From Psychrobacter cibarius (lineage in GTDB: Bacteria; Pseudomonadota; Gammaproteobacteria; Pseudomonadales; Moraxellaceae): DNA of 64,000 nt. Location: NCBI GenBank assembly GCA_030686115.1, contig CP131612.1:496001-560000 (forward strand), written 5' to 3'. The stretch's first letter is position 1. Each line of letters begins with the position of its first letter. A model generated the notes under the pieces. The model searched no databases. It was not told where the DNA came from and was given only the letters and a program-made list of their open reading frames with translations. Shown one piece after another: positions 1 through 64,000 of the stretch. Made by a program: the position numbers and the translations under genes.

Positions 1-616
1 GGTGAAGACAGTCGCTGATATCTATCAATTGCACAATCATCAAGACGAGCTGATTACGCTTGAGAAGCTGGGCGAAAAATCAGTACAAAACATCCTCAGC
101 GCTATCGAAGCCAGTAAGCATACGACACTCGCGCGCTTTATCTATGCGCTGGGTATTCGCGGTGTCGGTGAGACGACGGCGCAGAATTTGGCGCAGCAAT
201 TTGGCGACCTTGATAGCCTGATGGCTGCTGATATCGATAAGCTACTGCAAACGCCTGATGTCGGCGCGATCACTGCTGAGCTTGCTTATAAATTCTTCCG
301 CGCACCACACAATATCGAAGTCATTACTGCACTACGTGAAGCTGGCGTCCACTGGGATAAGGTTGAACAAGTCGCATCAGAAGGATTGCCGCTCGATGGG
401 CAAACGTGGGTCATCACCGGTGCGCTCGATAGCATGGCGCGTGATGAAGCCAAAGCCAAGCTGCAAGCACTAGGGGCAAAAGTCTCGGGGAGCATCTCAG
501 CAAAAACGACTGCGCTACTGGCAGGGGAAAAGGCTGGCTCGAAAATGGCAAAAGCGGAGAAACTAGGCGTCAAAATTGTGGCTGAGGAAGAGTTCTTGAC
601 GATGGTTAGAGAGTAG
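1..616 (+). CDS. ligA: NAD-dependent DNA ligase, C-terminal part (5' end outside window)
   Basis: Joins Okazaki fragments and seals nicks using NAD+. Only about the last 204 residues are in the window; the reading frame is open at the left edge, so the GTG at base 2 is an internal valine codon and not a start. The visible part has the helix-hairpin-helix region (LGIRGVGETTAQNLAQQFG) and then a C-terminal BRCT domain beginning near GQTWVITGAL and running to the stop. The adenylation lysine, OB fold and zinc finger lie upstream, outside the window. The stop is 3 bases before the next ATG. Domain order and sequence match the LigA family closely. Confidence 0.95.
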   Translation, partial: VKTVADIYQLHNHQDELITLEKLGEKSVQNILSAIEASKHTTLARFIYALGIRGVGETTAQNLAQQFGDLDSLMAADIDKLLQTPDVGAITAELAYKFFRAPHNIEVITALREAGVHWDKVEQVASEGLPLDGQTWVITGALDSMARDEAKAKLQALGAKVSGSISAKTTALLAGEKAGSKMAKAEKLGVKIVAEEEFLTMVRE

Positions 617-619
617 GGT

Positions 620-2719
620 ATGAATGCACATAATGTTAATTATGCACTAGAGATGGACGAAGCACGTTTTAACGAAATTTTAGAGAAACAATCGAGGGAT
701 ATGGAAATTGAGGAACTCCTTAAGGTTGTGCGTGAAAATCACAACAGTGAAGATTTTGCAAAGGCGCAACTGACCCTAGGCAAACTGTTACATGAAAATG
801 GTGATAATAAAGCTGCAATATCTGCATGGCGCAATATCAAACATTCAGACAATATAGAAACATATGCTAAAGCAAAAGGTAATATAGGTTTTGTTTTAAA
901 CAAAATAAATAGTAGTGAAGAAGCATTAAAAGTTTGGGAAAGTATTCAGCGTAATGAATATCCACCTGCATATGCTAAAGCACAACTTAGTATGGGATTT
1001 GTTTTAGAAAAACAAGATAATATTAAAGGAGCACTAGAGGCATGGCATCGTATTGAACGTTCTGATGATCCAGAATCGTATTCTACAGCAAGACTCAATA
1101 TTGGAATCTTGTTAGAAAGGATAGGTGATGCTATAGGAGCACTTGAGGCATGGCGTAATATTAGGATTTCTGATAATCAAAGAATATTTACAATTACGCA
1201 ATTCAATATTGGACTAGTGTTAAAAAAAATTAATAAAATAGAAGAAGCTTTATCTATATGGCATAACATTAAACGTTCTGATGATTCAAAATTTTATGCT
1301 AGTGCACAGCTTAATATCGGACTTATATTGAAAGACACAGAAAATGCTGATGGAGCCGTAAATGCATGGCGTAATATAGAGCGCTCTGATTATTTGAGTG
1401 TCTATTATGAAGCACAGTTTAATATAGGAAAAATTTTAATCAGTGTAAACTGTAAAAAAAGCATTCTTGAAGCTAAAAAATATTTTACTCTTGCAAGCGA
1501 ATCCTTTACTTATGAGTCATATTGTTATGCGAAAATATGCGATCTCTTAAGTCAAGATATTACTAGAAATATTGGAGAGAAATATCTAAATATATTTGAA
1601 AAAACTCTAAAAACAGTAAATGTCTTAAAGATAAAGTTTACGCAATCAAATGAAAAAGGGCGAAGTTTTGAAAGAAAGTTAGCTCATTATACGAGTACTG
1701 ACGTAGCTGATATATTGTTAAATAAAAACAATAAAAAAAATATAGCTGGAAGTTTACGTCTTAATACTATTAGTAATATGAATGATCCTAGTGAAGGTCG
1801 GTTACTTGAAGTATTTTTAAATGATCAGAAGGATATGATTTATAGTGCTCTAGATTTTGATGAGAGACTCCATGCTTTCTTCAGTTGTTTTACTTTCAAT
1901 CACGATAGTCTAAATCAATTTCGACTTTATGGAAAAAAAGATTATAAGGAAGCATCAGGAGTTAGTTTGGTATTTGATCAAAATTTCTTTCAGAGCATCT
2001 CATTAGGAGGTCTGTCATTCCTATCTGTTGATTCAGATTCTAAAAAGTGGATAGCAGAAAATACTAATCCTGAATTGATTGATGAGTATTTTGTTAGTAA
2101 AGAACAATTTAATAATAGAATACTTAACAAAAAACCAGTGATGCGTTGTGTTTATATAGACCCCGAAAGTGGCTACATTCAATTGGCGCAACGTAATAGA
2201 CTTACCTTTTATCGAGAGTTTGGTAATGAAAAAACCATAATAAATAGAAGCGGTTGTAAATTAGAAAAAAGTCTCGCAGATGAGAGTTGGGAGAAATATA
2301 CACTCAAAATTAAACGAAAAACTCAAGTTTTTACTAATTTATTTGCAAGTTTGAAATGTGATTATAAAGACTTGATGAATGAAAAGTCCAAGTTGGAAGT
2401 CAAAAATTTAGAAGCTTTGAAAAACTATGAGACGCTGCTAGACGAAATCGTTTTACCTTTAAAGTATCTTATAAAGCATTCCGCTTTTCAAGAGGAACAA
2501 GAATGCCGCATGGTGTATATCACTTCGCTTAAGGACCCTAACGTTAAAATGGATTTTGGCAAATTTCTATATGTTGAATATGAAGCAGACGTCAAAGCTC
2601 ATCTTGATAAAGTTTATATTGGCCCAGCAGCTACCCAGTATCAGCCTTATTTAGCAAAACTACTTTGTGATAGTGATGCTAAAATAGAGCTTTCAAACAA
2701 CCCATATCGTCAGACTTAA
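620..2719 (+). CDS. TPR-like repeat protein with C-terminal DUF2971-like domain, function unknown
   Basis: 699 residues, no signal peptide or membrane segment, so probably cytoplasmic. Residues 47-298 are seven consecutive 36-residue helical repeats of TPR/Sel1 type with the pattern A-x-(A/F)-x-x-(N/L)-(I/M)-G near the start and A-W-x-x-I-x-R-S-D near the end; the last copy is degenerate. Residues about 355-690 resemble the DUF2971 family: a HYTS start, TISNMNDPSEG, FFSCFTFNHDSLNQFRLYG, GVSLVF, and late FQEEQECRMVYI. The ATG is 3 bases after the ligA stop. The gene is clearly more AT-rich (many AAT, ATA, TTA codons) than its neighbours, which suggests acquisition by transfer. DUF2971 proteins have no agreed biochemical role; a defence or stress role is only a guess. 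Confidence 0.8.
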   Translation: MNAHNVNYALEMDEARFNEILEKQSRDMEIEELLKVVRENHNSEDFAKAQLTLGKLLHENGDNKAAISAWRNIKHSDNIETYAKAKGNIGFVLNKINSSEEALKVWESIQRNEYPPAYAKAQLSMGFVLEKQDNIKGALEAWHRIERSDDPESYSTARLNIGILLERIGDAIGALEAWRNIRISDNQRIFTITQFNIGLVLKKINKIEEALSIWHNIKRSDDSKFYASAQLNIGLILKDTENADGAVNAWRNIERSDYLSVYYEAQFNIGKILISVNCKKSILEAKKYFTLASESFTYESYCYAKICDLLSQDITRNIGEKYLNIFEKTLKTVNVLKIKFTQSNEKGRSFERKLAHYTSTDVADILLNKNNKKNIAGSLRLNTISNMNDPSEGRLLEVFLNDQKDMIYSALDFDERLHAFFSCFTFNHDSLNQFRLYGKKDYKEASGVSLVFDQNFFQSISLGGLSFLSVDSDSKKWIAENTNPELIDEYFVSKEQFNNRILNKKPVMRCVYIDPESGYIQLAQRNRLTFYREFGNEKTIINRSGCKLEKSLADESWEKYTLKIKRKTQVFTNLFASLKCDYKDLMNEKSKLEVKNLEALKNYETLLDEIVLPLKYLIKHSAFQEEQECRMVYITSLKDPNVKMDFGKFLYVEYEADVKAHLDKVYIGPAATQYQPYLAKLLCDSDAKIELSNNPYRQT
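758..1513 (+). repeat. Seven in-frame 108-bp repeats encoding 36-residue TPR-like units
   Basis: Seven exact-length units of 36 codons, residues 47-82, 83-118, 119-154, 155-190, 191-226, 227-262 and 263-298 of the TPR-DUF2971 protein. Each of the first six has a conserved tryptophan at unit position 24 followed by an I-x-(R/H)-x motif. The DNA copies have diverged, so this is an old amplification and not a recent tandem array. Confidence 0.85.
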
Positions 2720-2727
2720 TTTTCTTA

Positions 2728-2762
2728 GTAGCGTGTGTTATGTAAATCAAAACACACGCTAC
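2728..2762. terminator. Perfect 12-bp inverted repeat after the TPR-DUF2971 gene
   Basis: GTAGCGTGTGTT and its exact reverse complement AACACACGCTAC are separated by 11 bases. It lies 8 bases past the stop of the TPR gene and 8 bases before the end of the convergent lipoprotein gene. There is no long T tract on either side, so it may be a weak bidirectional terminator, or a boundary mark of the acquired gene. Confidence 0.55.
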
Positions 2763-2770
2763 CAATTTCT

Positions 2771-3307
2771 CTACTCCACCATTTCCCCATGCCCCTTCAC
2801 ATCACTTTTTTTACCATCTGGTTTAATCTCAATCGGTAATACCAATCCTTTCGCAAAGTCATCAGACAGCACGTAATCATAGCTACTGGCAGCGATATCA
2901 GGCGTAGTATGAATAATGAGTTTCATCTCATTGCCATCGGTTAGCTCATGCGAGACATAGCTTTCACTCAGCTGATCCAAGGCTTTCGATAGTGCCTCAT
3001 TACTTGCCATGCTTACCGTTAGATTATGCTGAGCCGTCGCATTATCTACCTTGAAATACTCTGCGTAGTCGCGCACATTTTGGCTATCGAGCGCAAACGG
3101 ATATTGATAATTGGCAGGGTCAGCGGGCTTTTCACCGCTCGCCATGACTGACCAGTCGATAGTCTTAGTGGCTGTCGTTGAGGAGTCTGCGGTCGCCACT
3201 GCTGGCTCAGAAGCTTGAGCGGCAGTTTCAGCATTGTTGTCGCAGCCTGCTAGTGCCCACATGCTGGCAGTAGCGATGATTATCATATTCATTAGGCGCT
3301 TAGCCAT
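2771..3307 (-). CDS. Predicted lipoprotein, function unknown
   Basis: 178 residues from the chosen ATG at 3307, which is preceded by AAGGA with about 7 bases of spacing; an in-frame ATG at 3340 is less well placed. The N-terminus MAKRLMNMIIIATASMWALAGCDNN is a lipoprotein signal peptide with lipobox LAGC, so the protein is predicted to be lipid-anchored. A Thr/Ser/Ala linker follows, then a soluble domain of about 130 residues that I do not recognise. It contains the phrases ALDSQNVRDYAEYF and SYVSHELTDGNEMKLIIHTT and ends in a charged tail. It is convergent with the TPR gene and separated from the next lipoprotein gene by a stem-loop. Confidence 0.75.
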   Translation of the reverse strand: MAKRLMNMIIIATASMWALAGCDNNAETAAQASEPAVATADSSTTATKTIDWSVMASGEKPADPANYQYPFALDSQNVRDYAEYFKVDNATAQHNLTVSMASNEALSKALDQLSESYVSHELTDGNEMKLIIHTTPDIAASSYDYVLSDDFAKGLVLPIEIKPDGKKSDVKGHGEMVE

Positions 3308-3494
3308 CGACGTATCCTTAGTATTATTAATCATAAACAATATCCTATCAGCGCTATTTTGACAGGTTTCTTGCTGCTTCTCTAGACAAAAGCAGCAAAC
3401 CGTTCATTCTAACCAATGCTTAACCTGAATCTATGGTTTTGATGTCAGTTTTTATACAGGTATTCAGCGCCATTATTGTTCAATCAAAACGCAA

Positions 3495-3524
3495 AAAAAC
3501 AGCCATCTTATAATGACTGTTTTT
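3495..3524 (-). terminator. Stem-loop terminator between two lipoprotein genes
   Basis: AAAAACAGCCAT pairs with ATGACTGTTTTT across a 6-base loop with one C-A mismatch. Read on the minus strand it ends in a run of seven T, so it should terminate the upstream lipoprotein gene (3574-3987). Confidence 0.7.
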
Positions 3525-3573
3525 TATAAGTAGCTAGTTTTTTACAACTGGCAGACTGTTTATAGCTAGCTAA

Positions 3574-3987
3574 TTAGATTTGGCAGTTTACTTGATATTC
3601 TTTACCGTTTGCCCATTTGATGGCAAAAATACCTTTGTCGCCTTTCATGTGCCATGCATAGACAGCTTCTGGGTTTGACTCATTAACGTAGCTTGCGGTA
3701 TCACCTTGCACATCACCATTTAAGATGATTGGTTGCTCAGCCCATTTTACTTTAGGCAAGGTCGCATTGAGCATCACTTGTTTTTTGTTGATAGATTGTT
3801 TAGCCATGATGGTGCTGTCGTCAGTACAGGTATAAGGTGCTGGTGCCATACGATCATAAGCGGCATCGGTGACGCTTTCTGATGCAGGCGTGTTTGATGC
3901 ATTTGGCGTAGTAGGAGCCGTGGTTGCACAAGCACTTAATAGGGCAAGGGTAGGTAGGGCAACAGCAACTTTAGTTAGGGTGTTCAT
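3574..3987 (-). CDS. Predicted lipoprotein, possibly MliC-like lysozyme inhibitor
   Basis: 137 residues from ATG at 3987, which has GGAG about 6 bases upstream; the longer frame from 4014 lacks this. The signal peptide MNTLTKVAVALPTLALLSAC has lipobox LSAC. After a Thr/Pro/Ala linker the small domain has YTCTDDSTIMAKQ near its start, AVYAWHMKGDKGIFAIKW, then GKEYQVNC at the end. The two cysteines and the closing W-x-x-GK-x-Y-x-x-x-C pattern recall the MliC/PliC family of periplasmic C-type lysozyme inhibitors. The resemblance is suggestive only, so the function is a tentative inference. Confidence 0.65.
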   Translation of the reverse strand: MNTLTKVAVALPTLALLSACATTAPTTPNASNTPASESVTDAAYDRMAPAPYTCTDDSTIMAKQSINKKQVMLNATLPKVKWAEQPIILNGDVQGDTASYVNESNPEAVYAWHMKGDKGIFAIKWANGKEYQVNCQI

Positions 3988-4323
3988 GGCATTCTCCAAA
4001 GATATAAAAATCATAATGTATTTATTTTTAATAATGCGTTAAGCATATAGCGCATATGGTAACGAAAACAGCGCTTGAAGAATGTTAGAAATTGTTTGTT
4101 ACGTGTTCATTAAGTTACTTAATCACTGACTAATGTAACGCATCATTTGGTGCGTTTTGGTCGGTATTTGAGCTTTGATTATGAATTTATTAAAAATAAG
4201 CCGCTTCAAAGGAAAAAAGCGCCTATCGATCTTTTGACCGATAGACGCTTTTTTGATGAGCTTAAATAAGTGTTCGTCACTCATTTAAGCATCTGTATTT
4301 AGCAATAAGATACAGGGCTTTAA
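3988..4323. other. Intergenic stretch with two hairpins downstream of the radical SAM gene
   Basis: No gene seen. It holds the promoter side of the minus-strand lipoprotein gene, the terminator at 4217-4251, and a second hairpin at 4260-4290 (13-bp arms, one mismatch, 5-base loop, no T tract). Confidence 0.6.
4217..4251 (-). terminator. Terminator of the YgiQ-type gene
   Basis: AAGCGCCTATCGATC pairs with GACCGATAGACGCTT (two mismatches, short T loop). On the minus strand it runs into about six T, as expected after the gene ending at 4324. Confidence 0.75.
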
Positions 4324-6783
4324 CTACTTGGTTTTACGCGGTGGCAAACCAGTATGCTGGGTTTGGAAATTGCCTTTGCTCACGCGCTTTTTGGTGTTTT
4401 TGCTGACCGTGTTTTGACCCGCAGCGCCTTTAGCCGATGCGCCATTGATTGACGAATTATTATTACGCTTCACCGAATCATTACCGAGGCGGCTGTTCTT
4501 TTTACGCGCTGATTGGTAGCTGTCTTGTGCCGCATCGCGCCCTTCTAAACTGGCGTTGAACGGCGGGATTAAGCAGCCACGGTTTTTACCAATCAAATCA
4601 CCACGACCCATGTCTTGCAGAGCTTTACGCAATAATACCCAGTTTTTTGGATCGTGATAACGTAAGAACGCTTTATGCAATTTGCGCTGCTTACCAGATT
4701 TGACGATATCCATGTCACCTTCATCACGGCTGATCTTATGCAGTGGATCTTTGTGCGTATGGTACATGGTGGTCGCTGTCGCCATTGGGCTTGGATAAAA
4801 TGCTTGTACTTGGTCAGCGCGGTAGCCATGGCTTTTTAGCCATAGCGCAAGGTTCATCATATCCTCATCTTTCGTGCCCGGATGCGCGGCGATAAAGTAA
4901 GGAATCAGATATTGCTCTTTGCCCGCTTCTTGGCTGTACTGCTCAAACATGGCTTTGAATTTATCATAGCTGCCCATGCCCGGCTTCATCATTTTAGATA
5001 AGACGTTTTCTTCTGAATGCTCAGGCGCAATTTTTAGATAACCGCCGACATGATGGCTGACCAATTCTTTGACGTATTCTGGATCTTTTACCGCCAAGTC
5101 ATAACGTAAGCCAGAGGCGATAAGAATCTTTTTCACGCCTTTGATATCACGTGCTTTGCGATACAGCTTGGTCAAATTACTGTGATCGGTAATTAGGTTT
5201 TCGCAGACGTCAGGATAGACACAAGATGGCTTACGGCAGTTCTTTTCAATGGTCTCGTCTTTACAGCTCAGACGATACATATTGGCCGTTGGCCCGCCAA
5301 GGTCAGAGATAACGCCAGTGTAGTTAGGTGCGGTATCACGAATGGCTTCGACTTCTCGTAGGATAGATTCTTCCGAGCGGTTTTGGATAATGCGTCCTTC
5401 GTGCTCAGTGATCGAGCAAAAAGTACAACCACCAAAACAGCCGCGCATGATATTGACAGAGAATTTAATCATGTCATAAGCAGGGATGCGTGCATCGCCA
5501 TAGCTTGGATGCGGCAAACGTGCGTACGGCAAGTCAAACACGTAATCCATCTCTTCAGTCGAGAGCGGAATCGGTGGCGGATTTAGCCAGACATCGATGG
5601 AGGTGTGCGAATTACCAGCGCCACTACTATGACGTTGCACAAGCGCGCGGGCATTACCTGGATTGGTCTCAAGATGTAAGATACGGCTGGCATGAGCATA
5701 TAACACAGGGTCAGATTTGACGTGCTCATAATCAGGCAGACGAATGACCGTCTTTTCACGTGGCGGCATTTTTATTTTATGCTTACGCGCCGTCATTGGC
5801 TTGTCAAAACCACGCATTTGCACCACTTGCGTTTCTTCGTCAACTTGCTCAGCATTTAGAATTTTATTCGCAACTGGTTCAGAAACAAAGCCCGGATACT
5901 GTGAAGCCATTCCTGAGAGCGCTTGCCCAACCGGTGAATCGCTGGGTTTGTCTTGCTCGATTGAGCATTGATCCACGTCTTCGGTCATCACATACGGATT
6001 GATAATCGGGTCAACACGGCCAACGGTATCGACGTCATTACTAGCAACTTCAGTCATATCGTCTTGCCAATGGCGGCGCGTTGGTGTCAACAGATATGAG
6101 GTACCGCGCAATTTGCTCATTTGCTCAAAGCTATAGCCTTTAGACAGACCATGTACCACATCGACGATGGCGCGCTCAGCATTGCCATACAATAAAACAT
6201 CGGCACGGGCATCCATCAAAATACTGCGGCGGACTTTATCCGACCAGTAATCATAATGCGCGATACGGCGTAGACTGCCTTCGATACCGCCTAAGATAAT
6301 TGGCACATCAGGATAAGCTTCGCGGCAGCGCTGGCTATAGACGATAGCGGCGCGGTCAGGGCGTTTATTTGCCACGTTGCCCGGCGAGTACGCATCATCG
6401 CTACGAATCTTGCGATCGGCGGTATAACGGTTGATCATGCTGTCCATGTTGCCTGCGGTCACGCCGTAAGCATAGACAGGTTTGCCCAATTCCATAAAGG
6501 CATCTTTGCTCTTCCAATCTGGCTGAGCAATGATACCCACACGAAAGCCTTGTGACTCTAGTAGACGACCGATAATCGCCATACCAAAGCTTGGATGATC
6601 GACATACGCATCGCCTGAAATGATGATGACATCACAGGCATCCCAGCCCAAATCGTCCATTTCTTTGCGGCTCATAGGCAAATAAGGCGCAGGTTCGTAA
6701 CAGCTTGCCCAATGTTTGTCGTAGTCGTAAAGTGGTTTGGTGCCTTGTTTAAAGGCGGTGTGGGCGATGGTATCGGCAGACAT
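4324..6783 (-). CDS. YgiQ family radical SAM protein
   Basis: 819 residues, soluble. The N-terminal half has the family's cobalamin-binding-like region ([36 protein letters not shown]). The centre holds the radical SAM cluster motif C-F-G-G-C-T-F-C within [18 protein letters not shown], which binds a 4Fe-4S cluster and S-adenosylmethionine. A cysteine-rich patch ([12 protein letters not shown]) follows. The C-terminal 80 residues are basic and low-complexity, a tail that looks lineage-specific. Members of this UPF0313 family have no agreed substrate. The start at 6783 gives full family length. The gene is monocistronic, flanked by its own terminator and a hairpin upstream. Confidence 0.9.
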
Positions 6784-6820
6784 GAGCGGACCTGTTAATT
6801 AGAAAAATGGCACTAAAAAA

Positions 6821-6850
6821 AGCCGTTATTCATTAAAAATATTAACGGCT
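6821..6850 (-). terminator. Hairpin terminator between lipoprotein and YgiQ-type genes
   Basis: AGCCGTTA pairs with TAACGGCT over a 14-base loop; on the minus strand six T follow. It lies about 150 bases past the stop of the lipoprotein gene at 7001 and 38 bases before the ygiQ-like start, so it could also act as a leader attenuator. Confidence 0.6.
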
Positions 6851-7000
6851 CATTTAAAAGTGCTCATTTTAACATGAATTGTCTTCATGATGTCATAAAC
6901 GATTAGCGATAAGTTATTGATAGTTTAAGTAATCTATGAATAAAAAGGCTTGTAGAAACTAAGCGCATCTTTATTCCAAATCATCGTTTATAGTAAGGAT

Positions 7001-7759
7001 TTACTGCTCTAATAATTGAAATGGGAAAGTAACTACGTCAAAAGCTAACGCAAAGGGCAATAAAACCAGCTTCTGAGCTGTATTGGCGCCACTACGAGAC
7101 ACTTGATTTTGCTGACTTTGGGTATAAAAGCTCACCGTATAAGGCTTAGTTAAAGGGCGATAATTGGATTGGATTAAGCTGAGATTACTCACTTGCGGAT
7201 AAATAGCGCCTTTGACAGGAACGCTAAAGCAAAAGCGCTGAGCATTGATACGCTGGTCACTGGCTGAGGTACATTCTTTGCCGTTGTTTTGCAAAAAGAA
7301 CTGATAGTCAGAACGTTTAAATTCATCTTTTAGTTTGGCATAAGACAGCTTCATTTCACCCTGAAAGTAGCCATCGTTATTGGGCACATAAAAATTCATC
7401 TCATTATCGACTTGGATATTTTTTGGCGTCAAATTGGTCAGTAAATTCACCATCTCTGTCCCACCTTGGGTCAGCACGTAGCTGTTTTTTTCACCGACGA
7501 TCACCATGGTCGCATTTGGCATTTTGGGTAATGCTTGTGCAGGGCGACCAAAGGCCACGATTTGATCTTCTGACAACACACTTTTAGTTGTCGTTGTGCT
7601 GACTCGATTGTCACTGTCTAATAATGAGCTAGTGGCACAGCCTGAGCTGGCGAGCAATGCCGCAAGGGACGCACTGGCCATCACTGTTTTAAAGCTTAAT
7701 CCTTTTAGTACTGGATTATTACTTTCTTCTTTTCTAATGGTACGGGTGTTTTTAGTCAT
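7001..7759 (-). CDS. Predicted lipoprotein, function unknown
   Basis: 252 residues from ATG at 7759, which has AAGGA about 9 bases upstream; a longer frame to 7822 adds an unlikely tail. The N-terminus has basic residues, then SFKTVMASASLAALLASSGC, a signal peptide with lipobox SSGC. The mature domain (residues about 60-250) is unrecognised; it includes FYVPNNDGYFQGEMKLSY, two cysteines in GKECTSASDQRINAQRFC, and a C-terminal hydrophobic stretch LVLLPFALAFDVVTFPFQLL. That last stretch resembles the short YceK-type lipoprotein endings seen in Acinetobacter and Psychrobacter, but no function follows. Confidence 0.7.
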   Translation of the reverse strand: MTKNTRTIRKEESNNPVLKGLSFKTVMASASLAALLASSGCATSSLLDSDNRVSTTTTKSVLSEDQIVAFGRPAQALPKMPNATMVIVGEKNSYVLTQGGTEMVNLLTNLTPKNIQVDNEMNFYVPNNDGYFQGEMKLSYAKLKDEFKRSDYQFFLQNNGKECTSASDQRINAQRFCFSVPVKGAIYPQVSNLSLIQSNYRPLTKPYTVSFYTQSQQNQVSRSGANTAQKLVLLPFALAFDVVTFPFQLLEQ

Positions 7760-7901
7760 GGTAAGGCTTCCTTGTCTACTAGGCAATGGACTACTGGTGC
7801 GGCATCTATTATTTACTGCCAAACTTTCGTTGATATCGTACCTTGTTTGACCGCGACTTATCTACTTTTAATTAAACAGCCAAGCAGTTTTTATAACTAA
7901 A

Positions 7902-8369
7902 TTAATCGAGCAAAATCTTTGTCCCACTTTTAGTAAAGTTCATCACAAATTGGCTTTTAAAGTTGCGCACATTATTCTCATAGGTGAGCAAACCAGTCGT
8001 GAATCGATGGTAATCACTCATATTTTTGGCATTGACCATCAACATAAAATCCGCATCACCTGACACCTCATAACAGCTCATCACTTGTGGCTGTGTATTC
8101 ATCAAGCGCTCAAACCGATGTTGCATTGAGGTATTTGAGCGCGCCATCTCTATCATTACCACAGCAGTGAGTTCGTAACCCACCTTATTTGGGTCCACGA
8201 TAGCGACTTGCTTGGTAATGATGCCATTGCTAATTAATGCTTGAATACGGCGCTGGGCAGTAGCGATAGACACATGCACTTGTTCTGCCACGGTTTTTAA
8301 TGGCATGGTCGCATCGTCCTGTAATAAATTTAAAATCGCTTTATCGATATCATCTAAAACTTGGCTCAT
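7902..8369 (-). CDS. Lrp/AsnC family transcriptional regulator
   Basis: 155 residues, the usual Lrp size, from ATG at 8369 (an upstream in-frame ATG at 8426 would add 19 untypical residues). The N-terminal helix-turn-helix covers LDDIDKAILNLLQDDATMPLKTVAEQVHVSIATAQRRIQAL in pieces, followed by the RAM ligand-binding domain (GYELTAVVMIEMA, YEVSGDADFMLMV, FVMNFTK). Lrp-type proteins sense amino acids or related molecules and often control a divergent transporter. Here the divergent gene is a RarD/EamA exporter with a 260-base AT-rich shared region between starts, so control of that exporter is a reasonable inference. Confidence 0.92.
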   Translation of the reverse strand: MSQVLDDIDKAILNLLQDDATMPLKTVAEQVHVSIATAQRRIQALISNGIITKQVAIVDPNKVGYELTAVVMIEMARSNTSMQHRFERLMNTQPQVMSCYEVSGDADFMLMVNAKNMSDYHRFTTGLLTYENNVRNFKSQFVMNFTKSGTKILLD

Positions 8370-8631
8370 GGTGTTCTCTCTTTTAGAAAGCGTTTCATTC
8401 ACTGGATTTTTTACAATTATTATCACTATAAATCAAAATATAAGAAAATATTTATTTTCAAAGGCTATAAAAGATAAATTTATTCATAAATAAATTTTTA
8501 TAGCAATAATATCTCAGCGACACTCAGTAAAATAGGTGCTATTAATCAAGGTCTAACAATTAAAACCTAGCCATAACAAATAAAAGCTCACAGCTGGTTT
8601 TCTAAAATCTATTTAAACTTACGGTGTCTTT

Positions 8632-9654
8632 ATGTCTATCTCAATGCTTTCTACTGTATTTGCAACTACGCTCGCAACGACTGTCTCACGCTTGCCATTG
8701 CCAGCGATTTGGACGGCGGGTAGCGCACAGCAACGCACATTAATTTTGGGCATCATACTAGCAATCTTGTCGAACCTTTTATTTGGCGTGCTGTATGCTT
8801 ACAGCAGCTTTTTGGCGCCGTTATCAGGTACGCAAGTTTTTATCTGGCGGATGCTGGCAATGTGGGCGGCATTGATATGCTATCTACTGGTTAGTGGACG
8901 TTTAGGCTTGCATGTCAATAAAATAAAAAATCTAGTATCAATTAAACAGTGGGCGTGGTTACTATTGCCGACACCGATATTCTTAAGCCAATTTTGGTTA
9001 TTTATGTGGGCACCGGTCAATGGGCAGGGCGTACAAACCGCGATGGGGTATTTTTTATTTCCGCTGATGATGGTTATATTTGGTTGCGTGCTATTTGGTG
9101 AAAAATTAAGCCGTTTGCAATGGTTGGCGGTTGCATTTGCTGCATTAGGAGTCGGCAGTGAAATTATCCGTACGCAAAGTGTCTCTTGGGCAACGCTTTG
9201 GGTCTGCGGCACGTATCCGCTGTATTATATTTTGCGTCGTCTGCAAGGGATTGGCGCGGTGACTGGATTATTGGTTGATTTAACGATATTCGCACCATTT
9301 GCTGTGGCTTATTTGTTTTTATTCGCACCGAGCAGTTTAAGCTTAGTGAGCGGTTCTGGCTTTTTTATCCTGATGCTGGCGGGACTTGGTGTCATGAGCG
9401 TGTTGGCCATGAAAACCAATGTGGATGCCAGCCAAATGCTGCCAGTAAATGTCTATGGCATGATGAGCTATTTAGAGCCTGCATTATTATTTATCTTAGC
9501 TGTAACTGTACTGGGCAATCCGTTTGAATCAGCGATGATTTATAGCTATGGTTTGATTTGGCTCGGTATTGTCTGTCTGATTATGCACGGTATACGTCAA
9601 TTACGCAGTGCTCATAAACAATCGCAAACGACAAAGATTGCGCCAGTTGTTTGA
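8632..9654 (+). CDS. RarD-like EamA/DMT family permease
   Basis: 340 residues with about ten hydrophobic segments, an inner-membrane drug/metabolite transporter. The sequence follows RarD in order: NLLFGVLYAYSSFLAPLSG, a TM with SQFWLFMWAPVNGQGVQTAMGYF, the EamA signature region FGEKLSRLQWLAVAFAALGV, then PLYYILRRL. The N-terminus is about 35 residues longer than typical RarD, so a later start (for example near residues 30-40) is possible. RarD substrates are not firmly known. The gene is divergent from an Lrp-type regulator and ends at a strong bidirectional terminator shared with smpB. Confidence 0.85.
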   Translation: MSISMLSTVFATTLATTVSRLPLPAIWTAGSAQQRTLILGIILAILSNLLFGVLYAYSSFLAPLSGTQVFIWRMLAMWAALICYLLVSGRLGLHVNKIKNLVSIKQWAWLLLPTPIFLSQFWLFMWAPVNGQGVQTAMGYFLFPLMMVIFGCVLFGEKLSRLQWLAVAFAALGVGSEIIRTQSVSWATLWVCGTYPLYYILRRLQGIGAVTGLLVDLTIFAPFAVAYLFLFAPSSLSLVSGSGFFILMLAGLGVMSVLAMKTNVDASQMLPVNVYGMMSYLEPALLFILAVTVLGNPFESAMIYSYGLIWLGIVCLIMHGIRQLRSAHKQSQTTKIAPVV

Positions 9655-9686
9655 AAGTTAATAAGTAAAATAGATTGAACAAATAA

Positions 9687-9723
9687 AAACGGACGATTCA
9701 GCATAAAGTTGAATCGTCCGTTT
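9687..9723. terminator. Bidirectional terminator between the exporter gene and smpB
   Basis: AAACGGACGATTCA and TGAATCGTCCGTTT form a perfect 14-bp stem over a 9-base loop, followed by T7 on the plus strand. The two genes converge on it. Confidence 0.9.
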
Positions 9724-9758
9724 TTTTAAGATTAACACCAATCTGTTGAAAGATGGCT

Positions 9759-10235
9759 TTAATCTAAATCCTTCTTAAAGCCACGCTGCTTATCACGTTC
9801 CCAATCACGGTCCTTAAGCGTTTTGCGTTTGTCGTGCTGTTTTTTACCCAGTGCCAAGCCAATTTGACATTTCACCAACGAGTTTTTCCAATAGCAGGAT
9901 AATGGCACGCAGGCATAGCCTTTTTGGTTGACTGCACCCATTAACTTTTCGATTTCGCGGCGATTGAGCAGCAGTTTACGGGTACGGATACTATCAGGAC
10001 TGACATGCGTCGAGCTGGATAGCAGCGGCTGAATATGGGCGCCAAATAGGAAGGCCTCATTATTACGGAAGATAATATAAGCTTCGGTGATGGTCATTTT
10101 ACCCGCGCGAATGGCTTTGACTTCCCAACCTTGTAACGACAATCCTGCCTCAAACGTTTCTTCAATAAAATACTCGTGTCGAGCTTTTTTATTGGCACAA
10201 ATTTGATTCTCTGGTTTTTTTGATTTTTTTGACAT
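9759..10235 (-). CDS. smpB: SsrA-binding protein
   Basis: 158 residues, full family length. SmpB binds tmRNA and delivers it to stalled ribosomes for trans-translation. Family landmarks are present: [47 protein letters not shown], and the lysine/arginine-rich tail [22 protein letters not shown] that enters the decoding centre. The tmRNA gene itself is not in the window. The gene is monocistronic and divergent from coaD. Confidence 0.97.
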
Positions 10236-11109
<874 letters not shown>

Positions 11110-11180
11110 TATTTAGTTAAACACTTACTAAGCTAAGCTTTAATGATGGGCTGGTGGTTTAATATTAAGCGTAATCGTAA

Positions 11181-11480
<300 letters not shown>

Positions 11481-11483
11481 AAT

Positions 11484-12797
11484 ATGACAACATCACTCTC
11501 ATCTACGAAATCAACGAACGACTTTGACCAGCAACATCTCTGGCATCCGTACGCCAGCTTGCCGCCGACTTATCCTAATATTGTGATTGATCACGCTGAT
11601 GGTATTTATATCGTTACTGAAGACGGCACGCGCTTGATTGATGGGATGTCATCGTGGTGGGCGAGCGTCCATGGCTATAATCATCCCAAACTAAACGCGG
11701 CAATTATTGAGCAGTTGGGTAAAATGGCGCATGTCATGTTTGGTGGTTTGACCCATCAACCCGCAATAGATTTGGGCAAAAAACTGCTGTCAATTGTGCC
11801 TGCTGGACTGGATGCCATATTTTATGCCGATAGCGGCAGCATTGCGGTAGAAGTAGCATTAAAAATGGCATTGCAATATCAAATTGCTGCTAAGCGTCCG
11901 CAAAAGTGCCAATTTGCCTCGACCCATTCTGGCTATTATGGTGATACGTGGCATGCGATGAGTGTCTGCGACCCTATCAATGGCATGCACAGCTTGTATG
12001 GTAAACAGTTACCGATGCAGCATTTTGTGCCAGCTCCGCCAATGGGCTTTGAGCGTGATATTAGCCAGTCTGAATATGATGAATTAACGGATTTCTTTGA
12101 TAAAAATAGCCATCAGCTCGCCGGTTTTATTATCGAGCCGATTATTCAAGGCGCAGGCGGGATGCGCTTTTATAGTCCTCAGTATTTGCAGCTGCTTCGC
12201 AAATTGTGTGATAAATACAAAGTAGTACTAATTGCCGATGAAATCGCGACTGGTTTTGGGCGTAGTGGCAAATTATTCGCTTGTGAGCATGCGAGTATCA
12301 GCCCTGATATCATGACGATTGGCAAGGCATTAACTGGCGGTTATATGACATTTGCCGCAACATTGTGTACTCGAGAAATTGCCGATACCATTAGCCAAAG
12401 TGATTATCCGGCACTGATGCACGGTCCGACCTTTATGGGCAATCCGCTGGCTTGTGCCGTCGCTTGTGCCTCAATTGATTTAATACTGTCCTATGATATT
12501 GAAGCGCGTACAGCAAATATCCGAACAATAATGGAACAACAACTTGCTGTAGCAGCAAAGCTAGACGGTGTTAAGGAAGTACGCTGTCTGGGCGCAGTTG
12601 TCGTCATTGAGCTAAATGAAGCGGTTGATATGCCGACCTTTCAAACCTTGCTGATTGAAAACAGTATTTGGGTCAGACCGTTTGGTAAATTGGTGTATAT
12701 CATGCCGCCTTATGTGATTACAGATGACGAACTTGCTACCCTTTGCCAAGCATTGTTAAAAGTAGTCAGTATTTATTTAACGCAAGAAGGTCAATAA
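11484..12797 (+). CDS. bioA: Adenosylmethionine-8-amino-7-oxononanoate aminotransferase
   Basis: 437 residues, a PLP-dependent class III aminotransferase that makes 7,8-diaminononanoate in biotin synthesis. Landmarks: the HLWHPYAS start typical of BioA, DGMSSWWASVHGYNHP, SGSIAVEVALKMA, the aspartate in ADEIATGFGRSG that contacts the PLP ring, and the Schiff-base lysine in IGKALTGGYMTFAATL. Start chosen at the ATG 3 bases after the ferredoxin stop. It overlaps bioD by one base (TAATG), which suggests translational coupling. bioB, bioF and bioC are not adjacent. Confidence 0.96.
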   Translation: MTTSLSSTKSTNDFDQQHLWHPYASLPPTYPNIVIDHADGIYIVTEDGTRLIDGMSSWWASVHGYNHPKLNAAIIEQLGKMAHVMFGGLTHQPAIDLGKKLLSIVPAGLDAIFYADSGSIAVEVALKMALQYQIAAKRPQKCQFASTHSGYYGDTWHAMSVCDPINGMHSLYGKQLPMQHFVPAPPMGFERDISQSEYDELTDFFDKNSHQLAGFIIEPIIQGAGGMRFYSPQYLQLLRKLCDKYKVVLIADEIATGFGRSGKLFACEHASISPDIMTIGKALTGGYMTFAATLCTREIADTISQSDYPALMHGPTFMGNPLACAVACASIDLILSYDIEARTANIRTIMEQQLAVAAKLDGVKEVRCLGAVVVIELNEAVDMPTFQTLLIENSIWVRPFGKLVYIMPPYVITDDELATLCQALLKVVSIYLTQEGQ

Positions 12798-13516
12798 TGA
12801 GCGTTCTCTTTATCTCCGGTATCGATACTGACATCGGCAAAACTTATGCGACGGGTATGATTGCCAAAGCGCTGATGCAGCAAGGTATTAATGTTATTAC
12901 CCAAAAGCTTGTGCAAACTGGTGTCGCAATAAATCTAGATAGTGGCGAGATAGGAATTGCTGATGATATTATTATCCATCGTCAGCTGATGAACCTTCCG
13001 TTGCAACCTTGCGACCTCAATTTCACCACTTGTCCATATCGTTATGAGAAGCCTGCGTCACCGCATTTATCTGCCAAGCTTGCAGGGCAAACTCTTAATC
13101 CTGAATTGATTACTAAAGCGACGCAGCAATTGCAACAAAGCTACGATGTGGTGCTCTTAGAAGGTGCTGGTGGATTGCTCGTGCCAATAACGGAGCAGTT
13201 ATTAATTTTAGATTATATTGCTGCTCAAGGCTATCCGATTATTTTGGTTACTTCTGGTCGTTTGGGTAGCATCAATCATACATTACTAAGTCTAGAAGCA
13301 ATAAAAGCACGTGGGTTATCGGTACATAGTATCATTTATAATCATATCCATGACGATGCTGCTCAGACGGATGTTGAGATTGCAAATAGCACAATTGATT
13401 TTCTACAAAACTATCTAGCACAGCATTATCCAATTGTGCATTGGTTAGCCTTATCTGTACAAGAGCATGATGGCAGTGGCAATATGGATTTTATACTCCC
13501 TAAAAACTTTGTATAA
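12797..13516 (+). CDS. bioD: Dethiobiotin synthetase
   Basis: 239 residues. Closes the ureido ring of dethiobiotin from diaminononanoate, CO2 and ATP. The P-loop is SGIDTDIGKTYATG at the N-terminus, followed by the substrate region QKLVQTG, then CPYRYEKPASPHLSA and LLEGAGGLLVPIT. The start at 12797 overlaps the last base of bioA; a longer frame from 12743 would read through bioA. The chain ends after the SVQEHDGSG region, within the usual size range. The next downstream feature is the RNase P RNA promoter. Confidence 0.95.
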   Translation: MSVLFISGIDTDIGKTYATGMIAKALMQQGINVITQKLVQTGVAINLDSGEIGIADDIIIHRQLMNLPLQPCDLNFTTCPYRYEKPASPHLSAKLAGQTLNPELITKATQQLQQSYDVVLLEGAGGLLVPITEQLLILDYIAAQGYPIILVTSGRLGSINHTLLSLEAIKARGLSVHSIIYNHIHDDAAQTDVEIANSTIDFLQNYLAQHYPIVHWLALSVQEHDGSGNMDFILPKNFV

Positions 13517-13545
13517 ATCAGTGCTAAAAATAAGACAAAAAAACT

Positions 13546-13575
13546 TTCCGAAAGCCTCATTAATTTTGCTATACT
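13546..13575 (+). promoter_or_regulatory. Promoter of the RNase P RNA gene
   Basis: TATACT at 13570-13575 is a good -10 box 8 bases before the RNA; a weak -35 (TTCCGA) lies 18 bases upstream of it. Confidence 0.65.
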
Positions 13576-13582
13576 AGCGCGC

Positions 13583-13963
<381 letters not shown>

Positions 13964-14041
13964 CTTTTTTATTGTTCGTGATAAAAATGCAGCTAATTTG
14001 AATAAATTTCATATTTTCTGCAAAAAATGCCCTTCTAGGGG

Positions 14042-14070
14042 TTGACGACAGTCAACAGCTTGGGTAAAAT
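14042..14070 (+). promoter_or_regulatory. Promoter of tRNA-Met
   Basis: TTGACG (-35, 14042-14047) and TAAAAT (-10, 14065-14070) are separated by 17 bases, 14 bases before the tRNA. It is among the strongest sigma-70-type matches noted in the window. Confidence 0.85.
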
Positions 14071-14084
14071 GTGCATCCTAAAAT

Positions 14085-14161
14085 GGCGATGTAGCTCAGC
14101 TGGTTAGAGCGCATGACTCATAATCGTGAGGTCAAGAGTTCAAGTCTCTTCATCGCCACCA
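14085..14161 (+). tRNA. tRNA-Met (CAT), elongator
   Basis: 77 bases including an encoded CCA. The acceptor stem GGCGATG pairs with CATCGCC; the D arm GCTC...GAGC is intact. The anticodon loop is CTCATAA within a 5-bp stem (one G-T pair), and the T loop is TTCAAGT. The sequence matches elongator rather than initiator tRNA, since the first base pair G-C of the acceptor is formed. Confidence 0.96.
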
Positions 14162-14191
14162 TTTTTAGCAAGACCTGTAATATTAAAAATG

Positions 14192-14219
14192 CCAATCATT
14201 ATTTGATTGGTTTTTTTTT
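14192..14219 (+). terminator. Terminator of tRNA-Met
   Basis: CCAATCA pairs with TGATTGG over a 5-base loop, followed by a run of nine T. Confidence 0.9.
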
Positions 14220-14367
14220 GCCTGAAATAAATTATTTAAGAATATGGTGAATGGCTCAAGCCGCACCATAAAACATTATAATTACCTACTGATTTCTTGC
14301 TAAATCATAGCTTTATCTGTTTAGGTACAGATTAATTGTTGTAACTTATGTCCCGCTTACTTATCAT

Positions 14368-14389
14368 AGGGGCTGTTTTCGGTAAAGTC
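14368..14389 (+). promoter_or_regulatory. Element shared by kpsM and kpsS upstream regions, copy 1
   Basis: AGGGGCTG then TTTTCGGTAAAGTC lies 10 bases before the kpsM ATG and is nearly identical to 21531-21551 before kpsS. The last part, TAAAGT, fits a -10 box, so it may be a promoter core or a leader element. No clear Shine-Dalgarno lies between it and the ATG. Confidence 0.5.
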
Positions 14390-14399
14390 CTGTAACGCC

Positions 14400-15212
14400 A
14401 TGTCTGTACAACTACCTCCTTATCGTCCTATTAAGCACCGCAGTGGTCTAAAAGTCATGGGTGCCGCATTTCATGCTTTGCTGATGCGTGAGCTGCAAAC
14501 GCGCTTTGGTGGTTATCGCTTGGGCTATCTGTGGGCGCCATTAGAAATCATTTTTCAAATGCTCATATTTCTAGTGATTTTTGGCGTAATTATTGAGCGT
14601 GCACTACCAGGAATGAGCTTTCCATTGTTTTTGGTTGGTGGAATGGTTCCTTTTCGTATGTTTCAGACTATTGCGACTAGAGCACTAGGGGCTGTTGAGG
14701 CAAATCAGGGACTTTTGATGTACCGTTCAATACGGCATATTGACGTCATTATTGCCAGATCAGCTTTAGAGCTTATTATTTATTTTATAACATTTATTAT
14801 ACTGTTGGTTGGCTTGGCTTTCTTTAATGATTACGCCAGTTTGGGAAATTTGCATATTGTACTTTTTTGCTGGATAACGATGTTTATGTTCAGTTTCGGT
14901 GTCGCTCTAATCATGATGATTGTTGGTTATTATGGGGGTGAAATCACCAAGGTAATTGCGATTCTCTTTACCATATTGTATTTTGCTTCAGGCATCATTT
15001 ATCCGATTCATATTATTCCAGAGCCATATTTTAGTTATTTACTTTATAATCCTTTTATCCATAATATTGAATTGATAAGACACGCTTTAGCGCCCAATTA
15101 TCCCACTTATCATATTGATATAACGTACTTTTTAAAGTGGACGGTTGCAGTAAATTTCTTGGGTCTGCTAATGTATAAAGCGGTAGAAAGAGACTTAATA
15201 CGTTCTAAATAA
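14400..15212 (+). CDS. kpsM: Capsular polysaccharide ABC transporter permease (KpsM/CtrC/BexB type)
   Basis: 270 residues with six hydrophobic segments, inner membrane. Works as a dimer with KpsT to export lipid-linked capsule polysaccharide. Family landmarks are LLMRELQTRFGGYRLGYLWAPLE near the N-terminus and the ABC-2 region YFASGIIYPIHIIPEPY near the C-terminus. The start lacks a good ribosome site; ATG at 14457 is an alternative but would cut conserved residues. First gene of a same-strand run kpsM-T-E-D-C-S. No polymer-specific biosynthesis gene lies on either side. Confidence 0.93.
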   Translation: MSVQLPPYRPIKHRSGLKVMGAAFHALLMRELQTRFGGYRLGYLWAPLEIIFQMLIFLVIFGVIIERALPGMSFPLFLVGGMVPFRMFQTIATRALGAVEANQGLLMYRSIRHIDVIIARSALELIIYFITFIILLVGLAFFNDYASLGNLHIVLFCWITMFMFSFGVALIMMIVGYYGGEITKVIAILFTILYFASGIIYPIHIIPEPYFSYLLYNPFIHNIELIRHALAPNYPTYHIDITYFLKWTVAVNFLGLLMYKAVERDLIRSK

Positions 15213-15226
15213 CGACAGGTAAGTGA

Positions 15227-15898
15227 ATGATTGAAATTAGAAATGTTTCTAAGTCCTTTATGACCAAGCAGGGTCGGCATTACCTATTTAAAGATTTGAA
15301 TCTGACCATTGGTGATAAAAAAAGTGTGGGTTTACTCGGTCGTAACGGGGCGGGTAAATCGACTTTGCTGCGTATTATTTGCGGACTAGATAAGCCTGAT
15401 CACGGAGAGATTATTACCGACTCGACGATTTCTTGGCCAGTAGGGGTAGCCGGCGGTTTCCAAGGTAGTTTGACGGGTCGTCAAAACGTCCGCTTTGTTT
15501 GCCGTCTTTATTCAAGCGGTCCCTATATTGACGAAAAAATTCGTTTTGTGGAAGAATTTGCAGATATCGGAAACTATTTCGATATGCCGGTAAAAAGTTA
15601 TTCATCAGGGATGAAAGCGCGCTTAACATTTGGCTTAAGCTTGGCCTTCGATTTTGATTATTATATGCTTGATGAAGCAGGCGCTGTGGGTGATGCGGCT
15701 TTTCGTAAGCGTAGTGAAGAGATATTGGCCGCGCGCCGTGAACAAGCAGGGTTTTTAATCGTATCGCATAACATCGGTGATATTAAGCGTAATTGTGATA
15801 TTGGTATTGTGCTAATGGATCAAACAGCACACGTCTTTGAAGACACAACAGAAGCGATTGAGGTATATGAAGAGCATGTCCACAAAGCGAAAAAATAA
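15227..15898 (+). CDS. kpsT: Capsular polysaccharide ABC transporter ATPase (KpsT/CtrD/BexA type)
   Basis: 223 residues, the ATP-binding subunit on the cytoplasmic face. Walker A is GRNGAGKST, the signature is YSSGMKARL, Walker B and following are YYMLDEAGAVGDAAF, and the switch histidine is in IVSHNIGD. Short length without an extra C-terminal sugar-binding domain fits the KpsT branch rather than the Wzt O-antigen branch. The gene lies 14 bases after kpsM and overlaps the next gene by 23 bases from its chosen start, so the three export genes appear translationally linked. Confidence 0.95.
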   Translation: MIEIRNVSKSFMTKQGRHYLFKDLNLTIGDKKSVGLLGRNGAGKSTLLRIICGLDKPDHGEIITDSTISWPVGVAGGFQGSLTGRQNVRFVCRLYSSGPYIDEKIRFVEEFADIGNYFDMPVKSYSSGMKARLTFGLSLAFDFDYYMLDEAGAVGDAAFRKRSEEILAARREQAGFLIVSHNIGDIKRNCDIGIVLMDQTAHVFEDTTEAIEVYEEHVHKAKK

Positions 15899-16982
15899 GA
15901 TAATTGACTTCTCGCTGTTTATTGGCTTGGTGGTCCTCCCTTGGGTATTGGTGATATTTTATGTCATGACCATTGCTCATCCGCGGTTTATTTCGACGGC
16001 TGATGTGGTGGTCAAACAAGTCAGTGATACCAGTGTGCCTTCTGGCGGTGGACTGTCGGCCTTGTTGGGTGTGAACAGTACCAGTAAAGAAGATGCGACT
16101 TATCTGACCGAGTATATTCTATCCAATGATATGGTGAAGCGCCTTGATAATAAGTTCAAGTTCCGCGAAGCGTATCATGTCGATGGCTCAGATCCGCTTA
16201 ATGAGATTGAGCCTGATGCCACACAAGAAGAGTTACTTGAGTACTTTAAAAAACGCGTGCACATCAATCTGGACGAGCAAAGCTATGTGCTGTCAGTATC
16301 GACAGAAGCCTTTGATCCAAAGTATGCTTTTGAGCTGAATAAAACGATCCTCAATGAGTCTGAGCAGTTCGTCAACCGTATTTCACAAGAGGTGGCTCGT
16401 GATCAGTTGTTATTTGCTGAGACACAGTTAGATGAATCACAAGATCGCTTGAATGATGCCAAAGAGAAATTGTTAAACTATCAGAACGAAAATGAGATTT
16501 ACGATCCACAATCCAATGCTCAAATTGTGAATCAGGTGATTGGTAGTTTGCAAGCGCAATTAAGTTCATTACGTACTGAAGAGCGTCAATTACTCAGCTA
16601 TCTGAACCCAGACGCACCGCAAGTAGTGTCACTAAGAAGCCAGATCAAAGCAGTCGAAGAGCAAATTCTTCAAGAGCAAACCAAACTGACCTCGCCAAAT
16701 ACTACTAAACTAAATCGACAAGCAGTACAGTTTGAAACCATCAAAGCTGATGTCGATTTCGCCACTGAGCTATATAAGCTTTCTTTATCTTCGCTTGAAA
16801 AGTCACGTTTAGAAGCTTTTAAAAAGATGAAGAATTTGATTGTTATCTCAACACCATATCAGGCTGAAGAAGCAACTTATCCACGCCGCGCCTATATTAT
16901 TTGGACGTCGCTAGCATTACTTTTGATGCTTTATGGATTTGTGCGCCTAGTAATGGCAGTTGTTCGTGATCATCGTAGCTAG
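15876..16982 (+). CDS. kpsE: Capsule export inner-membrane/periplasmic protein (KpsE/CtrB/BexC type)
   Basis: 368 residues from ATG at 15876 inside the end of kpsT; in-frame ATGs at 15837 and 15867 are possible. It has one N-terminal membrane segment (SLFIGLVVLPWVLVIFYVM), a long periplasmic region with coiled coils (about residues 160-290, QLDESQDRLNDAKEKL), and a C-terminal membrane segment (TSLALLLMLYGFVRLVM). This is the polysaccharide co-polymerase class 3 architecture, which links the ABC transporter to the outer-membrane channel. It is followed 55 bases later by kpsD. Confidence 0.92.
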   Translation: MSTKRKNKIIDFSLFIGLVVLPWVLVIFYVMTIAHPRFISTADVVVKQVSDTSVPSGGGLSALLGVNSTSKEDATYLTEYILSNDMVKRLDNKFKFREAYHVDGSDPLNEIEPDATQEELLEYFKKRVHINLDEQSYVLSVSTEAFDPKYAFELNKTILNESEQFVNRISQEVARDQLLFAETQLDESQDRLNDAKEKLLNYQNENEIYDPQSNAQIVNQVIGSLQAQLSSLRTEERQLLSYLNPDAPQVVSLRSQIKAVEEQILQEQTKLTSPNTTKLNRQAVQFETIKADVDFATELYKLSLSSLEKSRLEAFKKMKNLIVISTPYQAEEATYPRRAYIIWTSLALLLMLYGFVRLVMAVVRDHRS

Positions 16983-17037
16983 TTTTAACACACCAGATAT
17001 CAGTAATGATCGATAGATCAGCAAAGGAATACCACTC

Positions 17038-18819
17038 ATGAATATGAAACCACGTCCTATTGTGACCGTGATAAAAGTGTTAAGTTTGGCCATGGCAGCC
17101 AGCAGTGTATCAGCACTAGCAGCAGGCAGTTATGCTGATCAAATCTCAGGATCTAGCTTTGGCACCAGCAATAACAGCATGAGTCAAGACCAAAACAGCA
17201 ATAACATCAATGTCTCAACACAGGCATTTGCAGGTGGTGTATCAGGACAGGCGACCGCGCAAGAAGCGGTTAATGCCTCAAGCTTGCCAAGTCAGTCAGT
17301 CATTAATACCACGCGCCCCTATCAAGACATCAATACGCAAGACATGATGTTCGGTGAGCAGCTGTTCCGTGGAGCATTTTCGACCACCTCTGGCTCTACC
17401 TTTAATGACAGTTACGTGATCAACCCGGGTGATAACGTCCAAGTACGGATGTGGGGCGCTTATCAATATGCGGCTACCATGACCGTCGACCCACAAGGCA
17501 ATATTTTCTTGCCAAATATTGGTCCAGTACGTGTCTCAGGTGTGCAAAATGGCAGTCTGCAAAATGTGGTAAAAAGTGCTGTCAGTCGTATTTATCGCTC
17601 GAACGTTGGCGTTTATGCCTCATTAGAGCAAGCACAGCCAGTAAAAGTATTTGTAACAGGTTTCGTTAAACAACCTGGTTATTACGGCGGTTTAGCAGCA
17701 GATTCCGTATTGTCTTATTTGGATAGAGCGGGCGGTGTTGATCCGACTCGTGGTAGTTATATTGATATTCAAATCAAACGTAATGGGCAAATGCTACAGC
17801 AAGTCAACCTGTATGATTTTTTACTAGCGGGTAAATTACAAGCATTCTCTTTTCGTGATGGCGATGTGATTACGGTCGCGCCACAGAAAAAAACCTTTGA
17901 AGTAGGCGGTCAAGTCCAAAACGAATATACCTTTGAATTTGATGTGAACGATCTGACCATTGGTGATGTATTGCAAGTGGCCAATCCAGCAGCGAATGCC
18001 ACCAACGTTAGTATCACTCGCAGTGCAGGACGTGCACAGACGGCGGAATATTACTCGTTGGCAGAAGCTCAAAACGTGCCTGTTTATAATGGTGATCAGA
18101 TGGTAGTTACCTCCGATCGTTATGCGGGCACAATCGCGGTGCAAGTAAAAGGTGCGCATACAGGTAATGGTGCCATGGTTGTACCATATGGTGCTCGCTT
18201 AAAGGACATCGTGCCACAGCTACAGCCAAGCCCACTCGCTAAATTGACTCATTTGACCATTTATCGTGAGTCTGTTGCTGAACAACAAAAACGCATGATT
18301 AATGAGTCGCTCGATCGTCTAGAAGAGCTGACGCTTGCCACGCAGTCAACTACTCGTGAAGAAGCTGCACTGCGTCAAGACGATGCAGCTTTGGTTAAGC
18401 AGTTTGTTGCCAAAGCGCGTAATGTTAAAACGACGGGTCAAATTGTTGTCGTCCCGAATTCGTGGCAGGATATTATCTTACAGCAAGGTGATATCATTGA
18501 GATACCTGCGCAAACTTCAGTCATTACCGTTAATGGTCAAGTACGAGCACAAGGCGCGCTGACCTTTAACCCGGATTATACCGTTGGTGATTATGTTGCC
18601 AATTCGGGTGGTTTCTCTGACAACGCTGACGTTAAAGAAATTTTGGTTATTCATCAAAATGGCGCCAGTGAGGTGGTCAATACCGCTTACCGTATCCAGC
18701 AAGGCGATGAGATTATGGTATTACCAAAAGTCAAAACCAAGCGCGTAGAAATTGCTCGCGGCTTATCGCAAATTGTTTATCAGTTGGCCATTGCTGCTAA
18801 AGTGGTTCTCGATTTATAA
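17038..18819 (+). CDS. kpsD: Capsule polysaccharide outer-membrane export protein (KpsD type)
   Basis: 593 residues. The signal peptide VLSLAMAASSVSALAAGSY has no lipobox, as in E. coli KpsD and unlike CtrA/Wza lipoproteins. After a Ser/Asn/Gln-rich stretch, the polysaccharide export domain begins at YVINPGDNVQVRMWG and DPQGNIFLPNIGPVRVSG. Several SLBB-like units follow: VKVFVTGFVKQPGYYGG with YLDRAGGVDPTRGSY, FEVGGQVQNEYTFEF, and ITVNGQVRAQGALTFNP with YVANSGGFSDNADV. It should form the periplasm-spanning channel with KpsE. A GGAAT-type ribosome site lies upstream. Confidence 0.93.
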   Translation: MNMKPRPIVTVIKVLSLAMAASSVSALAAGSYADQISGSSFGTSNNSMSQDQNSNNINVSTQAFAGGVSGQATAQEAVNASSLPSQSVINTTRPYQDINTQDMMFGEQLFRGAFSTTSGSTFNDSYVINPGDNVQVRMWGAYQYAATMTVDPQGNIFLPNIGPVRVSGVQNGSLQNVVKSAVSRIYRSNVGVYASLEQAQPVKVFVTGFVKQPGYYGGLAADSVLSYLDRAGGVDPTRGSYIDIQIKRNGQMLQQVNLYDFLLAGKLQAFSFRDGDVITVAPQKKTFEVGGQVQNEYTFEFDVNDLTIGDVLQVANPAANATNVSITRSAGRAQTAEYYSLAEAQNVPVYNGDQMVVTSDRYAGTIAVQVKGAHTGNGAMVVPYGARLKDIVPQLQPSPLAKLTHLTIYRESVAEQQKRMINESLDRLEELTLATQSTTREEAALRQDDAALVKQFVAKARNVKTTGQIVVVPNSWQDIILQQGDIIEIPAQTSVITVNGQVRAQGALTFNPDYTVGDYVANSGGFSDNADVKEILVIHQNGASEVVNTAYRIQQGDEIMVLPKVKTKRVEIARGLSQIVYQLAIAAKVVLDL

Positions 18820-18899
18820 CCATTATTGAAAAGTTGTATAACAAGAGAACAAGTCATCTGCATAGATAGATGCAAAAGTAATGAATAAGGGTGTTAAAA

Positions 18900-21491
18900 A
18901 TGGCAAAAAGTGCGGCAGATGATGTCAATGTGGCAGTGACCTCTCGCTCTGATAATGCCCTGCTTTTGCCATCATACCAATACCAATTGCCACAGCATTT
19001 GGCGGTCATTGGTAAGGGTATGCGTCAAAACAATTTACTTTTGTCTCAGGTATTGCAAGCAGATATTCAGCGCTGGTATCCGTGGTCAGGTCTACCGCAA
19101 CGTATTAATGCAGGTAAAACGCTTTTACTGTCTGCATTGCCATTACCTAATGTTGTAAAAAATCAGATAACTCATTTGTCCAGTTTCTCTCTCTCTTTTC
19201 AGCAACCCGATGCCTTTATCGGTTGGGGTCGTAAAAAAAGTTATCAACGAGCTAATAACGTGGCTAAGCGGCAAAAGCTTGAGACATTGAGTGTCGAAGA
19301 TGGCTTTTTGCGCTCATTAGATTCTGGTATTGGTAGCCGTCATGGCCTGAGTGTCGTCGTCGATGACCTTGGTATTTATTTTGATACGACGCATGACTCA
19401 CGCCTTGAGCGGTTGATTATTGAGCGTACTAAAAATGCTACTACGCCCAATAATTATGAAATAGATGACGCGCACGCGCGGCAATTGATGGCACGTATTT
19501 GTAATGAACAGCTCAGTAAATATAACACAGTGATCGATTGTCCATCTTTGGATGAATTGATAAGTGAAGACGGCGCTAATACAACAGCAGATCCCTTGAA
19601 ATCGCATGTTTTATTGATTGACCAAGTGGTTGGTGATGCTTCTATCACCGGTGCGGGCGCGGATAAACGTCAATTTAAGAAGATGTTAAAATCTGCGTGT
19701 CGTAATCATCCTCATACCCATATTTGGATAAAGGCACATCCTGCGTCAAAATCAGGATACCTGACCCGTTTAAAACTACCTAAGCAGGTTCGGCTATTAA
19801 CGCAAGCACTCAATCCTATCCAGCTATTAGAGCAAGTTGACCATGTTTATACGGTCAGCTCCCATATGGGCTTTGAAGCGTTGATGTTAGGTAAAACAGT
19901 ACATTGCTTCGGGGTCAACTGGTATAGTGGCTGGGGTCTAACTGATGACAGCGGCGCACCCAAAAAGCTGCTTAAAGCGGTCGAAAAACGTCGTCGAAAA
20001 CTTGTCAGCAAACAGCTAGAGGCTCAGGGACATTCAAATCCTGCGTTGTTTCCTACATCATTTGCTAAAAAAACATCTGCGACGTTAGAAACGTTATTTT
20101 ATAGCGCCTATATAGATTATAGTCGTTATGTAGATCCGGCCACCAAGCAAGCCTGTGATATTGATACAGCGATAGAGTGGCTAGTGACTAATCGATATTG
20201 GCAAGCGCGCCTTGAAGGGGATCTCACGATATATGAATTTAGTCGCTGGAAATTACCATTTGTAAAAGCCTTTACGAATCTACCGCGTACGACATTATTT
20301 ATCAAACCCAAGCCACGTCTCAAGAATCTACTGCATCCTGATCATTTTCGTGTTGACTATCAGCAGCCTCTATTAGTATGGGGTTTGGCTAAGCGGCAAC
20401 AAGTAAAAAATAAATTACAGCGTAAGCTTGAGAAACAGCCGCATTTGTCCATACCGTCTATATACTGTATGGAAGATGGATTTATCCGCTCAAATGGTTT
20501 GGGCGCGACGTTGTTAGCACCGTTGTCGGTCGTCATAGATAAGCAAGGCATTTATTATGATGCGACCCAGCATTCAGATTTAGAAACGCTACTGCGTGAG
20601 TGTGAGTCATTGACGCTATCTCAAAGCTCGCGAATAAAGACATTACAAGATAAACTGCTAAATCAGCGGGTGAGTAAATATAATGTTGGCAACCGTGCTG
20701 ATGATGCTAACAACGCTGATAGCCAACATAGCTCTTGGATGCAGCATGCCAAGGCGTCCGGTAAATCGCGTATTCTCATCATCGGTCAAGTCGAAGATGA
20801 TTTATCGGTGCAGTACTGCGGCTCGATCATCAAAACCAACAGCGGCTTGATTGAGCGTGTATGCCAAGACAATCCTGAGGCTTATCTTATTTATAAGCCG
20901 CATCCTGATGTTGAAGCAGGACTAAGGGCTGGTAAGGTTAGCGCAGAGTTTTTACAACAGGTTAGTGCCGTCGCCTATGATACCGCGATGCCTGATTGCT
21001 TAGAATGTGTTGATGAAGTACATACGATTAGCTCATTGACTGGCTTTGAGGCGTTGCTGCGTGGTTTAGACGTTACTTGCTACGGCTTACCATTTTATGC
21101 TGGTTGGGGGTTAACGGCAGATATTGATGCCCAGTTATCACCGAAAGCTGGCTATTTAGAGAGACGAAAACGCGACACTGCATTAACGCTTGAGCAATTA
21201 TTATATTGTGCGCTTGTTCGCTATCCTTTATATCGTTTGCCTAATGGCTATGGGCTTGCACAAGTAGAGCAAGTGATTGACTATTTATACCCTCCTAAAA
21301 GCGCTCCTTTGCTTAAAGATATTCATAATACAGAATCTCAAGCGCAAATATCTAGCCCTATAAATAGCTCGATTAACCATGCGACTTCAGTTTTATCCAT
21401 GCTATCTGAAAATTTTAAACGCCAATCGACGACGCGTTTTATGCAGCAGCGTCATCAATGGCAGCAGCGCCTGCGTAAACTATCTCGTTAG
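18900..21491 (+). CDS. kpsC: Capsule linker beta-Kdo transferase KpsC
   Basis: 863 residues from ATG at 18900, with AAGGG about 9 bases upstream; an in-frame GTG at 18891 is the alternative. KpsC builds the poly-Kdo linker on the lipid carrier of group 2 capsules. Two homologous transferase halves are visible. The first has VEDGFLRSLDSGIGSRHG, DQVVGDASITGAG, IKAHPASKSGY and SSHMGFEALMLGKTVHCFG. The second has MEDGFIRSNGLGATLLAP, GQVEDDLSVQYCGS, YKPHPDVEAG and SSLTGFEALLRGLDVTCYG. The repeated EDGF and FEALMLG/FEALLRG motifs show internal duplication. Cytoplasmic, near the inner membrane. Confidence 0.95.
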   Translation: MAKSAADDVNVAVTSRSDNALLLPSYQYQLPQHLAVIGKGMRQNNLLLSQVLQADIQRWYPWSGLPQRINAGKTLLLSALPLPNVVKNQITHLSSFSLSFQQPDAFIGWGRKKSYQRANNVAKRQKLETLSVEDGFLRSLDSGIGSRHGLSVVVDDLGIYFDTTHDSRLERLIIERTKNATTPNNYEIDDAHARQLMARICNEQLSKYNTVIDCPSLDELISEDGANTTADPLKSHVLLIDQVVGDASITGAGADKRQFKKMLKSACRNHPHTHIWIKAHPASKSGYLTRLKLPKQVRLLTQALNPIQLLEQVDHVYTVSSHMGFEALMLGKTVHCFGVNWYSGWGLTDDSGAPKKLLKAVEKRRRKLVSKQLEAQGHSNPALFPTSFAKKTSATLETLFYSAYIDYSRYVDPATKQACDIDTAIEWLVTNRYWQARLEGDLTIYEFSRWKLPFVKAFTNLPRTTLFIKPKPRLKNLLHPDHFRVDYQQPLLVWGLAKRQQVKNKLQRKLEKQPHLSIPSIYCMEDGFIRSNGLGATLLAPLSVVIDKQGIYYDATQHSDLETLLRECESLTLSQSSRIKTLQDKLLNQRVSKYNVGNRADDANNADSQHSSWMQHAKASGKSRILIIGQVEDDLSVQYCGSIIKTNSGLIERVCQDNPEAYLIYKPHPDVEAGLRAGKVSAEFLQQVSAVAYDTAMPDCLECVDEVHTISSLTGFEALLRGLDVTCYGLPFYAGWGLTADIDAQLSPKAGYLERRKRDTALTLEQLLYCALVRYPLYRLPNGYGLAQVEQVIDYLYPPKSAPLLKDIHNTESQAQISSPINSSINHATSVLSMLSENFKRQSTTRFMQQRHQWQQRLRKLSR

Positions 21492-21530
21492 TTTATGCTA
21501 AACTTGTGACGCAAATCCATTGCGACAAGT

Positions 21531-21551
21531 AGGGGCTTTTTCGGTATAATC
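21531..21551 (+). promoter_or_regulatory. Element shared by kpsM and kpsS upstream regions, copy 2
   Basis: AGGGGCT followed by TTTTCGGTATAATC, 101 bases before the kpsS start. It matches 14368-14389 except for one missing base and the last few bases; here the end is a perfect TATAAT -10 box. The -35 region (TTGCGA) is weak and 19 bases away. Confidence 0.55.
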
Positions 21552-21651
21552 AGTGATGATTAGTGTGTATTTACACAGCTTAATATTCAAGTTGTGTAAT
21601 AAATACTCTCGCTTTTATCCTTCATCTTCTCATTAATGGTAATTCAATACT

Positions 21652-22896
21652 ATGGCAGCTTCGATGTCTCACTTGCTTACTCATCGACACGTCTTGCTGT
21701 TACAAGGAAAGATGGGCGGATTCTTCAACCGTTTTTCGACATTTCTGCAAACTCAAAATATTAAGGTTAGTAAGATTAACTTTAATGCAGGTGATACATT
21801 TTTTTATCATCATGATAATACCTATGAATATACCGATACGTTAGCGCAGTTCTCTTCTTGGTTGCAGGCTTTCATTGAAGAAAATAGCATTGATGCGATT
21901 GTCTGTTTTGGTGATTGTCGCCCGCATCACACCCAAGCTGCTTATATCAGTGAGCAGTTGGGCACCTCTTTTTTTGTATTTGAAGAAGGCTACTTGCGTC
22001 CCGATTACATTACATTGCAAGAATATGGCATTAATGGCTATTCGCGCTTAAATACGGCAGATATTAAAGCGCTCAAAAAAGCCAATGATAAACCACTGTA
22101 TACTCACAATCGTTTTTATCGTTTGAGTATCGCTGCGATTGTCTACTATATTATCGTTTGGATATACAAAAGTCGCTATCCGCACTATTCGCACTATCGC
22201 GGTATGACGGCGTGGCAAGAAGCAATCGCTTGGCTCAAAGCACCATGGCGTAAATTGCGAGGGTATTTACCTGATAAGCGATTGCAAAATAAGCTGACCA
22301 AAGAACAAAGTAATAATTATTTTTTGATTAGTTTACAAGTGCATAATGACTCGCAGATTACCCATCATAGTGACTATCGTGATGTGGTGCAGTTTATTGA
22401 TGAGTCTATTGCCAGCTTTGCAGAGTATGCTGATAAGCAGCAATTACTAGTATTCAAGCATCATCCGTTAGATCGTGGTCATCGAGATTATCGCGAACTG
22501 GTATCTAGCTTGGCTAGACGATATCAAGTGGCGGATCGTGTATTCTATGGTTGCGACATGCACCTGCCAACCTTGATGAAACACAGTATTGGGATGGTGA
22601 CCATCAATAGCACGACAGGGTTGCAATCGGTATATCACAAAAAACCTACCAAGATCATGGGTCGCGCGATTTATGATACGCCGAAACTGATAGATCAAAA
22701 ACCACTTAATGAGTTTTGGCAACGACCTAACCGCCCAGATAATGAGTTTTATCTTAGATTCCGTGAATACTTGATAGAGCAAACTCAAATCAACGGGGCT
22801 TTTTACGGTAAGTCACCATGGATGCATAAATATCTGCATAGCGCAGGATGTGAACCCATAGAGAGGGATCTGTCCAAAACCAATACCCCTCAGTAG
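21652..22896 (+). CDS. kpsS: Capsule linker Kdo transferase KpsS
   Basis: 414 residues. In group 2 capsules KpsS adds the first beta-Kdo to lyso-phosphatidylglycerol, on which KpsC extends. Landmarks: HVLLLQGKMGGFFNRFSTFL at the start, CFGDCRPHHTQAAYISEQLG, FEEGYLRPDYITLQEYG, FKHHPLDRGHRDY, and TINSTTGLQSVYHKKPTKIMG near the C-terminus. A helical segment IAAIVYYIIVWIY near residue 165 could touch the membrane. The gene lies 160 bases after kpsC and probably has its own promoter. An in-frame ATG at 21664 is a possible alternative start. Confidence 0.94.
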   Translation: MAASMSHLLTHRHVLLLQGKMGGFFNRFSTFLQTQNIKVSKINFNAGDTFFYHHDNTYEYTDTLAQFSSWLQAFIEENSIDAIVCFGDCRPHHTQAAYISEQLGTSFFVFEEGYLRPDYITLQEYGINGYSRLNTADIKALKKANDKPLYTHNRFYRLSIAAIVYYIIVWIYKSRYPHYSHYRGMTAWQEAIAWLKAPWRKLRGYLPDKRLQNKLTKEQSNNYFLISLQVHNDSQITHHSDYRDVVQFIDESIASFAEYADKQQLLVFKHHPLDRGHRDYRELVSSLARRYQVADRVFYGCDMHLPTLMKHSIGMVTINSTTGLQSVYHKKPTKIMGRAIYDTPKLIDQKPLNEFWQRPNRPDNEFYLRFREYLIEQTQINGAFYGKSPWMHKYLHSAGCEPIERDLSKTNTPQ

Positions 22897-23245
22897 ATTA
22901 TTGATTGTTCATATCCAGTTAGCATGAGTCTTGTCGAAGTGAATAAGGTGCTATCAAGCCGCTCGCTTTCTATCTGTACAGTTATCCGCTCGTAACTTCA
23001 CTTGTAAATCATCCCTCTGCTAATAAAATCGCCTTACTTTATGGTAGAAAACTGCTAGAATACTCTTTCATGCCTGCGCGTAAGAGTTGACGTCCTGAGC
23101 GGTTGATTGGAGATGATAATATTGGCAAATAAGCTGATTCTAATTATTTTCTCTTCAACGATGGACAGCTATTTTAGCGGTTGCGCCTGACAGCATTTAT
23201 TTCTTAATTTTATTATTCTATCACCCTTAATTTAGTAGGCGCTTT
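22897..23245. other. Intergenic region between kpsS and lepA
   Basis: 349 bases with no gene. A plausible lepA promoter is at 23034-23061; the following 180-base leader shows no strong hairpin. No terminator for the capsule operon was recognised. Confidence 0.5.
23034..23061 (+). promoter_or_regulatory. Probable lepA promoter
   Basis: TTACTT (-35) and TAGAAT (-10) are 16 bases apart; about 180 bases of leader follow before the GTG start. Confidence 0.5.
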
Positions 23246-25042
23246 GTGACTGCATTAGCAAATATTCGTAACTTTTCAATCATTGCCCACATTGATCATG
23301 GCAAGTCGACGCTTGCTGATCGTTTTATTCAAATGTGCGGTGCCTTGCAAGATCGCGAGATGCAGGCGCAAGTACTTGACTCCATGGATATTGAGCGTGA
23401 GCGCGGTATCACCATTAAAGCGCAGTCGGTAACCTTATTCTACGATCATCCTAATGGTGAGCGCTATCAGCTCAACTTTATCGATACTCCAGGACACGTT
23501 GACTTCTCATATGAGGTGTCGCGTTCACTAGCCGCTTGTGAAGGGGCGCTATTGGTCGTTGATGCCGCGCAAGGGGTGGAAGCTCAGTCCGTGGCCAACT
23601 GCTATACTGCCGTTGATCAGGGTCTAGAAGTCATGGCGGTATTAAATAAAATTGATTTGCCACAAGTCGAGCCAGAACGCGTTATTCAAGAGATTGAAGA
23701 CATCATTGGGATTGACGCAGTTGATGCGCCACGAGTTTCTGCTAAGTCGGGCTTGGGTGTCGATAAACTGCTAGAAGCCTTGGTTGAATTTATCCCTGCA
23801 CCGACTGGTGATCGTGAGGCGCCACTACAAGCATTGATTATTGACTCTTGGTTTGATAACTATTTGGGTGTGGTGTCATTGGTTCGGGTACGTGAAGGTA
23901 CTATCCGAAAAGGTGATAAGCTTTATATCAAATCAACCAAAGAATCGCATTTAGTCGGCTCGATTGGTGTCTTTACGCCTAAGCCTGTCGATACGGGTAT
24001 CTTGGAGGCGGGTGAAGTCGGTTTTATTATTGCTGGTATCAAAGATATCGCTGGCGCGCCAGTGGGTGATACGATTACTCATTCTAAAACGCCAGACGTT
24101 GAGCGTATTCCAGGGTTTAAACAGATTACTCCGCAAGTCTATGCCGGTATGTTCCCTGTTGAATCTACAGATTTTGAAAAATTCCGTGAAGCGCTGCAAA
24201 AGCTGCAAATCAACGATGCCTCATTGTTCTTCGAGCCTGATACCTCCGATGCGCTAGGTTTTGGTTTCCGTTGTGGTTTCCTTGGCATGCTGCACATGGA
24301 GATTATCCAAGAGCGTTTAGAGCGTGAATATGACTTGGATTTGATTACTACTGCGCCATCCGTTATCTACGAGATCGTCAAGAAAAATGGCGATATCATG
24401 TATGTTGATAATCCATCAAGACTCCCTGAGCCGAATAATATTGAAGAGTTCCGTGAGCCCATTGCCCGCTGTCAGATTTTAGTACCGCAAGATTACTTAG
24501 GTAATGTCATGACGCTTTGTATCGAGCGCCGCGGCGTACAGGTAGATATGCGTTTTATGGGTCGTCAAGTACAGCTGATCTTTGATATTCCAATGGGTGA
24601 GGTCGTCATGGACTTCTTTGACCGTCTAAAATCAGTTTCGCGCGGTTTTGCCTCACTTGACTATAATTTTGAGCGTTATCAAGTCGATAAATTGGTTAAA
24701 GTAGATGTATTAATCAATGGCGAAAAAGTCGATGCGCTGGCCATGATTGTTCATGAAACCCAATCACGCTATCGTGGAAATGCGTTGGTAACTAAGATGA
24801 AAGAGCTGATTCCGCGTCAGATGTTTGATGTGGCAATTCAGGCGGCGATTGGTAGCCAAATTATTGGGCGTAGTACAGTGAAAGCCATGCGTAAAGACGT
24901 CTTAGCTAAGTGTTATGGCGGTGATGTGTCGCGTAAGAAAAAGCTATTGTCTAAGCAAAAAGCGGGTAAGAAACGTATGAAGCAAGTCGGTAATGTGGAG
25001 ATTCCACAAGAAGCCTTCTTAGCGGTATTGCAGGTTGAGTAA
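23246..25042 (+). CDS. lepA: Elongation factor 4 (ribosomal back-translocase)
   Basis: 598 residues, the usual LepA length, beginning with GTG. The GTPase domain shows AHIDHGKST (G1), [12 protein letters not shown] (G2), DTPGHVDF (G3) and NKIDLP (G4). The LepA-specific C-terminal domain ends the protein ([28 protein letters not shown]). It acts on ribosomes under ionic or cold stress. It is followed on the same strand by lepB, the classic lepA-lepB pair. Confidence 0.97.
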
Positions 25043-25146
25043 GTCATTACTAATTGACTGGTCAACGATAGTTTTGTTGGTGTAATTAGTGGCGCAGTTG
25101 ATAGTATAGATAGCCAGATAAGTCGCTCGTTAATAGGCAATTGAGT

Positions 25147-26049
25147 ATGGATTTTGATTTTAATTTAATTTTAGTACCGTTAACCATTGGTTTGGGTATT
25201 ATTTGGCTATTAGATAAGCTGACCCTGAAACAGCGTAAAACTCGCGGGCGTGGTCAAGAAAGTCTCTTGGTACGCTGGGCTTACGATTTTTTCCCCGTAT
25301 TGGCAGTGGTGTTAATAGTACGCTCGTTTTTGATTGAGCCTTTTAATATTCCCTCATCTTCTATGGTGCCGACATTATATACGGGCGATTTTATTGCGGT
25401 TAATAAGTATGCCTACGGGGTGCGCCTACCGCTGACGTATAACAAAGTTCTGGATACTGGCGCGCCTGAGCATGGTGATGTGGCGGTATTCCGCTATCCT
25501 GAAAACCCAAGTATTTATTATATCAAGCGTGTCATTGGTTTGCCTGGTGATACTGTTAGTTATGATCAAGGGACACTTTCTATCAATGATGTCCCAGTTG
25601 ACACTAAGCCTGTCGATTTTGCGGCGAACCCTGAGTTGACCTCACAGCTTTATTTACCAGGACAAATTGGTCCAGGGCAAGTACTGACCGAAGACAGTGC
25701 GGCAGCGATGGGTGAGCAAGAAGAGGGTGAGGCGCAATACTTTCAGGAAACACAAGGCGAAAACAAGCACCTTGTTCGTTACTTGAATGGTATGAATAGT
25801 TCCCAATATGCACCATTTTTACAGCAGCAATCGCCAGAGGTGGTTAGCTCAGCAGGCACCAAATGGCGTATTAGCGTTCCAGAAGGTCAGTATTTTGTGA
25901 TGGGCGATAACCGCGATCGTAGTGCTGATGGTCGGTTTTGGGGATTTGTTCCTGATGAGAATTTAGCGGGTAAAGCGGTTTATATCTGGATGCATAAGCC
26001 ACCAGGACTTAATTTACCAACCTTTGAACGCAATGGTACTATTGATTAA
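25147..26049 (+). CDS. lepB: Signal peptidase I
   Basis: 300 residues from ATG at 25147; an in-frame TTG at 25141 is less likely because its spacing to the AGG site is too short. Cleaves signal peptides of exported proteins on the periplasmic face. There are two N-terminal membrane segments with a basic loop between them. The catalytic serine is in FNIPSSSMVPTL (Ser72) and the catalytic lysine in YYIKRVIGLPGD (Lys127). The family motif GDNRDRSADGRFWGFV follows. An acidic/Gln-rich insertion between the lysine motif and box E (about residues 170-225) is a lineage-specific elaboration. Confidence 0.96.
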   Translation: MDFDFNLILVPLTIGLGIIWLLDKLTLKQRKTRGRGQESLLVRWAYDFFPVLAVVLIVRSFLIEPFNIPSSSMVPTLYTGDFIAVNKYAYGVRLPLTYNKVLDTGAPEHGDVAVFRYPENPSIYYIKRVIGLPGDTVSYDQGTLSINDVPVDTKPVDFAANPELTSQLYLPGQIGPGQVLTEDSAAAMGEQEEGEAQYFQETQGENKHLVRYLNGMNSSQYAPFLQQQSPEVVSSAGTKWRISVPEGQYFVMGDNRDRSADGRFWGFVPDENLAGKAVYIWMHKPPGLNLPTFERNGTID

Positions 26050-26194
26050 GATTATGTCATTAAGATTATGAGACGCTCTATTGGTTGATTTATCGATAAT
26101 AGTTTTATGCTAATATTGTTGCTATCTAATAAATGGCTACCTAGTATTTCGGTAGCTCCTAAAAATAGTTGTTTACCAGTAGAGGGATATCATA

Positions 26195-26587
26195 GTGCAG
26201 CAATTATCTGGAATCGCCACACAGCGTGGTGCTAGCGTAACGAGTATCGTTTTAATTATTCTTGTGTTAGGAGTTGCTGCCAAATTGATGGTTGCTATCA
26301 TACCTGCTCAGATTGGTGATTATCAATTGACCAAGACCTTAAGCGCACAGCTTAAGGAAGCAAATAATAATAATGAGACGGCCAAGCAGTTTGTCGAGCG
26401 TGTTAATAGACAGCTATCTATTAATGCTGATTATGATACTCAGGCGGAAGATGTATTTACTTTTATTGATAAAAAGACGGGACAATTGGCTATCCGTAAA
26501 GAATATGCAGTCACTAACAATTTCTTTGGTAATGTTGATATCGTCAATCGCTTCGAAGGTGATATCGATATGACAACAGCAGAGTAA
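26195..26587 (+). CDS. DUF4845 family membrane protein
   Basis: 130 residues, GTG start with AGAGGG upstream. One N-terminal membrane segment (SIVLIILVLGVAAKLMVAIIP) is followed by a small soluble domain (NAEDYDTQAEDVF-like region, AIRKEYAVTNNFFGNVDIVNRFEGDID). Genes of this family sit between lepB and rnc in many gammaproteobacteria, as here. No biochemical role is known; position suggests a pseudopilin-like or envelope protein encoded with the signal peptidase. Confidence 0.85.
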   Translation: MQQLSGIATQRGASVTSIVLIILVLGVAAKLMVAIIPAQIGDYQLTKTLSAQLKEANNNNETAKQFVERVNRQLSINADYDTQAEDVFTFIDKKTGQLAIRKEYAVTNNFFGNVDIVNRFEGDIDMTTAE

Positions 26588-26707
26588 CTAAAAAGAGTGT
26601 TAGATCACTCTTAAACTTTTTAATACCTGAATGTCTTTATAATATTCATTAATCCATACTATTACTAACCAAATCAGTAAAACAGAAGGGATAACCACAA
26701 GCCACGC

Positions 26708-27505
26708 ATGAAACCAACTTTGCAGCATTCCCAAGCGATTCCTACTCCTCAACAAAATAGCACGTCTGTCGACACGCTGATTGTTAGCTCAGAATTTATT
26801 CAGCAATTAGCCGTATTAACACGCAAGTTAGGCTATGTGTTTAAGGACTTGAGTCTCCCCAAACTTGCGTTGACACACCGCTCATTTGATAGCAAAAAAA
26901 ATTATGAGCGTTTAGAGTTTTTAGGAGACGCTCTGTTAGGAATGATTGTGGGTGAGGCTTTATATCATCGCTATCCTAGCCAAAATGAGGGTCGCTTGAC
27001 TCGTATGCGTGCCACCTTGGTACGTCAAGAATCATTGGTTATTATTGCGCAAAACTTAGAGCTCTCTAATCATCTGATATTAGGGATAGGTGAGCGTAAA
27101 GGTGGTGGGCGCAATCGTGCTTCTATATTGGCTGATGCCGTGGAGTCTTTGATTGGTGCTATTTATTTAGACAGCCAAGATTTGGATATTACTCGCGATT
27201 GTGTACTCTCATGGTATGGTGATTTGATTGACAACGTTAATGACCAAAAAGCCTTAAAAGATGCCAAGAGTCGATTGCAAGAGTGGCTACAATCTAAGCA
27301 GTTTGATCTGCCACATTATGAGCTAATGGAAACACGTGGTAACGCGCCGCATCAAATTTTTGTTGTACGTTGCCATGTTAATATCAATAACTGTGTTGAT
27401 ATTACTGAATCTGGTGAGAGCCGCCGTATCGCTGAACAAAAAGCAGCAGAACTAATGATTAACCAATTGCATAAACTGCCGAGTTCAGCTAAAAAGCGAT
27501 CCTAA
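26708..27505 (+). CDS. rnc: Ribonuclease III
   Basis: 265 residues. Cleaves double-stranded RNA in rRNA and mRNA processing. The catalytic signature is ERLEFLGDALLGMIVGEALY, with the second acidic cluster at ADAVESLIGAIYLD. A C-terminal double-stranded-RNA-binding domain spans DAKSRLQEWLQSKQF to SRRIAEQKAAELMI. The first 30 residues are an extra Gln/Thr-rich extension compared with E. coli (226 residues), so a later start is possible. Downstream lies a 200-bp repeat-bounded segment before era. Confidence 0.96.
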   Translation: MKPTLQHSQAIPTPQQNSTSVDTLIVSSEFIQQLAVLTRKLGYVFKDLSLPKLALTHRSFDSKKNYERLEFLGDALLGMIVGEALYHRYPSQNEGRLTRMRATLVRQESLVIIAQNLELSNHLILGIGERKGGGRNRASILADAVESLIGAIYLDSQDLDITRDCVLSWYGDLIDNVNDQKALKDAKSRLQEWLQSKQFDLPHYELMETRGNAPHQIFVVRCHVNINNCVDITESGESRRIAEQKAAELMINQLHKLPSSAKKRS

Positions 27506-27506
27506 C

Positions 27507-27721
27507 TAGGATTAACCTATGGATCGCACATACCACTTTTTTGACAGTATATGTTAAGTGACGTTTTAAAAATCGTTTATTTGAATTAGCGTAAACGTCA
27601 CACATTTCAAAACCTTAAATATTTCCCAGCCGATGATGGTTTTGCTTTTTTAGTGCTGATACAGCCAATACATCATTAAGCACCATTTGACTGGGTATAA
27701 ATTCTATAGGATTAACCTATG
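27507..27721 (+). repeat. 15-bp direct repeat, copies 200 bp apart, at the rnc-era junction
   Basis: TAGGATTAACCTATG occurs at 27507-27521, just after the rnc stop, and again at 27707-27721, where its last three bases are the era start. The match continues imperfectly (ATCGCAC follows both after a few bases). The first copy therefore looks like a decayed duplicate of the era translation start. The segment between holds the inverted repeat GTGACGTTT / AAACGTCAC. Confidence 0.7.
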
Positions 27722-28831
27722 AGCAATCGCACTGACTTGCCATCCAATGATGAAGATAATGCTAAAAATATGACCGAAAACACAGAGTTGAATCAAAACC
27801 AAGATAATATTGATACTACTAACGATGGCATCAATCAAGCAGAAGATACTACTGTAGACAACGATATGGCAATTGAAGAATTCTTTGCCCCTAGTAGTCA
27901 TGCAGGTATTGCTGATGATTTTAAAGCGGGTTATGTCGCGATCGTTGGACGTCCAAACGTTGGTAAATCGACTCTGATGAATCACTTATTGGGTCAAAAG
28001 CTGTCTATTACATCACGTAAGCCGCAAACGACTCGTCACCGTATCCACGGTATTTTGTCAAATCACGAGATGCAGGCAGTATTCGTTGACACGCCGGGTA
28101 TTCATCGCAATGAAGTACGTGCTATTAATGAGCGTATGAATAAAGCTGCGGTATCTGCATTAGTAGATGTTGATTTGGTATTATTCGTTGTTGATTCAGA
28201 TCAATGGCGTGATGATGATTTGTTAGTTCTACAAAAGCTTGGCGACACCAATTTAAATGTGGTATTGGTTATTAATAAATCTGATACCTTAAAAGATAAA
28301 GGCAGCGTGTTGCCGCTGATTGAGACGTTTAATGACAGTTTTGATTTTGCCGATATCGTACCAGTATCTGCCTTAAAAAACCAAAACCTAGATCGTCTAC
28401 AAGAAGTGATTGCTTCGCATCTTCCTATTGCTGCTCCTATCTATGATACCGAGCAAATTACTGACCGCTCAGAACGATTTTTGGCCAGTGAAATTATCCG
28501 CGAAAAAATCATGCGTAGCGCTGGTGACGAAGTGCCATATGACTTAACTGTACAGATTGATGGGTTCAAAGATGAGCCTGCGCACACTGATCCAAAGACA
28601 GGGCGTCCACGTAAGGCTTGTACTTTCATCGATGCGACTATTTATGTTGAACGTAGTGGTCAAAAGGCCATTGTGATTGGTGATAAAGGTCAGCGTATTA
28701 AGCAAGTTGGTATGGATGCTCGTAAAGATATGGAGCAGCTGTTTGATAAAAAGATTATGCTGACACTGTGGGTGAAAGTGAAACGTGGCTGGTCTGATGA
28801 CGAACGTGCATTGACTAGCTTAGGATATTGA
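27719..28831 (+). CDS. era: GTPase Era
   Basis: 370 residues, about 70 longer than usual. Era binds 16S rRNA and is needed for 30S subunit maturation. The extra N-terminus (residues 1-70) is acidic and Asn/Asp-rich and probably disordered. The GTPase core follows: GRPNVGKST, DTPGIHRNE, NKSD. The C-terminal KH domain includes AIVIGDKGQRIKQVGMDARKDME. The start has an AGGA-like site within the repeat described at the junction. If a later start were used, no ATG close to the core has a better site. Confidence 0.95.
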   Translation: MSNRTDLPSNDEDNAKNMTENTELNQNQDNIDTTNDGINQAEDTTVDNDMAIEEFFAPSSHAGIADDFKAGYVAIVGRPNVGKSTLMNHLLGQKLSITSRKPQTTRHRIHGILSNHEMQAVFVDTPGIHRNEVRAINERMNKAAVSALVDVDLVLFVVDSDQWRDDDLLVLQKLGDTNLNVVLVINKSDTLKDKGSVLPLIETFNDSFDFADIVPVSALKNQNLDRLQEVIASHLPIAAPIYDTEQITDRSERFLASEIIREKIMRSAGDEVPYDLTVQIDGFKDEPAHTDPKTGRPRKACTFIDATIYVERSGQKAIVIGDKGQRIKQVGMDARKDMEQLFDKKIMLTLWVKVKRGWSDDERALTSLGY

Positions 28832-28887
28832 TTAAAGAATAGCGCTTTAATCACTTTTCTATATGCTCGATGCTGAGGTGATAAAAA

Positions 28888-29664
28888 ATGCGCAATGAAG
28901 CGTTAATCGGTTATTTATTGCATCAGCGTCCTTATCAAGAAAAGCGTGCCTTATATTATCTGTTTTCTCAGCAACATGGTGTGATCCATGGTATTGGGAA
29001 AAAAGGCGCGCCATTGTTCATGCCATTGCAGCTCTTTGCCACTGGTAAACGCGATTTAAAAACGTTTAGTCAGATCAATATTGCATCGCAACACACAACT
29101 CAAACAGGCATAGCAAAAGATGATGGCATTGCCACTGTTTTAGAAGCACTGCCCTACGAAAATATCACAGGTCAACATCAATATGCGGCGTTGTATTTAA
29201 ACGAAATACTATGGCGGTTGTTGTCGACTGAAGATCCAATGCCAGTATTATGGCTACATTACCAGGACAGTCTGTCTCAGCTTAGGCGACCTTTGAGCGC
29301 CAACGAATTACGGTTATGCTTGCGCCAATTTGAGCAGCATTTATTCAATGAGTTGGGTTTTAGCTTAATATTGACGCAGGATAGTATTGAAAACATCATT
29401 CAGCCTGACGATTCTTATCGTTTTCTACCTGATGTTGGTTTAGTGCCTGTCTTGCAGAATGATATACAGACTGAGCATTTAGACAATACTATTGAGCAAT
29501 ATTTTTTCAAAGGTACTGATATCATTGCGATGACGCAGTTAGGTATTACTGACAAAACCTTAAATAATTGGTCAAAAATCCATCGACAGCTTATTGACCA
29601 TTTACTGGATTATCAACCATTGCAAAGCCGTCTATTATGGCAGCAGCAACAGCGTTACCAATAA
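28888..29664 (+). CDS. recO: DNA repair protein RecO
   Basis: 258 residues. Helps load RecA at gapped DNA within the RecFOR pathway. The N-terminal OB fold begins NEALIGYLLHQRPYQEKRALYYLFSQQHG and is followed by GIGKKGAPLFMPLQLFATGK, the family's signature. The helical C-terminal part contains LYLNEILWRLL and FEQHLFNELGFSL. It is in the conserved era-recO-pdxJ order; pdxJ is decayed here. The start at 28888 has a GAGGTGAT site about 7 bases upstream. Confidence 0.94.
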   Translation: MRNEALIGYLLHQRPYQEKRALYYLFSQQHGVIHGIGKKGAPLFMPLQLFATGKRDLKTFSQINIASQHTTQTGIAKDDGIATVLEALPYENITGQHQYAALYLNEILWRLLSTEDPMPVLWLHYQDSLSQLRRPLSANELRLCLRQFEQHLFNELGFSLILTQDSIENIIQPDDSYRFLPDVGLVPVLQNDIQTEHLDNTIEQYFFKGTDIIAMTQLGITDKTLNNWSKIHRQLIDHLLDYQPLQSRLLWQQQQRYQ

Positions 29665-29782
29665 ATAATAGTGCTACTCTCAAAGTGCTGTAACCACTCG
29701 GATTGCTACTGAGACTGTCTAAAGTTTCATATTCTTGTACCGTTGTTCAGTCAATTGGTTTTCGTTATCAAAAAAAATTCTT

Positions 29783-30232
29783 ATGACCACTGCTTCATTA
29801 ACTTCATCTAACAACCCCTTCCAAAAACTTTTATTAAGTGTAAACATTGATCACATAGCAACTTTACGTCAAGCGCGTGGGGTTAGTTATCCAAGCCCTT
29901 TAGCCGAAGCTCTTTGATGCGAGAAGGCGGGAGCAGATGGTATTGAGTTATATACAGGCGCTTATGCTGAGGCAAGCTTGGTAGCCGATATGGACATGCA
30001 AAATGCTGAGCTGAAACGAATTAAGCAAGCTGTTGCTACTGTTTGACGCAGTGATAATAACCTCTTAATTAACGCAGGTCATGGTCTGACACGTGAGAAT
30101 GTGAGTGCTATCTCACAAATTGAGGGTATTTATAAGTTGAATATTGGTCATGCATTAATTGCAGACGCTGTACTTGTAGGACTCGAGCAGGCATTTATTA
30201 TGATGAAAGAAGCAATGTATATAGAGCTATAG
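29783..30232 (+). pseudogene. pdxJ: Degenerate pyridoxine 5'-phosphate synthase (internal deletion and two in-frame TGA)
   Basis: PdxJ makes pyridoxine 5'-phosphate in the DXP-dependent vitamin B6 pathway. The remnant starts at ATG 29783 and keeps a single reading frame for 150 codons to a TAG at 30230. The N-terminal part [18 protein letters not shown] and the C-terminal parts IELYTGAYAEA, LLINAGHGLTRENVSAI and LNIGHALIADAVLVGLEQA are clear PdxJ. The middle of about 100 residues is missing: KAGADGI runs straight into ELYTGAYA. TGA codons interrupt at 29915 and 30044. It sits in the normal place after recO, so this is the native gene that decayed. Confidence 0.88.
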
Positions 30233-30293
30233 AGCTATCAAAAAATATCATTGGTACTTTATGTGAGTGGTAACTTATGCCATTAGTAATTTC

Positions 30294-31019
30294 TTATTCG
30301 TCACATTCAGTGGGATGATCCTCATTAAGTTTTTGTTTAATAATACCTCCTTGGTTAAATGATATTAGATACATTGCTTCATTATAAGCAACGATGGGAC
30401 AGTATTTTATATGGCCAAAATGTCCTCGTGGTTTGCCACTATCACCCCAAAATTTGGTGTAGTGGCGTCGACTTCCAACTCGTAAACTTAGCTTACTGTA
30501 TTTAGGATTTAAAGACTGCTGAACGACTAATGAATCTACCTGAGCATCAAAGTGATTATTGTCATTTTTATCTATGAATAACAAAAGTGTCTTATCGCTG
30601 TCTCTATGGCAGCGCCCTCCAGTATCAGACAAGCAAACAATCACATTCTGTCTTCTGATGTAACTCTCAGCCTTGGCTAAGGCAAGAGAATTCTCTAACT
30701 GACTTTGAATCCGTTTGGCTTCCATACGTGCTAATTGCGTTCGTATAACTGGGGCTACGATCATCACTATAATTACTAATACACATACAGTGACGATAAG
30801 TTCAACCAGCGTAAAACCCTTGTTATGTCTATTAACAGTACTTGCGTCTGTTCTAGTGTTTGTATTAGGTGCTCTTTTATAGAGATATACTATATATCTG
30901 TGATACACATAAAGAATTAATCGGCTTTGAGCTAGCCTGTGCTTATTTGAAGTAAAAACCCATAACATAAATGCTGAGAGCTTTTTATAACTTGATAATG
31001 TTTTATGCAGCAATGCCAT
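30294..31019 (-). CDS. Type IV pilin-like pseudopilin (FimT/GspH type)
   Basis: Up to 241 residues. The prepilin signature NKGFTLVELIVTVCVLVIIVMIVAPVIR gives a peptidase site after Gly68 (from ATG 31019) and an N-methylated hydrophobic helix. The C-terminal domain has two cysteine pairs (CLSDTGGRC, and CPIVAY...ECDE) and resembles FimT/GspH minor pseudopilins, which support pilus assembly and, in Acinetobacter, DNA uptake. The leader is unusually long; a GTG at 30908 would give 30 residues instead, with no nearer start codon. The gene stands alone, AT-rich, with no other pilin gene beside it. Confidence 0.8.
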   Translation of the reverse strand: MALLHKTLSSYKKLSAFMLWVFTSNKHRLAQSRLILYVYHRYIVYLYKRAPNTNTRTDASTVNRHNKGFTLVELIVTVCVLVIIVMIVAPVIRTQLARMEAKRIQSQLENSLALAKAESYIRRQNVIVCLSDTGGRCHRDSDKTLLLFIDKNDNNHFDAQVDSLVVQQSLNPKYSKLSLRVGSRRHYTKFWGDSGKPRGHFGHIKYCPIVAYNEAMYLISFNQGGIIKQKLNEDHPTECDE

Positions 31020-31579
31020 GAGGCTTGTTACCTATAATAAGTAGTTTAGTTCAATAAAACAATCTCGCTTCTTTAGATGTTATTTAATTCAATCATTGCG
31101 TAAAATCGAGCCAATATGCGCACGAAATTTTGGAGTAATGATCAAATTTATGATGTATGAAATAATGTTGAGTGCTATAATATAAACAGAATATATGTCT
31201 ACTGTCAAAAAATGTTTCAATTAGTGAATGACTGGTTTTAATAATAGAGAAAAAATACTAACTGTACTAAAATACGCCCAGACAATAGATACTGTTAGGT
31301 TTACTATCTATTGTGAACTGACATACAAAAGATAAAAAGCGTAAGGTGTGTTAGTTCTAGGTAACTTAAGCTGGTTATTGTGTTTTAGTTACGACATTAT
31401 CGTGTAATAATGTGTAGCTCGTTAACGAAAAAAGTTGTAAACTGAATTGATAATCGCTAAGCTACTCCTTAATTGGTTTTGCTTTGTCACTTAAAATTCG
31501 TAAAAGATGTCTATTTTAGAGCATCTTGAGAAGCGGTTTTGCTTAATGCATCACTCAAATTATCCTTTGGAGGAAGTCC
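31020..31579. other. Long AT-rich intergenic region upstream of the OmpA-family gene
   Basis: 560 bases without a gene, between divergent pseudopilin and OmpA-family genes. It contains the inverted repeat at 31282-31314. Several AT-rich promoter-like matches exist (for example TTGTAA and TAAGCT 17 apart near 31434) but none is decisive. The downstream gene has a strong GGAGGA ribosome site. Confidence 0.5.
31282..31314. repeat. 10-bp perfect inverted repeat upstream of the OmpA-family gene
   Basis: ACAATAGATA and TATCTATTGT are separated by 13 bases, about 265 bases before the OmpA-family start. It could be an operator or an RNA hairpin in a long leader. Confidence 0.6.
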
Positions 31580-32902
31580 ATGAAATTGAATAAAATTGCT
31601 CTAGCTCTGGTTGCTGTAGCAGCTGCACCTTTAGCAGCTAATGCTGGCGTAACTATTAGCCCATTGTTACTAGGTTATCATTACACTGGCGAAGCTCATG
31701 ACGAGCAACGCGAAATCCTTACAACTGGTAAAAACTTGTACGTAAATGCTGATGGTAATAACATCGGTGAGCCAGGCGGCAAGTTTAATTCTGCAGTAGG
31801 GAATGGTCATCCTAATAATGGCGGCGTAGCTAAAGAAAGCAGCTTATACACTGGTGCTGCACTAGGTATTGAACTAACTCCTTCTACTCAGTTCCAAGTA
31901 GAGTACGGCGTGTCAAGTGCAAACGGCGAAGCTTCTGAAGATTCTGCTGATGCTGGCGTTAACCGTTTTGACGTAGAACAAACCATGCTTTCTGGTAACT
32001 TCTTAATCGGTACTGAAGAATTTACTGGTTATACTGATAGCGCATTCAAGCCATATGTATTGGTTGGTGCTGGTCAATCTAAGATCAAAGTAGAAAACCA
32101 AGAAACTTATACAGCTGCTGAAGGTTCTTCTGTAGGTACAGTTAATGCTGGTACTGAAGTTGCAGAGTCTAAAGATACTATTGGTAACCTAGGTCTAGGT
32201 GCTATGTATCGTATCAACGACGCTTTAAGCCTACGTGGTGAAGCTCGTGCGATTCATAACTTTGATAACAACTGGTGGGAAGGCATGGCTTTGGCCGGTC
32301 TAGAAGTTGTACTTGGTGGCCATTTAGCACCTACAGTAGCAGTACCACCAATGCAAGAGCCAGTTATCGATACTACTCCAGTAGTCGTAGTTGAATCTGA
32401 TCTTGATTCTGATGGCGATGGCGTACCTGATAGCATCGATGCATGCCCAGGTACTCCTATGAATGTCGTAGTAGATGAGCGCGGTTGCCCAGTACCAGTA
32501 GATATTACTGATGAGCTGAAAATGGAACTACGTGTATTCTTTGATAACGATAAATCAACGATCAAATCTCAGTATCAACCTGAAATCGCTAAAGTAGCAG
32601 AGAAGATGCGCGAGTATCCTAACTCTACAGCACGTATCGAAGGTCATGCTTCTAAAACTGGTCCTTCAGCACGTTATAACCAACGTTTATCTGAAGCCCG
32701 TGCCGTTGCTGTTAAATCTATGTTGACTAACGAATTCGGTATTGCTCCAAACCGTATATCAACAGTTGGCTATGGTTATGACCAACCAATCGCTCCAAAC
32801 GATACTGAAGAAGGTCGTGCTATGAACCGTCGTGTTTATGCCATCATCACTGGTGACAAAACAATGACTGTTGAACAAACTAAAGATATGGTTGTTCAGT
32901 AA
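31580..32902 (+). CDS. OmpA family outer-membrane protein
   Basis: 440 residues. The signal peptide is MKLNKIALALVAVAAAPLAANA. Residues about 23-250 have the alternating pattern of an eight-stranded beta-barrel ending near WEGMALAGLEVVLGGH. A calcium-binding thrombospondin type 3-like linker follows (DSDGDGVPDSIDACPGTP). The C-terminal OmpA/MotB domain (residues about 305-420) binds peptidoglycan and has RIEGHASKTGPSARYNQRLSEARA. A strong GGAGGA ribosome site and codon use typical of highly expressed genes suggest abundance. A clear terminator follows. Confidence 0.95.
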   Translation: MKLNKIALALVAVAAAPLAANAGVTISPLLLGYHYTGEAHDEQREILTTGKNLYVNADGNNIGEPGGKFNSAVGNGHPNNGGVAKESSLYTGAALGIELTPSTQFQVEYGVSSANGEASEDSADAGVNRFDVEQTMLSGNFLIGTEEFTGYTDSAFKPYVLVGAGQSKIKVENQETYTAAEGSSVGTVNAGTEVAESKDTIGNLGLGAMYRINDALSLRGEARAIHNFDNNWWEGMALAGLEVVLGGHLAPTVAVPPMQEPVIDTTPVVVVESDLDSDGDGVPDSIDACPGTPMNVVVDERGCPVPVDITDELKMELRVFFDNDKSTIKSQYQPEIAKVAEKMREYPNSTARIEGHASKTGPSARYNQRLSEARAVAVKSMLTNEFGIAPNRISTVGYGYDQPIAPNDTEEGRAMNRRVYAIITGDKTMTVEQTKDMVVQ

Positions 32903-32948
32903 ATAGTATTGGATCAATTGTTTTACTAAATATATAGTTACAAAAAAA

Positions 32949-32973
32949 GTCACCTAATGGGTGGCTTTTTTTT
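32949..32973 (+). terminator. Terminator of the OmpA-family gene
   Basis: GTCACC pairs with GGTGGC over a TAATG loop (one G-T pair), followed by eight T. Confidence 0.88.
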
Positions 32974-33023
32974 ATTTATGGATTGAGAAAAGCAAGTTAT
33001 TACATAAATTTGTGAAGCAATAA

Positions 33024-33066
33024 TGTTATACTAGCTGCCCAAACATTCTGTAAATTGACAGAATGT
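33024..33066 (+). promoter_or_regulatory. Extended -10 promoter with hairpin at the start of the typA leader
   Basis: TGTTATACT at 33024-33032 fits an extended -10 box; no -35 is evident. Starting about 11 bases later, ACATTCTGT and ACAGAATGT form a perfect 9-bp inverted repeat with a 6-base loop (33043-33066), near the expected 5' end of the transcript. About 190 bases of leader follow. Confidence 0.55.
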
Positions 33067-33258
33067 ACATTAGCATAGCTATCTGTATGATGAATTTATC
33101 AGTGTAGATACTTGATTATATTGAAATTATTTGATTAACCGCATCTATTATGCAGTCTTCCAAAAGTAAGTACTCAATATCTATCTGGTTGATGATAAAA
33201 GTTTATCCAGCGGCGCTTATTGCTACTGCATTTTTTTAAGACGAAACGAGCATTTTAT

Positions 33259-35109
33259 ATGGCGAACGATATCAAACACCTGCGTAACATTGCAATTATT
33301 GCCCACGTTGACCACGGTAAAACAACTTTGGTTGATAAGTTATTACATCAGTCTGGTACTTTTGGCGACCGTGCAAACATTGCTGAACGTGCAATGGATT
33401 CAGGCGATATTGAGCAAGAACGTGGTATTACCATTTTGGCTAAAAATACAGCCATCCGCTGGACAGATAAGACTGATGATACTGAATATCGTATCAACAT
33501 TGTTGACACCCCAGGTCACGCCGACTTTGGTGGTGAAGTTGAGCGTGTAATGTCTATGGTTGACTGCGTGCTTCTAGTCGTTGATGCGGTGGATGGCCCA
33601 ATGCCACAGACCCGTTTTGTGACGCAAAAAGCGTTCGAGCAAGGTCTAAAACCTATCGTTGTCATCAATAAAATTGACCGTCCTGGCTCACGCCCTGACT
33701 GGGTAATGGATCAAATCTTTGATCTTTTTGATAACTTGGGTGCAACTGATGAACAGCTTGATTTCCCAGTTGTTTATGCCTCAGCGTTGAATGGTATTGC
33801 AGGTTTGGAAGCTGACGATTTGGCTGATGACATGACACCGCTTTTCAAAACAATTGTTGATGTGGTTCAGCCTCCTCAAGTTGATGCTGACGCACCGTTC
33901 CGTATGCAAATCTCAAGCCTTGATTACAACAGTTTTGTTGGCGTCATCGGCATTGGTCGTATTCAGCGTGGTAAAGTTAAAACCAATACTCAAGTGACTG
34001 TAATCGACAAAAACGGCAATACCCGTAATGGCCGTATTTTGAAAATTATGGGTTATCATGGTCTTGATCGTATTGATGTTGAAGATGCACAAGCTGGTGA
34101 TATCGTTTGTATTACTGGTATTGATTCGCTTAATATCTCAGATACGATTTGTGATCCTAGTGCTGTCGAAGCGTTACCAGCATTAACGGTTGATGAACCT
34201 ACCGTTTCTATGAACTTCCAAGTAAATAACTCACCTTTTGCTGGTCGTGATGGTAAGTTTGTGACCTCGCGTAATATCCGTGAGCGTCTTGAGCGTGAAT
34301 TGATTCATAACGTAGCATTACGTGTAGAAGATACAGAATCTCCTGATAAATTCAAAGTATCAGGTCGCGGTGAACTTCATCTATCTGTATTGATCGAAAA
34401 CATGCGCCGTGAAGGTTTTGAAATGGGTGTTTCAGGCCCAGAAGTTATCGTTAAAGAAGTTGATGGTAAATTACAAGAGCCGTATGAAAACGTTGTCTTT
34501 GATATCGAAGATGAGCATCAAGGTTCTATCATGGAGCAGGTTGGCTTGCGTAAAGGCGAGATGACCAATATGGAGCTTGATGGTAAAGGTCGTATGCGTA
34601 TCGAAGCGACGATGCCTGCCCGTGGTTTGATCGGTTTCCGTTCTGAGTTCTTAACGTTGACCTCAGGAACTGGTATCATGACGTCAAGCTTCTCACATTA
34701 CGGTCCACAAAAGATCGGTGATGTTGGTGGTCGCTCGAATGGTGTCTTGGTTTCTATGGCAAAAGGTGTTTGCTTAGGTTTCGCGCTATTTAACCTGCAA
34801 AAACGTGGTAAATTGTTTGCTGAGCCACAGCTTGAAGTTTACGAAGGTATGATCGTTGGTCTTAACTCACGTAACGATGATATGGCTGTTAACCCAACGA
34901 CTGCTAAGCAGTTAACCAACGTTCGTGCGAGTGGTACTGATGAAGCATTGACGTTGACTCCAGCAGTCAAGTTCACACTTGAGCAAGCGCTTGAATTCAT
35001 TCAAGATGATGAATTGGTTGAAGTAACACCTAAGGCGATTCGTCTACGTAAACGCTATTTGACTGAAAGTGAGCGTAAGCGTCACGGCCGTGGTAAAAAA
35101 GGTGCTTAA
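33259..35109 (+). CDS. typA: Ribosome-associated GTPase TypA/BipA
   Basis: 616 residues from ATG at 33259; the longer frame from 33220 adds 13 untypical residues. A translational GTPase important for ribosome assembly and growth in the cold. GTPase motifs: [41 protein letters not shown] and [13 protein letters not shown]. The C-terminal BipA-specific part contains [28 protein letters not shown] (in pieces) and ends [20 protein letters not shown]. Monocistronic in appearance, with its own promoter region upstream. Confidence 0.96.
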
Positions 35110-35393
35110 TATTGAGCCATGAATTACTGAGTAATTTATTGGATTGATATTTTGTAGAAGCATTTGATGCTGTTGTCATTTAATAATGGGCATCAAGATA
35201 ACTAAAAAATTAGCAGTATAGAGTGAACTAAATATGGTTCATTTTATGCTGCTTTTTTTGTTGTAATTTCCATATAATATAGACAGAATAACTGACAGTA
35301 GTAGTGTTTCTCACTATTACTCTTAAGGCTCAAGATTGGGTCGACTGTTGAGATACTTATTCGATTATAGATTGGTATTTTGAGGAGAAAATA

Positions 35394-35837
35394 ATGAGTA
35401 TGGTTTCTGAGTTTAAAGAATTCGCTCTAAAAGGTAATGTGATGGACTTAGCGGTCGGTGTCATTATCGGTGGAGCATTTGCTACTATCACAACGTCCTT
35501 AGTTGAAGACATTATTATGCCAATAGTGGCCTTCATAGCAGGTGGCGAAATCAATTTCAAAAACATGTTCTTAGTGTTGGGTGATGCGCCTGAAGGTGTT
35601 GCCATGACCTATGATGCTCTCAAAGCAGCTGGCGTTCCTGTATTAGCCTACGGCAGTTTCATTACCGTACTGATTAATTTCTTAATTTTAGCATTTATTA
35701 TTTTTATGATGGTTAGAATGGTTAACAAAATGCGTCGTAAAGAAGAAGTGCAAGAGCTGGTAAAACAACCTTCAGAAGAGGTGCAATTGCTTCGTGAAAT
35801 TAGTGCTAAGTTAAGTAATACCAATGTTTCAAAATAA
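35394..35837 (+). CDS. mscL: Large-conductance mechanosensitive channel
   Basis: 147 residues; a strong GAGGAG ribosome site lies before the ATG at 35394. Opens under membrane tension to release solutes on osmotic downshock. The N-terminal helix and first membrane segment [23 protein letters not shown] is highly typical. The second segment ([25 protein letters not shown]) leads to a charged cytoplasmic helix. The protein is slightly longer than E. coli MscL (136 residues). Terminated by a strong hairpin. Confidence 0.96.
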
Positions 35838-35868
35838 AATATGATGATTTGATTAAAAATACAAAAAA

Positions 35869-35892
35869 GGCTAACACGACGTTAGCCTTTTT
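35869..35892 (+). terminator. Terminator after mscL
   Basis: GGCTAAC and GTTAGCC pair over a 5-base loop with A6 before and T5 after, so it can act in both directions between mscL and the convergent secreted-protein gene. Confidence 0.9.
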
Positions 35893-35960
35893 GATGGATA
35901 ATTTATAAATGCATTGTCTTTAGCGCAGTTATATCATTTAACCAGCTGTTAATATAAAGA

Positions 35961-36401
35961 CTATGGCGTAACTACGACATAATCGTTGGTATTAATCAAA
36001 ATCTCAGATGGTTGGTCAACGACAATACGGACAACATTATCATTAATCACTTGTGATTTGTAATAGTTGTCTTCAGCCACAGTACAACCTAAGCAACGTC
36101 CCATCGCATCCCAAGGTTCAACAAAGAGTTTCTGCTGCGCCTGATCCGCATTACCACCGATAAGCGAGAAGGGTAGACTAACTAGGTAGGCGGCAGTACC
36201 AGCAACGGCACTGACCAGTTGTAAAGGTTTACCTACTACAGTATCAACCACCATTGTCTCATAAGAAGGCCCAAAGTCTGTCTCATCAATTTCTATGGCT
36301 GCCAAGGCAGGCTGCATAGTAGCAGCCATTAAACTTAAGCTTGCGGCTATAGTAAAGGCTTTTTGCTTAACTGTGCGTTGGTTTTTGGCTTTAACAGTCA
36401 T
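35961..36401 (-). CDS. Small secreted protein, function unknown
   Basis: 146 residues with a signal peptide (KAFTIAASLSLMAATMQPALA, cleavage near Ala34). The mature part has a hydrophobic stretch AVAGTAAYLVSLPFSLIGG, then two nearby cysteines in GRCLGCTVAEDNYY, and a C-terminal beta-like region VVRIVVDQPSEILINTNDYVVV. The hydrophobic Pro-rich stretch resembles the ends of other Moraxellaceae envelope proteins. No family was recognised. It converges with mscL. Confidence 0.7.
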   Translation of the reverse strand: MTVKAKNQRTVKQKAFTIAASLSLMAATMQPALAAIEIDETDFGPSYETMVVDTVVGKPLQLVSAVAGTAAYLVSLPFSLIGGNADQAQQKLFVEPWDAMGRCLGCTVAEDNYYKSQVINDNVVRIVVDQPSEILINTNDYVVVTP

Positions 36402-36729
36402 AACGATGTCCTAAAATTCATAATTGGTATGATTATTAGCTGCTGCTATTTCCACACAGAGACAATTTCCCTATATAAATAATGCGCAACGATAAGTAAG
36501 CTAAATATATTACAGATGTATAAACATTATGCACTATTTATGTAAGTGCTCATACTATTAAAGCAAGATGTGTGTCAATAAGCAACAAAAATGGCGCGCG
36601 ATATAATAATCTTAGTGCAAAATAATAAGACACTTAGTCAAGAGTATTGTGCTGCCACATTCTACGACTTGATACCTAAGTTATTCTGGTATTTAAGGCG
36701 AAACAGATAGTGATAGTTTCAGATAATAT
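36402..36729. other. Intergenic region between mutM end and secreted-protein gene
   Basis: 328 AT-rich bases that should contain the minus-strand promoter of the secreted-protein gene. No terminator for mutM, RNA gene or repeat was recognised. Confidence 0.45.
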
Positions 36730-37668
36730 TTAAAGGATTGGCTGACAGTTGGGACAGAATACACTGGCGCGACCATTAATTTTGATATTCTCAAGCACAG
36801 CGTCACAATGCGGACAAGTTTCCCCTTGTCTACCATAGACATTTAATGTTTGCTGGAAGTAACCGGTTTGGCCATCTGCTACGGTGAAGTCTCGCAGTGT
36901 CGAACCACCAAGCGCTATCGCCTTTTGTAGAATAACTCTAATATGATCGACCAAAATAATCATCTGAGCATAGGACAGTTGGTGAGCGGGGGTGGCTGGA
37001 TGAATAGCTGATAAATATAGGCTTTCAGTCGCATAGATATTACCGACACCCACGACGACCTGTTGTTCCATGATGACTGATTTTATAGCGCGAGCAATGG
37101 GCTGCTTTTTTGATTTGGCGTTGCCAATTGCTACGGTATCAGCACTGTGATCAAGCAAGTTTGACCGTTGAATCAATTGATACAGGTAGTCTGCATTAAA
37201 TTCATCTGATAATGGTTCAGGACCTAAATGATCTAATAGCTTAGCACTATAATCCTTGTGCCATAACACTGACCCAAAACGTCTTGGGTCATAGTAATGT
37301 AGCTGGACTTTTGTATTATTAACGCCCTTAAAAACAATGATGAGATGATCATGCTTGCGCTTTTCAGTACCGTAGCTCTGCTGTTGCAGGCTGCCCGACA
37401 TGCCTAAATGAACCAAAAGTTGACGCGGTACTAACGTAGCAGTTTGAGCCGCAGCGCTATCATCATTGGGTAATAAAGGTAAAAAGTTAAGAATTAAATA
37501 TTTTGCGCGGCGCTCAACGCTATCTAGCGTGTAATCAATCAAGCTATCTAAATCATCTGGCATCGCCCAACGCAGCTTTGGCTGAAAAACTTTTATATCG
37601 ATAATGCGTTGCCCTAATAACGGTGCAAGGCTGGTTTTGGTTGTTTCTACTTCAGGCAGTTCAGGCAT
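36730..37668 (-). CDS. mutM: Formamidopyrimidine-DNA glycosylase
   Basis: 312 residues. Removes 8-oxoguanine and formamidopyrimidines from DNA. The N-terminal catalytic Pro-Glu is in MPELPEVETTKTSL (Pro2, Glu3). The conserved LLVHLGMSGSL and DPRRFGSV are present. The C-terminal helix-two-turn-helix has NIYATESLYLSAIHP, and the zinc finger is C-P-H-C...C-P-N-C, with the arginine in GRASVFCPNC. An internal insertion (about residues 66-80 and 180-195) makes it some 40 residues longer than E. coli MutM. Lies 53 bases after relA on the same strand. Confidence 0.96.
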   Translation of the reverse strand: MPELPEVETTKTSLAPLLGQRIIDIKVFQPKLRWAMPDDLDSLIDYTLDSVERRAKYLILNFLPLLPNDDSAAAQTATLVPRQLLVHLGMSGSLQQQSYGTEKRKHDHLIIVFKGVNNTKVQLHYYDPRRFGSVLWHKDYSAKLLDHLGPEPLSDEFNADYLYQLIQRSNLLDHSADTVAIGNAKSKKQPIARAIKSVIMEQQVVVGVGNIYATESLYLSAIHPATPAHQLSYAQMIILVDHIRVILQKAIALGGSTLRDFTVADGQTGYFQQTLNVYGRQGETCPHCDAVLENIKINGRASVFCPNCQPIL

Positions 37669-37721
37669 GATGTTTTTATAATAACCTTATGATTCAGTGG
37701 ACGTATTTTGTGAGTTTATAT

Positions 37722-40253
37722 CTAAGCGACGGCGCGGCGAGCATGCAAGATACCATGCTGTTGCTCTAGTTTCGCTAAAAGCTTAGATAGGTGTGCCAAT
37801 CCTGAGACTTCAATATGAAATTTTAAAAAGGCAATGTTATCATCATTACTAAGCGTTTCAACTTGACGAATATTGACATTTTCTTTATCAATAATTTGCG
37901 TCAAGTCACGCAACAGTCCGCGTCTATCATAGGCTTCTACGTGAATATCAACGGGTTGATAACGACCAGCTTGTACCCGCCACGAAGCCTCTATTTCGCG
38001 CTCAGGATCGCGTTCAATCAAGCGTGAATATTCAGGGCAACCACGATTATGGACACTGACACCTCGTGATAAGGTAATGTAACCAGCAATTGGCTCGCCA
38101 TGCACAGGGTGGCAACAGCCTGCTAGATTGATTTCTATATTATCCAGCCCATCGATACGAATTTTATAAGCATCGATTTTGCCTGCCTCTCTAGCATCTA
38201 TACTTGGCGCAAAATTTTCTGGCGGTCTTTCAGGTTCTAGGTGTAGCTGACGAGAGATATGGCTGGTGAGTTGGTTGAGACCAATGTCGCCTGTGACCAA
38301 TCCCACGATAATATCATCAGTCGTATTGACATGGAAATGCTGAATATAGTCGTTTAAATCGATGCTATTGGGGTGTACCGATAGTCGTTCAAGCTCTTTA
38401 CTGAGCATTTGACGACCAATTTCAATATTCTTATCACGGTCTTGCTTATTGAACCATTGACGCAGTTTTGAACGTGCACGGTTGGTATGAATGTATCCAA
38501 GTGAAGCAACTAGCCAATCACGGTTGGGCTCACGTGATGCTTTGGTGATAATTTCAACTTGTTCACCCGTTTTGAGTTGATAGGTTAATGGTACATAGCG
38601 CTGATTGACTCGCGCAGCTTGGGCACGATTACCGACTTGTGTATGTACATAATAAGCAAAATCAAGAACGGTCGCCCCTTTTGGTAGTTCAGTAATGTCA
38701 CCATCACGGCTAAAGATATAGATGCGTTCGAGCTCGTCAAAGTCAACGAGTTGCTCTTCTTCGTCAAACTCCATGCCCTCTATTTCTTCACCAGTTAGTA
38801 AAGATGAGCGCGGTTGGTTACGGGTTTCATTATTGATAGATAACAGTTGGCGCAGCGAGCTGATTCTTTGATTAAGATAATTGTCTTTTTTATTCTTTAG
38901 ACCTTCTTTATAGTTAACATGAGCACACATACCAAGCTCAGCTTCGAAGTGCATTTCATGAGTACGAATTTGCACTTCCAGTGACTTGTTTTCAGCAATG
39001 ACTGCCGTATGTAGTGAGCGATAACCATTGGACTTGGGGTTGGTAATATAGTCATCGAATTGTTCAGGAATATATCGCCACAAGCCATGTACCAATCCAA
39101 GCACGTGGTAACAGTCTGATGGGTTGGTGACCAATACTCGCAGCGCGCGAATGTCATAAAGCTGATCAAACGATAAGCCTTTGAGCTTCATTTTTCGGTA
39201 GATAGAGTAGATATGCTTGACTCGTCCAGAGACCTCACCTTCGATATTAGCCTCTGCTAGTGCTTCATTAAGCTTATCTTGTACACGCTGAATATAGGAC
39301 TCGCGTTCGCTGCGTTTTTCGGAGAGCAGTTTGGCAATCTCTTTATAGCGTTCAGGCGCAAGGTAGCGAAAGGCTAAGTCTTCCAGCTCCCATTTAAGTT
39401 GCGCAATGCCCAAGCGATGCGCCAGTGGGGCATAAATAGTCATGACTTCACGCGCCACACGATTCTGACGCTCTTCATTAGAAAAGGTCAATTCGCGCAT
39501 GGCGAAAGTACGCTCAGACAATTTGATAAGCACGACGCGTACATCATTGGTGACGGAAATTAGCATGCTATAAATATTAGATAGCTGGTCGCGCTGATTG
39601 TTTACGAAGTGATCTTCTAGACGCTTATTGCTTTCAATAATCTCAGACAGCTTACCCATTGCCAAGGTATCTTTGACTAGGGTCGATATGTCTGCACCGA
39701 ATTTTTTCTCGATATCAGCGAGGCTTATGATTGATTTTCGCGCACTACGATAGAGCATTGCAGCCACAAGAGCGTCTTCGTCTTGGTAGAGATAGGTCAA
39801 TATGTCTGTCATGCCAATACCAGTGACATAAGCGCCTGAACGCTCAGACTCGCTAGTATTCATATGACTGCGAATAAATTCACAAGCAGCATTCAAGTGA
39901 GGTACAGAATCTTGTCCGATACGTTTGGCGACATTGTCTAACCAAGTGGGAACATCAATATTGACTTGATCTAAATCAATCGCTTCGAGCTCTTTATCTA
40001 AAAGCGGGTTATCAGAATATTCGTTTTCAAGCTTTGGATCATGACTATGAAAAGCATGTAGTGCTGAGCGATCAAAAGTGGTGTGTAGTTTATGAGTGGA
40101 CAGCTGGTATTTGATATCGAGGGGGATTTGGGCATAGCTATTGGCAGACTGGTGCGAGCGTTGGCTCGCGACCAGTTGAGCGGCAAGTGCTGCACTATCG
40201 GCTTGGGTGGTCTGTCCATCCACCAGCGGTAATCCTTCACGAATTTTTACCAT
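37722..40253 (-). CDS. relA: GTP pyrophosphokinase RelA
   Basis: 843 residues. Makes (p)ppGpp on starved ribosomes. The N-terminal HD hydrolase domain is degenerate: where active enzymes have HDTVEDT-type residues this one reads YRSARKSIISLADI, so it should be synthetase-only and is RelA rather than SpoT. The synthetase domain has FDDYITNPKSNGYRSLHTAVI and EVQIRTHEMHFEAELGMCAH. A TGS domain (IYIFSRDGDITELPKGATVLDFAY), a conserved-cysteine region (AGCCHPVHGEPIAGY) and a C-terminal ACT domain follow. An AGGAG site lies 6 bases before the ATG. Confidence 0.96.
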   Translation of the reverse strand: MVKIREGLPLVDGQTTQADSAALAAQLVASQRSHQSANSYAQIPLDIKYQLSTHKLHTTFDRSALHAFHSHDPKLENEYSDNPLLDKELEAIDLDQVNIDVPTWLDNVAKRIGQDSVPHLNAACEFIRSHMNTSESERSGAYVTGIGMTDILTYLYQDEDALVAAMLYRSARKSIISLADIEKKFGADISTLVKDTLAMGKLSEIIESNKRLEDHFVNNQRDQLSNIYSMLISVTNDVRVVLIKLSERTFAMRELTFSNEERQNRVAREVMTIYAPLAHRLGIAQLKWELEDLAFRYLAPERYKEIAKLLSEKRSERESYIQRVQDKLNEALAEANIEGEVSGRVKHIYSIYRKMKLKGLSFDQLYDIRALRVLVTNPSDCYHVLGLVHGLWRYIPEQFDDYITNPKSNGYRSLHTAVIAENKSLEVQIRTHEMHFEAELGMCAHVNYKEGLKNKKDNYLNQRISSLRQLLSINNETRNQPRSSLLTGEEIEGMEFDEEEQLVDFDELERIYIFSRDGDITELPKGATVLDFAYYVHTQVGNRAQAARVNQRYVPLTYQLKTGEQVEIITKASREPNRDWLVASLGYIHTNRARSKLRQWFNKQDRDKNIEIGRQMLSKELERLSVHPNSIDLNDYIQHFHVNTTDDIIVGLVTGDIGLNQLTSHISRQLHLEPERPPENFAPSIDAREAGKIDAYKIRIDGLDNIEINLAGCCHPVHGEPIAGYITLSRGVSVHNRGCPEYSRLIERDPEREIEASWRVQAGRYQPVDIHVEAYDRRGLLRDLTQIIDKENVNIRQVETLSNDDNIAFLKFHIEVSGLAHLSKLLAKLEQQHGILHARRAVA

Positions 40254-40636
40254 AGCCGACTCCTCTTAGCTATTTTGAATTGATTATAACCTCATCTACT
40301 ATGCACACACGTTGAACTTACGATTCATAAAGTATCAGCTATAAACCAATATAACTGCTAAAAAATCTGTTTTTTAGCAGTCATAAAATGCGCGTAAAAT
40401 ATATAAAGCTATGAGTGCAAACGTTCACAAGGATTGAAAAAACCAGCCTAGGAATATTGTTTACTATTATCTCACTTTAAAGAGACAAATCAAGCGAGGC
40501 TATGTAATGTCTGCGGTTAATCAGGATAAATAACCATCATTTTTTGCCACCGCTTGACTCAAATTTTGAATCAAGCTCAGTGACATGCAGTATGGCTATT
40601 GAATGCTCTGAATCGATTACTTAACAGTAAATTGAA
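40254..40636. other. Intergenic region between rlmD and relA
   Basis: 383 bases on the upstream side of relA, containing one strong hairpin at 40354-40381. No gene found; presumably contains the relA promoter after the hairpin. Confidence 0.55.
40354..40381. terminator. Perfect 12-bp stem terminator between rlmD and relA
   Basis: ACTGCTAAAAAA and TTTTTTAGCAGT flank a TCTG loop. It lies about 260 bases past rlmD and 100 before relA; the A/T arms supply a U tract in both directions. It probably ends rlmD transcription or attenuates entry into relA. Confidence 0.75.
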
Positions 40637-42178
40637 TTACACCGCTATTTTTTCAAAACGAGCGATGGACTCAACATGACCGGTATGACAGAACATGTCC
40701 ATCACGCCAGCATGAGTCAGACGATAGCCTTGCTCTAACAATGCTTTTGTATCACGGGCGAGGGTTGCAGGGTTGCAAGAGACATAAACGATTCTCTCAG
40801 CGTTAAATTTCGGCAAGTACTGCATGATTTCCCAAGCACCAGAACGCGGTGGATCGATCAATAGCGCATCAAAGCCCTGATTCGCCCAAGGTTTATCAGT
40901 ACAGTCTTGCGTCAAATCTTGGCTATAAAATTCTGTATTATTGATGCCATTACGACGTGCGTTATCGGCTGCACGTGCGGTCATCGCTTCGCTACCTTCA
41001 ACACCAACCACCGAGCCTGTCTCACCAACGAGGCGCGCAAGTGGCAAGCTAAAGTTGCCTAGACCACTGAATAAATCAAGTACGCGTTCACCTGCTTTTA
41101 AGTCTAACAAATCGCAAGCAAGCTTGGTCATTTGACGATTGACGGACAGGTTCACTTGGGTAAAATCTGTCGGGATAAACTCGAAAGTCAAATCGTATTC
41201 TGGCAATTGGTAATATAAACGACCAAATTGCTGGCTCATGTCATCATCTGCAGTCAATGCAATACGCTGGATACTGTCCGCACCTTTAGACTGCAAATAT
41301 AGCTGCCAGTTGCGTGCGGCAAAAAACACTTTTAGCTTTTCTATATCAGCGTCTGATAACGGCTCCAAGTTGCGTACGATAAGGGCAACGGGCTGATTGC
41401 CATCTGGCAGCTCAGGCATTTCCTCACCCATGGCCAACTCAAGCTGAGCAATCTTGTTACGGCTCTCTAGCGTACTAATCAGTGTTTTTAAGTTTTCAAT
41501 CTCAAAACCAATTCTTGGATCTAAAATATGACACTCATTTAATTCTGCCAAAAAGTTACTTGAGCGCTCACGAAAGCCGACAAGCGCGGTTTCTTTTTTG
41601 GTGACATAACGCACACCCAATCGTGCTTTGGTACGATAACCAAGACGATCACCAACCACTGGAGCAAGCCAGTTATCAGGCGTGACATTGGCTTGGTGTA
41701 TCAGCATTTCAGCCAATACAGATTGCTTAAAGTTGATTTGACCGTCTGGCTGCCAGTGTTGCAAATTACAGCCGCCGCAGACGCCAAAATGTGGGCAGGG
41801 CGGTACGGCACGTTCAGAATTTGGGTTGGCAGTAATACTGACAGCCTCGCCTTCTTCAAAGCTGGCACGGCTATTGGTTATTTTAACCAAGGCACTTTCA
41901 CCCGGCAATGCAAAGCTTACAAAGATTTTTTTGCCATGTTTGTCTTCGACATGGCCATCGTCTATACCAAAACCATTACCATAAACGGCAACGCCGCGAC
42001 CATCATGCGACAAACCATCAATGGTGAAGGGCAGAGGTTCTGCATCCTTTAGACGGCGGCGTGTCTTTGATGAGGGTTTAGATTTTTTCTTATTAGGCGG
42101 AATAGTAATCGTTTGGGTCTCGCTCGTTGGTGGCGTAACATCAGAGGTTGTAGACATTTTTGAATCGGTGGGTTGCAT
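40637..42178 (-). CDS. rlmD: 23S rRNA (uracil-1939-C5)-methyltransferase
   Basis: 513 residues. An N-terminal basic extension ([19 protein letters not shown]) precedes a TRAM RNA-binding domain ([19 protein letters not shown]). The 4Fe-4S cluster cysteines are in [15 protein letters not shown], with the fourth at NECHILDP. The SAM-binding methyltransferase domain has [24 protein letters not shown], and the catalytic cysteine in [13 protein letters not shown] good AAGG site precedes the ATG. In the run cysM-exonuclease-rlmD-relA, matching gene order near gacS in pseudomonads. Confidence 0.96.
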
Positions 42179-42266
42179 AAACCTGCCTTAATAATAAATG
42201 ATAAATAACTAAAAAAATGAGGATAAACGCGATGTCTTATAACGCGCCTTCATATAACTTCATTTG

Positions 42267-43091
42267 TTATGATGTGGGCGCAGATGACCAATCAGCGATG
42301 AAGTCTTGATGGCGGGCTTGACCATCCGCTTGGGTATATTTTACTAAATAGTCATAGCTCTGCTGCTGCCAAGCGTCAAAAGCTTGTGAGGATAATTGTC
42401 CAGTTAAACGCAACCAGCGCAAATAGATTAGCCATGTATTCATGACGTCAGACTCGCAATAAATAGACAGCGTTTGCCAGTCATTAGTGCTGACAAGCTC
42501 ACCAACCATACTACCGTCGACAGCTGTTTTACCTGGTAGACCATATAAACTTGCGACAATATCCATGGCTTCGCGGCGGCTGGCACCGTACTGGCTAAAT
42601 CTGTCCATCAAATCAAGGTGACGCGTGTGGAAGCGATTGACATAATTATCAAAGCGCATGTTTTTGATGCGCTCGCCTTCTTCAAATAACCATGGCGCTG
42701 ATAAATCGTATTGCATAGCCCGATATATCAGTACAGGAATATCAAAACCTGAGCCATTCCAACTAATAAGCTGAGGCAGTTTTTCGAGGTCACTAAATGC
42801 CCGAAAAAATTTGGCAAGGATGTCTTTTTCACTGAATTTATCAGCGGTCAATGAGAATAACGACAACTTGCCATCTTTGATATATAACGCTGAGATACAG
42901 ACGATACGCTGCAGTGGCAAGCGCATAAAATCATGCCCAGCTTCTTGTATTCGAAGCGCTGTGAGTGCGCTCAATGCATCTGCATCATTCAACTCTGCCA
43001 ATTGCGGATAGATACGGCGCGCCGCATCGGTATCAGCGACAGTTTCGATATCAAAGACCAATATAGGGTCGGATGGTAGAGCTTGTGACAT
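42267..43091 (-). CDS. Predicted 3'-5' exonuclease, PolB-like (DnaQ fold)
   Basis: 274 residues from ATG at 43091, preceded by GGA; the frame from 43112 adds seven residues. The exonuclease motifs are in order: Exo I DPILVFDIETVAD, Exo II SWNGSGFDIPVLIYRAMQ, and Exo III YCESDVMNTWLIYLRW, holding the acidic metal ligands. This matches the family of exonucleases related to the proofreading domain of DNA polymerase B, whose role in the cell is not settled. It lies between cysM and rlmD with short gaps, probably in the same operon. Confidence 0.9.
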   Translation of the reverse strand: MSQALPSDPILVFDIETVADTDAARRIYPQLAELNDADALSALTALRIQEAGHDFMRLPLQRIVCISALYIKDGKLSLFSLTADKFSEKDILAKFFRAFSDLEKLPQLISWNGSGFDIPVLIYRAMQYDLSAPWLFEEGERIKNMRFDNYVNRFHTRHLDLMDRFSQYGASRREAMDIVASLYGLPGKTAVDGSMVGELVSTNDWQTLSIYCESDVMNTWLIYLRWLRLTGQLSSQAFDAWQQQSYDYLVKYTQADGQARHQDFIADWSSAPTS

Positions 43092-43138
43092 AAGAAATCC
43101 TGATTGAATCAACTAAACTGAGCAGCGTTGTCTGTGCG

Positions 43139-44122
43139 TTAATTAACTTCTATATTGTTATCGACATTGCTGGCGTCAATATTGTTGTCATCAATATTGT
43201 ATAAACCCGTCGACAAATAACGATCGCCGCGATCACAGACAATAAAGGCGATGACGGCATCAGGGTTTTCTTTAGCGACTTGTACGGCAGCCCATGCTGC
43301 AGCACCTGATGAAACGCCCGCGAAAATACCTTCGGTTTTGGCCAGTTTGCGCATATAAACTTCTGCGATACGCTGATCCACATCCATGATTTCATCAACC
43401 AAATCTGCGTTAAAGATACCCGGCATGTAAGCTGCAGGCCAGCGGCGAATACCAGCAATCGAAGCTTCTTCATCAGGCTGTAGTCCGATGATTTTGATAT
43501 CTGGATTTTGTTCTTTGAGGTATTGCGATACACCAGTAATGGTACCAGTGGTGCCCATTGAGCTAATAAAATGAGTGATTTTTCCTGCCGTTTGCGCCCA
43601 TAGTTCAGGCCCTGTGGTCAGGTAATGGGCTTGACTGTTATCAGGGTTATTAAACTGATCTAATACGATGCCTTTGCCATCTGCTTGCATTTGCAGCGCC
43701 AAATCGCGTGCGGCTTCCATGCCTTCATCCACCTCGATTAACGTCGCACCATACGCAATCATGGCGTCTTTGCGCTCTTGAGTTGAATTGGTTGGCATCA
43801 GTAGCGTTATCGGATAGCCACGCATCGCGGCGACCATGGCTAAAGCGATACCCGTATTGCCACTCGTAGCTTCAATCAGCATGTCGCCCGCTTTGATGTC
43901 ACCGCGCTGTTCTGCCTGATAAATCATATTAAAAGCAGGACGATCTTTAACAGAACCCGCTGGATTGTTACCTTCAAGCTTGGCCAGTAACGCAGCACCA
44001 TTGGTCAGCTGCTCTTGCTCAGGTAAGCGCTGCAATTTAACCAATGGCGTCTGACCGACGCAATCAGCAAGTTTGGTGACCTGAGTAATGAAATTAGAGT
44101 TGGAGATAGCCGTTGCGGACAT
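43139..44122 (-). CDS. cysM: Cysteine synthase B
   Basis: 327 residues. PLP-dependent synthesis of cysteine from O-acetylserine and sulfide or thiosulfate. The PLP lysine is in NNPAGSVKDRPAFNM, the substrate loop is EATSGNTGIALAMV, the phosphate loop SSMGTTGTITGVSQYL, and GVSSGAAAWAAVQ is near the end. IAGIRRWPAAYMPGIFN is typical of the B isozyme and distinguishes it from CysK. The C-terminal 18 residues form an Asn/Asp/Ile repeat (NIDDNNIDASNVDNNIEVN) that is not part of the fold. AAGGA precedes the ATG. Divergent from gacS. Confidence 0.96.
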   Translation of the reverse strand: MSATAISNSNFITQVTKLADCVGQTPLVKLQRLPEQEQLTNGAALLAKLEGNNPAGSVKDRPAFNMIYQAEQRGDIKAGDMLIEATSGNTGIALAMVAAMRGYPITLLMPTNSTQERKDAMIAYGATLIEVDEGMEAARDLALQMQADGKGIVLDQFNNPDNSQAHYLTTGPELWAQTAGKITHFISSMGTTGTITGVSQYLKEQNPDIKIIGLQPDEEASIAGIRRWPAAYMPGIFNADLVDEIMDVDQRIAEVYMRKLAKTEGIFAGVSSGAAAWAAVQVAKENPDAVIAFIVCDRGDRYLSTGLYNIDDNNIDASNVDNNIEVN

Positions 44123-44634
44123 AAAGTATCCTTGTGAATTTTTAAAATTGATTTTTAATTACCGTTTATTTTTTAATTATCATTTTGATTTTTGAATAAA
44201 TATCTTGATATGGCCGCTATTGAGTGAAGTGAGTGATTTGATCATTAATGACATTTCTACCGCTTTAACCAAATAGCAATAAATGAAAAGTTGCGTCATT
44301 ATATCATTTTGTTTTTGGCTACGCTGAAGGCATCAAGAGATTTTGGTAAATGAGTGGTGTTTAAAAAGGGCTGGACAGTTAAAATGCCTTTGCGTCATAG
44401 CCACTCACCATGATCGATGAAATGCGTTATAGTTATGGCAATATATAGGTACGGCAAGAACAAGAATCACTAAACTTATCATGGGTAGGCAGTTATCATT
44501 TTTGAAATGACGATAGCTTTGAAATGAGAATAGCTTTGAAATGAGCACAGCCCCTAAAAAGTTTATGATTGGCTAACACCGCTTACTGCCGCTATTGATT
44601 CATAGTGCAATTTTCTGTAGAGAGTAAAGCTAGC
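44123..44634. other. Intergenic region between divergent cysM and gacS
   Basis: About 512 bases that should hold the promoters of both genes. It contains the 17-bp tandem repeat at 44501-44551. No RNA gene or convincing promoter was recognised. Confidence 0.5.
44501..44551 (+). repeat. 17-bp tandem repeat, three copies, upstream of gacS
   Basis: Three adjoining units, TTTGAAATGACGATAGC, TTTGAAATGAGAATAGC and TTTGAAATGAGCACAGC, end about 85 bases before the gacS ATG. The arrangement suggests slippage or a repeated binding site. Confidence 0.85.
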
Positions 44635-47600
44635 ATGGCATACAAAAAACGTTTTGATACTAGCAGTGCGTATGGTCAGTTGATTATATTGGTGTTTCTA
44701 CCCATTTGTATCTTGGCAGCGGTGGGCGGTATTTTGGTCTTTTATGAGACCATGCGCGCCAGCAATTCAGAACAAGAAGTATTGGCGGAGGCGGTGCTGA
44801 TTCGTTATACCCCAGCGATTGCAGAGCTAATCCCTGAGCTGTTAGCGCAAGAGCGCCAGCAAGCAGACGGCGAACCCAATTCGGATGGCGAAGTCAGAGC
44901 AAATGATGCCACTCAAACGACCATCACAAAGCTTGAGGAAATCCAAGATAAGCTGGGTCGTATGCAGTCCGAGCAACATGTACAGCGTATTGCGATCATC
45001 AATGAAAGCAATCAAGTGCTCGCCGCAGTCGGCTATGGACTGAACGAAGCATGGCCTGCAATAGACACAACAAAGAATTTTTTATCGCAGCAACCAACAC
45101 CTATTGGAACCGCTTATGGCAGTGTATTAGGGGAGTTTGAAGGACAAAAACTGTGGCTGCTCGTCGATATGGACAATGAACCACTCTATATCGCCCGCTA
45201 CCGTATCGCCATGGCGTTAGTGATTACTGGCTTGTTCACTATTTTGATTTTATTGCTGAGTTTAAATATTTATTCAAAGCGCTGGATAGCACCAATTTAT
45301 GAGCTACGTTTGCAGTTGCAGCGCACCCATGTCGACAATCTGTATCAGCCTATTCCCGTTGAGTCAGATGGTGAGCTGAACTTATTGCAGCAAGATTTGG
45401 TCAAAACTTTGCGCCGCTTGCATAGGAGCTTTCAGGAATTAAAAGACCATGCCGAGCAAACTGAGGATGATTTGCGTCTTGCGTTTGATGAGATGGAAAT
45501 GCAAAACATCTCTATTCGTAATGCACGTGATGCGGCAATTTCAACCAGCCAAGCCAAATCGGCGTTTTTGGCCAATATCAGCCACGAGCTGCGCACGCCA
45601 TTAAACAGTATCGATGGCTTTATCAATTTGCTGGCAAGGCATGGCGAACTAAATCCTGAACAAGATTTATACGTGCAAACCATACGTAAGTCATCAGCAC
45701 ACTTGCTTGCCTTGGTTAACGATGTTTTGGATTTCTCTAAAATTGAAGCGGGCAAGTTGGTGCTTGATCGTCATGAGTTTGACCTTTATGACACCATTTA
45801 TGACGTGGTCGATATGCTTTCGCCTGTATCCGCAGAAAAAGGTCTGCGCATGGCGGTGCTGTTTTATAATGATGTGCCGATGCGCATCAATGGCGATGCC
45901 CTACGCCTCAAGCAAGTATTGACCAATATCGTCGGCAATGCGATTAAATTTACCGACAGTGGTGATGTGGTAGTGCGTGTCAGCTTGGATGACCATCGTG
46001 ATAATTATCTCATGATCAGTGTGCAAGACAGCGGTAAGGGCATCTCGTTAGCCGATCAAAAGATGCTGTTCCAAAGCTTTAGCCAAGGCGACCCTTCAAT
46101 CACTCGTCAGTATGGCGGCACAGGATTGGGGCTCGTTATCTCCAAGCAATTGACGCGGCTGATGGGTGGTGATATTGGCTTTCATGATAATGCTCAAGAG
46201 AATATTGCCAATCAGGGCGCAACGTTTTGGTTTCGGATGCCAGCACATGTCGATGTGTTAGAAGCTGCTACAGGACAGACGATTGAGCTACCAGTCTTGG
46301 CTCCATTGGCGAGTGAGACCGATGAGTTTAATGTATTGGTATGGATTAATCATACCGCCTCTATCCAAGTGCTCAAAGCCAGCTTGCAATATTTGCCGAT
46401 TAAATTGACCCAAGCCAACTCCTTACCGGGCGTACTTGAGTCATTAAAAGAGCATGGTAATTATTGGGATTGGGTCATCGTCGATGATGATACCCAAGAC
46501 GATATGATGGCATTACTCAAACAAATTCGTCTGCATTATCAAGGCAAGCTTGCAGTATTTGGTTATCAAGTTGCCGCCGATCAAGCATTATTAAATCGTT
46601 ATCATGCCAATATTTTGTATGAGCCTTTAGACAAAAGACAGCTTTATGCCATGCTCGACACCCAAAATCGCAGTACCAAAAAAAGCGTGCAAGAACCGCG
46701 CTGGACAGGGGTGACGGTACTGGCAGTCGACGATCATCTGCCCAATTTGTTGGTGCTCGATGCATTACTTAGTGAGCTTGGCATCCAAGTCATCACAGCG
46801 AGTAGTGGTTTTGACGCCATAGAAATTATCAGTAAACAACAAACCAAAAATCTTAAAACCACAAAGAATGATAAGCAAAGTCTGTCGAATAAAACGCAAA
46901 TCTCTAAAGCTGAAACGCGCGATGAGGTGAATAAAAAATCAAATAGTACGCTTTATGAAGAGGTGAATACCGACGATAAAGTTGCTACTCAGGATAAAGG
47001 TCATATTGATCTAATATTTATGGACATCCAAATGCCGCGTATGTCAGGGCATGAAGCCGCAAGACAAATTCGTAATATTGAAAATGATGATAACCGTATC
47101 CCGATTATTGCGTTGACTGCACATGGTTTGGCTGATGAGCGAGACAAACTGATCGCCAGTGGCATTAATGACTATGTAGGTAAACCCATTAGCCAGCCTC
47201 AGTTATTACAAGTGCTGCAAAAATGGCTTGGACGCACGACGACAATGCCGCAGTTAACAGCGTTGCCTGATACCAATCTGCACAGTACGGATGTGCACAA
47301 TACTGATGTGCACAATACTGATGTGCACAATACTGATGTGCAGGTTATCGATTTATCAAAAGATATCTCACACTCTACCGACTCACAAAATAGGGAGGCT
47401 GAAACGTATTCAACGTGGCCATCAGACTCTACAACCATTGCCTATCCTATGGTGAAAGGTGATGAAAATAACCGTCATAGCGGTTCTAATACAATCAATC
47501 AAAAAATAACGCGTCCTTTATCATTGAAGAAAATTCGTGATAATTACTTGCGAGACAGCCAACCACGCGAGGATTATAGACGCGAAACACCGCGCGACAC

Positions 47601-48210
47601 CCAGCTACGCTATGAGAACTTGCGCTTACATAAACAAGGACAGTCGCCACTATTAAAGCCATCGGAAATACCGATGAATAGTGCTCACGATGGAGTGGCA
47701 ACGCCTACAGATTCCCATACATATGCGCAAGAAACAAAGAGTTGGGACAGCAATCACCACCATTTAAGCCATCATTCTTTGGGGGCTAATGAAGGTGATG
47801 GCTTTGCTATTTTAGATTGGCAAGACGCGTTGACCCGCTCAGCGAATAAGCCCGACTTGGCAGCCAAGCTTATCATTATGATGCTTGATACTATTAATGA
47901 TGAAAAGCAGGCACTGACGCAAGCGTGGGACGCCCGTGATCGCAGTATGCTAGCGCAAATTGCCCATCGCATCTTAGGCGGCAGTCGTTATACTGGTGTG
48001 CCGCAATTACGTCAGGCCAGTCAAGACCTAGAAGATAAATGCTTGCTGAATGTCCAACACACGACCCCTGCGCAGTTTGCCATGCTTGAGCCATATTATG
48101 CCGCATTAATAATAGCGTTAAATAACTTGCAGGCGCTGGATTTGTCAGCTTATCCTCAGCTCAATTATCATCGTTTGAGTGAAAATGATATGACGTGGAA
48201 AATGATTTAG
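44635..48210 (+). CDS. gacS: Hybrid sensor histidine kinase GacS/BarA type
   Basis: 1191 residues from ATG 44635; a GTG at 44605 would add ten. Order: membrane segment (residues 16-40), periplasmic region, second membrane segment near 195-215, HAMP, HisKA with NISHELRTPLNS (His317), HATPase (GDVVVRVSL, GTGLGLVISKQL), a degenerate receiver, a true receiver with phospho-Asp797 (LIFMDIQMPRMSG), and a C-terminal Hpt domain with His1111 (QIAHRILGGSRYTG). This tripartite phosphorelay normally phosphorylates GacA/UvrY, which is not in the window. A Lys/Asn/Thr-rich insert of about 50 residues splits the true receiver, and a low-complexity linker contains a 5-residue tandem repeat. Confidence 0.95.
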   Translation: MAYKKRFDTSSAYGQLIILVFLPICILAAVGGILVFYETMRASNSEQEVLAEAVLIRYTPAIAELIPELLAQERQQADGEPNSDGEVRANDATQTTITKLEEIQDKLGRMQSEQHVQRIAIINESNQVLAAVGYGLNEAWPAIDTTKNFLSQQPTPIGTAYGSVLGEFEGQKLWLLVDMDNEPLYIARYRIAMALVITGLFTILILLLSLNIYSKRWIAPIYELRLQLQRTHVDNLYQPIPVESDGELNLLQQDLVKTLRRLHRSFQELKDHAEQTEDDLRLAFDEMEMQNISIRNARDAAISTSQAKSAFLANISHELRTPLNSIDGFINLLARHGELNPEQDLYVQTIRKSSAHLLALVNDVLDFSKIEAGKLVLDRHEFDLYDTIYDVVDMLSPVSAEKGLRMAVLFYNDVPMRINGDALRLKQVLTNIVGNAIKFTDSGDVVVRVSLDDHRDNYLMISVQDSGKGISLADQKMLFQSFSQGDPSITRQYGGTGLGLVISKQLTRLMGGDIGFHDNAQENIANQGATFWFRMPAHVDVLEAATGQTIELPVLAPLASETDEFNVLVWINHTASIQVLKASLQYLPIKLTQANSLPGVLESLKEHGNYWDWVIVDDDTQDDMMALLKQIRLHYQGKLAVFGYQVAADQALLNRYHANILYEPLDKRQLYAMLDTQNRSTKKSVQEPRWTGVTVLAVDDHLPNLLVLDALLSELGIQVITASSGFDAIEIISKQQTKNLKTTKNDKQSLSNKTQISKAETRDEVNKKSNSTLYEEVNTDDKVATQDKGHIDLIFMDIQMPRMSGHEAARQIRNIENDDNRIPIIALTAHGLADERDKLIASGINDYVGKPISQPQLLQVLQKWLGRTTTMPQLTALPDTNLHSTDVHNTDVHNTDVHNTDVQVIDLSKDISHSTDSQNREAETYSTWPSDSTTIAYPMVKGDENNRHSGSNTINQKITRPLSLKKIRDNYLRDSQPREDYRRETPRDTQLRYENLRLHKQGQSPLLKPSEIPMNSAHDGVATPTDSHTYAQETKSWDSNHHHLSHHSLGANEGDGFAILDWQDALTRSANKPDLAAKLIIMMLDTINDEKQALTQAWDARDRSMLAQIAHRILGGSRYTGVPQLRQASQDLEDKCLLNVQHTTPAQFAMLEPYYAALIIALNNLQALDLSAYPQLNYHRLSENDMTWKMI
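47281..47340 (+). repeat. 15-bp in-frame tandem repeat, four copies, in gacS
   Basis: Four 15-base units encode HSTDV then HNTDV three times (residues 883-902). The last three are identical at DNA level apart from their edges. It lies in the linker between the receiver and the Hpt domain, so length changes would keep the frame and alter the linker. Confidence 0.92.
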
Positions 48211-48371
48211 AAATGATGGTCTTATGATATTAACGGTGAATCGAATCGTTGCAGTCAGTTATTGATGAGGTAGCGTCGTAACAAGGCTGTTAATATTGTT
48301 GCCATCAGCTTTAGACGTATCGGCATTATATTTAGATGCCATTTCTATTTTATTCATGAATAAGGATTGTT

Positions 48372-49184
48372 ATGAACGCGATTGCCACTTACCAATATGA
48401 AACCTTACAAGTTAGTATGACCGACAATATACTCACGGTAACCTTAAATCGCCCACACAAAAAAAATGCCATGAGCTTTAAAGTGGTGAAAGAATTGATT
48501 GCCGTCGCAGAACGCATTGGTAAAGATAAAACGATACGTGCGGTGATTCTAAATGGTGCTGAAGGCACGTTTTGTGCGGGCATCGACTTGGGTGATTTAA
48601 ATCATCCAAAAAATCAAGCGTTCGCCGTTTGGGAGCTGATAAAGCCATGGCAGAGTTCATTCCAGCGTGTTTGTCTGGTATGGCGCGATGTGCCTGTACC
48701 GGTCATTGCCGTACTAGAAGGCTATTGTATTGGTGCAGGGCTTCAGCTAGCGCTGGCTTGCGATGTGCGTATCAGTCATCCAGATTGCAAACTGTCTATT
48801 ATGGAAGCTAAGTGGGGTCTGGTACCAGACATGGGTTTGACGCAATCGGCGTTTGGCGTGGTACGTGAAGATGTGCTAAAAGAGCTTGCCATGAGTGCGC
48901 GTATCGTGATTGCCAGTGAGGGCAAAGCATTGGGTCTTGTCAGCCATTGCAGTGAAGCGCCACTTGAGCAGGCGCAAAAGCTCGCTGCTGAATTTGCAGA
49001 GCGCTCTCCTGATGCGGTGTTGGCGAGTAAGCGAGTGGTCAACGCTATGTTCCAGCAGCCAGCCACTACTTTATATAAAGAAAAAGTATGGCAGCTTAAA
49101 ATGATGCTCGGTCGTAATCGCAAGCTTGCGTTAAGAAAAGCCAAGCAAGCCAGTACGGCATTTGGTAAGCGCCAGTTCCGCTAA
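48372..49184 (+). CDS. Enoyl-CoA hydratase/isomerase (crotonase) family protein
   Basis: 270 residues, full crotonase length; AAGGA precedes the ATG. Landmarks are LTVTLNRPHKKNAMSF, the oxyanion-hole region AEGTFCAGIDLGDL, GYCIGAGLQLALACDVRIS, and the conserved IMEAKWGLVPDMG. The two usual catalytic glutamates are at or near EGYCIGAG and EAKWGL. Substrate is unknown; fatty acyl-CoA or a degradation intermediate are both possible. No beta-oxidation genes are adjacent, and the gene stands alone between gacS and an efflux pump. Confidence 0.9.
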   Translation: MNAIATYQYETLQVSMTDNILTVTLNRPHKKNAMSFKVVKELIAVAERIGKDKTIRAVILNGAEGTFCAGIDLGDLNHPKNQAFAVWELIKPWQSSFQRVCLVWRDVPVPVIAVLEGYCIGAGLQLALACDVRISHPDCKLSIMEAKWGLVPDMGLTQSAFGVVREDVLKELAMSARIVIASEGKALGLVSHCSEAPLEQAQKLAAEFAERSPDAVLASKRVVNAMFQQPATTLYKEKVWQLKMMLGRNRKLALRKAKQASTAFGKRQFR

Positions 49185-49501
49185 ATATCTTTTACTAATT
49201 ATGCCGCTATGCTGACGCTCAGACCTGTTTTGACAAATTATTGTGATTGTTTTTAGTTGTTATTGTTTGTTTTATTCACGTCATACCTCTATTGAAATGT
49301 GAGCGGATAGTACGATATAACACTGTCCACTTGCGCCGCTGTATGCAAATGTGCACTAATGGTGGCAATGACCCTTGTTTTCAGTATTGAGTAAAGACTA
49401 AATATTAAAGACAATGGAAGCCTGAATACTACAATAACAATCACTAGAGTGTATTGAACCTTTATAACGATTTAATACACTCTATATAAAATGGTCTGAA
49501 T
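49185..49501. other. Intergenic region upstream of the Bcr/CflA efflux gene
   Basis: 317 bases. TTGAAA at 49292 and TATAAC at 49316 are 18 bases apart and could be a promoter. The inverted repeat at 49445-49484 lies close to the start codon. No gene found. Confidence 0.5.
49445..49484. promoter_or_regulatory. 11-bp inverted repeat just before the efflux pump gene
   Basis: TAGAGTGTATT and AATACACTCTA are separated by 18 bases; the right arm ends 17 bases before the ATG. It has no T tract, so an operator or a leader hairpin covering the ribosome site is more likely than a terminator. Confidence 0.6.
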
Positions 49502-50761
49502 ATGTCTGCTCCAAAATCCTCTCTACCCAATCGACCCATTGCTTCTGAGCGCGTACGCTCTGCTGATTTGCCTGTTGCATGGATTATGATGCTTGGACTT
49601 ATCGTGGCAGTGGGGCCATTGTCTATTGATATGTATCTGCCTGCATTACCATCGATGGCAGATGACTTTGGTGTCTCCACAGCCTTTATGGCCAACTCTG
49701 TTCCTGCCTATTTTTTAGGCTTGGTATTTGGCCAGTTATTTTATGGACCATTTAGTGATCGTGTTGGTCGTGTTAAGCCTTTATATATCGGTATGACGCT
49801 ATATGTCATCGCATCCATTGTTTGTGCGACTACTAATAACGAGTATGTATTGTTTGTTGGACGGACGATGCAAGCGCTTGGTGCGTGTGTCGGCGCGGTG
49901 GTCACTCGTGCTGCGATTCGCGATCGATTGACTGCTAAGCAAACCGCAAAAGCCTTTTCTATTATGATTTTGGTGATGGGTTTAGCGCCGATATTAGCCC
50001 CATCGCTTGGTGCGCTATTTCTACAGTTTTTTAGCTGGCACTCTATTTTTTGGTTTTTGGCTGCTTTTGGCACGTTGAATTTATTACTCACAAAGTTTTT
50101 CTTCTTTGAAACGTTGACGGAAGAAAATCGTAATGTACGTCCTGCAAGAGAAGTACTGAGTCAATACTGGGACTTATTAAAAGACCCGACGTTCAATTAT
50201 CCAGCGATTGGTGGCGGCCTGCTAATGGGGGCGATGTTTGTTTATATCAGTTCAGCCTCTGAGCTGATTATGGATACCTATGGGGTATCCGCCACCCACT
50301 TTGCTTGGTTATTTGGGATGAATGCTGCTGGTTTTGTGGGTTTGACTCAGCTGAATCAGTGGCTCACCAATCGCTTTCGTATTTTGAGTATTTTGCGCTT
50401 TGGTGCGATGATGCAGGTTATTTCTGCAGGCGTGCTATTTGTAATAGGTCTATTTTTGGGTACTGATGCTTGGCTTCCACTGGTGCTGGCTTGTATTTTC
50501 TTCTGTATCGCAGGCTTAGGTCTGACTCAGCCAAATGCTTCTGCTATTGCGCTGGCCTTTCAAAAACGCCGAGCGGGCATGGCAAGTGCGCTACAAGGCT
50601 CGCTCATGTTTTCAGTCGGTATCTTTGGTGGATTATTATTAAACCTATTTCCAGTTAATCCTGTACTCAAAATTGGTATTGCGATGTTCGCTTTGATGAG
50701 TCTTGGCTGTTTTTTAATTTGGCAGATAGATCGTAATTTAAATTTGGACGATGCGGAGTAA
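49502..50761 (+). CDS. Bcr/CflA family multidrug efflux MFS transporter
   Basis: 419 residues, twelve membrane segments. The family signature PLSIDMYLPALPSMADDFGVS is in the first segments, then QLFYGPFSDRVGRVKPLYIG (the MFS loop 2-3 motif) and GACVGAVVTRAAIRDR. Drug/H+ antiporters of this family export bicyclomycin, chloramphenicol or sulfonamides, but substrate cannot be read from sequence. A 25-residue hydrophilic N-terminus precedes the first segment. A strong terminator follows. Confidence 0.93.
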   Translation: MSAPKSSLPNRPIASERVRSADLPVAWIMMLGLIVAVGPLSIDMYLPALPSMADDFGVSTAFMANSVPAYFLGLVFGQLFYGPFSDRVGRVKPLYIGMTLYVIASIVCATTNNEYVLFVGRTMQALGACVGAVVTRAAIRDRLTAKQTAKAFSIMILVMGLAPILAPSLGALFLQFFSWHSIFWFLAAFGTLNLLLTKFFFFETLTEENRNVRPAREVLSQYWDLLKDPTFNYPAIGGGLLMGAMFVYISSASELIMDTYGVSATHFAWLFGMNAAGFVGLTQLNQWLTNRFRILSILRFGAMMQVISAGVLFVIGLFLGTDAWLPLVLACIFFCIAGLGLTQPNASAIALAFQKRRAGMASALQGSLMFSVGIFGGLLLNLFPVNPVLKIGIAMFALMSLGCFLIWQIDRNLNLDDAE

Positions 50762-51100
50762 GCCAGAGACTTTATAATTCTTGCACTAGCATCTTAAAAG
50801 GCATTCTTACATTGATTATGTAAGGATGCTTTTTTTGTACTTTTTATTTTATTTTTTGCCTAAAACAAGGCCTTATTATAAGTTTTCAGTTATATAAATA
50901 GACTTATGTAGGTCTTTAATATCCTTTGTTTGCCATATATAACAAATTGTGGTTAATAACCAAACATAATTATTGCAATCACAAAGGTAGGCAAGTATTA
51001 TCCACGTAACTTTCTGTAAGTAAATATTGTGAAGATATTACCTAACCTTTCTAAATTGTCATTTATTGATATATATAACGTAAAGTTTAAAGGATGAATT
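50762..51100. other. Intergenic region upstream of the chemosensory-like cassette
   Basis: 339 AT-rich bases. The first 75 hold the terminator of the efflux gene. The rest should include the promoter of the five-gene cassette, but no clear -35/-10 pair was found. Confidence 0.45.
50801..50836 (+). terminator. Terminator of the efflux pump gene
   Basis: GCATTCTTACAT pairs with ATGTAAGGATGC (one G-T pair) over a 5-base loop, followed by seven T. Confidence 0.92.
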
Positions 51101-51970
51101 ATGAAGCAATTATATAAACTATTGCCAATTGTATTTAGTATAGGACTGTTTGGGTGTAGTAACTCTACCACTCAAGAGAATGTAAATAAGAGTAATGCTA
51201 AAGATAATAAAGATACTTTTGTTAGTAAATTGCCTGATACTGCGCCCACATTAAAGGTTGCGACTACAGGTACGACGCCGCCGTTTTCGTTCCAAGATGA
51301 CTATGGCAATATGCAAGGGATTGACATTGACGTCATTCGAGCTATTGGTGAAGAACAAGGCTTTAAAGTCGAGTTTTACAAAGAAACGTTTCAAAATATG
51401 TTTGATAGTGTGGAATCAGGTAATCGCGATTTGGCATTAGCAGGTATTTCTTATAAAGATGAACGCGCGGCGAAATATGGCCTATCGAAACCTTATTTCT
51501 TTAATCCATCAGCAATTATGTATTCTAACGATAAGTTAAAAATAAGTAGTTTAGAAGACCTAAAAGGCATGCATGTTGGTGGTATGGAAAATGGGAAATC
51601 AGTCGATCAAATAAAAGCAGTTGGCACCTACGGGGAGCTGTCTACCAGAGAGACTGCTTTCTTATTATATGAAGATTTGATGCAGGGGAAGGTTGATGCC
51701 ATTCTCCATGATGCCCCTATTTGGCAGTATACGGCAAAAATCCATCCTGAATATAAGGTCACTATCGTGCCTTATGAAGGCGAAGATGTGCCTGAAGCAC
51801 AGCAAGTGATAATGATGGCAAAGGGCAATAATGAGCTTATTAAAAATGTTAACGAAGGTATTACTAAGCTTAAGACAAAAGGAACGTTCAAGACAATTGA
51901 AGAGCAGTGGTTAGGTGAGAGCATTCCAGCTATCGATAGCACTTCTGCTACTACTCAGCAACTGAACTAA
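51101..51970 (+). CDS. Solute-binding lipoprotein, family 3 (amino-acid type)
   Basis: 289 residues; AAGGATG precedes the ATG. A lipoprotein signal peptide has lipobox LFGC (Cys19), followed by a Ser/Asn/Lys linker to about residue 48. The rest is one family 3 binding domain: LKVATTGTTPPFSFQDDYGNMQGIDIDVI in its opening, then AGISYKDERAAKYGLSKPYFFNPS and DLMQGKVDAILHDAPI, the hinge and second lobe. Such domains usually bind amino acids or small carboxylates. No ABC permease or ATPase is near; instead a sensor kinase starts 12 bases later, so it likely feeds signal to that kinase. Confidence 0.92.
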   Translation: MKQLYKLLPIVFSIGLFGCSNSTTQENVNKSNAKDNKDTFVSKLPDTAPTLKVATTGTTPPFSFQDDYGNMQGIDIDVIRAIGEEQGFKVEFYKETFQNMFDSVESGNRDLALAGISYKDERAAKYGLSKPYFFNPSAIMYSNDKLKISSLEDLKGMHVGGMENGKSVDQIKAVGTYGELSTRETAFLLYEDLMQGKVDAILHDAPIWQYTAKIHPEYKVTIVPYEGEDVPEAQQVIMMAKGNNELIKNVNEGITKLKTKGTFKTIEEQWLGESIPAIDSTSATTQQLN

Positions 51971-51982
51971 GGAATTCTGAAG

Positions 51983-54178
51983 ATGGCAACTACCCCTAAT
52001 GTTGACAATAAGCGCTATCAAAATTTAATTATTTCTATTGCATTGTTTTTATCGCTAATTGGTGCTTTGCTAGCGTTTACCTTTTATACCTCAAGCTTAT
52101 TAGAAAGAAACACGGTATTAATTGATCGAACCAACCAAGTCGCGAATAGTGCACAAGCTGTAATCAAAGATTTATTCGATTTAGATAATAGCTATGGCGA
52201 AGATACAAACTCTCCGCATATTCAGCGTGTTTTAGAGCGTTTGGAACAAGATACGGCACAGATTACCAGCTCAATTTCAGCTCTTGAACAAGGCGGTACT
52301 ATTACCAGCGTTGAAGGCAAAAGCTACGATCTTCCAAAGGTGAATAGTGAGTCTCAAGTTAAAGTTGCGGAAGCTAATCAAGAATGGAGGCTTTTAGAGC
52401 CTAAAATTCAGGCATATCTAAAAGATGCTGATAACGTGATGGTCGACTCTTCAGATAACCTGACTCAAGCGGTTGAACAGGCGAAGACTTCAAGTTTATT
52501 TATTAACGACTCGCTAGACCAGCTTACTGATGAGGTGTTTATAAACGCTGAACGTCAAGCAAACACTATTCGTCTGATTCAGATATTGGGTGTTGCAGCT
52601 ATTTTTGCTTACTTCTTGATATTCGTATTCTTCTTTGTACGTCGTTTGCGTGAGACGGATGCTGAAGCATTTGCCGCTCGTCGCGAGACGCAAGAAATTA
52701 TGGAAACGGTCAGTACCGGTCTATTTTTGCTTGATAAAGACTTAAATATTGGTCAACAGCATTCTCGTGCATTAAATGACATTGTCGGCTCAGACAGATT
52801 GGCAGGGGAAAACTTTACCAATGTCTTGCGCGGTCGTATTTCTGATAAAGATCTGAAAACCACACAGCAATTTATTGAGCAGCTTTACAATCCACGCGTT
52901 AAAGAAAAATTGGTAGATTCTCTGAATCCGCTACATAAAGTGATGCTGCATAATACGTCTGGAGACAAAGCCCAGAACAGTCGCTTCTTAGACTTCAAGT
53001 TCTCGCGCGTTTATGATAACAAAGATATTGCTCGTATTTTGGTCAACGTCAACGATGTATCAGATGCCGTATATTTAGAGCAGCGTCTAGAAAAAGAGCG
53101 CTCGCAAAATGATATGCAGATCGAGATGCTCACCACTATCTTGAATGTAAATCCTAAGATTATTAATGAGTTTATTGATAATACGCAGATGCACATTGAG
53201 AAGATGAACAATATCTTGAAAAATCCTGGTAGCTCTCAATACGAGCTTGAAGGAAAGCTAAAAGCCATCTATCGCGAAATGCATAGCTTAAAAGGTGAGG
53301 CATCTGCGCTAAAACTGCACAGCTTTACTAAAATTGCCTCAGATGCGGAAGACAAACTGCACGCATTGCAAAACCAAGGTCAATTATCTGGTAACGATTT
53401 CTTGCCATTGGCCGTACATTTGGATGACTTGTTAAGCTTATCAAATACCATTGCAACGTTAGGTGAGCGTATCAACCGCTCAGCACCAGCAGCCGCAAAA
53501 TCTAGCGTATCAGCAGCAATTTCTGAAAGTCAGTCAATTGCCAGATCGGCTACCAGCTCAAGTAATGGCATGGCCACTGATGGTGGTTTGGACATCAATT
53601 TGGGTAGTGATGCAGACGATGCAAATAATGATCACTTGGTTTTTTATAAAGACTTTGCAGATGATATCGCAACTAGGCAAGGCAAACAGGTCACGCTCAA
53701 AAGCCTGACATTAACCCAAGCCAATATACCAGAGCATCTGGTAAAGCCGATTAAAGAGATTAGCATTCAGCTACTACGTAATGCTGTGGTACATGGTATT
53801 GAAGCGCCAAGTGTTCGTCAGACGACGGGTAAAGCAGTCGTCGGTACGATTGATTTAGAGGTGCAAGACAGTGGCGCAGATGTGACGCTGATTGTGCAAG
53901 ATGATGGTCAAGGTATTGATTATGACAGCATTCGTGCCAAGTTAAGCAGTGATGGTCGTTTTAGTACGGAAGAAGCTAGCCAGCTCAGTCAGGGCGACTT
54001 GCTCAAGCAACTATTTGTATCGGGTTTCTCTACCCGAGACGACGCGGATGAAGATGGCGGACGCGGTGTCGGTCTCGATATTATCAAAGCAAAAGTAAAA
54101 GAGTATGGTGGCAAGCTGAATGTAAACAGCGAATTTGGTCAGATGACACGGTTTGTGGTTACTTTACCCAAAGCTTAA
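51983..54178 (+). CDS. Membrane CheA-like histidine kinase with Hpt domain
   Basis: 731 residues. Two membrane segments (about residues 13-36 and 206-228) flank a helical periplasmic region of about 165 residues. A PAS-like domain follows (METVSTGLFLLDKDLNIG). An Hpt domain has MHSLKGEASALKLHSF with phospho-His434. The CheA-type ATPase domain contains LLRNAVVHGIEAP (N box), DDGQGIDYDSI (G1) and GGRGVGLDIIKAKV (G2). There is no CheW-like P5 domain and no receiver, so it does not look built for MCP arrays. The phosphate should pass to the receiver encoded next. Confidence 0.88.
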   Translation: MATTPNVDNKRYQNLIISIALFLSLIGALLAFTFYTSSLLERNTVLIDRTNQVANSAQAVIKDLFDLDNSYGEDTNSPHIQRVLERLEQDTAQITSSISALEQGGTITSVEGKSYDLPKVNSESQVKVAEANQEWRLLEPKIQAYLKDADNVMVDSSDNLTQAVEQAKTSSLFINDSLDQLTDEVFINAERQANTIRLIQILGVAAIFAYFLIFVFFFVRRLRETDAEAFAARRETQEIMETVSTGLFLLDKDLNIGQQHSRALNDIVGSDRLAGENFTNVLRGRISDKDLKTTQQFIEQLYNPRVKEKLVDSLNPLHKVMLHNTSGDKAQNSRFLDFKFSRVYDNKDIARILVNVNDVSDAVYLEQRLEKERSQNDMQIEMLTTILNVNPKIINEFIDNTQMHIEKMNNILKNPGSSQYELEGKLKAIYREMHSLKGEASALKLHSFTKIASDAEDKLHALQNQGQLSGNDFLPLAVHLDDLLSLSNTIATLGERINRSAPAAAKSSVSAAISESQSIARSATSSSNGMATDGGLDINLGSDADDANNDHLVFYKDFADDIATRQGKQVTLKSLTLTQANIPEHLVKPIKEISIQLLRNAVVHGIEAPSVRQTTGKAVVGTIDLEVQDSGADVTLIVQDDGQGIDYDSIRAKLSSDGRFSTEEASQLSQGDLLKQLFVSGFSTRDDADEDGGRGVGLDIIKAKVKEYGGKLNVNSEFGQMTRFVVTLPKA

Positions 54179-54240
54179 TTAACAACAGTAGGTATATTGT
54201 CAAGGACGACAAACACTTCATTAAAGGTAATAGATCAGTT

Positions 54241-54603
54241 ATGCATAAGTTAATGATTGTTGATGATTCAAATATTATTAGAAATCGTATTCAACGCGCG
54301 TACGATTCAGGGCAGTTTATGCTGGTTGCGACGGCAACCAGTGGTGTTCAAGCCATTGAAAAGTTCAATGTCCATCGTCCTGATGTAATCACTATGGACT
54401 TGACCATGCCACAAATGGACGGGCTTGAATGCATTGAGAAAATCATTGCGATTGACCCTGAAGTACGCATTTTAGTGGTGTCAGCACTGTCTGATAAAGC
54501 CACTGGCATTGAAGCATTGTCGTTGGGTGCCAGCGGATTTTTGTGCAAGCCTTTCTCAGAAGATGAGCTTGTAGAGTCTTTGTATGAGCTAATGCAAGAC
54601 TAA
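54241..54603 (+). CDS. CheY-like single-domain response regulator
   Basis: 120 residues, one receiver domain and nothing else. Acidic pocket VDDSNIIRN (Asp8, Asp9), phospho-acceptor DVITMDLTMPQMDG (Asp53), the Ser of RILVVSALSD, and the conserved lysine in GFLCKPFSEDEL are all present. It should accept phosphate from the Hpt domain of the kinase encoded 62 bases upstream and be reset by the CheX-like proteins downstream. As a stand-alone receiver it must act by binding a partner, which is not visible here. Confidence 0.94.
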   Translation: MHKLMIVDDSNIIRNRIQRAYDSGQFMLVATATSGVQAIEKFNVHRPDVITMDLTMPQMDGLECIEKIIAIDPEVRILVVSALSDKATGIEALSLGASGFLCKPFSEDELVESLYELMQD

Positions 54604-54632
54604 ACCATTCAACGACTTAAGTAGATGTCATT

Positions 54633-55082
54633 ATGAAAGAACAAAAGCTACAGATTTTTTTAAGTATTATTAGTAACTATTTTAATCAGTTTGGGGGCGA
54701 GGAGCTTGTCGCTGACACCCCATATCTGTTAGAGAATAAACAGCCAAAAGTCCATGACTATACGGGTGTGATCGGTATATCGGGTGGACAAAAAGGCGTG
54801 GTGTATTTTTCGGCAACTCGTCAGTTATTGTCCGCTATACTGGATAGCATGGGTGAAACGGATAAAAGCGATGAGAATTATATCGATTTGGCTGGTGAAG
54901 TGGCCAATACCATCGCTGGTAACGCACGTAAAGAGTTTGGCTCAGAGTTCCATATTTCTGTGCCGTTTGTATTTAAAGGCTCTCCACAAAGTATTGTGTT
55001 GCCGAATGATGAGCGTTCTTTTATCATTCCCATCACTTGGAACTCGCAGATAGGCGAGATTGTGGTCTGTTTGCAGGATTAA
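54633..55082 (+). CDS. CheX-like CheY-phosphatase, first copy
   Basis: 149 residues. Fits the CheX/CheC-type fold used to dephosphorylate CheY-P. The helix with the E-x-x-N active-site motif is in LAGEVANTIAGNARKEFG (Glu89, Asn92). It opens with a helix around SIISNYFNQFGGEE, then TGVIGISGGQKGVVYFSA. It lies 29 bases after the receiver gene. The second copy at 55124 has the same length and shares the E-x-x-N helix. Confidence 0.9.
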   Translation: MKEQKLQIFLSIISNYFNQFGGEELVADTPYLLENKQPKVHDYTGVIGISGGQKGVVYFSATRQLLSAILDSMGETDKSDENYIDLAGEVANTIAGNARKEFGSEFHISVPFVFKGSPQSIVLPNDERSFIIPITWNSQIGEIVVCLQD

Positions 55083-55123
55083 CGTTGCTGCCACCGCGTC
55101 ATAAAGATGGATATTAATATATT

Positions 55124-55573
55124 ATGGTTAAAGTAGAAAAATTGGGTGTGTTTCTGAGCTCAATCAATGCATTTTTTGCACAAATTGATGGCTCGGAAGT
55201 GTCCATTGATACCCCTTATTTAAATCATAACAAGAGTGCTGTTGGTTATGATTATAGCGGCGTTATCGAGATATCAGGGCCTATTGAAGGCTGTGTGTAT
55301 GTGAGTGCGCCAAGCGTGATGTTGCGAGAGGTCATAAAAGTGATGGGCGAGCCTGACTCATCGATCACGATGATGAAAGATCTGCTCGGTGAGATGGCCA
55401 ACACTATCTCTGGTAATGCTCGTACTGAGTTTGGCTCAGAGTTTATTATCTCGCCGCCGCATATTGTTGAGAGCGCACCAAGCGTGTCTTATTTGCCAAA
55501 AGATCGCCAAAGTTACGTCACGCCATTTACGTGGCGTGGGTATAAAGCGGTTATTGGTATCTGTATCGCTTAA
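55124..55573 (+). CDS. CheX-like CheY-phosphatase, second copy
   Basis: 149 residues, paralogous to the previous gene: the openings align (LSSINAFFAQIDGSEVSIDTPYLNHN) as do the active helix LLGEMANTISGNARTEFG (Glu90, Asn93) and the ends (SYVTPFTWRGYKAVIGICIA). The two differ in about half of positions, so the duplication is old. They could act as a heterodimer or as phosphatases with different set points. It lies 41 bases downstream of the first copy and ends just before a strong terminator. Confidence 0.9.
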   Translation: MVKVEKLGVFLSSINAFFAQIDGSEVSIDTPYLNHNKSAVGYDYSGVIEISGPIEGCVYVSAPSVMLREVIKVMGEPDSSITMMKDLLGEMANTISGNARTEFGSEFIISPPHIVESAPSVSYLPKDRQSYVTPFTWRGYKAVIGICIA

Positions 55574-55934
55574 TCTACAGCTGCTCATTTATTCAGTATA
55601 AAGAACGACGTTAATGCGTCGTTTTTTTATGCGTTATCATCTACTTAAACAGCATAATAGCGCTAGCAGTCGCTAAGCATTATATGATAAAATACAGCCC
55701 AGCTATTCTTATCACATCGTATTTTTACGTTCAAACGATAGCTCAATTTTTTAAACCAACCCATCAACCAATGACACACACATCATGGCAAAAAATTGCT
55801 GGGTGTTTGGCGACTTGATTAATTTGCAAAAAAGTTAGTGCTGCCACAATGAGCATTAACCGTTAGCAGATGCGTGTCGCTAGATAGGCAGTTTTTGTGA
55901 TGTGGAGGCATAACCCAACCAATAGGAATTTCAC
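55574..55934. other. Intergenic region before rpsB
   Basis: 361 bases: the terminator above, then an AT-rich promoter zone near 55680-55700 (TAAAAT at about 55690) and a leader of some 200 bases. Leaders of rpsB in gammaproteobacteria can bind S2 for autoregulation; the fold here was not resolved. Confidence 0.45.
55604..55628 (+). terminator. Terminator of the chemosensory-like cassette
   Basis: AACGACG and CGTCGTT pair over a 6-base loop, running into seven T. It closes the cassette and marks the boundary with rpsB. Confidence 0.9.
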
Positions 55935-56732
55935 ATGTCTACAAAGAATCCAACCAAAATCGAAATGCGCGACTTACTACAAGCTGGCGCTCACTTTGGT
56001 CACCAAACACGTTTTTGGAATCCAAAAATGGGACCATACATCTTTGGTGCCCGTAACAAGATTCACATCATTAACTTAGAGCACACAGTAAAAGCGTTTA
56101 ACGAAGCATTGACTTACGTTAACGGCTTAGCTGCTAAGAAAAACAAAGTATTGTTCGTAGGTACTAAACGCGCAGCAAGCGGTATCATCGCTGAGCAAGC
56201 AGCACGCGCTGGCATGCCATACGTTGACCATCGCTGGTTAGGTGGAATGCTTACCAACTGGAAAACACTTCGCCAGTCAATCAACCGTCTAAAAGAGCTA
56301 GAAAAGCAAGCAGAAGACGGTACTTTCGCCAAGCTTACTAAGCGTGAAGCGTTAGAGCGTACTCGCGATATGGAAAAACTTGAGCGTTCACTAGGCGGTA
56401 TTAAAGATATGGGCGGCCTACCTGACGCAATCTTCGTTGTAGACGTAGATCATGAAGCGATTGCTATCAAAGAAGCTAAAAATCTAGGTATCCCAGTTAT
56501 CGGTATCGTTGATACTAACTCTAGCCCAGATAACGTTGATTACATCATCCCAGCAAACGATGATGCTATCCGTGCTGTGACCTTGTATGTGACTTCTATG
56601 GCTGATGCGATTATCGCTGGTAAAGAATACGCACAGACTCAAGCGGGCGGCAAAGCTGAGCAAGAAGCACCTGCTACTGAAGAAGCACCAGTTGAAGCCA
56701 AAGCAGAAGAAGCAGCGACTCCAGCAGAATAA
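55935..56732 (+). CDS. rpsB: 30S ribosomal protein S2
   Basis: 265 residues. Landmarks are [23 protein letters not shown], the [12 protein letters not shown] helix, [14 protein letters not shown], and [21 protein letters not shown] near the C-terminus. The last 30 residues are an Ala/Glu-rich tail typical of the Moraxellaceae. GGAATTTCAC before the ATG is a modest site. It is followed by tsf after 332 bases, the conserved rpsB-tsf pair. Confidence 0.97.
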
Positions 56733-57064
56733 TTGGCTGACCACAAAGGTTTAACTTTGTAAGGATAGCTTGATAGTCACACTATCTGCATCCATATAAC
56801 GTTATTAACAGCGTATAAGCTCACAATAGGCATGATGTAGTTTTACTCGTCATGCCTTATTGTTGATGGAACACTCGTTAATAAGCGAGTATTATCGCTT
56901 ATAGTTGCCCTCGTGATGCACAATATCTGTCATTACAATGATGTCTGTTATCACGATCAACCATGAGTGCTTCCGTTACTATAAGAGCGATATAGTACCA
57001 ATAGATAGTAAAGATATATCTCATAGAAATTAAGCACTCCCATACATAATAAAAGGTAACTCTT
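56733..57064. other. rpsB-tsf intergenic region with two hairpins
   Basis: CAATAGGCATGA (56824-56835) pairs with TCATGCCTTATTG (56850-56862) with one bulge. ATAAGCGA and TCGCTTAT (56881-56902) form a second stem. Neither has a strong T tract, so they may be partial attenuators or RNA-processing sites that set the S2:EF-Ts ratio. Confidence 0.6.
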
Positions 57065-57949
57065 ATGTCAGAAGTAAAAGTATCTGCCAAAATGGTAAAA
57101 GAATTGCGTGACCGTACTGGTCTTGGCATGATGGAATGTAAAAAAGCGTTAGAAGAATCAAACGGCGATGTAGAAACTGCCATTGATAACCTACGTAAAT
57201 CTGGCCAAGCCAAAGCAGCTAAAAAAGCGGGTAACATTGCCGCTGATGGCGCTATCATCATCGCTCAAGGCGACAACAAAGCATTCTTGTTAGAAGTAAA
57301 CTGCCAAACTGACTTCGTTGCAAAAGACGAAAACTTTACGGCATTTGCAGAAGCAGTAGCGAACATTGCATTAGAAAACAATGTGACTGACGTAGCTGCT
57401 ATCGCTGAATTGCCATATGGCAATGGTCAGACTGTTGAAGAAGCTCGTGTATCTTTGGTACAAAAAATCGGCGAAAATATCCAAGTACGCCGCGTTGAAG
57501 TATTAGAAGGTAGCAACCTTGCTTCATACCGTCATGGTCTACGTATCGGTGTTGTGGTATCTTTTGAAGGCGGCAACGCAGATACTGGCAAAAACCTTGC
57601 CATGCATATCGCTGCGTTTAACCCAGTTGCGGTTGATGACGAAAGTGTAGATGCTGATTTATTAGCACGCGAAAAAGACATCATCGAAGCAAAAGCTCGT
57701 GAGTCTGGCAAGCCTGATAACATCGTTGAAAAAATGATCGAAGGTGGCCTACGTAAGTATTTAGAAGAAGTGACTTTATTACGTCAGCCATATGTTATGG
57801 ACAACGAGAAGAAAGTTGGTGATGTACTAAAAGCTGAAGGCGTAAAAGTACTTGCTTTCAAACGTCTAGAAGTTGGTGAAGGCATCGAGAAAAAGCAAGA
57901 AGATTTCGCTGCTGAAGTTGCTGCAACACAAGCACTGGCTAACAAGTAA
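57065..57949 (+). CDS. tsf: Elongation factor Ts
   Basis: 294 residues. Nucleotide-exchange factor for EF-Tu. The signature [23 protein letters not shown] near the N-terminus and [14 protein letters not shown] are intact, followed by the coiled-coil and C-terminal helices ending [20 protein letters not shown] lies before the ATG. Part of the rpsB-tsf pair, with a bidirectional terminator downstream. Confidence 0.97.
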
Positions 57950-58097
57950 TTTTTAAATTTTGCTAAGAAGAAAGGTGAGTGCTAAACTTTTTGGTTTGGT
58001 ACTCGCCGATCAGCTTTATTATTAATCTTGTATCGAACTCAAAAAATATGACAAGATAGATTATGAATGAATAGATAAAGCCTCTTAGCACAAAAAA

Positions 58098-58127
58098 AGC
58101 CCGTTAATTATATTAACGGGCTTTTTT
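58098..58127. terminator. Bidirectional terminator between tsf and the lytic transglycosylase
   Basis: AGCCCGTTAA pairs perfectly with TTAACGGGCT over a 5-base loop, with A-rich sequence on the left and T6 on the right. The genes converge here. Confidence 0.92.
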
Positions 58128-58161
58128 ACGTTTGGATTCAACGGTTCATACAGTCTTCATT

Positions 58162-58992
58162 CTAGCGTAATGCGTCATATGCTGAGTTGGCATAGCTGGC
58201 ACTATTGCTATTACTGCTGGTGCCATAGCTGACGTTTTGTAAGCCGCTACTGAGACTTGGATTGGCGATTTGATTACTAGCATTCATGGTACTGCCTGAT
58301 AGCCCTGAATCGTTTTTATACAAGCTATGGTAACGGCTCATGACATTTTTGACATAGTTACGGGTTTCTTTAAAAGGCGGGATGCCGTTATATTTATCAA
58401 CGTTACCTTCACCCGCATTGTAGCCCGCAACCGCAAATTCTACGTTGTTATTAAAACGCTTCATCAGCCATGCAATATATTTAGCAGAGCCTTCGATATT
58501 ATCTGCAGGGTTCCAAGGGTTGCTGACTTTGAAGCGTCGCGCAGTCGCTGGCATTAGCTGCATGAGACCTTGCGCACCGACAGGTGAGCGTGCATTCGGG
58601 TTAAATGCAGATTCGCTGTGCATCATTGCTTTTATAAGCCCAGGATCTACGCCATGACGCTGAGCTGAGGCGCGAATATAACTGTCGTATGAGTTGCGGC
58701 TTCCACTACTGCTGGCAGAGCTACTACCATAGCTATCGCCACTGCCATCATACATTTTGGATTTTTTATAATGGGTAACTTTGACTGTTTTAGTAAACTT
58801 ATTAAAGTTACCACTAGGTTCACTGCGATTGGTAAGTAGTATCTGACCGTCGTTACTTTTTTTAATATACATACTCTCCGCGTGAGCAGTAACAGAAAAG
58901 GCAAGTGAGCTAGTAATGACAGTTAATAGAAGAGGAGACAAGCAGCGAGTCACTAAGGTTGTAACATTTATCATAGGGTTATCACTTTTCAT
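58162..58992 (-). CDS. Lytic transglycosylase (SLT domain), secreted
   Basis: 276 residues; ATG at 58974 is an alternative start six codons later. The signal peptide covers SPLLLTVITSSLAFSVTAHA. A small region after it (MYIKKSNDGQILLTNRSEPS) resembles a DUF4124-like head, then a Ser/Gly linker. The SLT domain has the catalytic glutamate in MMHSESAFNPNARSPVGAQGLMQLMP (Glu127), and the AGYNAGEGNVDKYNGIPPFKETRNYV motif that follows. It cleaves peptidoglycan strands in the periplasm. The last 45 residues are Ser/Asn-rich and probably disordered. Confidence 0.93.
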   Translation of the reverse strand: MKSDNPMINVTTLVTRCLSPLLLTVITSSLAFSVTAHAESMYIKKSNDGQILLTNRSEPSGNFNKFTKTVKVTHYKKSKMYDGSGDSYGSSSASSSGSRNSYDSYIRASAQRHGVDPGLIKAMMHSESAFNPNARSPVGAQGLMQLMPATARRFKVSNPWNPADNIEGSAKYIAWLMKRFNNNVEFAVAGYNAGEGNVDKYNGIPPFKETRNYVKNVMSRYHSLYKNDSGLSGSTMNASNQIANPSLSSGLQNVSYGTSSNSNSASYANSAYDALR

Positions 58993-59380
58993 CGAGTAAT
59001 AGCAAATTGCTTTGCCTATAGGCGCGTCGTTCTGCGCATTTAAGCGGTTATCGTGCTGGTAGGATTTTATCGCTGTAAACGATATAGCACCCTAGCAAAA
59101 ACCACGTCTAACTAGAAACCACTCGCATTGGATACAAAAAATAATAGTTGCTTACTATAACATATAATAACTTTTCGACGCATACGATTATCAGTACAAA
59201 GTATAAAAGTCATTTTTAATTTGTAAAAAAATCAACACACTACCGTTTTTGAGTACGTTGATTGAGTATTGGCTTTATTGTTTTTAGGCGTATGTGGTAC
59301 GTGAATATTCTGGCTGTGGCAATGAATGAATCATGAGAAATAAAAGCTGTTTAGAGCACTGAAAAGTGCTGTGAACAGGG
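58993..59380. other. Intergenic region between lrgB-like gene and lytic transglycosylase
   Basis: 388 AT-rich bases on the promoter side of the transglycosylase gene, including the hairpin at 59351-59375. No gene found. Confidence 0.5.
59350..59375 (-). terminator. Hairpin terminator after the lrgB-like gene
   Basis: AGCACT-GAAA-AGTGCT (59355-59370) is flanked by CTGTT and AACAG, which extend the stem across a small internal loop. The minus strand then reads into a T-rich run, right after the gene ending at 59381. Confidence 0.7.
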
Positions 59381-60070
59381 TTATATAGAAAGTGCACTGA
59401 TAAAAATAGGCACCCAAACGGCGGTGACCAGCCCATTTACTGCCAATCCAAATGCCGCATAACGCCCAGCAGTGTGGCTAATTTGCCATGCTTCGACGGT
59501 ACCAAAAGCATGTGCTGCCAACCCAAGTGCTAAGCCCTTGGCACGGTCATCATCGATACCGCGAAATAAAAAGCGCGCCAAAGTACCACCGATAAGCCCT
59601 GAGACAATAATAATTAAGTTCGCCATGGCAAGTGGTGCTTTAATTAAATCTGCGACACTCAGACCGATTGGGGTGGTCACTGAACGCGTTGCGAAAGCGA
59701 GTATGGTGTCGTGACTTAATGCAAATAAATAAGCCAATGACATCGGTAGCAATGCACCAACCACACTTGCAAGGATGACTATGAGAGTAAGCTTTTTGAC
59801 TGGTAGACCTTTAAAGTTCATTGCTGCTAATGGTACTGCCAATAATACGGTGACATATCCCAATAGGTGATCAAATACAGGCTTGGCAACATCGTAATAA
59901 TCGTTGTAATCCCATTGTAGGATAAACAAAAATAAGAGAACAAGCGCCAACGCCGTAATCACCATCGGCAGCCATGAGAGCTTACGTGCCAGTACACGAG
60001 CAGTCATATGAGCGATTAGCGTTAATAATATCGCTGCAAAGGTTGCCACAAACACGTTATCAAAAGTCAT
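59381..60070 (-). CDS. LrgB/CidB family protein
   Basis: 229 residues from ATG at 60070, preceded by AAGGAAA; the frame to 60175 overlaps the gene before. It is hydrophobic, with six or more membrane segments. The conserved LrgB region reads FATRSVTTPIGLSVAD, and later AHAFGTVEAWQIS. In staphylococci LrgB/CidB proteins form a holin-like pair with LrgA/CidA that affects murein hydrolase export and pyruvate uptake. The gene is 22 bases downstream of the partner, on the same strand. Confidence 0.9.
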   Translation of the reverse strand: MTFDNVFVATFAAILLTLIAHMTARVLARKLSWLPMVITALALVLLFLFILQWDYNDYYDVAKPVFDHLLGYVTVLLAVPLAAMNFKGLPVKKLTLIVILASVVGALLPMSLAYLFALSHDTILAFATRSVTTPIGLSVADLIKAPLAMANLIIIVSGLIGGTLARFLFRGIDDDRAKGLALGLAAHAFGTVEAWQISHTAGRYAAFGLAVNGLVTAVWVPIFISALSI

Positions 60071-60092
60071 TGCATTTCCTTGTTCATGCAGC

Positions 60093-60527
60093 TCATAGCT
60101 GTCCTTTGTGCTCTTCAACGGTGGTGCTATCGATGCTAACATCGTGATTGAGCGAACGGTTGGCAAGTATGGCAAGTCCCCAAAGCGGTATGAGTGTGCT
60201 AATAATCATCGTCAGCATAACGCCCCAAAGCTCATCACCTAAAGCAAATAGCAGTAAGCCTGCACCTGCAGACACGGGCAAAAAAGCAAAACCGCTATCC
60301 ACCAATAAAGTGTTACTGGCTTGGGTGAGCCAACTGGGCAACCCTTTAAGTAATCGCCATGTCATCAAAATAAAGAACATGGCGACCAATCCAACGATGT
60401 TGGCAGCCTTTTCTATTCCTGCTAATTGACAGATGATAACGGCTGATTCACGAACCACGATGACCATCGTGAGTGTCAGGATTAATGCAAGCCATAGCGG
60501 CAAATGGGCGGAATGAGTAGATTTCAT
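60093..60527 (-). CDS. LrgA/CidA family holin-like protein
   Basis: 144 residues from ATG at 60527; an upstream in-frame ATG at 60587 would add 20 mostly hydrophobic residues and cannot be excluded. Four membrane segments, small soluble tail (NHDVSIDSTTVEEHKGQL). Family features: INVGLVAMFFILM-like segment (NIVGLVAMFFILMTWRL), FLPVSAGAGLLLFALGDELWG. It precedes the LrgB-like gene, forming the usual operon. No regulator gene (LysR or LytR type) is adjacent. Confidence 0.85.
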   Translation of the reverse strand: MKSTHSAHLPLWLALILTLTMVIVVRESAVIICQLAGIEKAANIVGLVAMFFILMTWRLLKGLPSWLTQASNTLLVDSGFAFLPVSAGAGLLLFALGDELWGVMLTMIISTLIPLWGLAILANRSLNHDVSIDSTTVEEHKGQL

Positions 60528-60913
60528 AAGAAATACTGGCCGATTTAGAAATAGATAGGATAGGAGCAACAAAATAGGTAACCGCACTCTAATAAGTGTG
60601 TTCTATCTATCAATGATATGAATATTGGTTGAACCTATAGCCGATGATTATATAGAGAGTAAGCAAACTAATAAAGCTTATAGCATATCGTCAGTGCGAT
60701 TATAAATAGCAACAGCGTTAAGCTCGCTTAATATAATGAATGTATCATTTGCGCCAGGCTACCTTGTGCTCACTTTAAACGACGTCAACTATGGTAGCGC
60801 GTTTTCGTGATCGGGTAACCTATAAAATTTAATGCTATGTGCCAAAAAAAAGGATGATATCAATGGATATCATCCTTTTGTCTTTTATAAAGCTATTTTA
60901 CAGATTCAGTCAT
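60528..60913. other. Intergenic region between lrgA-like gene and hflX end
   Basis: 386 bases containing the hflX terminator (60844-60876). The remainder should include the promoter of the lrgA-lrgB pair; no clear boxes found. Confidence 0.5.
60844..60876 (-). terminator. Terminator of hflX
   Basis: AGGATGATATC pairs perfectly with GATATCATCCT over an AATG loop. On the minus strand it ends in at least seven T. Confidence 0.93.
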
Positions 60914-62377
60914 TTATATTTTTGAGTCAGGAATTTCCACTTCTACTGCTAATTCCTCTGATTTGGCGGCTTCAGAATTGAGCGCATCAAACTCATCAAA
61001 CGCTTTTTCTTCTGCTTCGGTCATCGTCGGCTCTTCAACCTCATCAGGCTTTTCGAAGTCTTCAAGTACTGGCATCAATAACGTGGCTTGTGCTAATGGC
61101 AGTACATCTAAAGGCTCTAAATTGGCCTGACCCAGTAGCTGTCTTAGCGTATCGCTTGGCAAGCGAATCGTTAAACACTCATGACCACTGTCATCGTAGC
61201 TCTCTTCCTGAATAACACCCAGCTCATATAAGGCGTTTTTTAACTGACCTGCATGATAAGGCAAGGTCAACTCAAAGGTGGTAAGTGTACCAGTCAATAG
61301 CTGCTGGACGGCTAACGACAACGCTTCCATACCTAGATTTTCTCTAGAAGAAACATAGACGCGATTGGGTTGTCCTTCGCTAGCATAACCAATATGTGCA
61401 GGCTCATCTGTCAAATCAATTTTGTTGTAGACATTGAGCACTGGTACATCATTGTCAATCTCTGCTAATACGTCTTTAACCGCCTGAATTTGCTCATGCA
61501 TATCTTCACTAGAAGAATCGATAACGTGTAGCAATAAATCTGCTTCCAAGGTTTCTTCTAATGTCGCATGAAAGGATTCGACCAACTCATGCGGCAGATG
61601 ACGGACAAAACCTACCGTATCGACTAAAACAACACGACCAACACCCTGCCAGTCTAAACGGCGTAGAGTAGGATCAAGCGTGGCAAATAGTTTATCCGCT
61701 GCATAGATATTCTCGTCGACCAAGCGGTTAAATAGCGTAGATTTTCCCGCATTGGTATAACCGACAAGCGAAATCGTCGGCACATCTGATTTTTGGCGAC
61801 GGGCTCGACCTTGCGCACGTGTCTGTCTGACTTTCTCGATTCTGCTTTTAAGCTGATTCACGCGCACTTGTAGCAAGCGACGATCAGTCTCTAACTGGGT
61901 TTCACCGGGTCCACGTAGACCAATACCGCCTTTTTGACGCTCCAAATGCGTCCAACCTCGTACCAAACGCGTCGATAAATGGTTGAGCTGCGCCAGCTCT
62001 ACTTGTAGCTTACCTTCATAAGTACGGGCACGCTGCGCGAAAATATCCAATATCAAACCCGTACGATCCAGTACGCGACATTTTACCAAGGCTTCAATAT
62101 TACGCTCTTGTGATGGCGATAAGCTATGGTTAAATAAGACGATGTCCGCATCATGTTCGCGTACCAATTCTGCTATTTCTTCTGCTTTACCGCTACCAAC
62201 GAAGTATCTGGCGTCGGGTCTTTGGCGTGAGCCTGTGACTAAAGCCAAACGATCAGCCCCTGCTGAGTCTGCTAACAGCTCAAATTCACCTAGATCATCA
62301 GGATCTTGAATTTGACGGATGTCTAAATGTACTATAATGGCGCGCTCGCCACCTTCGTGTCTTTCAAAATAATCCAA
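60914..62377 (-). CDS. hflX: Ribosome-rescue GTPase HflX
   Basis: 487 residues. Splits stalled 70S ribosomes, notably after heat stress. The N-terminal HflX domain has FVGSGKAEEIAELV and FNHSLSPSQERNIE, then RTYEGKLQVELAQLNHLSTRL and GIGLRGPGETQLETDRR. The GTPase domain follows: GYTNAGKSTLFNRL, DTVGFVRHLP, NKIDLTDE. The last 55 residues are acidic and low-complexity. The start is TTG at 62377 with AGGTGA 7 bases upstream; no in-frame ATG nearby. Some 340 bases separate it from the divergent acyltransferase gene. Confidence 0.95.
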   Translation of the reverse strand: MDYFERHEGGERAIIVHLDIRQIQDPDDLGEFELLADSAGADRLALVTGSRQRPDARYFVGSGKAEEIAELVREHDADIVLFNHSLSPSQERNIEALVKCRVLDRTGLILDIFAQRARTYEGKLQVELAQLNHLSTRLVRGWTHLERQKGGIGLRGPGETQLETDRRLLQVRVNQLKSRIEKVRQTRAQGRARRQKSDVPTISLVGYTNAGKSTLFNRLVDENIYAADKLFATLDPTLRRLDWQGVGRVVLVDTVGFVRHLPHELVESFHATLEETLEADLLLHVIDSSSEDMHEQIQAVKDVLAEIDNDVPVLNVYNKIDLTDEPAHIGYASEGQPNRVYVSSRENLGMEALSLAVQQLLTGTLTTFELTLPYHAGQLKNALYELGVIQEESYDDSGHECLTIRLPSDTLRQLLGQANLEPLDVLPLAQATLLMPVLEDFEKPDEVEEPTMTEAEEKAFDEFDALNSEAAKSEELAVEVEIPDSKI

Positions 62378-62719
62378 AGAGTATCACCTATTTAATAAAG
62401 TAAATATATCGCTATTATCCATTCAGTAAACGTCGATATAGCGTTCATATGACCATATATATGTGGTCTCATCACTTAATATTAAAGCGTTATAGCACAA
62501 TTAACGATGGTTTTATGTTACAGCGTAAATGAAAGCCATAGGCAAATCAGTGAACGCAGCAGAACTGGTTGAATAAAAAGCAACTCATTGAACAAAAAGG
62601 AGCTCAGTGAATAAAAAGCAACTCAGTGAACAAATCGTCACTGACTGAATAAATTTTGTTATACTCATGGCGCTTGTTTACGATATATAATCATAAGTTT
62701 TTAACCACGAGGGACACAG
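62378..62719. other. Intergenic region between divergent hflX and acyltransferase genes
   Basis: 342 bases, including the 19-bp tandem array at 62551-62653. TGTTATACT (about 62657-62665) may be an extended -10 box for the acyltransferase gene. Confidence 0.55.
62551..62653 (+). repeat. Degenerate 19-bp tandem array, five units and a partial
   Basis: Units of exactly 19 bases start at 62551, 62570, 62589, 62608 and 62627, with a partial sixth at 62646. All begin TGAA. The third of the best copies, TGAATAAAAAGCAACTCAG, differs from its neighbours at a few positions; the first and fifth are more diverged. It ends about 65 bases before the start codon of the acyltransferase gene. Confidence 0.85.
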
Positions 62720-63520
62720 ATGAGCCAATCTAAGTCAGGCTTCTCACTCAGACAACAGTTGGGGCGCGGCAAACAAATTGCTGGCATGACCACCACTATC
62801 GCTGGTGGATTGCGCGCCGCCCAACGTATTGGCGCATTTAAACAGCCACCACGCGAAAAATTGCCACGCTATATTCAAGCCTTTTGCCGCAAAATGGCAG
62901 GCTCTTTTGGCGTCAAGGTTGTGGCAGTCGAGCGGGTAGAGCAGCACCACGGATTATGGGTATCCAATCATGTGTCATGGATGGATATCCCTGTGGTGGG
63001 GACATTGAGTCCTGCTTTTTTCTTATCCAAAGCTGAAATCGGTGAATGGCCTGTATTTGGTAAGCTGGCTCATGCAGCAGGCACGGTATTTATCGAGCGT
63101 GGTTCCGGTGATGCAGGGTCGGTCGCCGCCCAAATTGCCAGTTTTTTGACCAAAGGTTTCTCGGTCATATTCTTCCCTGAGGCGACCACCACAGACGGTA
63201 AAAAAATCAAACGTATCCATGGTACTTTGCTACAAGCTGCCATAGATGCTGACGTGCCCGTACGCCCGCTGGTAATTGCTTACGTCAATAAAGACGGTAC
63301 GTTAAGTGAAGAGTTGCCTTACTATGGCAAGCTTACGATGAAAGAGAGCATAAAAAAGGTACTCGATACTAAAGATGTGACCGCCTATGTATTGCCACTT
63401 GAGCCAATAGATCCTAAAGGGTTGAGCAAAAGTGAATTGACGGACTTGTTACAAGCCCGTATGCAAGAAGGTTTGGCCGAATTACATTCGCGAGTCTTAA
63501 CGAAAGTCGCTAAAATATAA
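62720..63520 (+). CDS. PlsC-type lysophospholipid acyltransferase
   Basis: 266 residues. The acyltransferase motifs are NHVSWMDIPVVG (H-x4-D) and FPEATTTDGKKI (block III), with FIERGSGDAGSV between them. It should transfer fatty acyl groups to lysophosphatidic or another lysolipid acceptor at the inner membrane. The N-terminal 60 residues are basic, with no clear membrane segment, resembling the OlsA/PlsC-like branch of short acyltransferases. GAGGG precedes the ATG. A strong terminator follows. Confidence 0.9.
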   Translation: MSQSKSGFSLRQQLGRGKQIAGMTTTIAGGLRAAQRIGAFKQPPREKLPRYIQAFCRKMAGSFGVKVVAVERVEQHHGLWVSNHVSWMDIPVVGTLSPAFFLSKAEIGEWPVFGKLAHAAGTVFIERGSGDAGSVAAQIASFLTKGFSVIFFPEATTTDGKKIKRIHGTLLQAAIDADVPVRPLVIAYVNKDGTLSEELPYYGKLTMKESIKKVLDTKDVTAYVLPLEPIDPKGLSKSELTDLLQARMQEGLAELHSRVLTKVAKI

Positions 63521-63570
63521 AGCGGTGACAGCATAATAGTTGTGAATATTTAACACGCTCTAATAAAAAA

Positions 63571-63614
63571 GGCGCAAATCGCTCAGTTTATAACTGCGAT
63601 TTGCGCCTTTTTTT
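63571..63614 (+). terminator. Terminator between the acyltransferase and aldo/keto reductase genes
   Basis: GGCGCAAATCGC pairs with GCGATTTGCGCC; inside it CAGTT and AACTG extend the stem. T7 follows on the plus strand and A6 precedes, so it can serve both convergent genes. Confidence 0.92.
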
Positions 63615-63690
63615 GTCGATTAAAAATACAGCAGCCTCAATGCGCCAAAGTCTGGTTCTCATCAGACCATGGTGTCACCTCAAGCTAAAA

Positions 63691-64000
63691 TTAGGGTGAT
63701 GGATTAGGATGCTGGGTATGCACCGCTTCAATCGCTTCCAATACTTCTGAGCTTAAGGTTAAATGGATACTATCGATGTTGGATTTTAGCTGCTCGATCG
63801 TAGTAGCGCCAATAATGTTACTGGTGACAAATGAGCGTGAGTTAACGAAAGCCAATGCCATCTGTGGCATATCTAAACCTGCATCCGCTGCAATTTTGGC
63901 GTATTGAGCAGTGGCTGATAGCGCTTGTTCATTGGTATAGCGCGCAAAGCGATCATACATCGTCAGACGCGCACCCGCTGGACGTTTGCCATCGAGATAT
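63691..64000 (-). CDS. Tas-like aldo/keto reductase, C-terminal part
   Basis: Only the last 103 or so residues are in the window; the frame is open to the right edge and the internal ATG at 63960 is not the true start. The visible part reads YLDGKRPAGARLTMYDRF, then DMPQMALAFVNSRSFVTSNIIGATTIEQLKSNIDSI, matching the C-terminus of E. coli Tas and related NADPH-dependent reductases. The catalytic Tyr/Lys/His/Asp residues lie outside the window. Converges with the acyltransferase gene. Confidence 0.88.
   Translation of the reverse strand, partial: YLDGKRPAGARLTMYDRFARYTNEQALSATAQYAKIAADAGLDMPQMALAFVNSRSFVTSNIIGATTIEQLKSNIDSIHLTLSSEVLEAIEAVHTQHPNPSP

What the first reader, a model, noticed from the sequence alone, without database searches (positions are those of the whole stretch)
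51101..55628. Self-contained chemosensory-like phosphorelay: binding lipoprotein, CheA-like kinase, CheY and two CheX
Five same-strand genes with short gaps end at one strong terminator. The order is a family 3 solute-binding lipoprotein, a membrane kinase with Hpt (His434) and CheA-type ATPase but no CheW-like domain, a lone CheY receiver (Asp53) and two paralogous CheX-like phosphatases that both keep the E-x-x-N motif. No MCP, CheW, CheR, CheB, or flagellar gene lies in the window. The binding protein has no ABC transporter, which suggests it is a sensor subunit. Duplicated phosphatases on one receiver imply tight or two-level reset. Domain calls are established family knowledge; the joint pathway, the ligand (amino-acid-like) and any output (for example twitching motility or second-messenger control) are inference.
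Basis: partly seen in the sequence, partly recalled or inferred. Interest (0 to 1): 0.78.

Follow-up and report, generated by a model that had tools for sequence, protein, structure and literature searches.

The report
Swappable-sensor mini chemosensory phosphorelay
A Psychrobacter gene cluster encodes what looks like a compact chemotaxis-type receptor and kinase in one protein, with its own messenger and off-switches, and relatives appear to exchange its outer sensor parts as a block while the inner wiring stays the same.

Summary
The five genes are real and correctly described: family-3 binding lipoprotein, membrane kinase (Hpt plus CheA-type ATPase), CheY, CheX1, CheX2, then a terminator. 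The kinase is not a CheA: it lacks the dimerisation (P3) and CheW-like (P5) domains that every CheA in a published survey has. It belongs to a separate receptor-kinase family, found in 12 of 369 gammaproteobacterial genomes, each time with CheY and CheX beside it. The binding protein was seen only in Moraxellaceae loci. Among close Psychrobacter relatives the binding protein and the kinase's periplasmic domain differ together as a bounded island while the flanks and most of the signalling core stay nearly identical, good indirect evidence that the two form one sensor. Arg and Asp anchors expected for an amino-acid ligand are invariant; neighbouring pocket positions vary. The genome also holds a Pil-Chp pilus pathway whose MCP shows no ligand-binding domain. 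All 15 kinase-bearing genomes checked keep pilT-family genes, and three MCP-less Psychrobacter also lack CheX and an intact pilT. Best reading: an SBP-gated receptor-kinase relay, probably acting on type IV pili. The pilus step is inferred and its background frequency was not measured. New variant of a known kind.

The parts
51101..51970 (+). Family-3 solute-binding lipoprotein (289 aa, lipobox LFGC), likely sensor subunit; Arg122 and Asp204 invariant
51983..54178 (+). Membrane receptor-kinase (731 aa): TM1, helical periplasmic domain, TM2, conserved unassigned domain, Hpt, disordered linker, CheA-type P4; no P3, no P5 (TM segments read from sequence)
52094..52570 (+). Kinase periplasmic domain, residues 38-196, varying together with the binding protein
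52649..53137 (+). Conserved cytoplasmic domain, residues 223-385, without a Pfam match at E 1 (window segment) or a convincing PDB sequence match
53138..53452 (+). Hpt/P1 domain; His434 codon at 53282-53284
53627..54175 (+). CheA-type P4 ATPase domain, residues 549-731
54241..54603 (+). Stand-alone CheY-type receiver (120 aa), Asp53 codon 54397-54399
54633..55082 (+). CheX1 (149 aa), E89/N92
55124..55573 (+). CheX2 (149 aa), E90/N93, a separate clade from CheX1
55604..55628 (+). Terminator-like hairpin AACGACG-TTAATG-CGTCGTT followed by a T run
   Evidence: sequence; the scanner listed this repeat on the - strand only
50870..52658 (+). Sensor island: best-fit divergent block against Psychrobacter locus L004 (24.7% divergent inside, 1.0% outside)

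Best explanation
The operon is a compact chemosensory-type phosphorelay in which receptor and kinase are one protein. The lipoprotein binds an amino-acid-like solute in the periplasm and docks on the helical periplasmic domain of the kinase dimer. The signal passes through TM2 and the conserved cytoplasmic domain to the P4 ATPase, which phosphorylates His434 of the kinase's Hpt domain. The phosphoryl group goes to Asp53 of the lone CheY, and the two CheX proteins remove it for fast reset. Ligand choice is changed over evolution by exchanging binding protein and periplasmic domain together. The most likely target of CheY-P is the type IV pilus machinery or its Pil-Chp pathway (my estimate for this last step alone about 0.4). 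Shown here: genes, catalytic residues, family, co-variation, operon conservation. Inferred: ligand class, dimer, docking, phosphoryl flow, reset and output.
Confidence: 0.6

Rival explanations
1. The kinase senses its ligand directly through its periplasmic domain, as NarX-type sensors do, and the binding protein is a neighbour without a role in it.
For: Kinases with the other sensor type and no adjacent binding protein have the same CheY-CheX1-CheX2 set (L049, L054, L056, L062, L063, L069); PilJ-type sensor domain in 8 of 18 family members; no relative of the binding protein found by BLAST in the loci read outside Moraxellaceae; adjacency need not mean function.
Against: Co-variation stronger with the farther half of the periplasmic domain than with the binding protein's own leader; binding-protein relatives present in trans with this sensor type and not above 31% in two genomes with the other, though weakly so in Moraxella.
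Confidence: 0.15
2. The relay is as described but its output is not the pilus: for example a Ser/Thr kinase branch, a second messenger, or another target of CheY-P.
For: A receiver-Ser/Thr-kinase gene directly follows the operon in L119 and a PP2C-Ser/Thr-kinase gene faces it in L122; I recognised no pilus gene beside the operon in the loci read, though most neighbours were not domain-scanned; a vc0377 (CheX family) mutation was a secondary mutation in a V. cholerae motility suppressor (PMC8789113, passages).
Against: 9 of 15 genomes checked have only 2-3 CheW-domain places, little room for a flagellar chemotaxis system as well; pilT family over cut-off in all 15 kinase-verified genomes.
Confidence: 0.4
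3. The divergent island reflects diversifying selection on exposed envelope proteins (phage or similar pressure), or plain recombination of linked DNA, rather than tuning of ligand.
For: The island covers exposed parts; linkage alone gives some correlation; 7 of 12 tested pairs gave wider, shifted or other blocks.
Against: Arg122 and Asp204 invariant in 54 of 54 rows while pocket neighbours vary; right edges at residues 182-226, near TM2, in 5 of 12 pairs; leader and MFS end follow little or not at all.
Confidence: 0.2

Closest known systems
CheA (P1-P5) and ChpA of Pil-Chp
   Same: Hpt phosphotransfer domain and CheA-type P4 ATPase in one protein, separate CheY
   Different: No P3 dimerisation and no P5/CheW-like domain; own membrane sensor; no MCP or CheW in the operon (definition from PMC10782961, abstract and passages)
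XylFII-LytS and TorT-TorS (binding protein on a kinase helical domain)
   Same: Binding protein gene beside a kinase with an all-helical periplasmic sensor (PMC8534201 passages; PMC9769921 passages; gene neighbourhood of those two recalled)
   Different: Those kinases have DHp-type cores and other outputs (recalled); here Hpt plus P4, CheY and CheX
GlnH-GlnX-PknG of Corynebacterium and Mycobacterium
   Same: Family-3 lipoprotein binding Asp/Glu, proposed to act on a membrane protein with four-helix bundles (PMC9769921, passages)
   Different: GlnX is no kinase; output is a Ser/Thr kinase
CheX phosphatases with solved structures
   Same: Pfam CheX and E-x-x-N; PDB sequence matches 3iic, 3hm4, 3h2d
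   Different: Two CheX in one operon, forming two clades with the same Moraxellaceae genera
NarX/PilJ-type sensor domains
   Same: PF13675 found in 8 of 18 members of the kinase family
   Different: The window kinase itself gives no PilJ match at E 0.01

Membership tests
CheA histidine kinase | P1/Hpt domain with His | tested here: met
CheA histidine kinase | P4 CheA-type ATPase | tested here: met
CheA histidine kinase | P3 dimerisation domain (PF02895) | tested here: not met
   no match at E 0.01 in 18 of 18 family members; found over cut-off in the genome's own ChpA-type kinase as control; alignment to 1b3q starts at its residue 357, in P4
CheA histidine kinase | P5 CheW-like domain (PF01584) | tested here: not met
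   no match; control kinase positive
Canonical chemosensory gene cluster | MCP and CheW in the same cluster | tested here: not met
   the genome's matches lie near 2.90 Mb, the operon near 0.55 Mb of the same contig
Orthodox two-component histidine kinase | HisKA/DHp domain | tested here: not met
   no HisKA-type match at E 1
CheX phosphatase | Pfam CheX above cut-off and E-x-x-N | tested here: met
CheX phosphatase | CheY-P phosphatase activity | not testable with these tools
   needs assay
Family-3 solute-binding protein | SBP_bac_3 above cut-off, lipobox | tested here: met
SBP-gated sensor kinases (TorT-TorS, XylFII-LytS type) | Helical-bundle periplasmic domain | tested here: inconclusive
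SBP-gated sensor kinases (TorT-TorS, XylFII-LytS type) | Binding-protein gene with the kinase and no ABC transporter beside it | tested here: met
SBP-gated sensor kinases (TorT-TorS, XylFII-LytS type) | Physical binding of the SBP to the kinase | tested here: inconclusive
   fused model too poor
PilJ-type sensor domain PF13675 | Pfam match | tested here: inconclusive
   no match for the window kinase, 8 of 18 family members match

The most novel reading that the evidence does not exclude
A distinct, undescribed class of chemosensory system: a receptor fused to a P1-P4 kinase that steers type IV pili without an MCP-CheW array, in bacteria whose array receptor PilJ has often lost its ligand-binding domain, and that is re-aimed by exchanging a binding-protein-plus-sensor cassette between strains.
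Probability: 0.3. Interest if true: 0.85.

Novelty: new variant of a known kind. Interest (0 to 1): 0.6.

Why it matters
CheA-type kinases are generally coupled to receptors through CheW. Here the same kinase and phosphotransfer modules appear with the sensor built into the kinase and a dedicated off-switch, in a family found in several gammaproteobacterial families. The natural series of differing sensors gives ready-made chimeras for asking how a binding protein drives a helical-sensor kinase. If it acts on pili, it would give Moraxellaceae a ligand-sensing route to surface movement.

Tried and rejected
Fused binding-protein/sensor fold: too poor to read an interface. PAS identity of residues 223-385: no Pfam match at E 1 for the window segment and only a designed protein at E 0.26 in the PDB sequences; I call it unassigned. 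Short PilJ going with CheX: not significant. Ser/Thr kinase neighbours as general output: seen in 2 loci, a lead only. Phylum sample: 2 of 398, the own genome among the two, only 2 candidates scored per genome; a weak estimate of spread. Papers: searches listed none that I recognised as describing this operon; I judged by title, start of abstract and the passages cited, and the library holds open-licence papers only. Rows dropped: 8 fragmentary loci (L007, L012, L013, L039, L042, L058, L067, L070) before the Mantel tests, as well as loci without binding protein, CheX1 or CheX2 (53 rows left, with the window and the nearly identical L002 both counted; 50, which also needed the MFS gene); 4 of 58 binding-protein rows (L007, L012, L013, L058) before the residue counts. 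The pairs were picked by me. The class search scored at most 3 candidates per genome, so 12 of 369 is a lower bound.
Full report
What is there. The window belongs to a Psychrobacter genome (closest named locus P. glacincola BNF20, kinase 100% identical as rounded; genome 3.43 Mb in 2 contigs). Five + strand genes lie between an MFS efflux gene and rpsB-tsf: binding lipoprotein, kinase, CheY, CheX1, CheX2, closed by a hairpin with a T run. The catalytic residues examined are invariant wherever the rows have letters: receiver D8, D9, D53, S81, K103 (69 rows); CheX E and N (67 and 68 rows); kinase H434, K437, G438, N600, D640-D641-G642, G644, G693, G695, G697 (68 of 70 rows, 2 with gaps).

What the kinase is. 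Pfam finds Hpt and HATPase_c above cut-off and nothing else above cut-off. Structure comparison aligns residues 388-492 with CheA P1 and 547-731 with CheA P4 (model mean pLDDT 68); the P1 score is hardly above that of a designed four-helix bundle, so the Hpt call rests on Pfam and the motif. No P3 or P5 is found in it or in 17 relatives, whereas both are found in the genome's own ChpA-type kinase. A survey of CheA sequences states that P1, P3, P4 and P5 are present in all of them (PMC10782961, abstract and passages). So it resembles CheA in its working parts but is not a member. A search with the distant relative in L119 listed 96 proteins; the 77 best (P0121-P0197) carry neither H-kinase_dim nor CheW in the precomputed domain list, 57 of 77 carry PilJ and 64 of 77 Hpt; then the E-value jumps from 5e-64 to 3e-25, where CheA proteins begin (only the candidates sharing most words were scored). 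Between TM2 and Hpt lies a conserved stretch of about 160 residues with no Pfam match for the window segment and no convincing PDB sequence match.

How widespread. With an 18-row alignment, 12 of 369 gammaproteobacterial genomes, the own one included, have matches across sensor and kinase (G404's in two frames). Extra copies occur in G333, G390, G503 and G599. Nearly all other matches in the capped list are confined to the kinase end at about 190 bits or less; one in G424 covers the sensor part only. In all 12 a CheY and a CheX lie next to a kinase copy; one extra copy in G599 (L174) has neither, and those of G390:C21 and G503:C2:1230338 were not looked at. The phylum sample gave 2 of 398, the own genome and G333. 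CheX occurs in 98 of 249 Moraxellaceae genomes and, as listed, 73 of 91 of the genus. CheX1 and CheX2 form two supported clades (96/94 and 100/99) that both hold Psychrobacter, M. oblonga and genera g7, g10 and g15, which fits one old duplication, although the tree does not resolve them as sisters. Two Moraxella loci (L055, L059) keep only CheX2; the more distant Moraxellaceae locus L127 has one CheX. Outside Moraxellaceae the operons read have one CheX, save G333 (L123) with two kinase-CheY-CheX sets and one extra CheX; that extra CheX and the CheX of the second set have Ser where the motif has Asn.

The exchanged sensor. Against locus L004 the flanks and cytoplasmic genes are about 99% identical, but a block from 231 nt before the binding-protein gene to kinase residue 226 is 24.7% divergent. 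In 5 of 12 pairs that I picked the right edge falls at residue 226, 215, 191, 190 or 182; in the other 7 the best block was wider, shifted or elsewhere. Some pairs also differ in the linker and ATPase region: the window and L034 are 44% identical in the linker and 83% in the kinase domain. In four pairs read over the whole 22 kb the lowest three to five 300-nt windows fall in the sensor block. Distances of the binding domain track those of the kinase periplasmic domain (partial r 0.65, p 0.001) and little else (-0.05 to 0.15; kinase domain 0.14, p 0.02; CheX2 0.15, p 0.054). With 50 rows the correlation is 0.62 with the far half of the periplasmic domain, 0.58 with the near half, 0.52 with TM1, 0.20 with the binding protein's own leader, 0.10 with the MFS protein, so it does not simply fall with DNA distance; whether the lower variability of leader and MFS explains part of the contrast was not tested. 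Seven loci (L049, L054, L056, L062, L063, L067, L069) have no adjacent binding protein; in six the sensor is a different type (11-16% identity to the window's) and L067 is truncated. L050, L055 and L059 keep the usual sensor type without an adjacent binding protein, which is against strict pairing in cis. Their genomes encode relatives elsewhere, best 46, 35 and 38% identical; ten neighbouring proteins scanned around these (8, 2) carry no ABC-transporter domain (loci read). In the L049 and L054 genomes, with the other sensor type, nothing exceeds 31%. The contrast is clear for L050 but weak for the two Moraxella genomes, where the next binding proteins reach 34 and 36%. L032, L033, L037, L038 and L052 have two or three tandem binding proteins.

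Ligand. The binding protein aligns with amino-acid binders such as 6h30 (glutamine transporter) and 4zv1 (AncQR). Arg122 and Asp204, which align with the Arg and Asp that hold an amino acid's carboxylate and amine in this family (that role is recalled), are invariant in 54 of 54 rows; neighbours such as 158-165, 203 and 205 vary. An amino-acid-like ligand with changing side-chain choice is the inference.

Output. The genome carries a Pil-Chp-like cluster: two receivers, CheW, a 476-aa MCP, CheR, a 2302-aa ChpA-type kinase and CheB (the Pil-Chp name is by resemblance), and pilT-family genes elsewhere. Its only MCP match has no PilJ-type sensor-domain match. In P. aeruginosa PilJ without its binding domains still allows twitching but not directed movement (PMC10896506, passages). 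All 73 CheX-positive Psychrobacter genomes have an MCP; 3 of 18 CheX-negative ones lack it (Fisher p 0.0067, relatedness ignored). A fourth MCP-less genome, G626, was not in the CheX scan. In the three, pilT is below cut-off (G108), interrupted by a stop (G130) or split between two matches (G210). The pilT family is over cut-off in all 15 kinase-verified genomes checked (11 distant; G056, whose kinase reads in two frames, G101 and G026; own). CheW domains were sought in 15 genomes (14 kinase-verified and G010, known for CheX only): all have them, 14 in a frame of 1450 aa or more as in ChpA and G404 in one of 1101 aa; 9 of 15 have only two or three CheW places. The class background of these genes was not measured, so this is suggestive only. 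Other outputs stay open, among them Ser/Thr kinases, which neighbour the operon in two loci.

Verdict.

Noticed in passing
G000:C1:2902767-2903315 (L001): The only MCP match of the genome is 476 aa with a very short periplasmic loop and no PilJ domain match; most Psychrobacter MCP frames are about 460-525 aa, a minority about 700.
   Followed up: partly
L119:10113-11357; L122:4500-6212: Ser/Thr kinases beside the operon: a receiver-kinase fusion directly downstream in L119 and a PP2C-kinase fusion facing it in L122.
   Followed up: partly
window 53453-53626 (kinase residues 491-548): The linker between Hpt and P4 is predicted disordered and hypervariable (44% identity or less in all but the closest relatives) although its neighbours are conserved.
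   Followed up: no
L121, L124: The kinase reads as two consecutive frames in these loci (sequence error or split gene); neither was joined.
   Followed up: no
G000:C1:456004-458582: Three tandem family-3 binding proteins outside the window.
   Followed up: no
G108, G130, G210: Psychrobacter genomes without an MCP that also lack CheX and an intact-looking pilT.
   Followed up: partly
L168:7266-7997: A DarT1-associated NADAR antitoxin-type protein next to an orphan binding protein.
   Followed up: no
window 13583-13965 and 14085-14161: RNase P RNA and a tRNA-Met gene.
   Followed up: no
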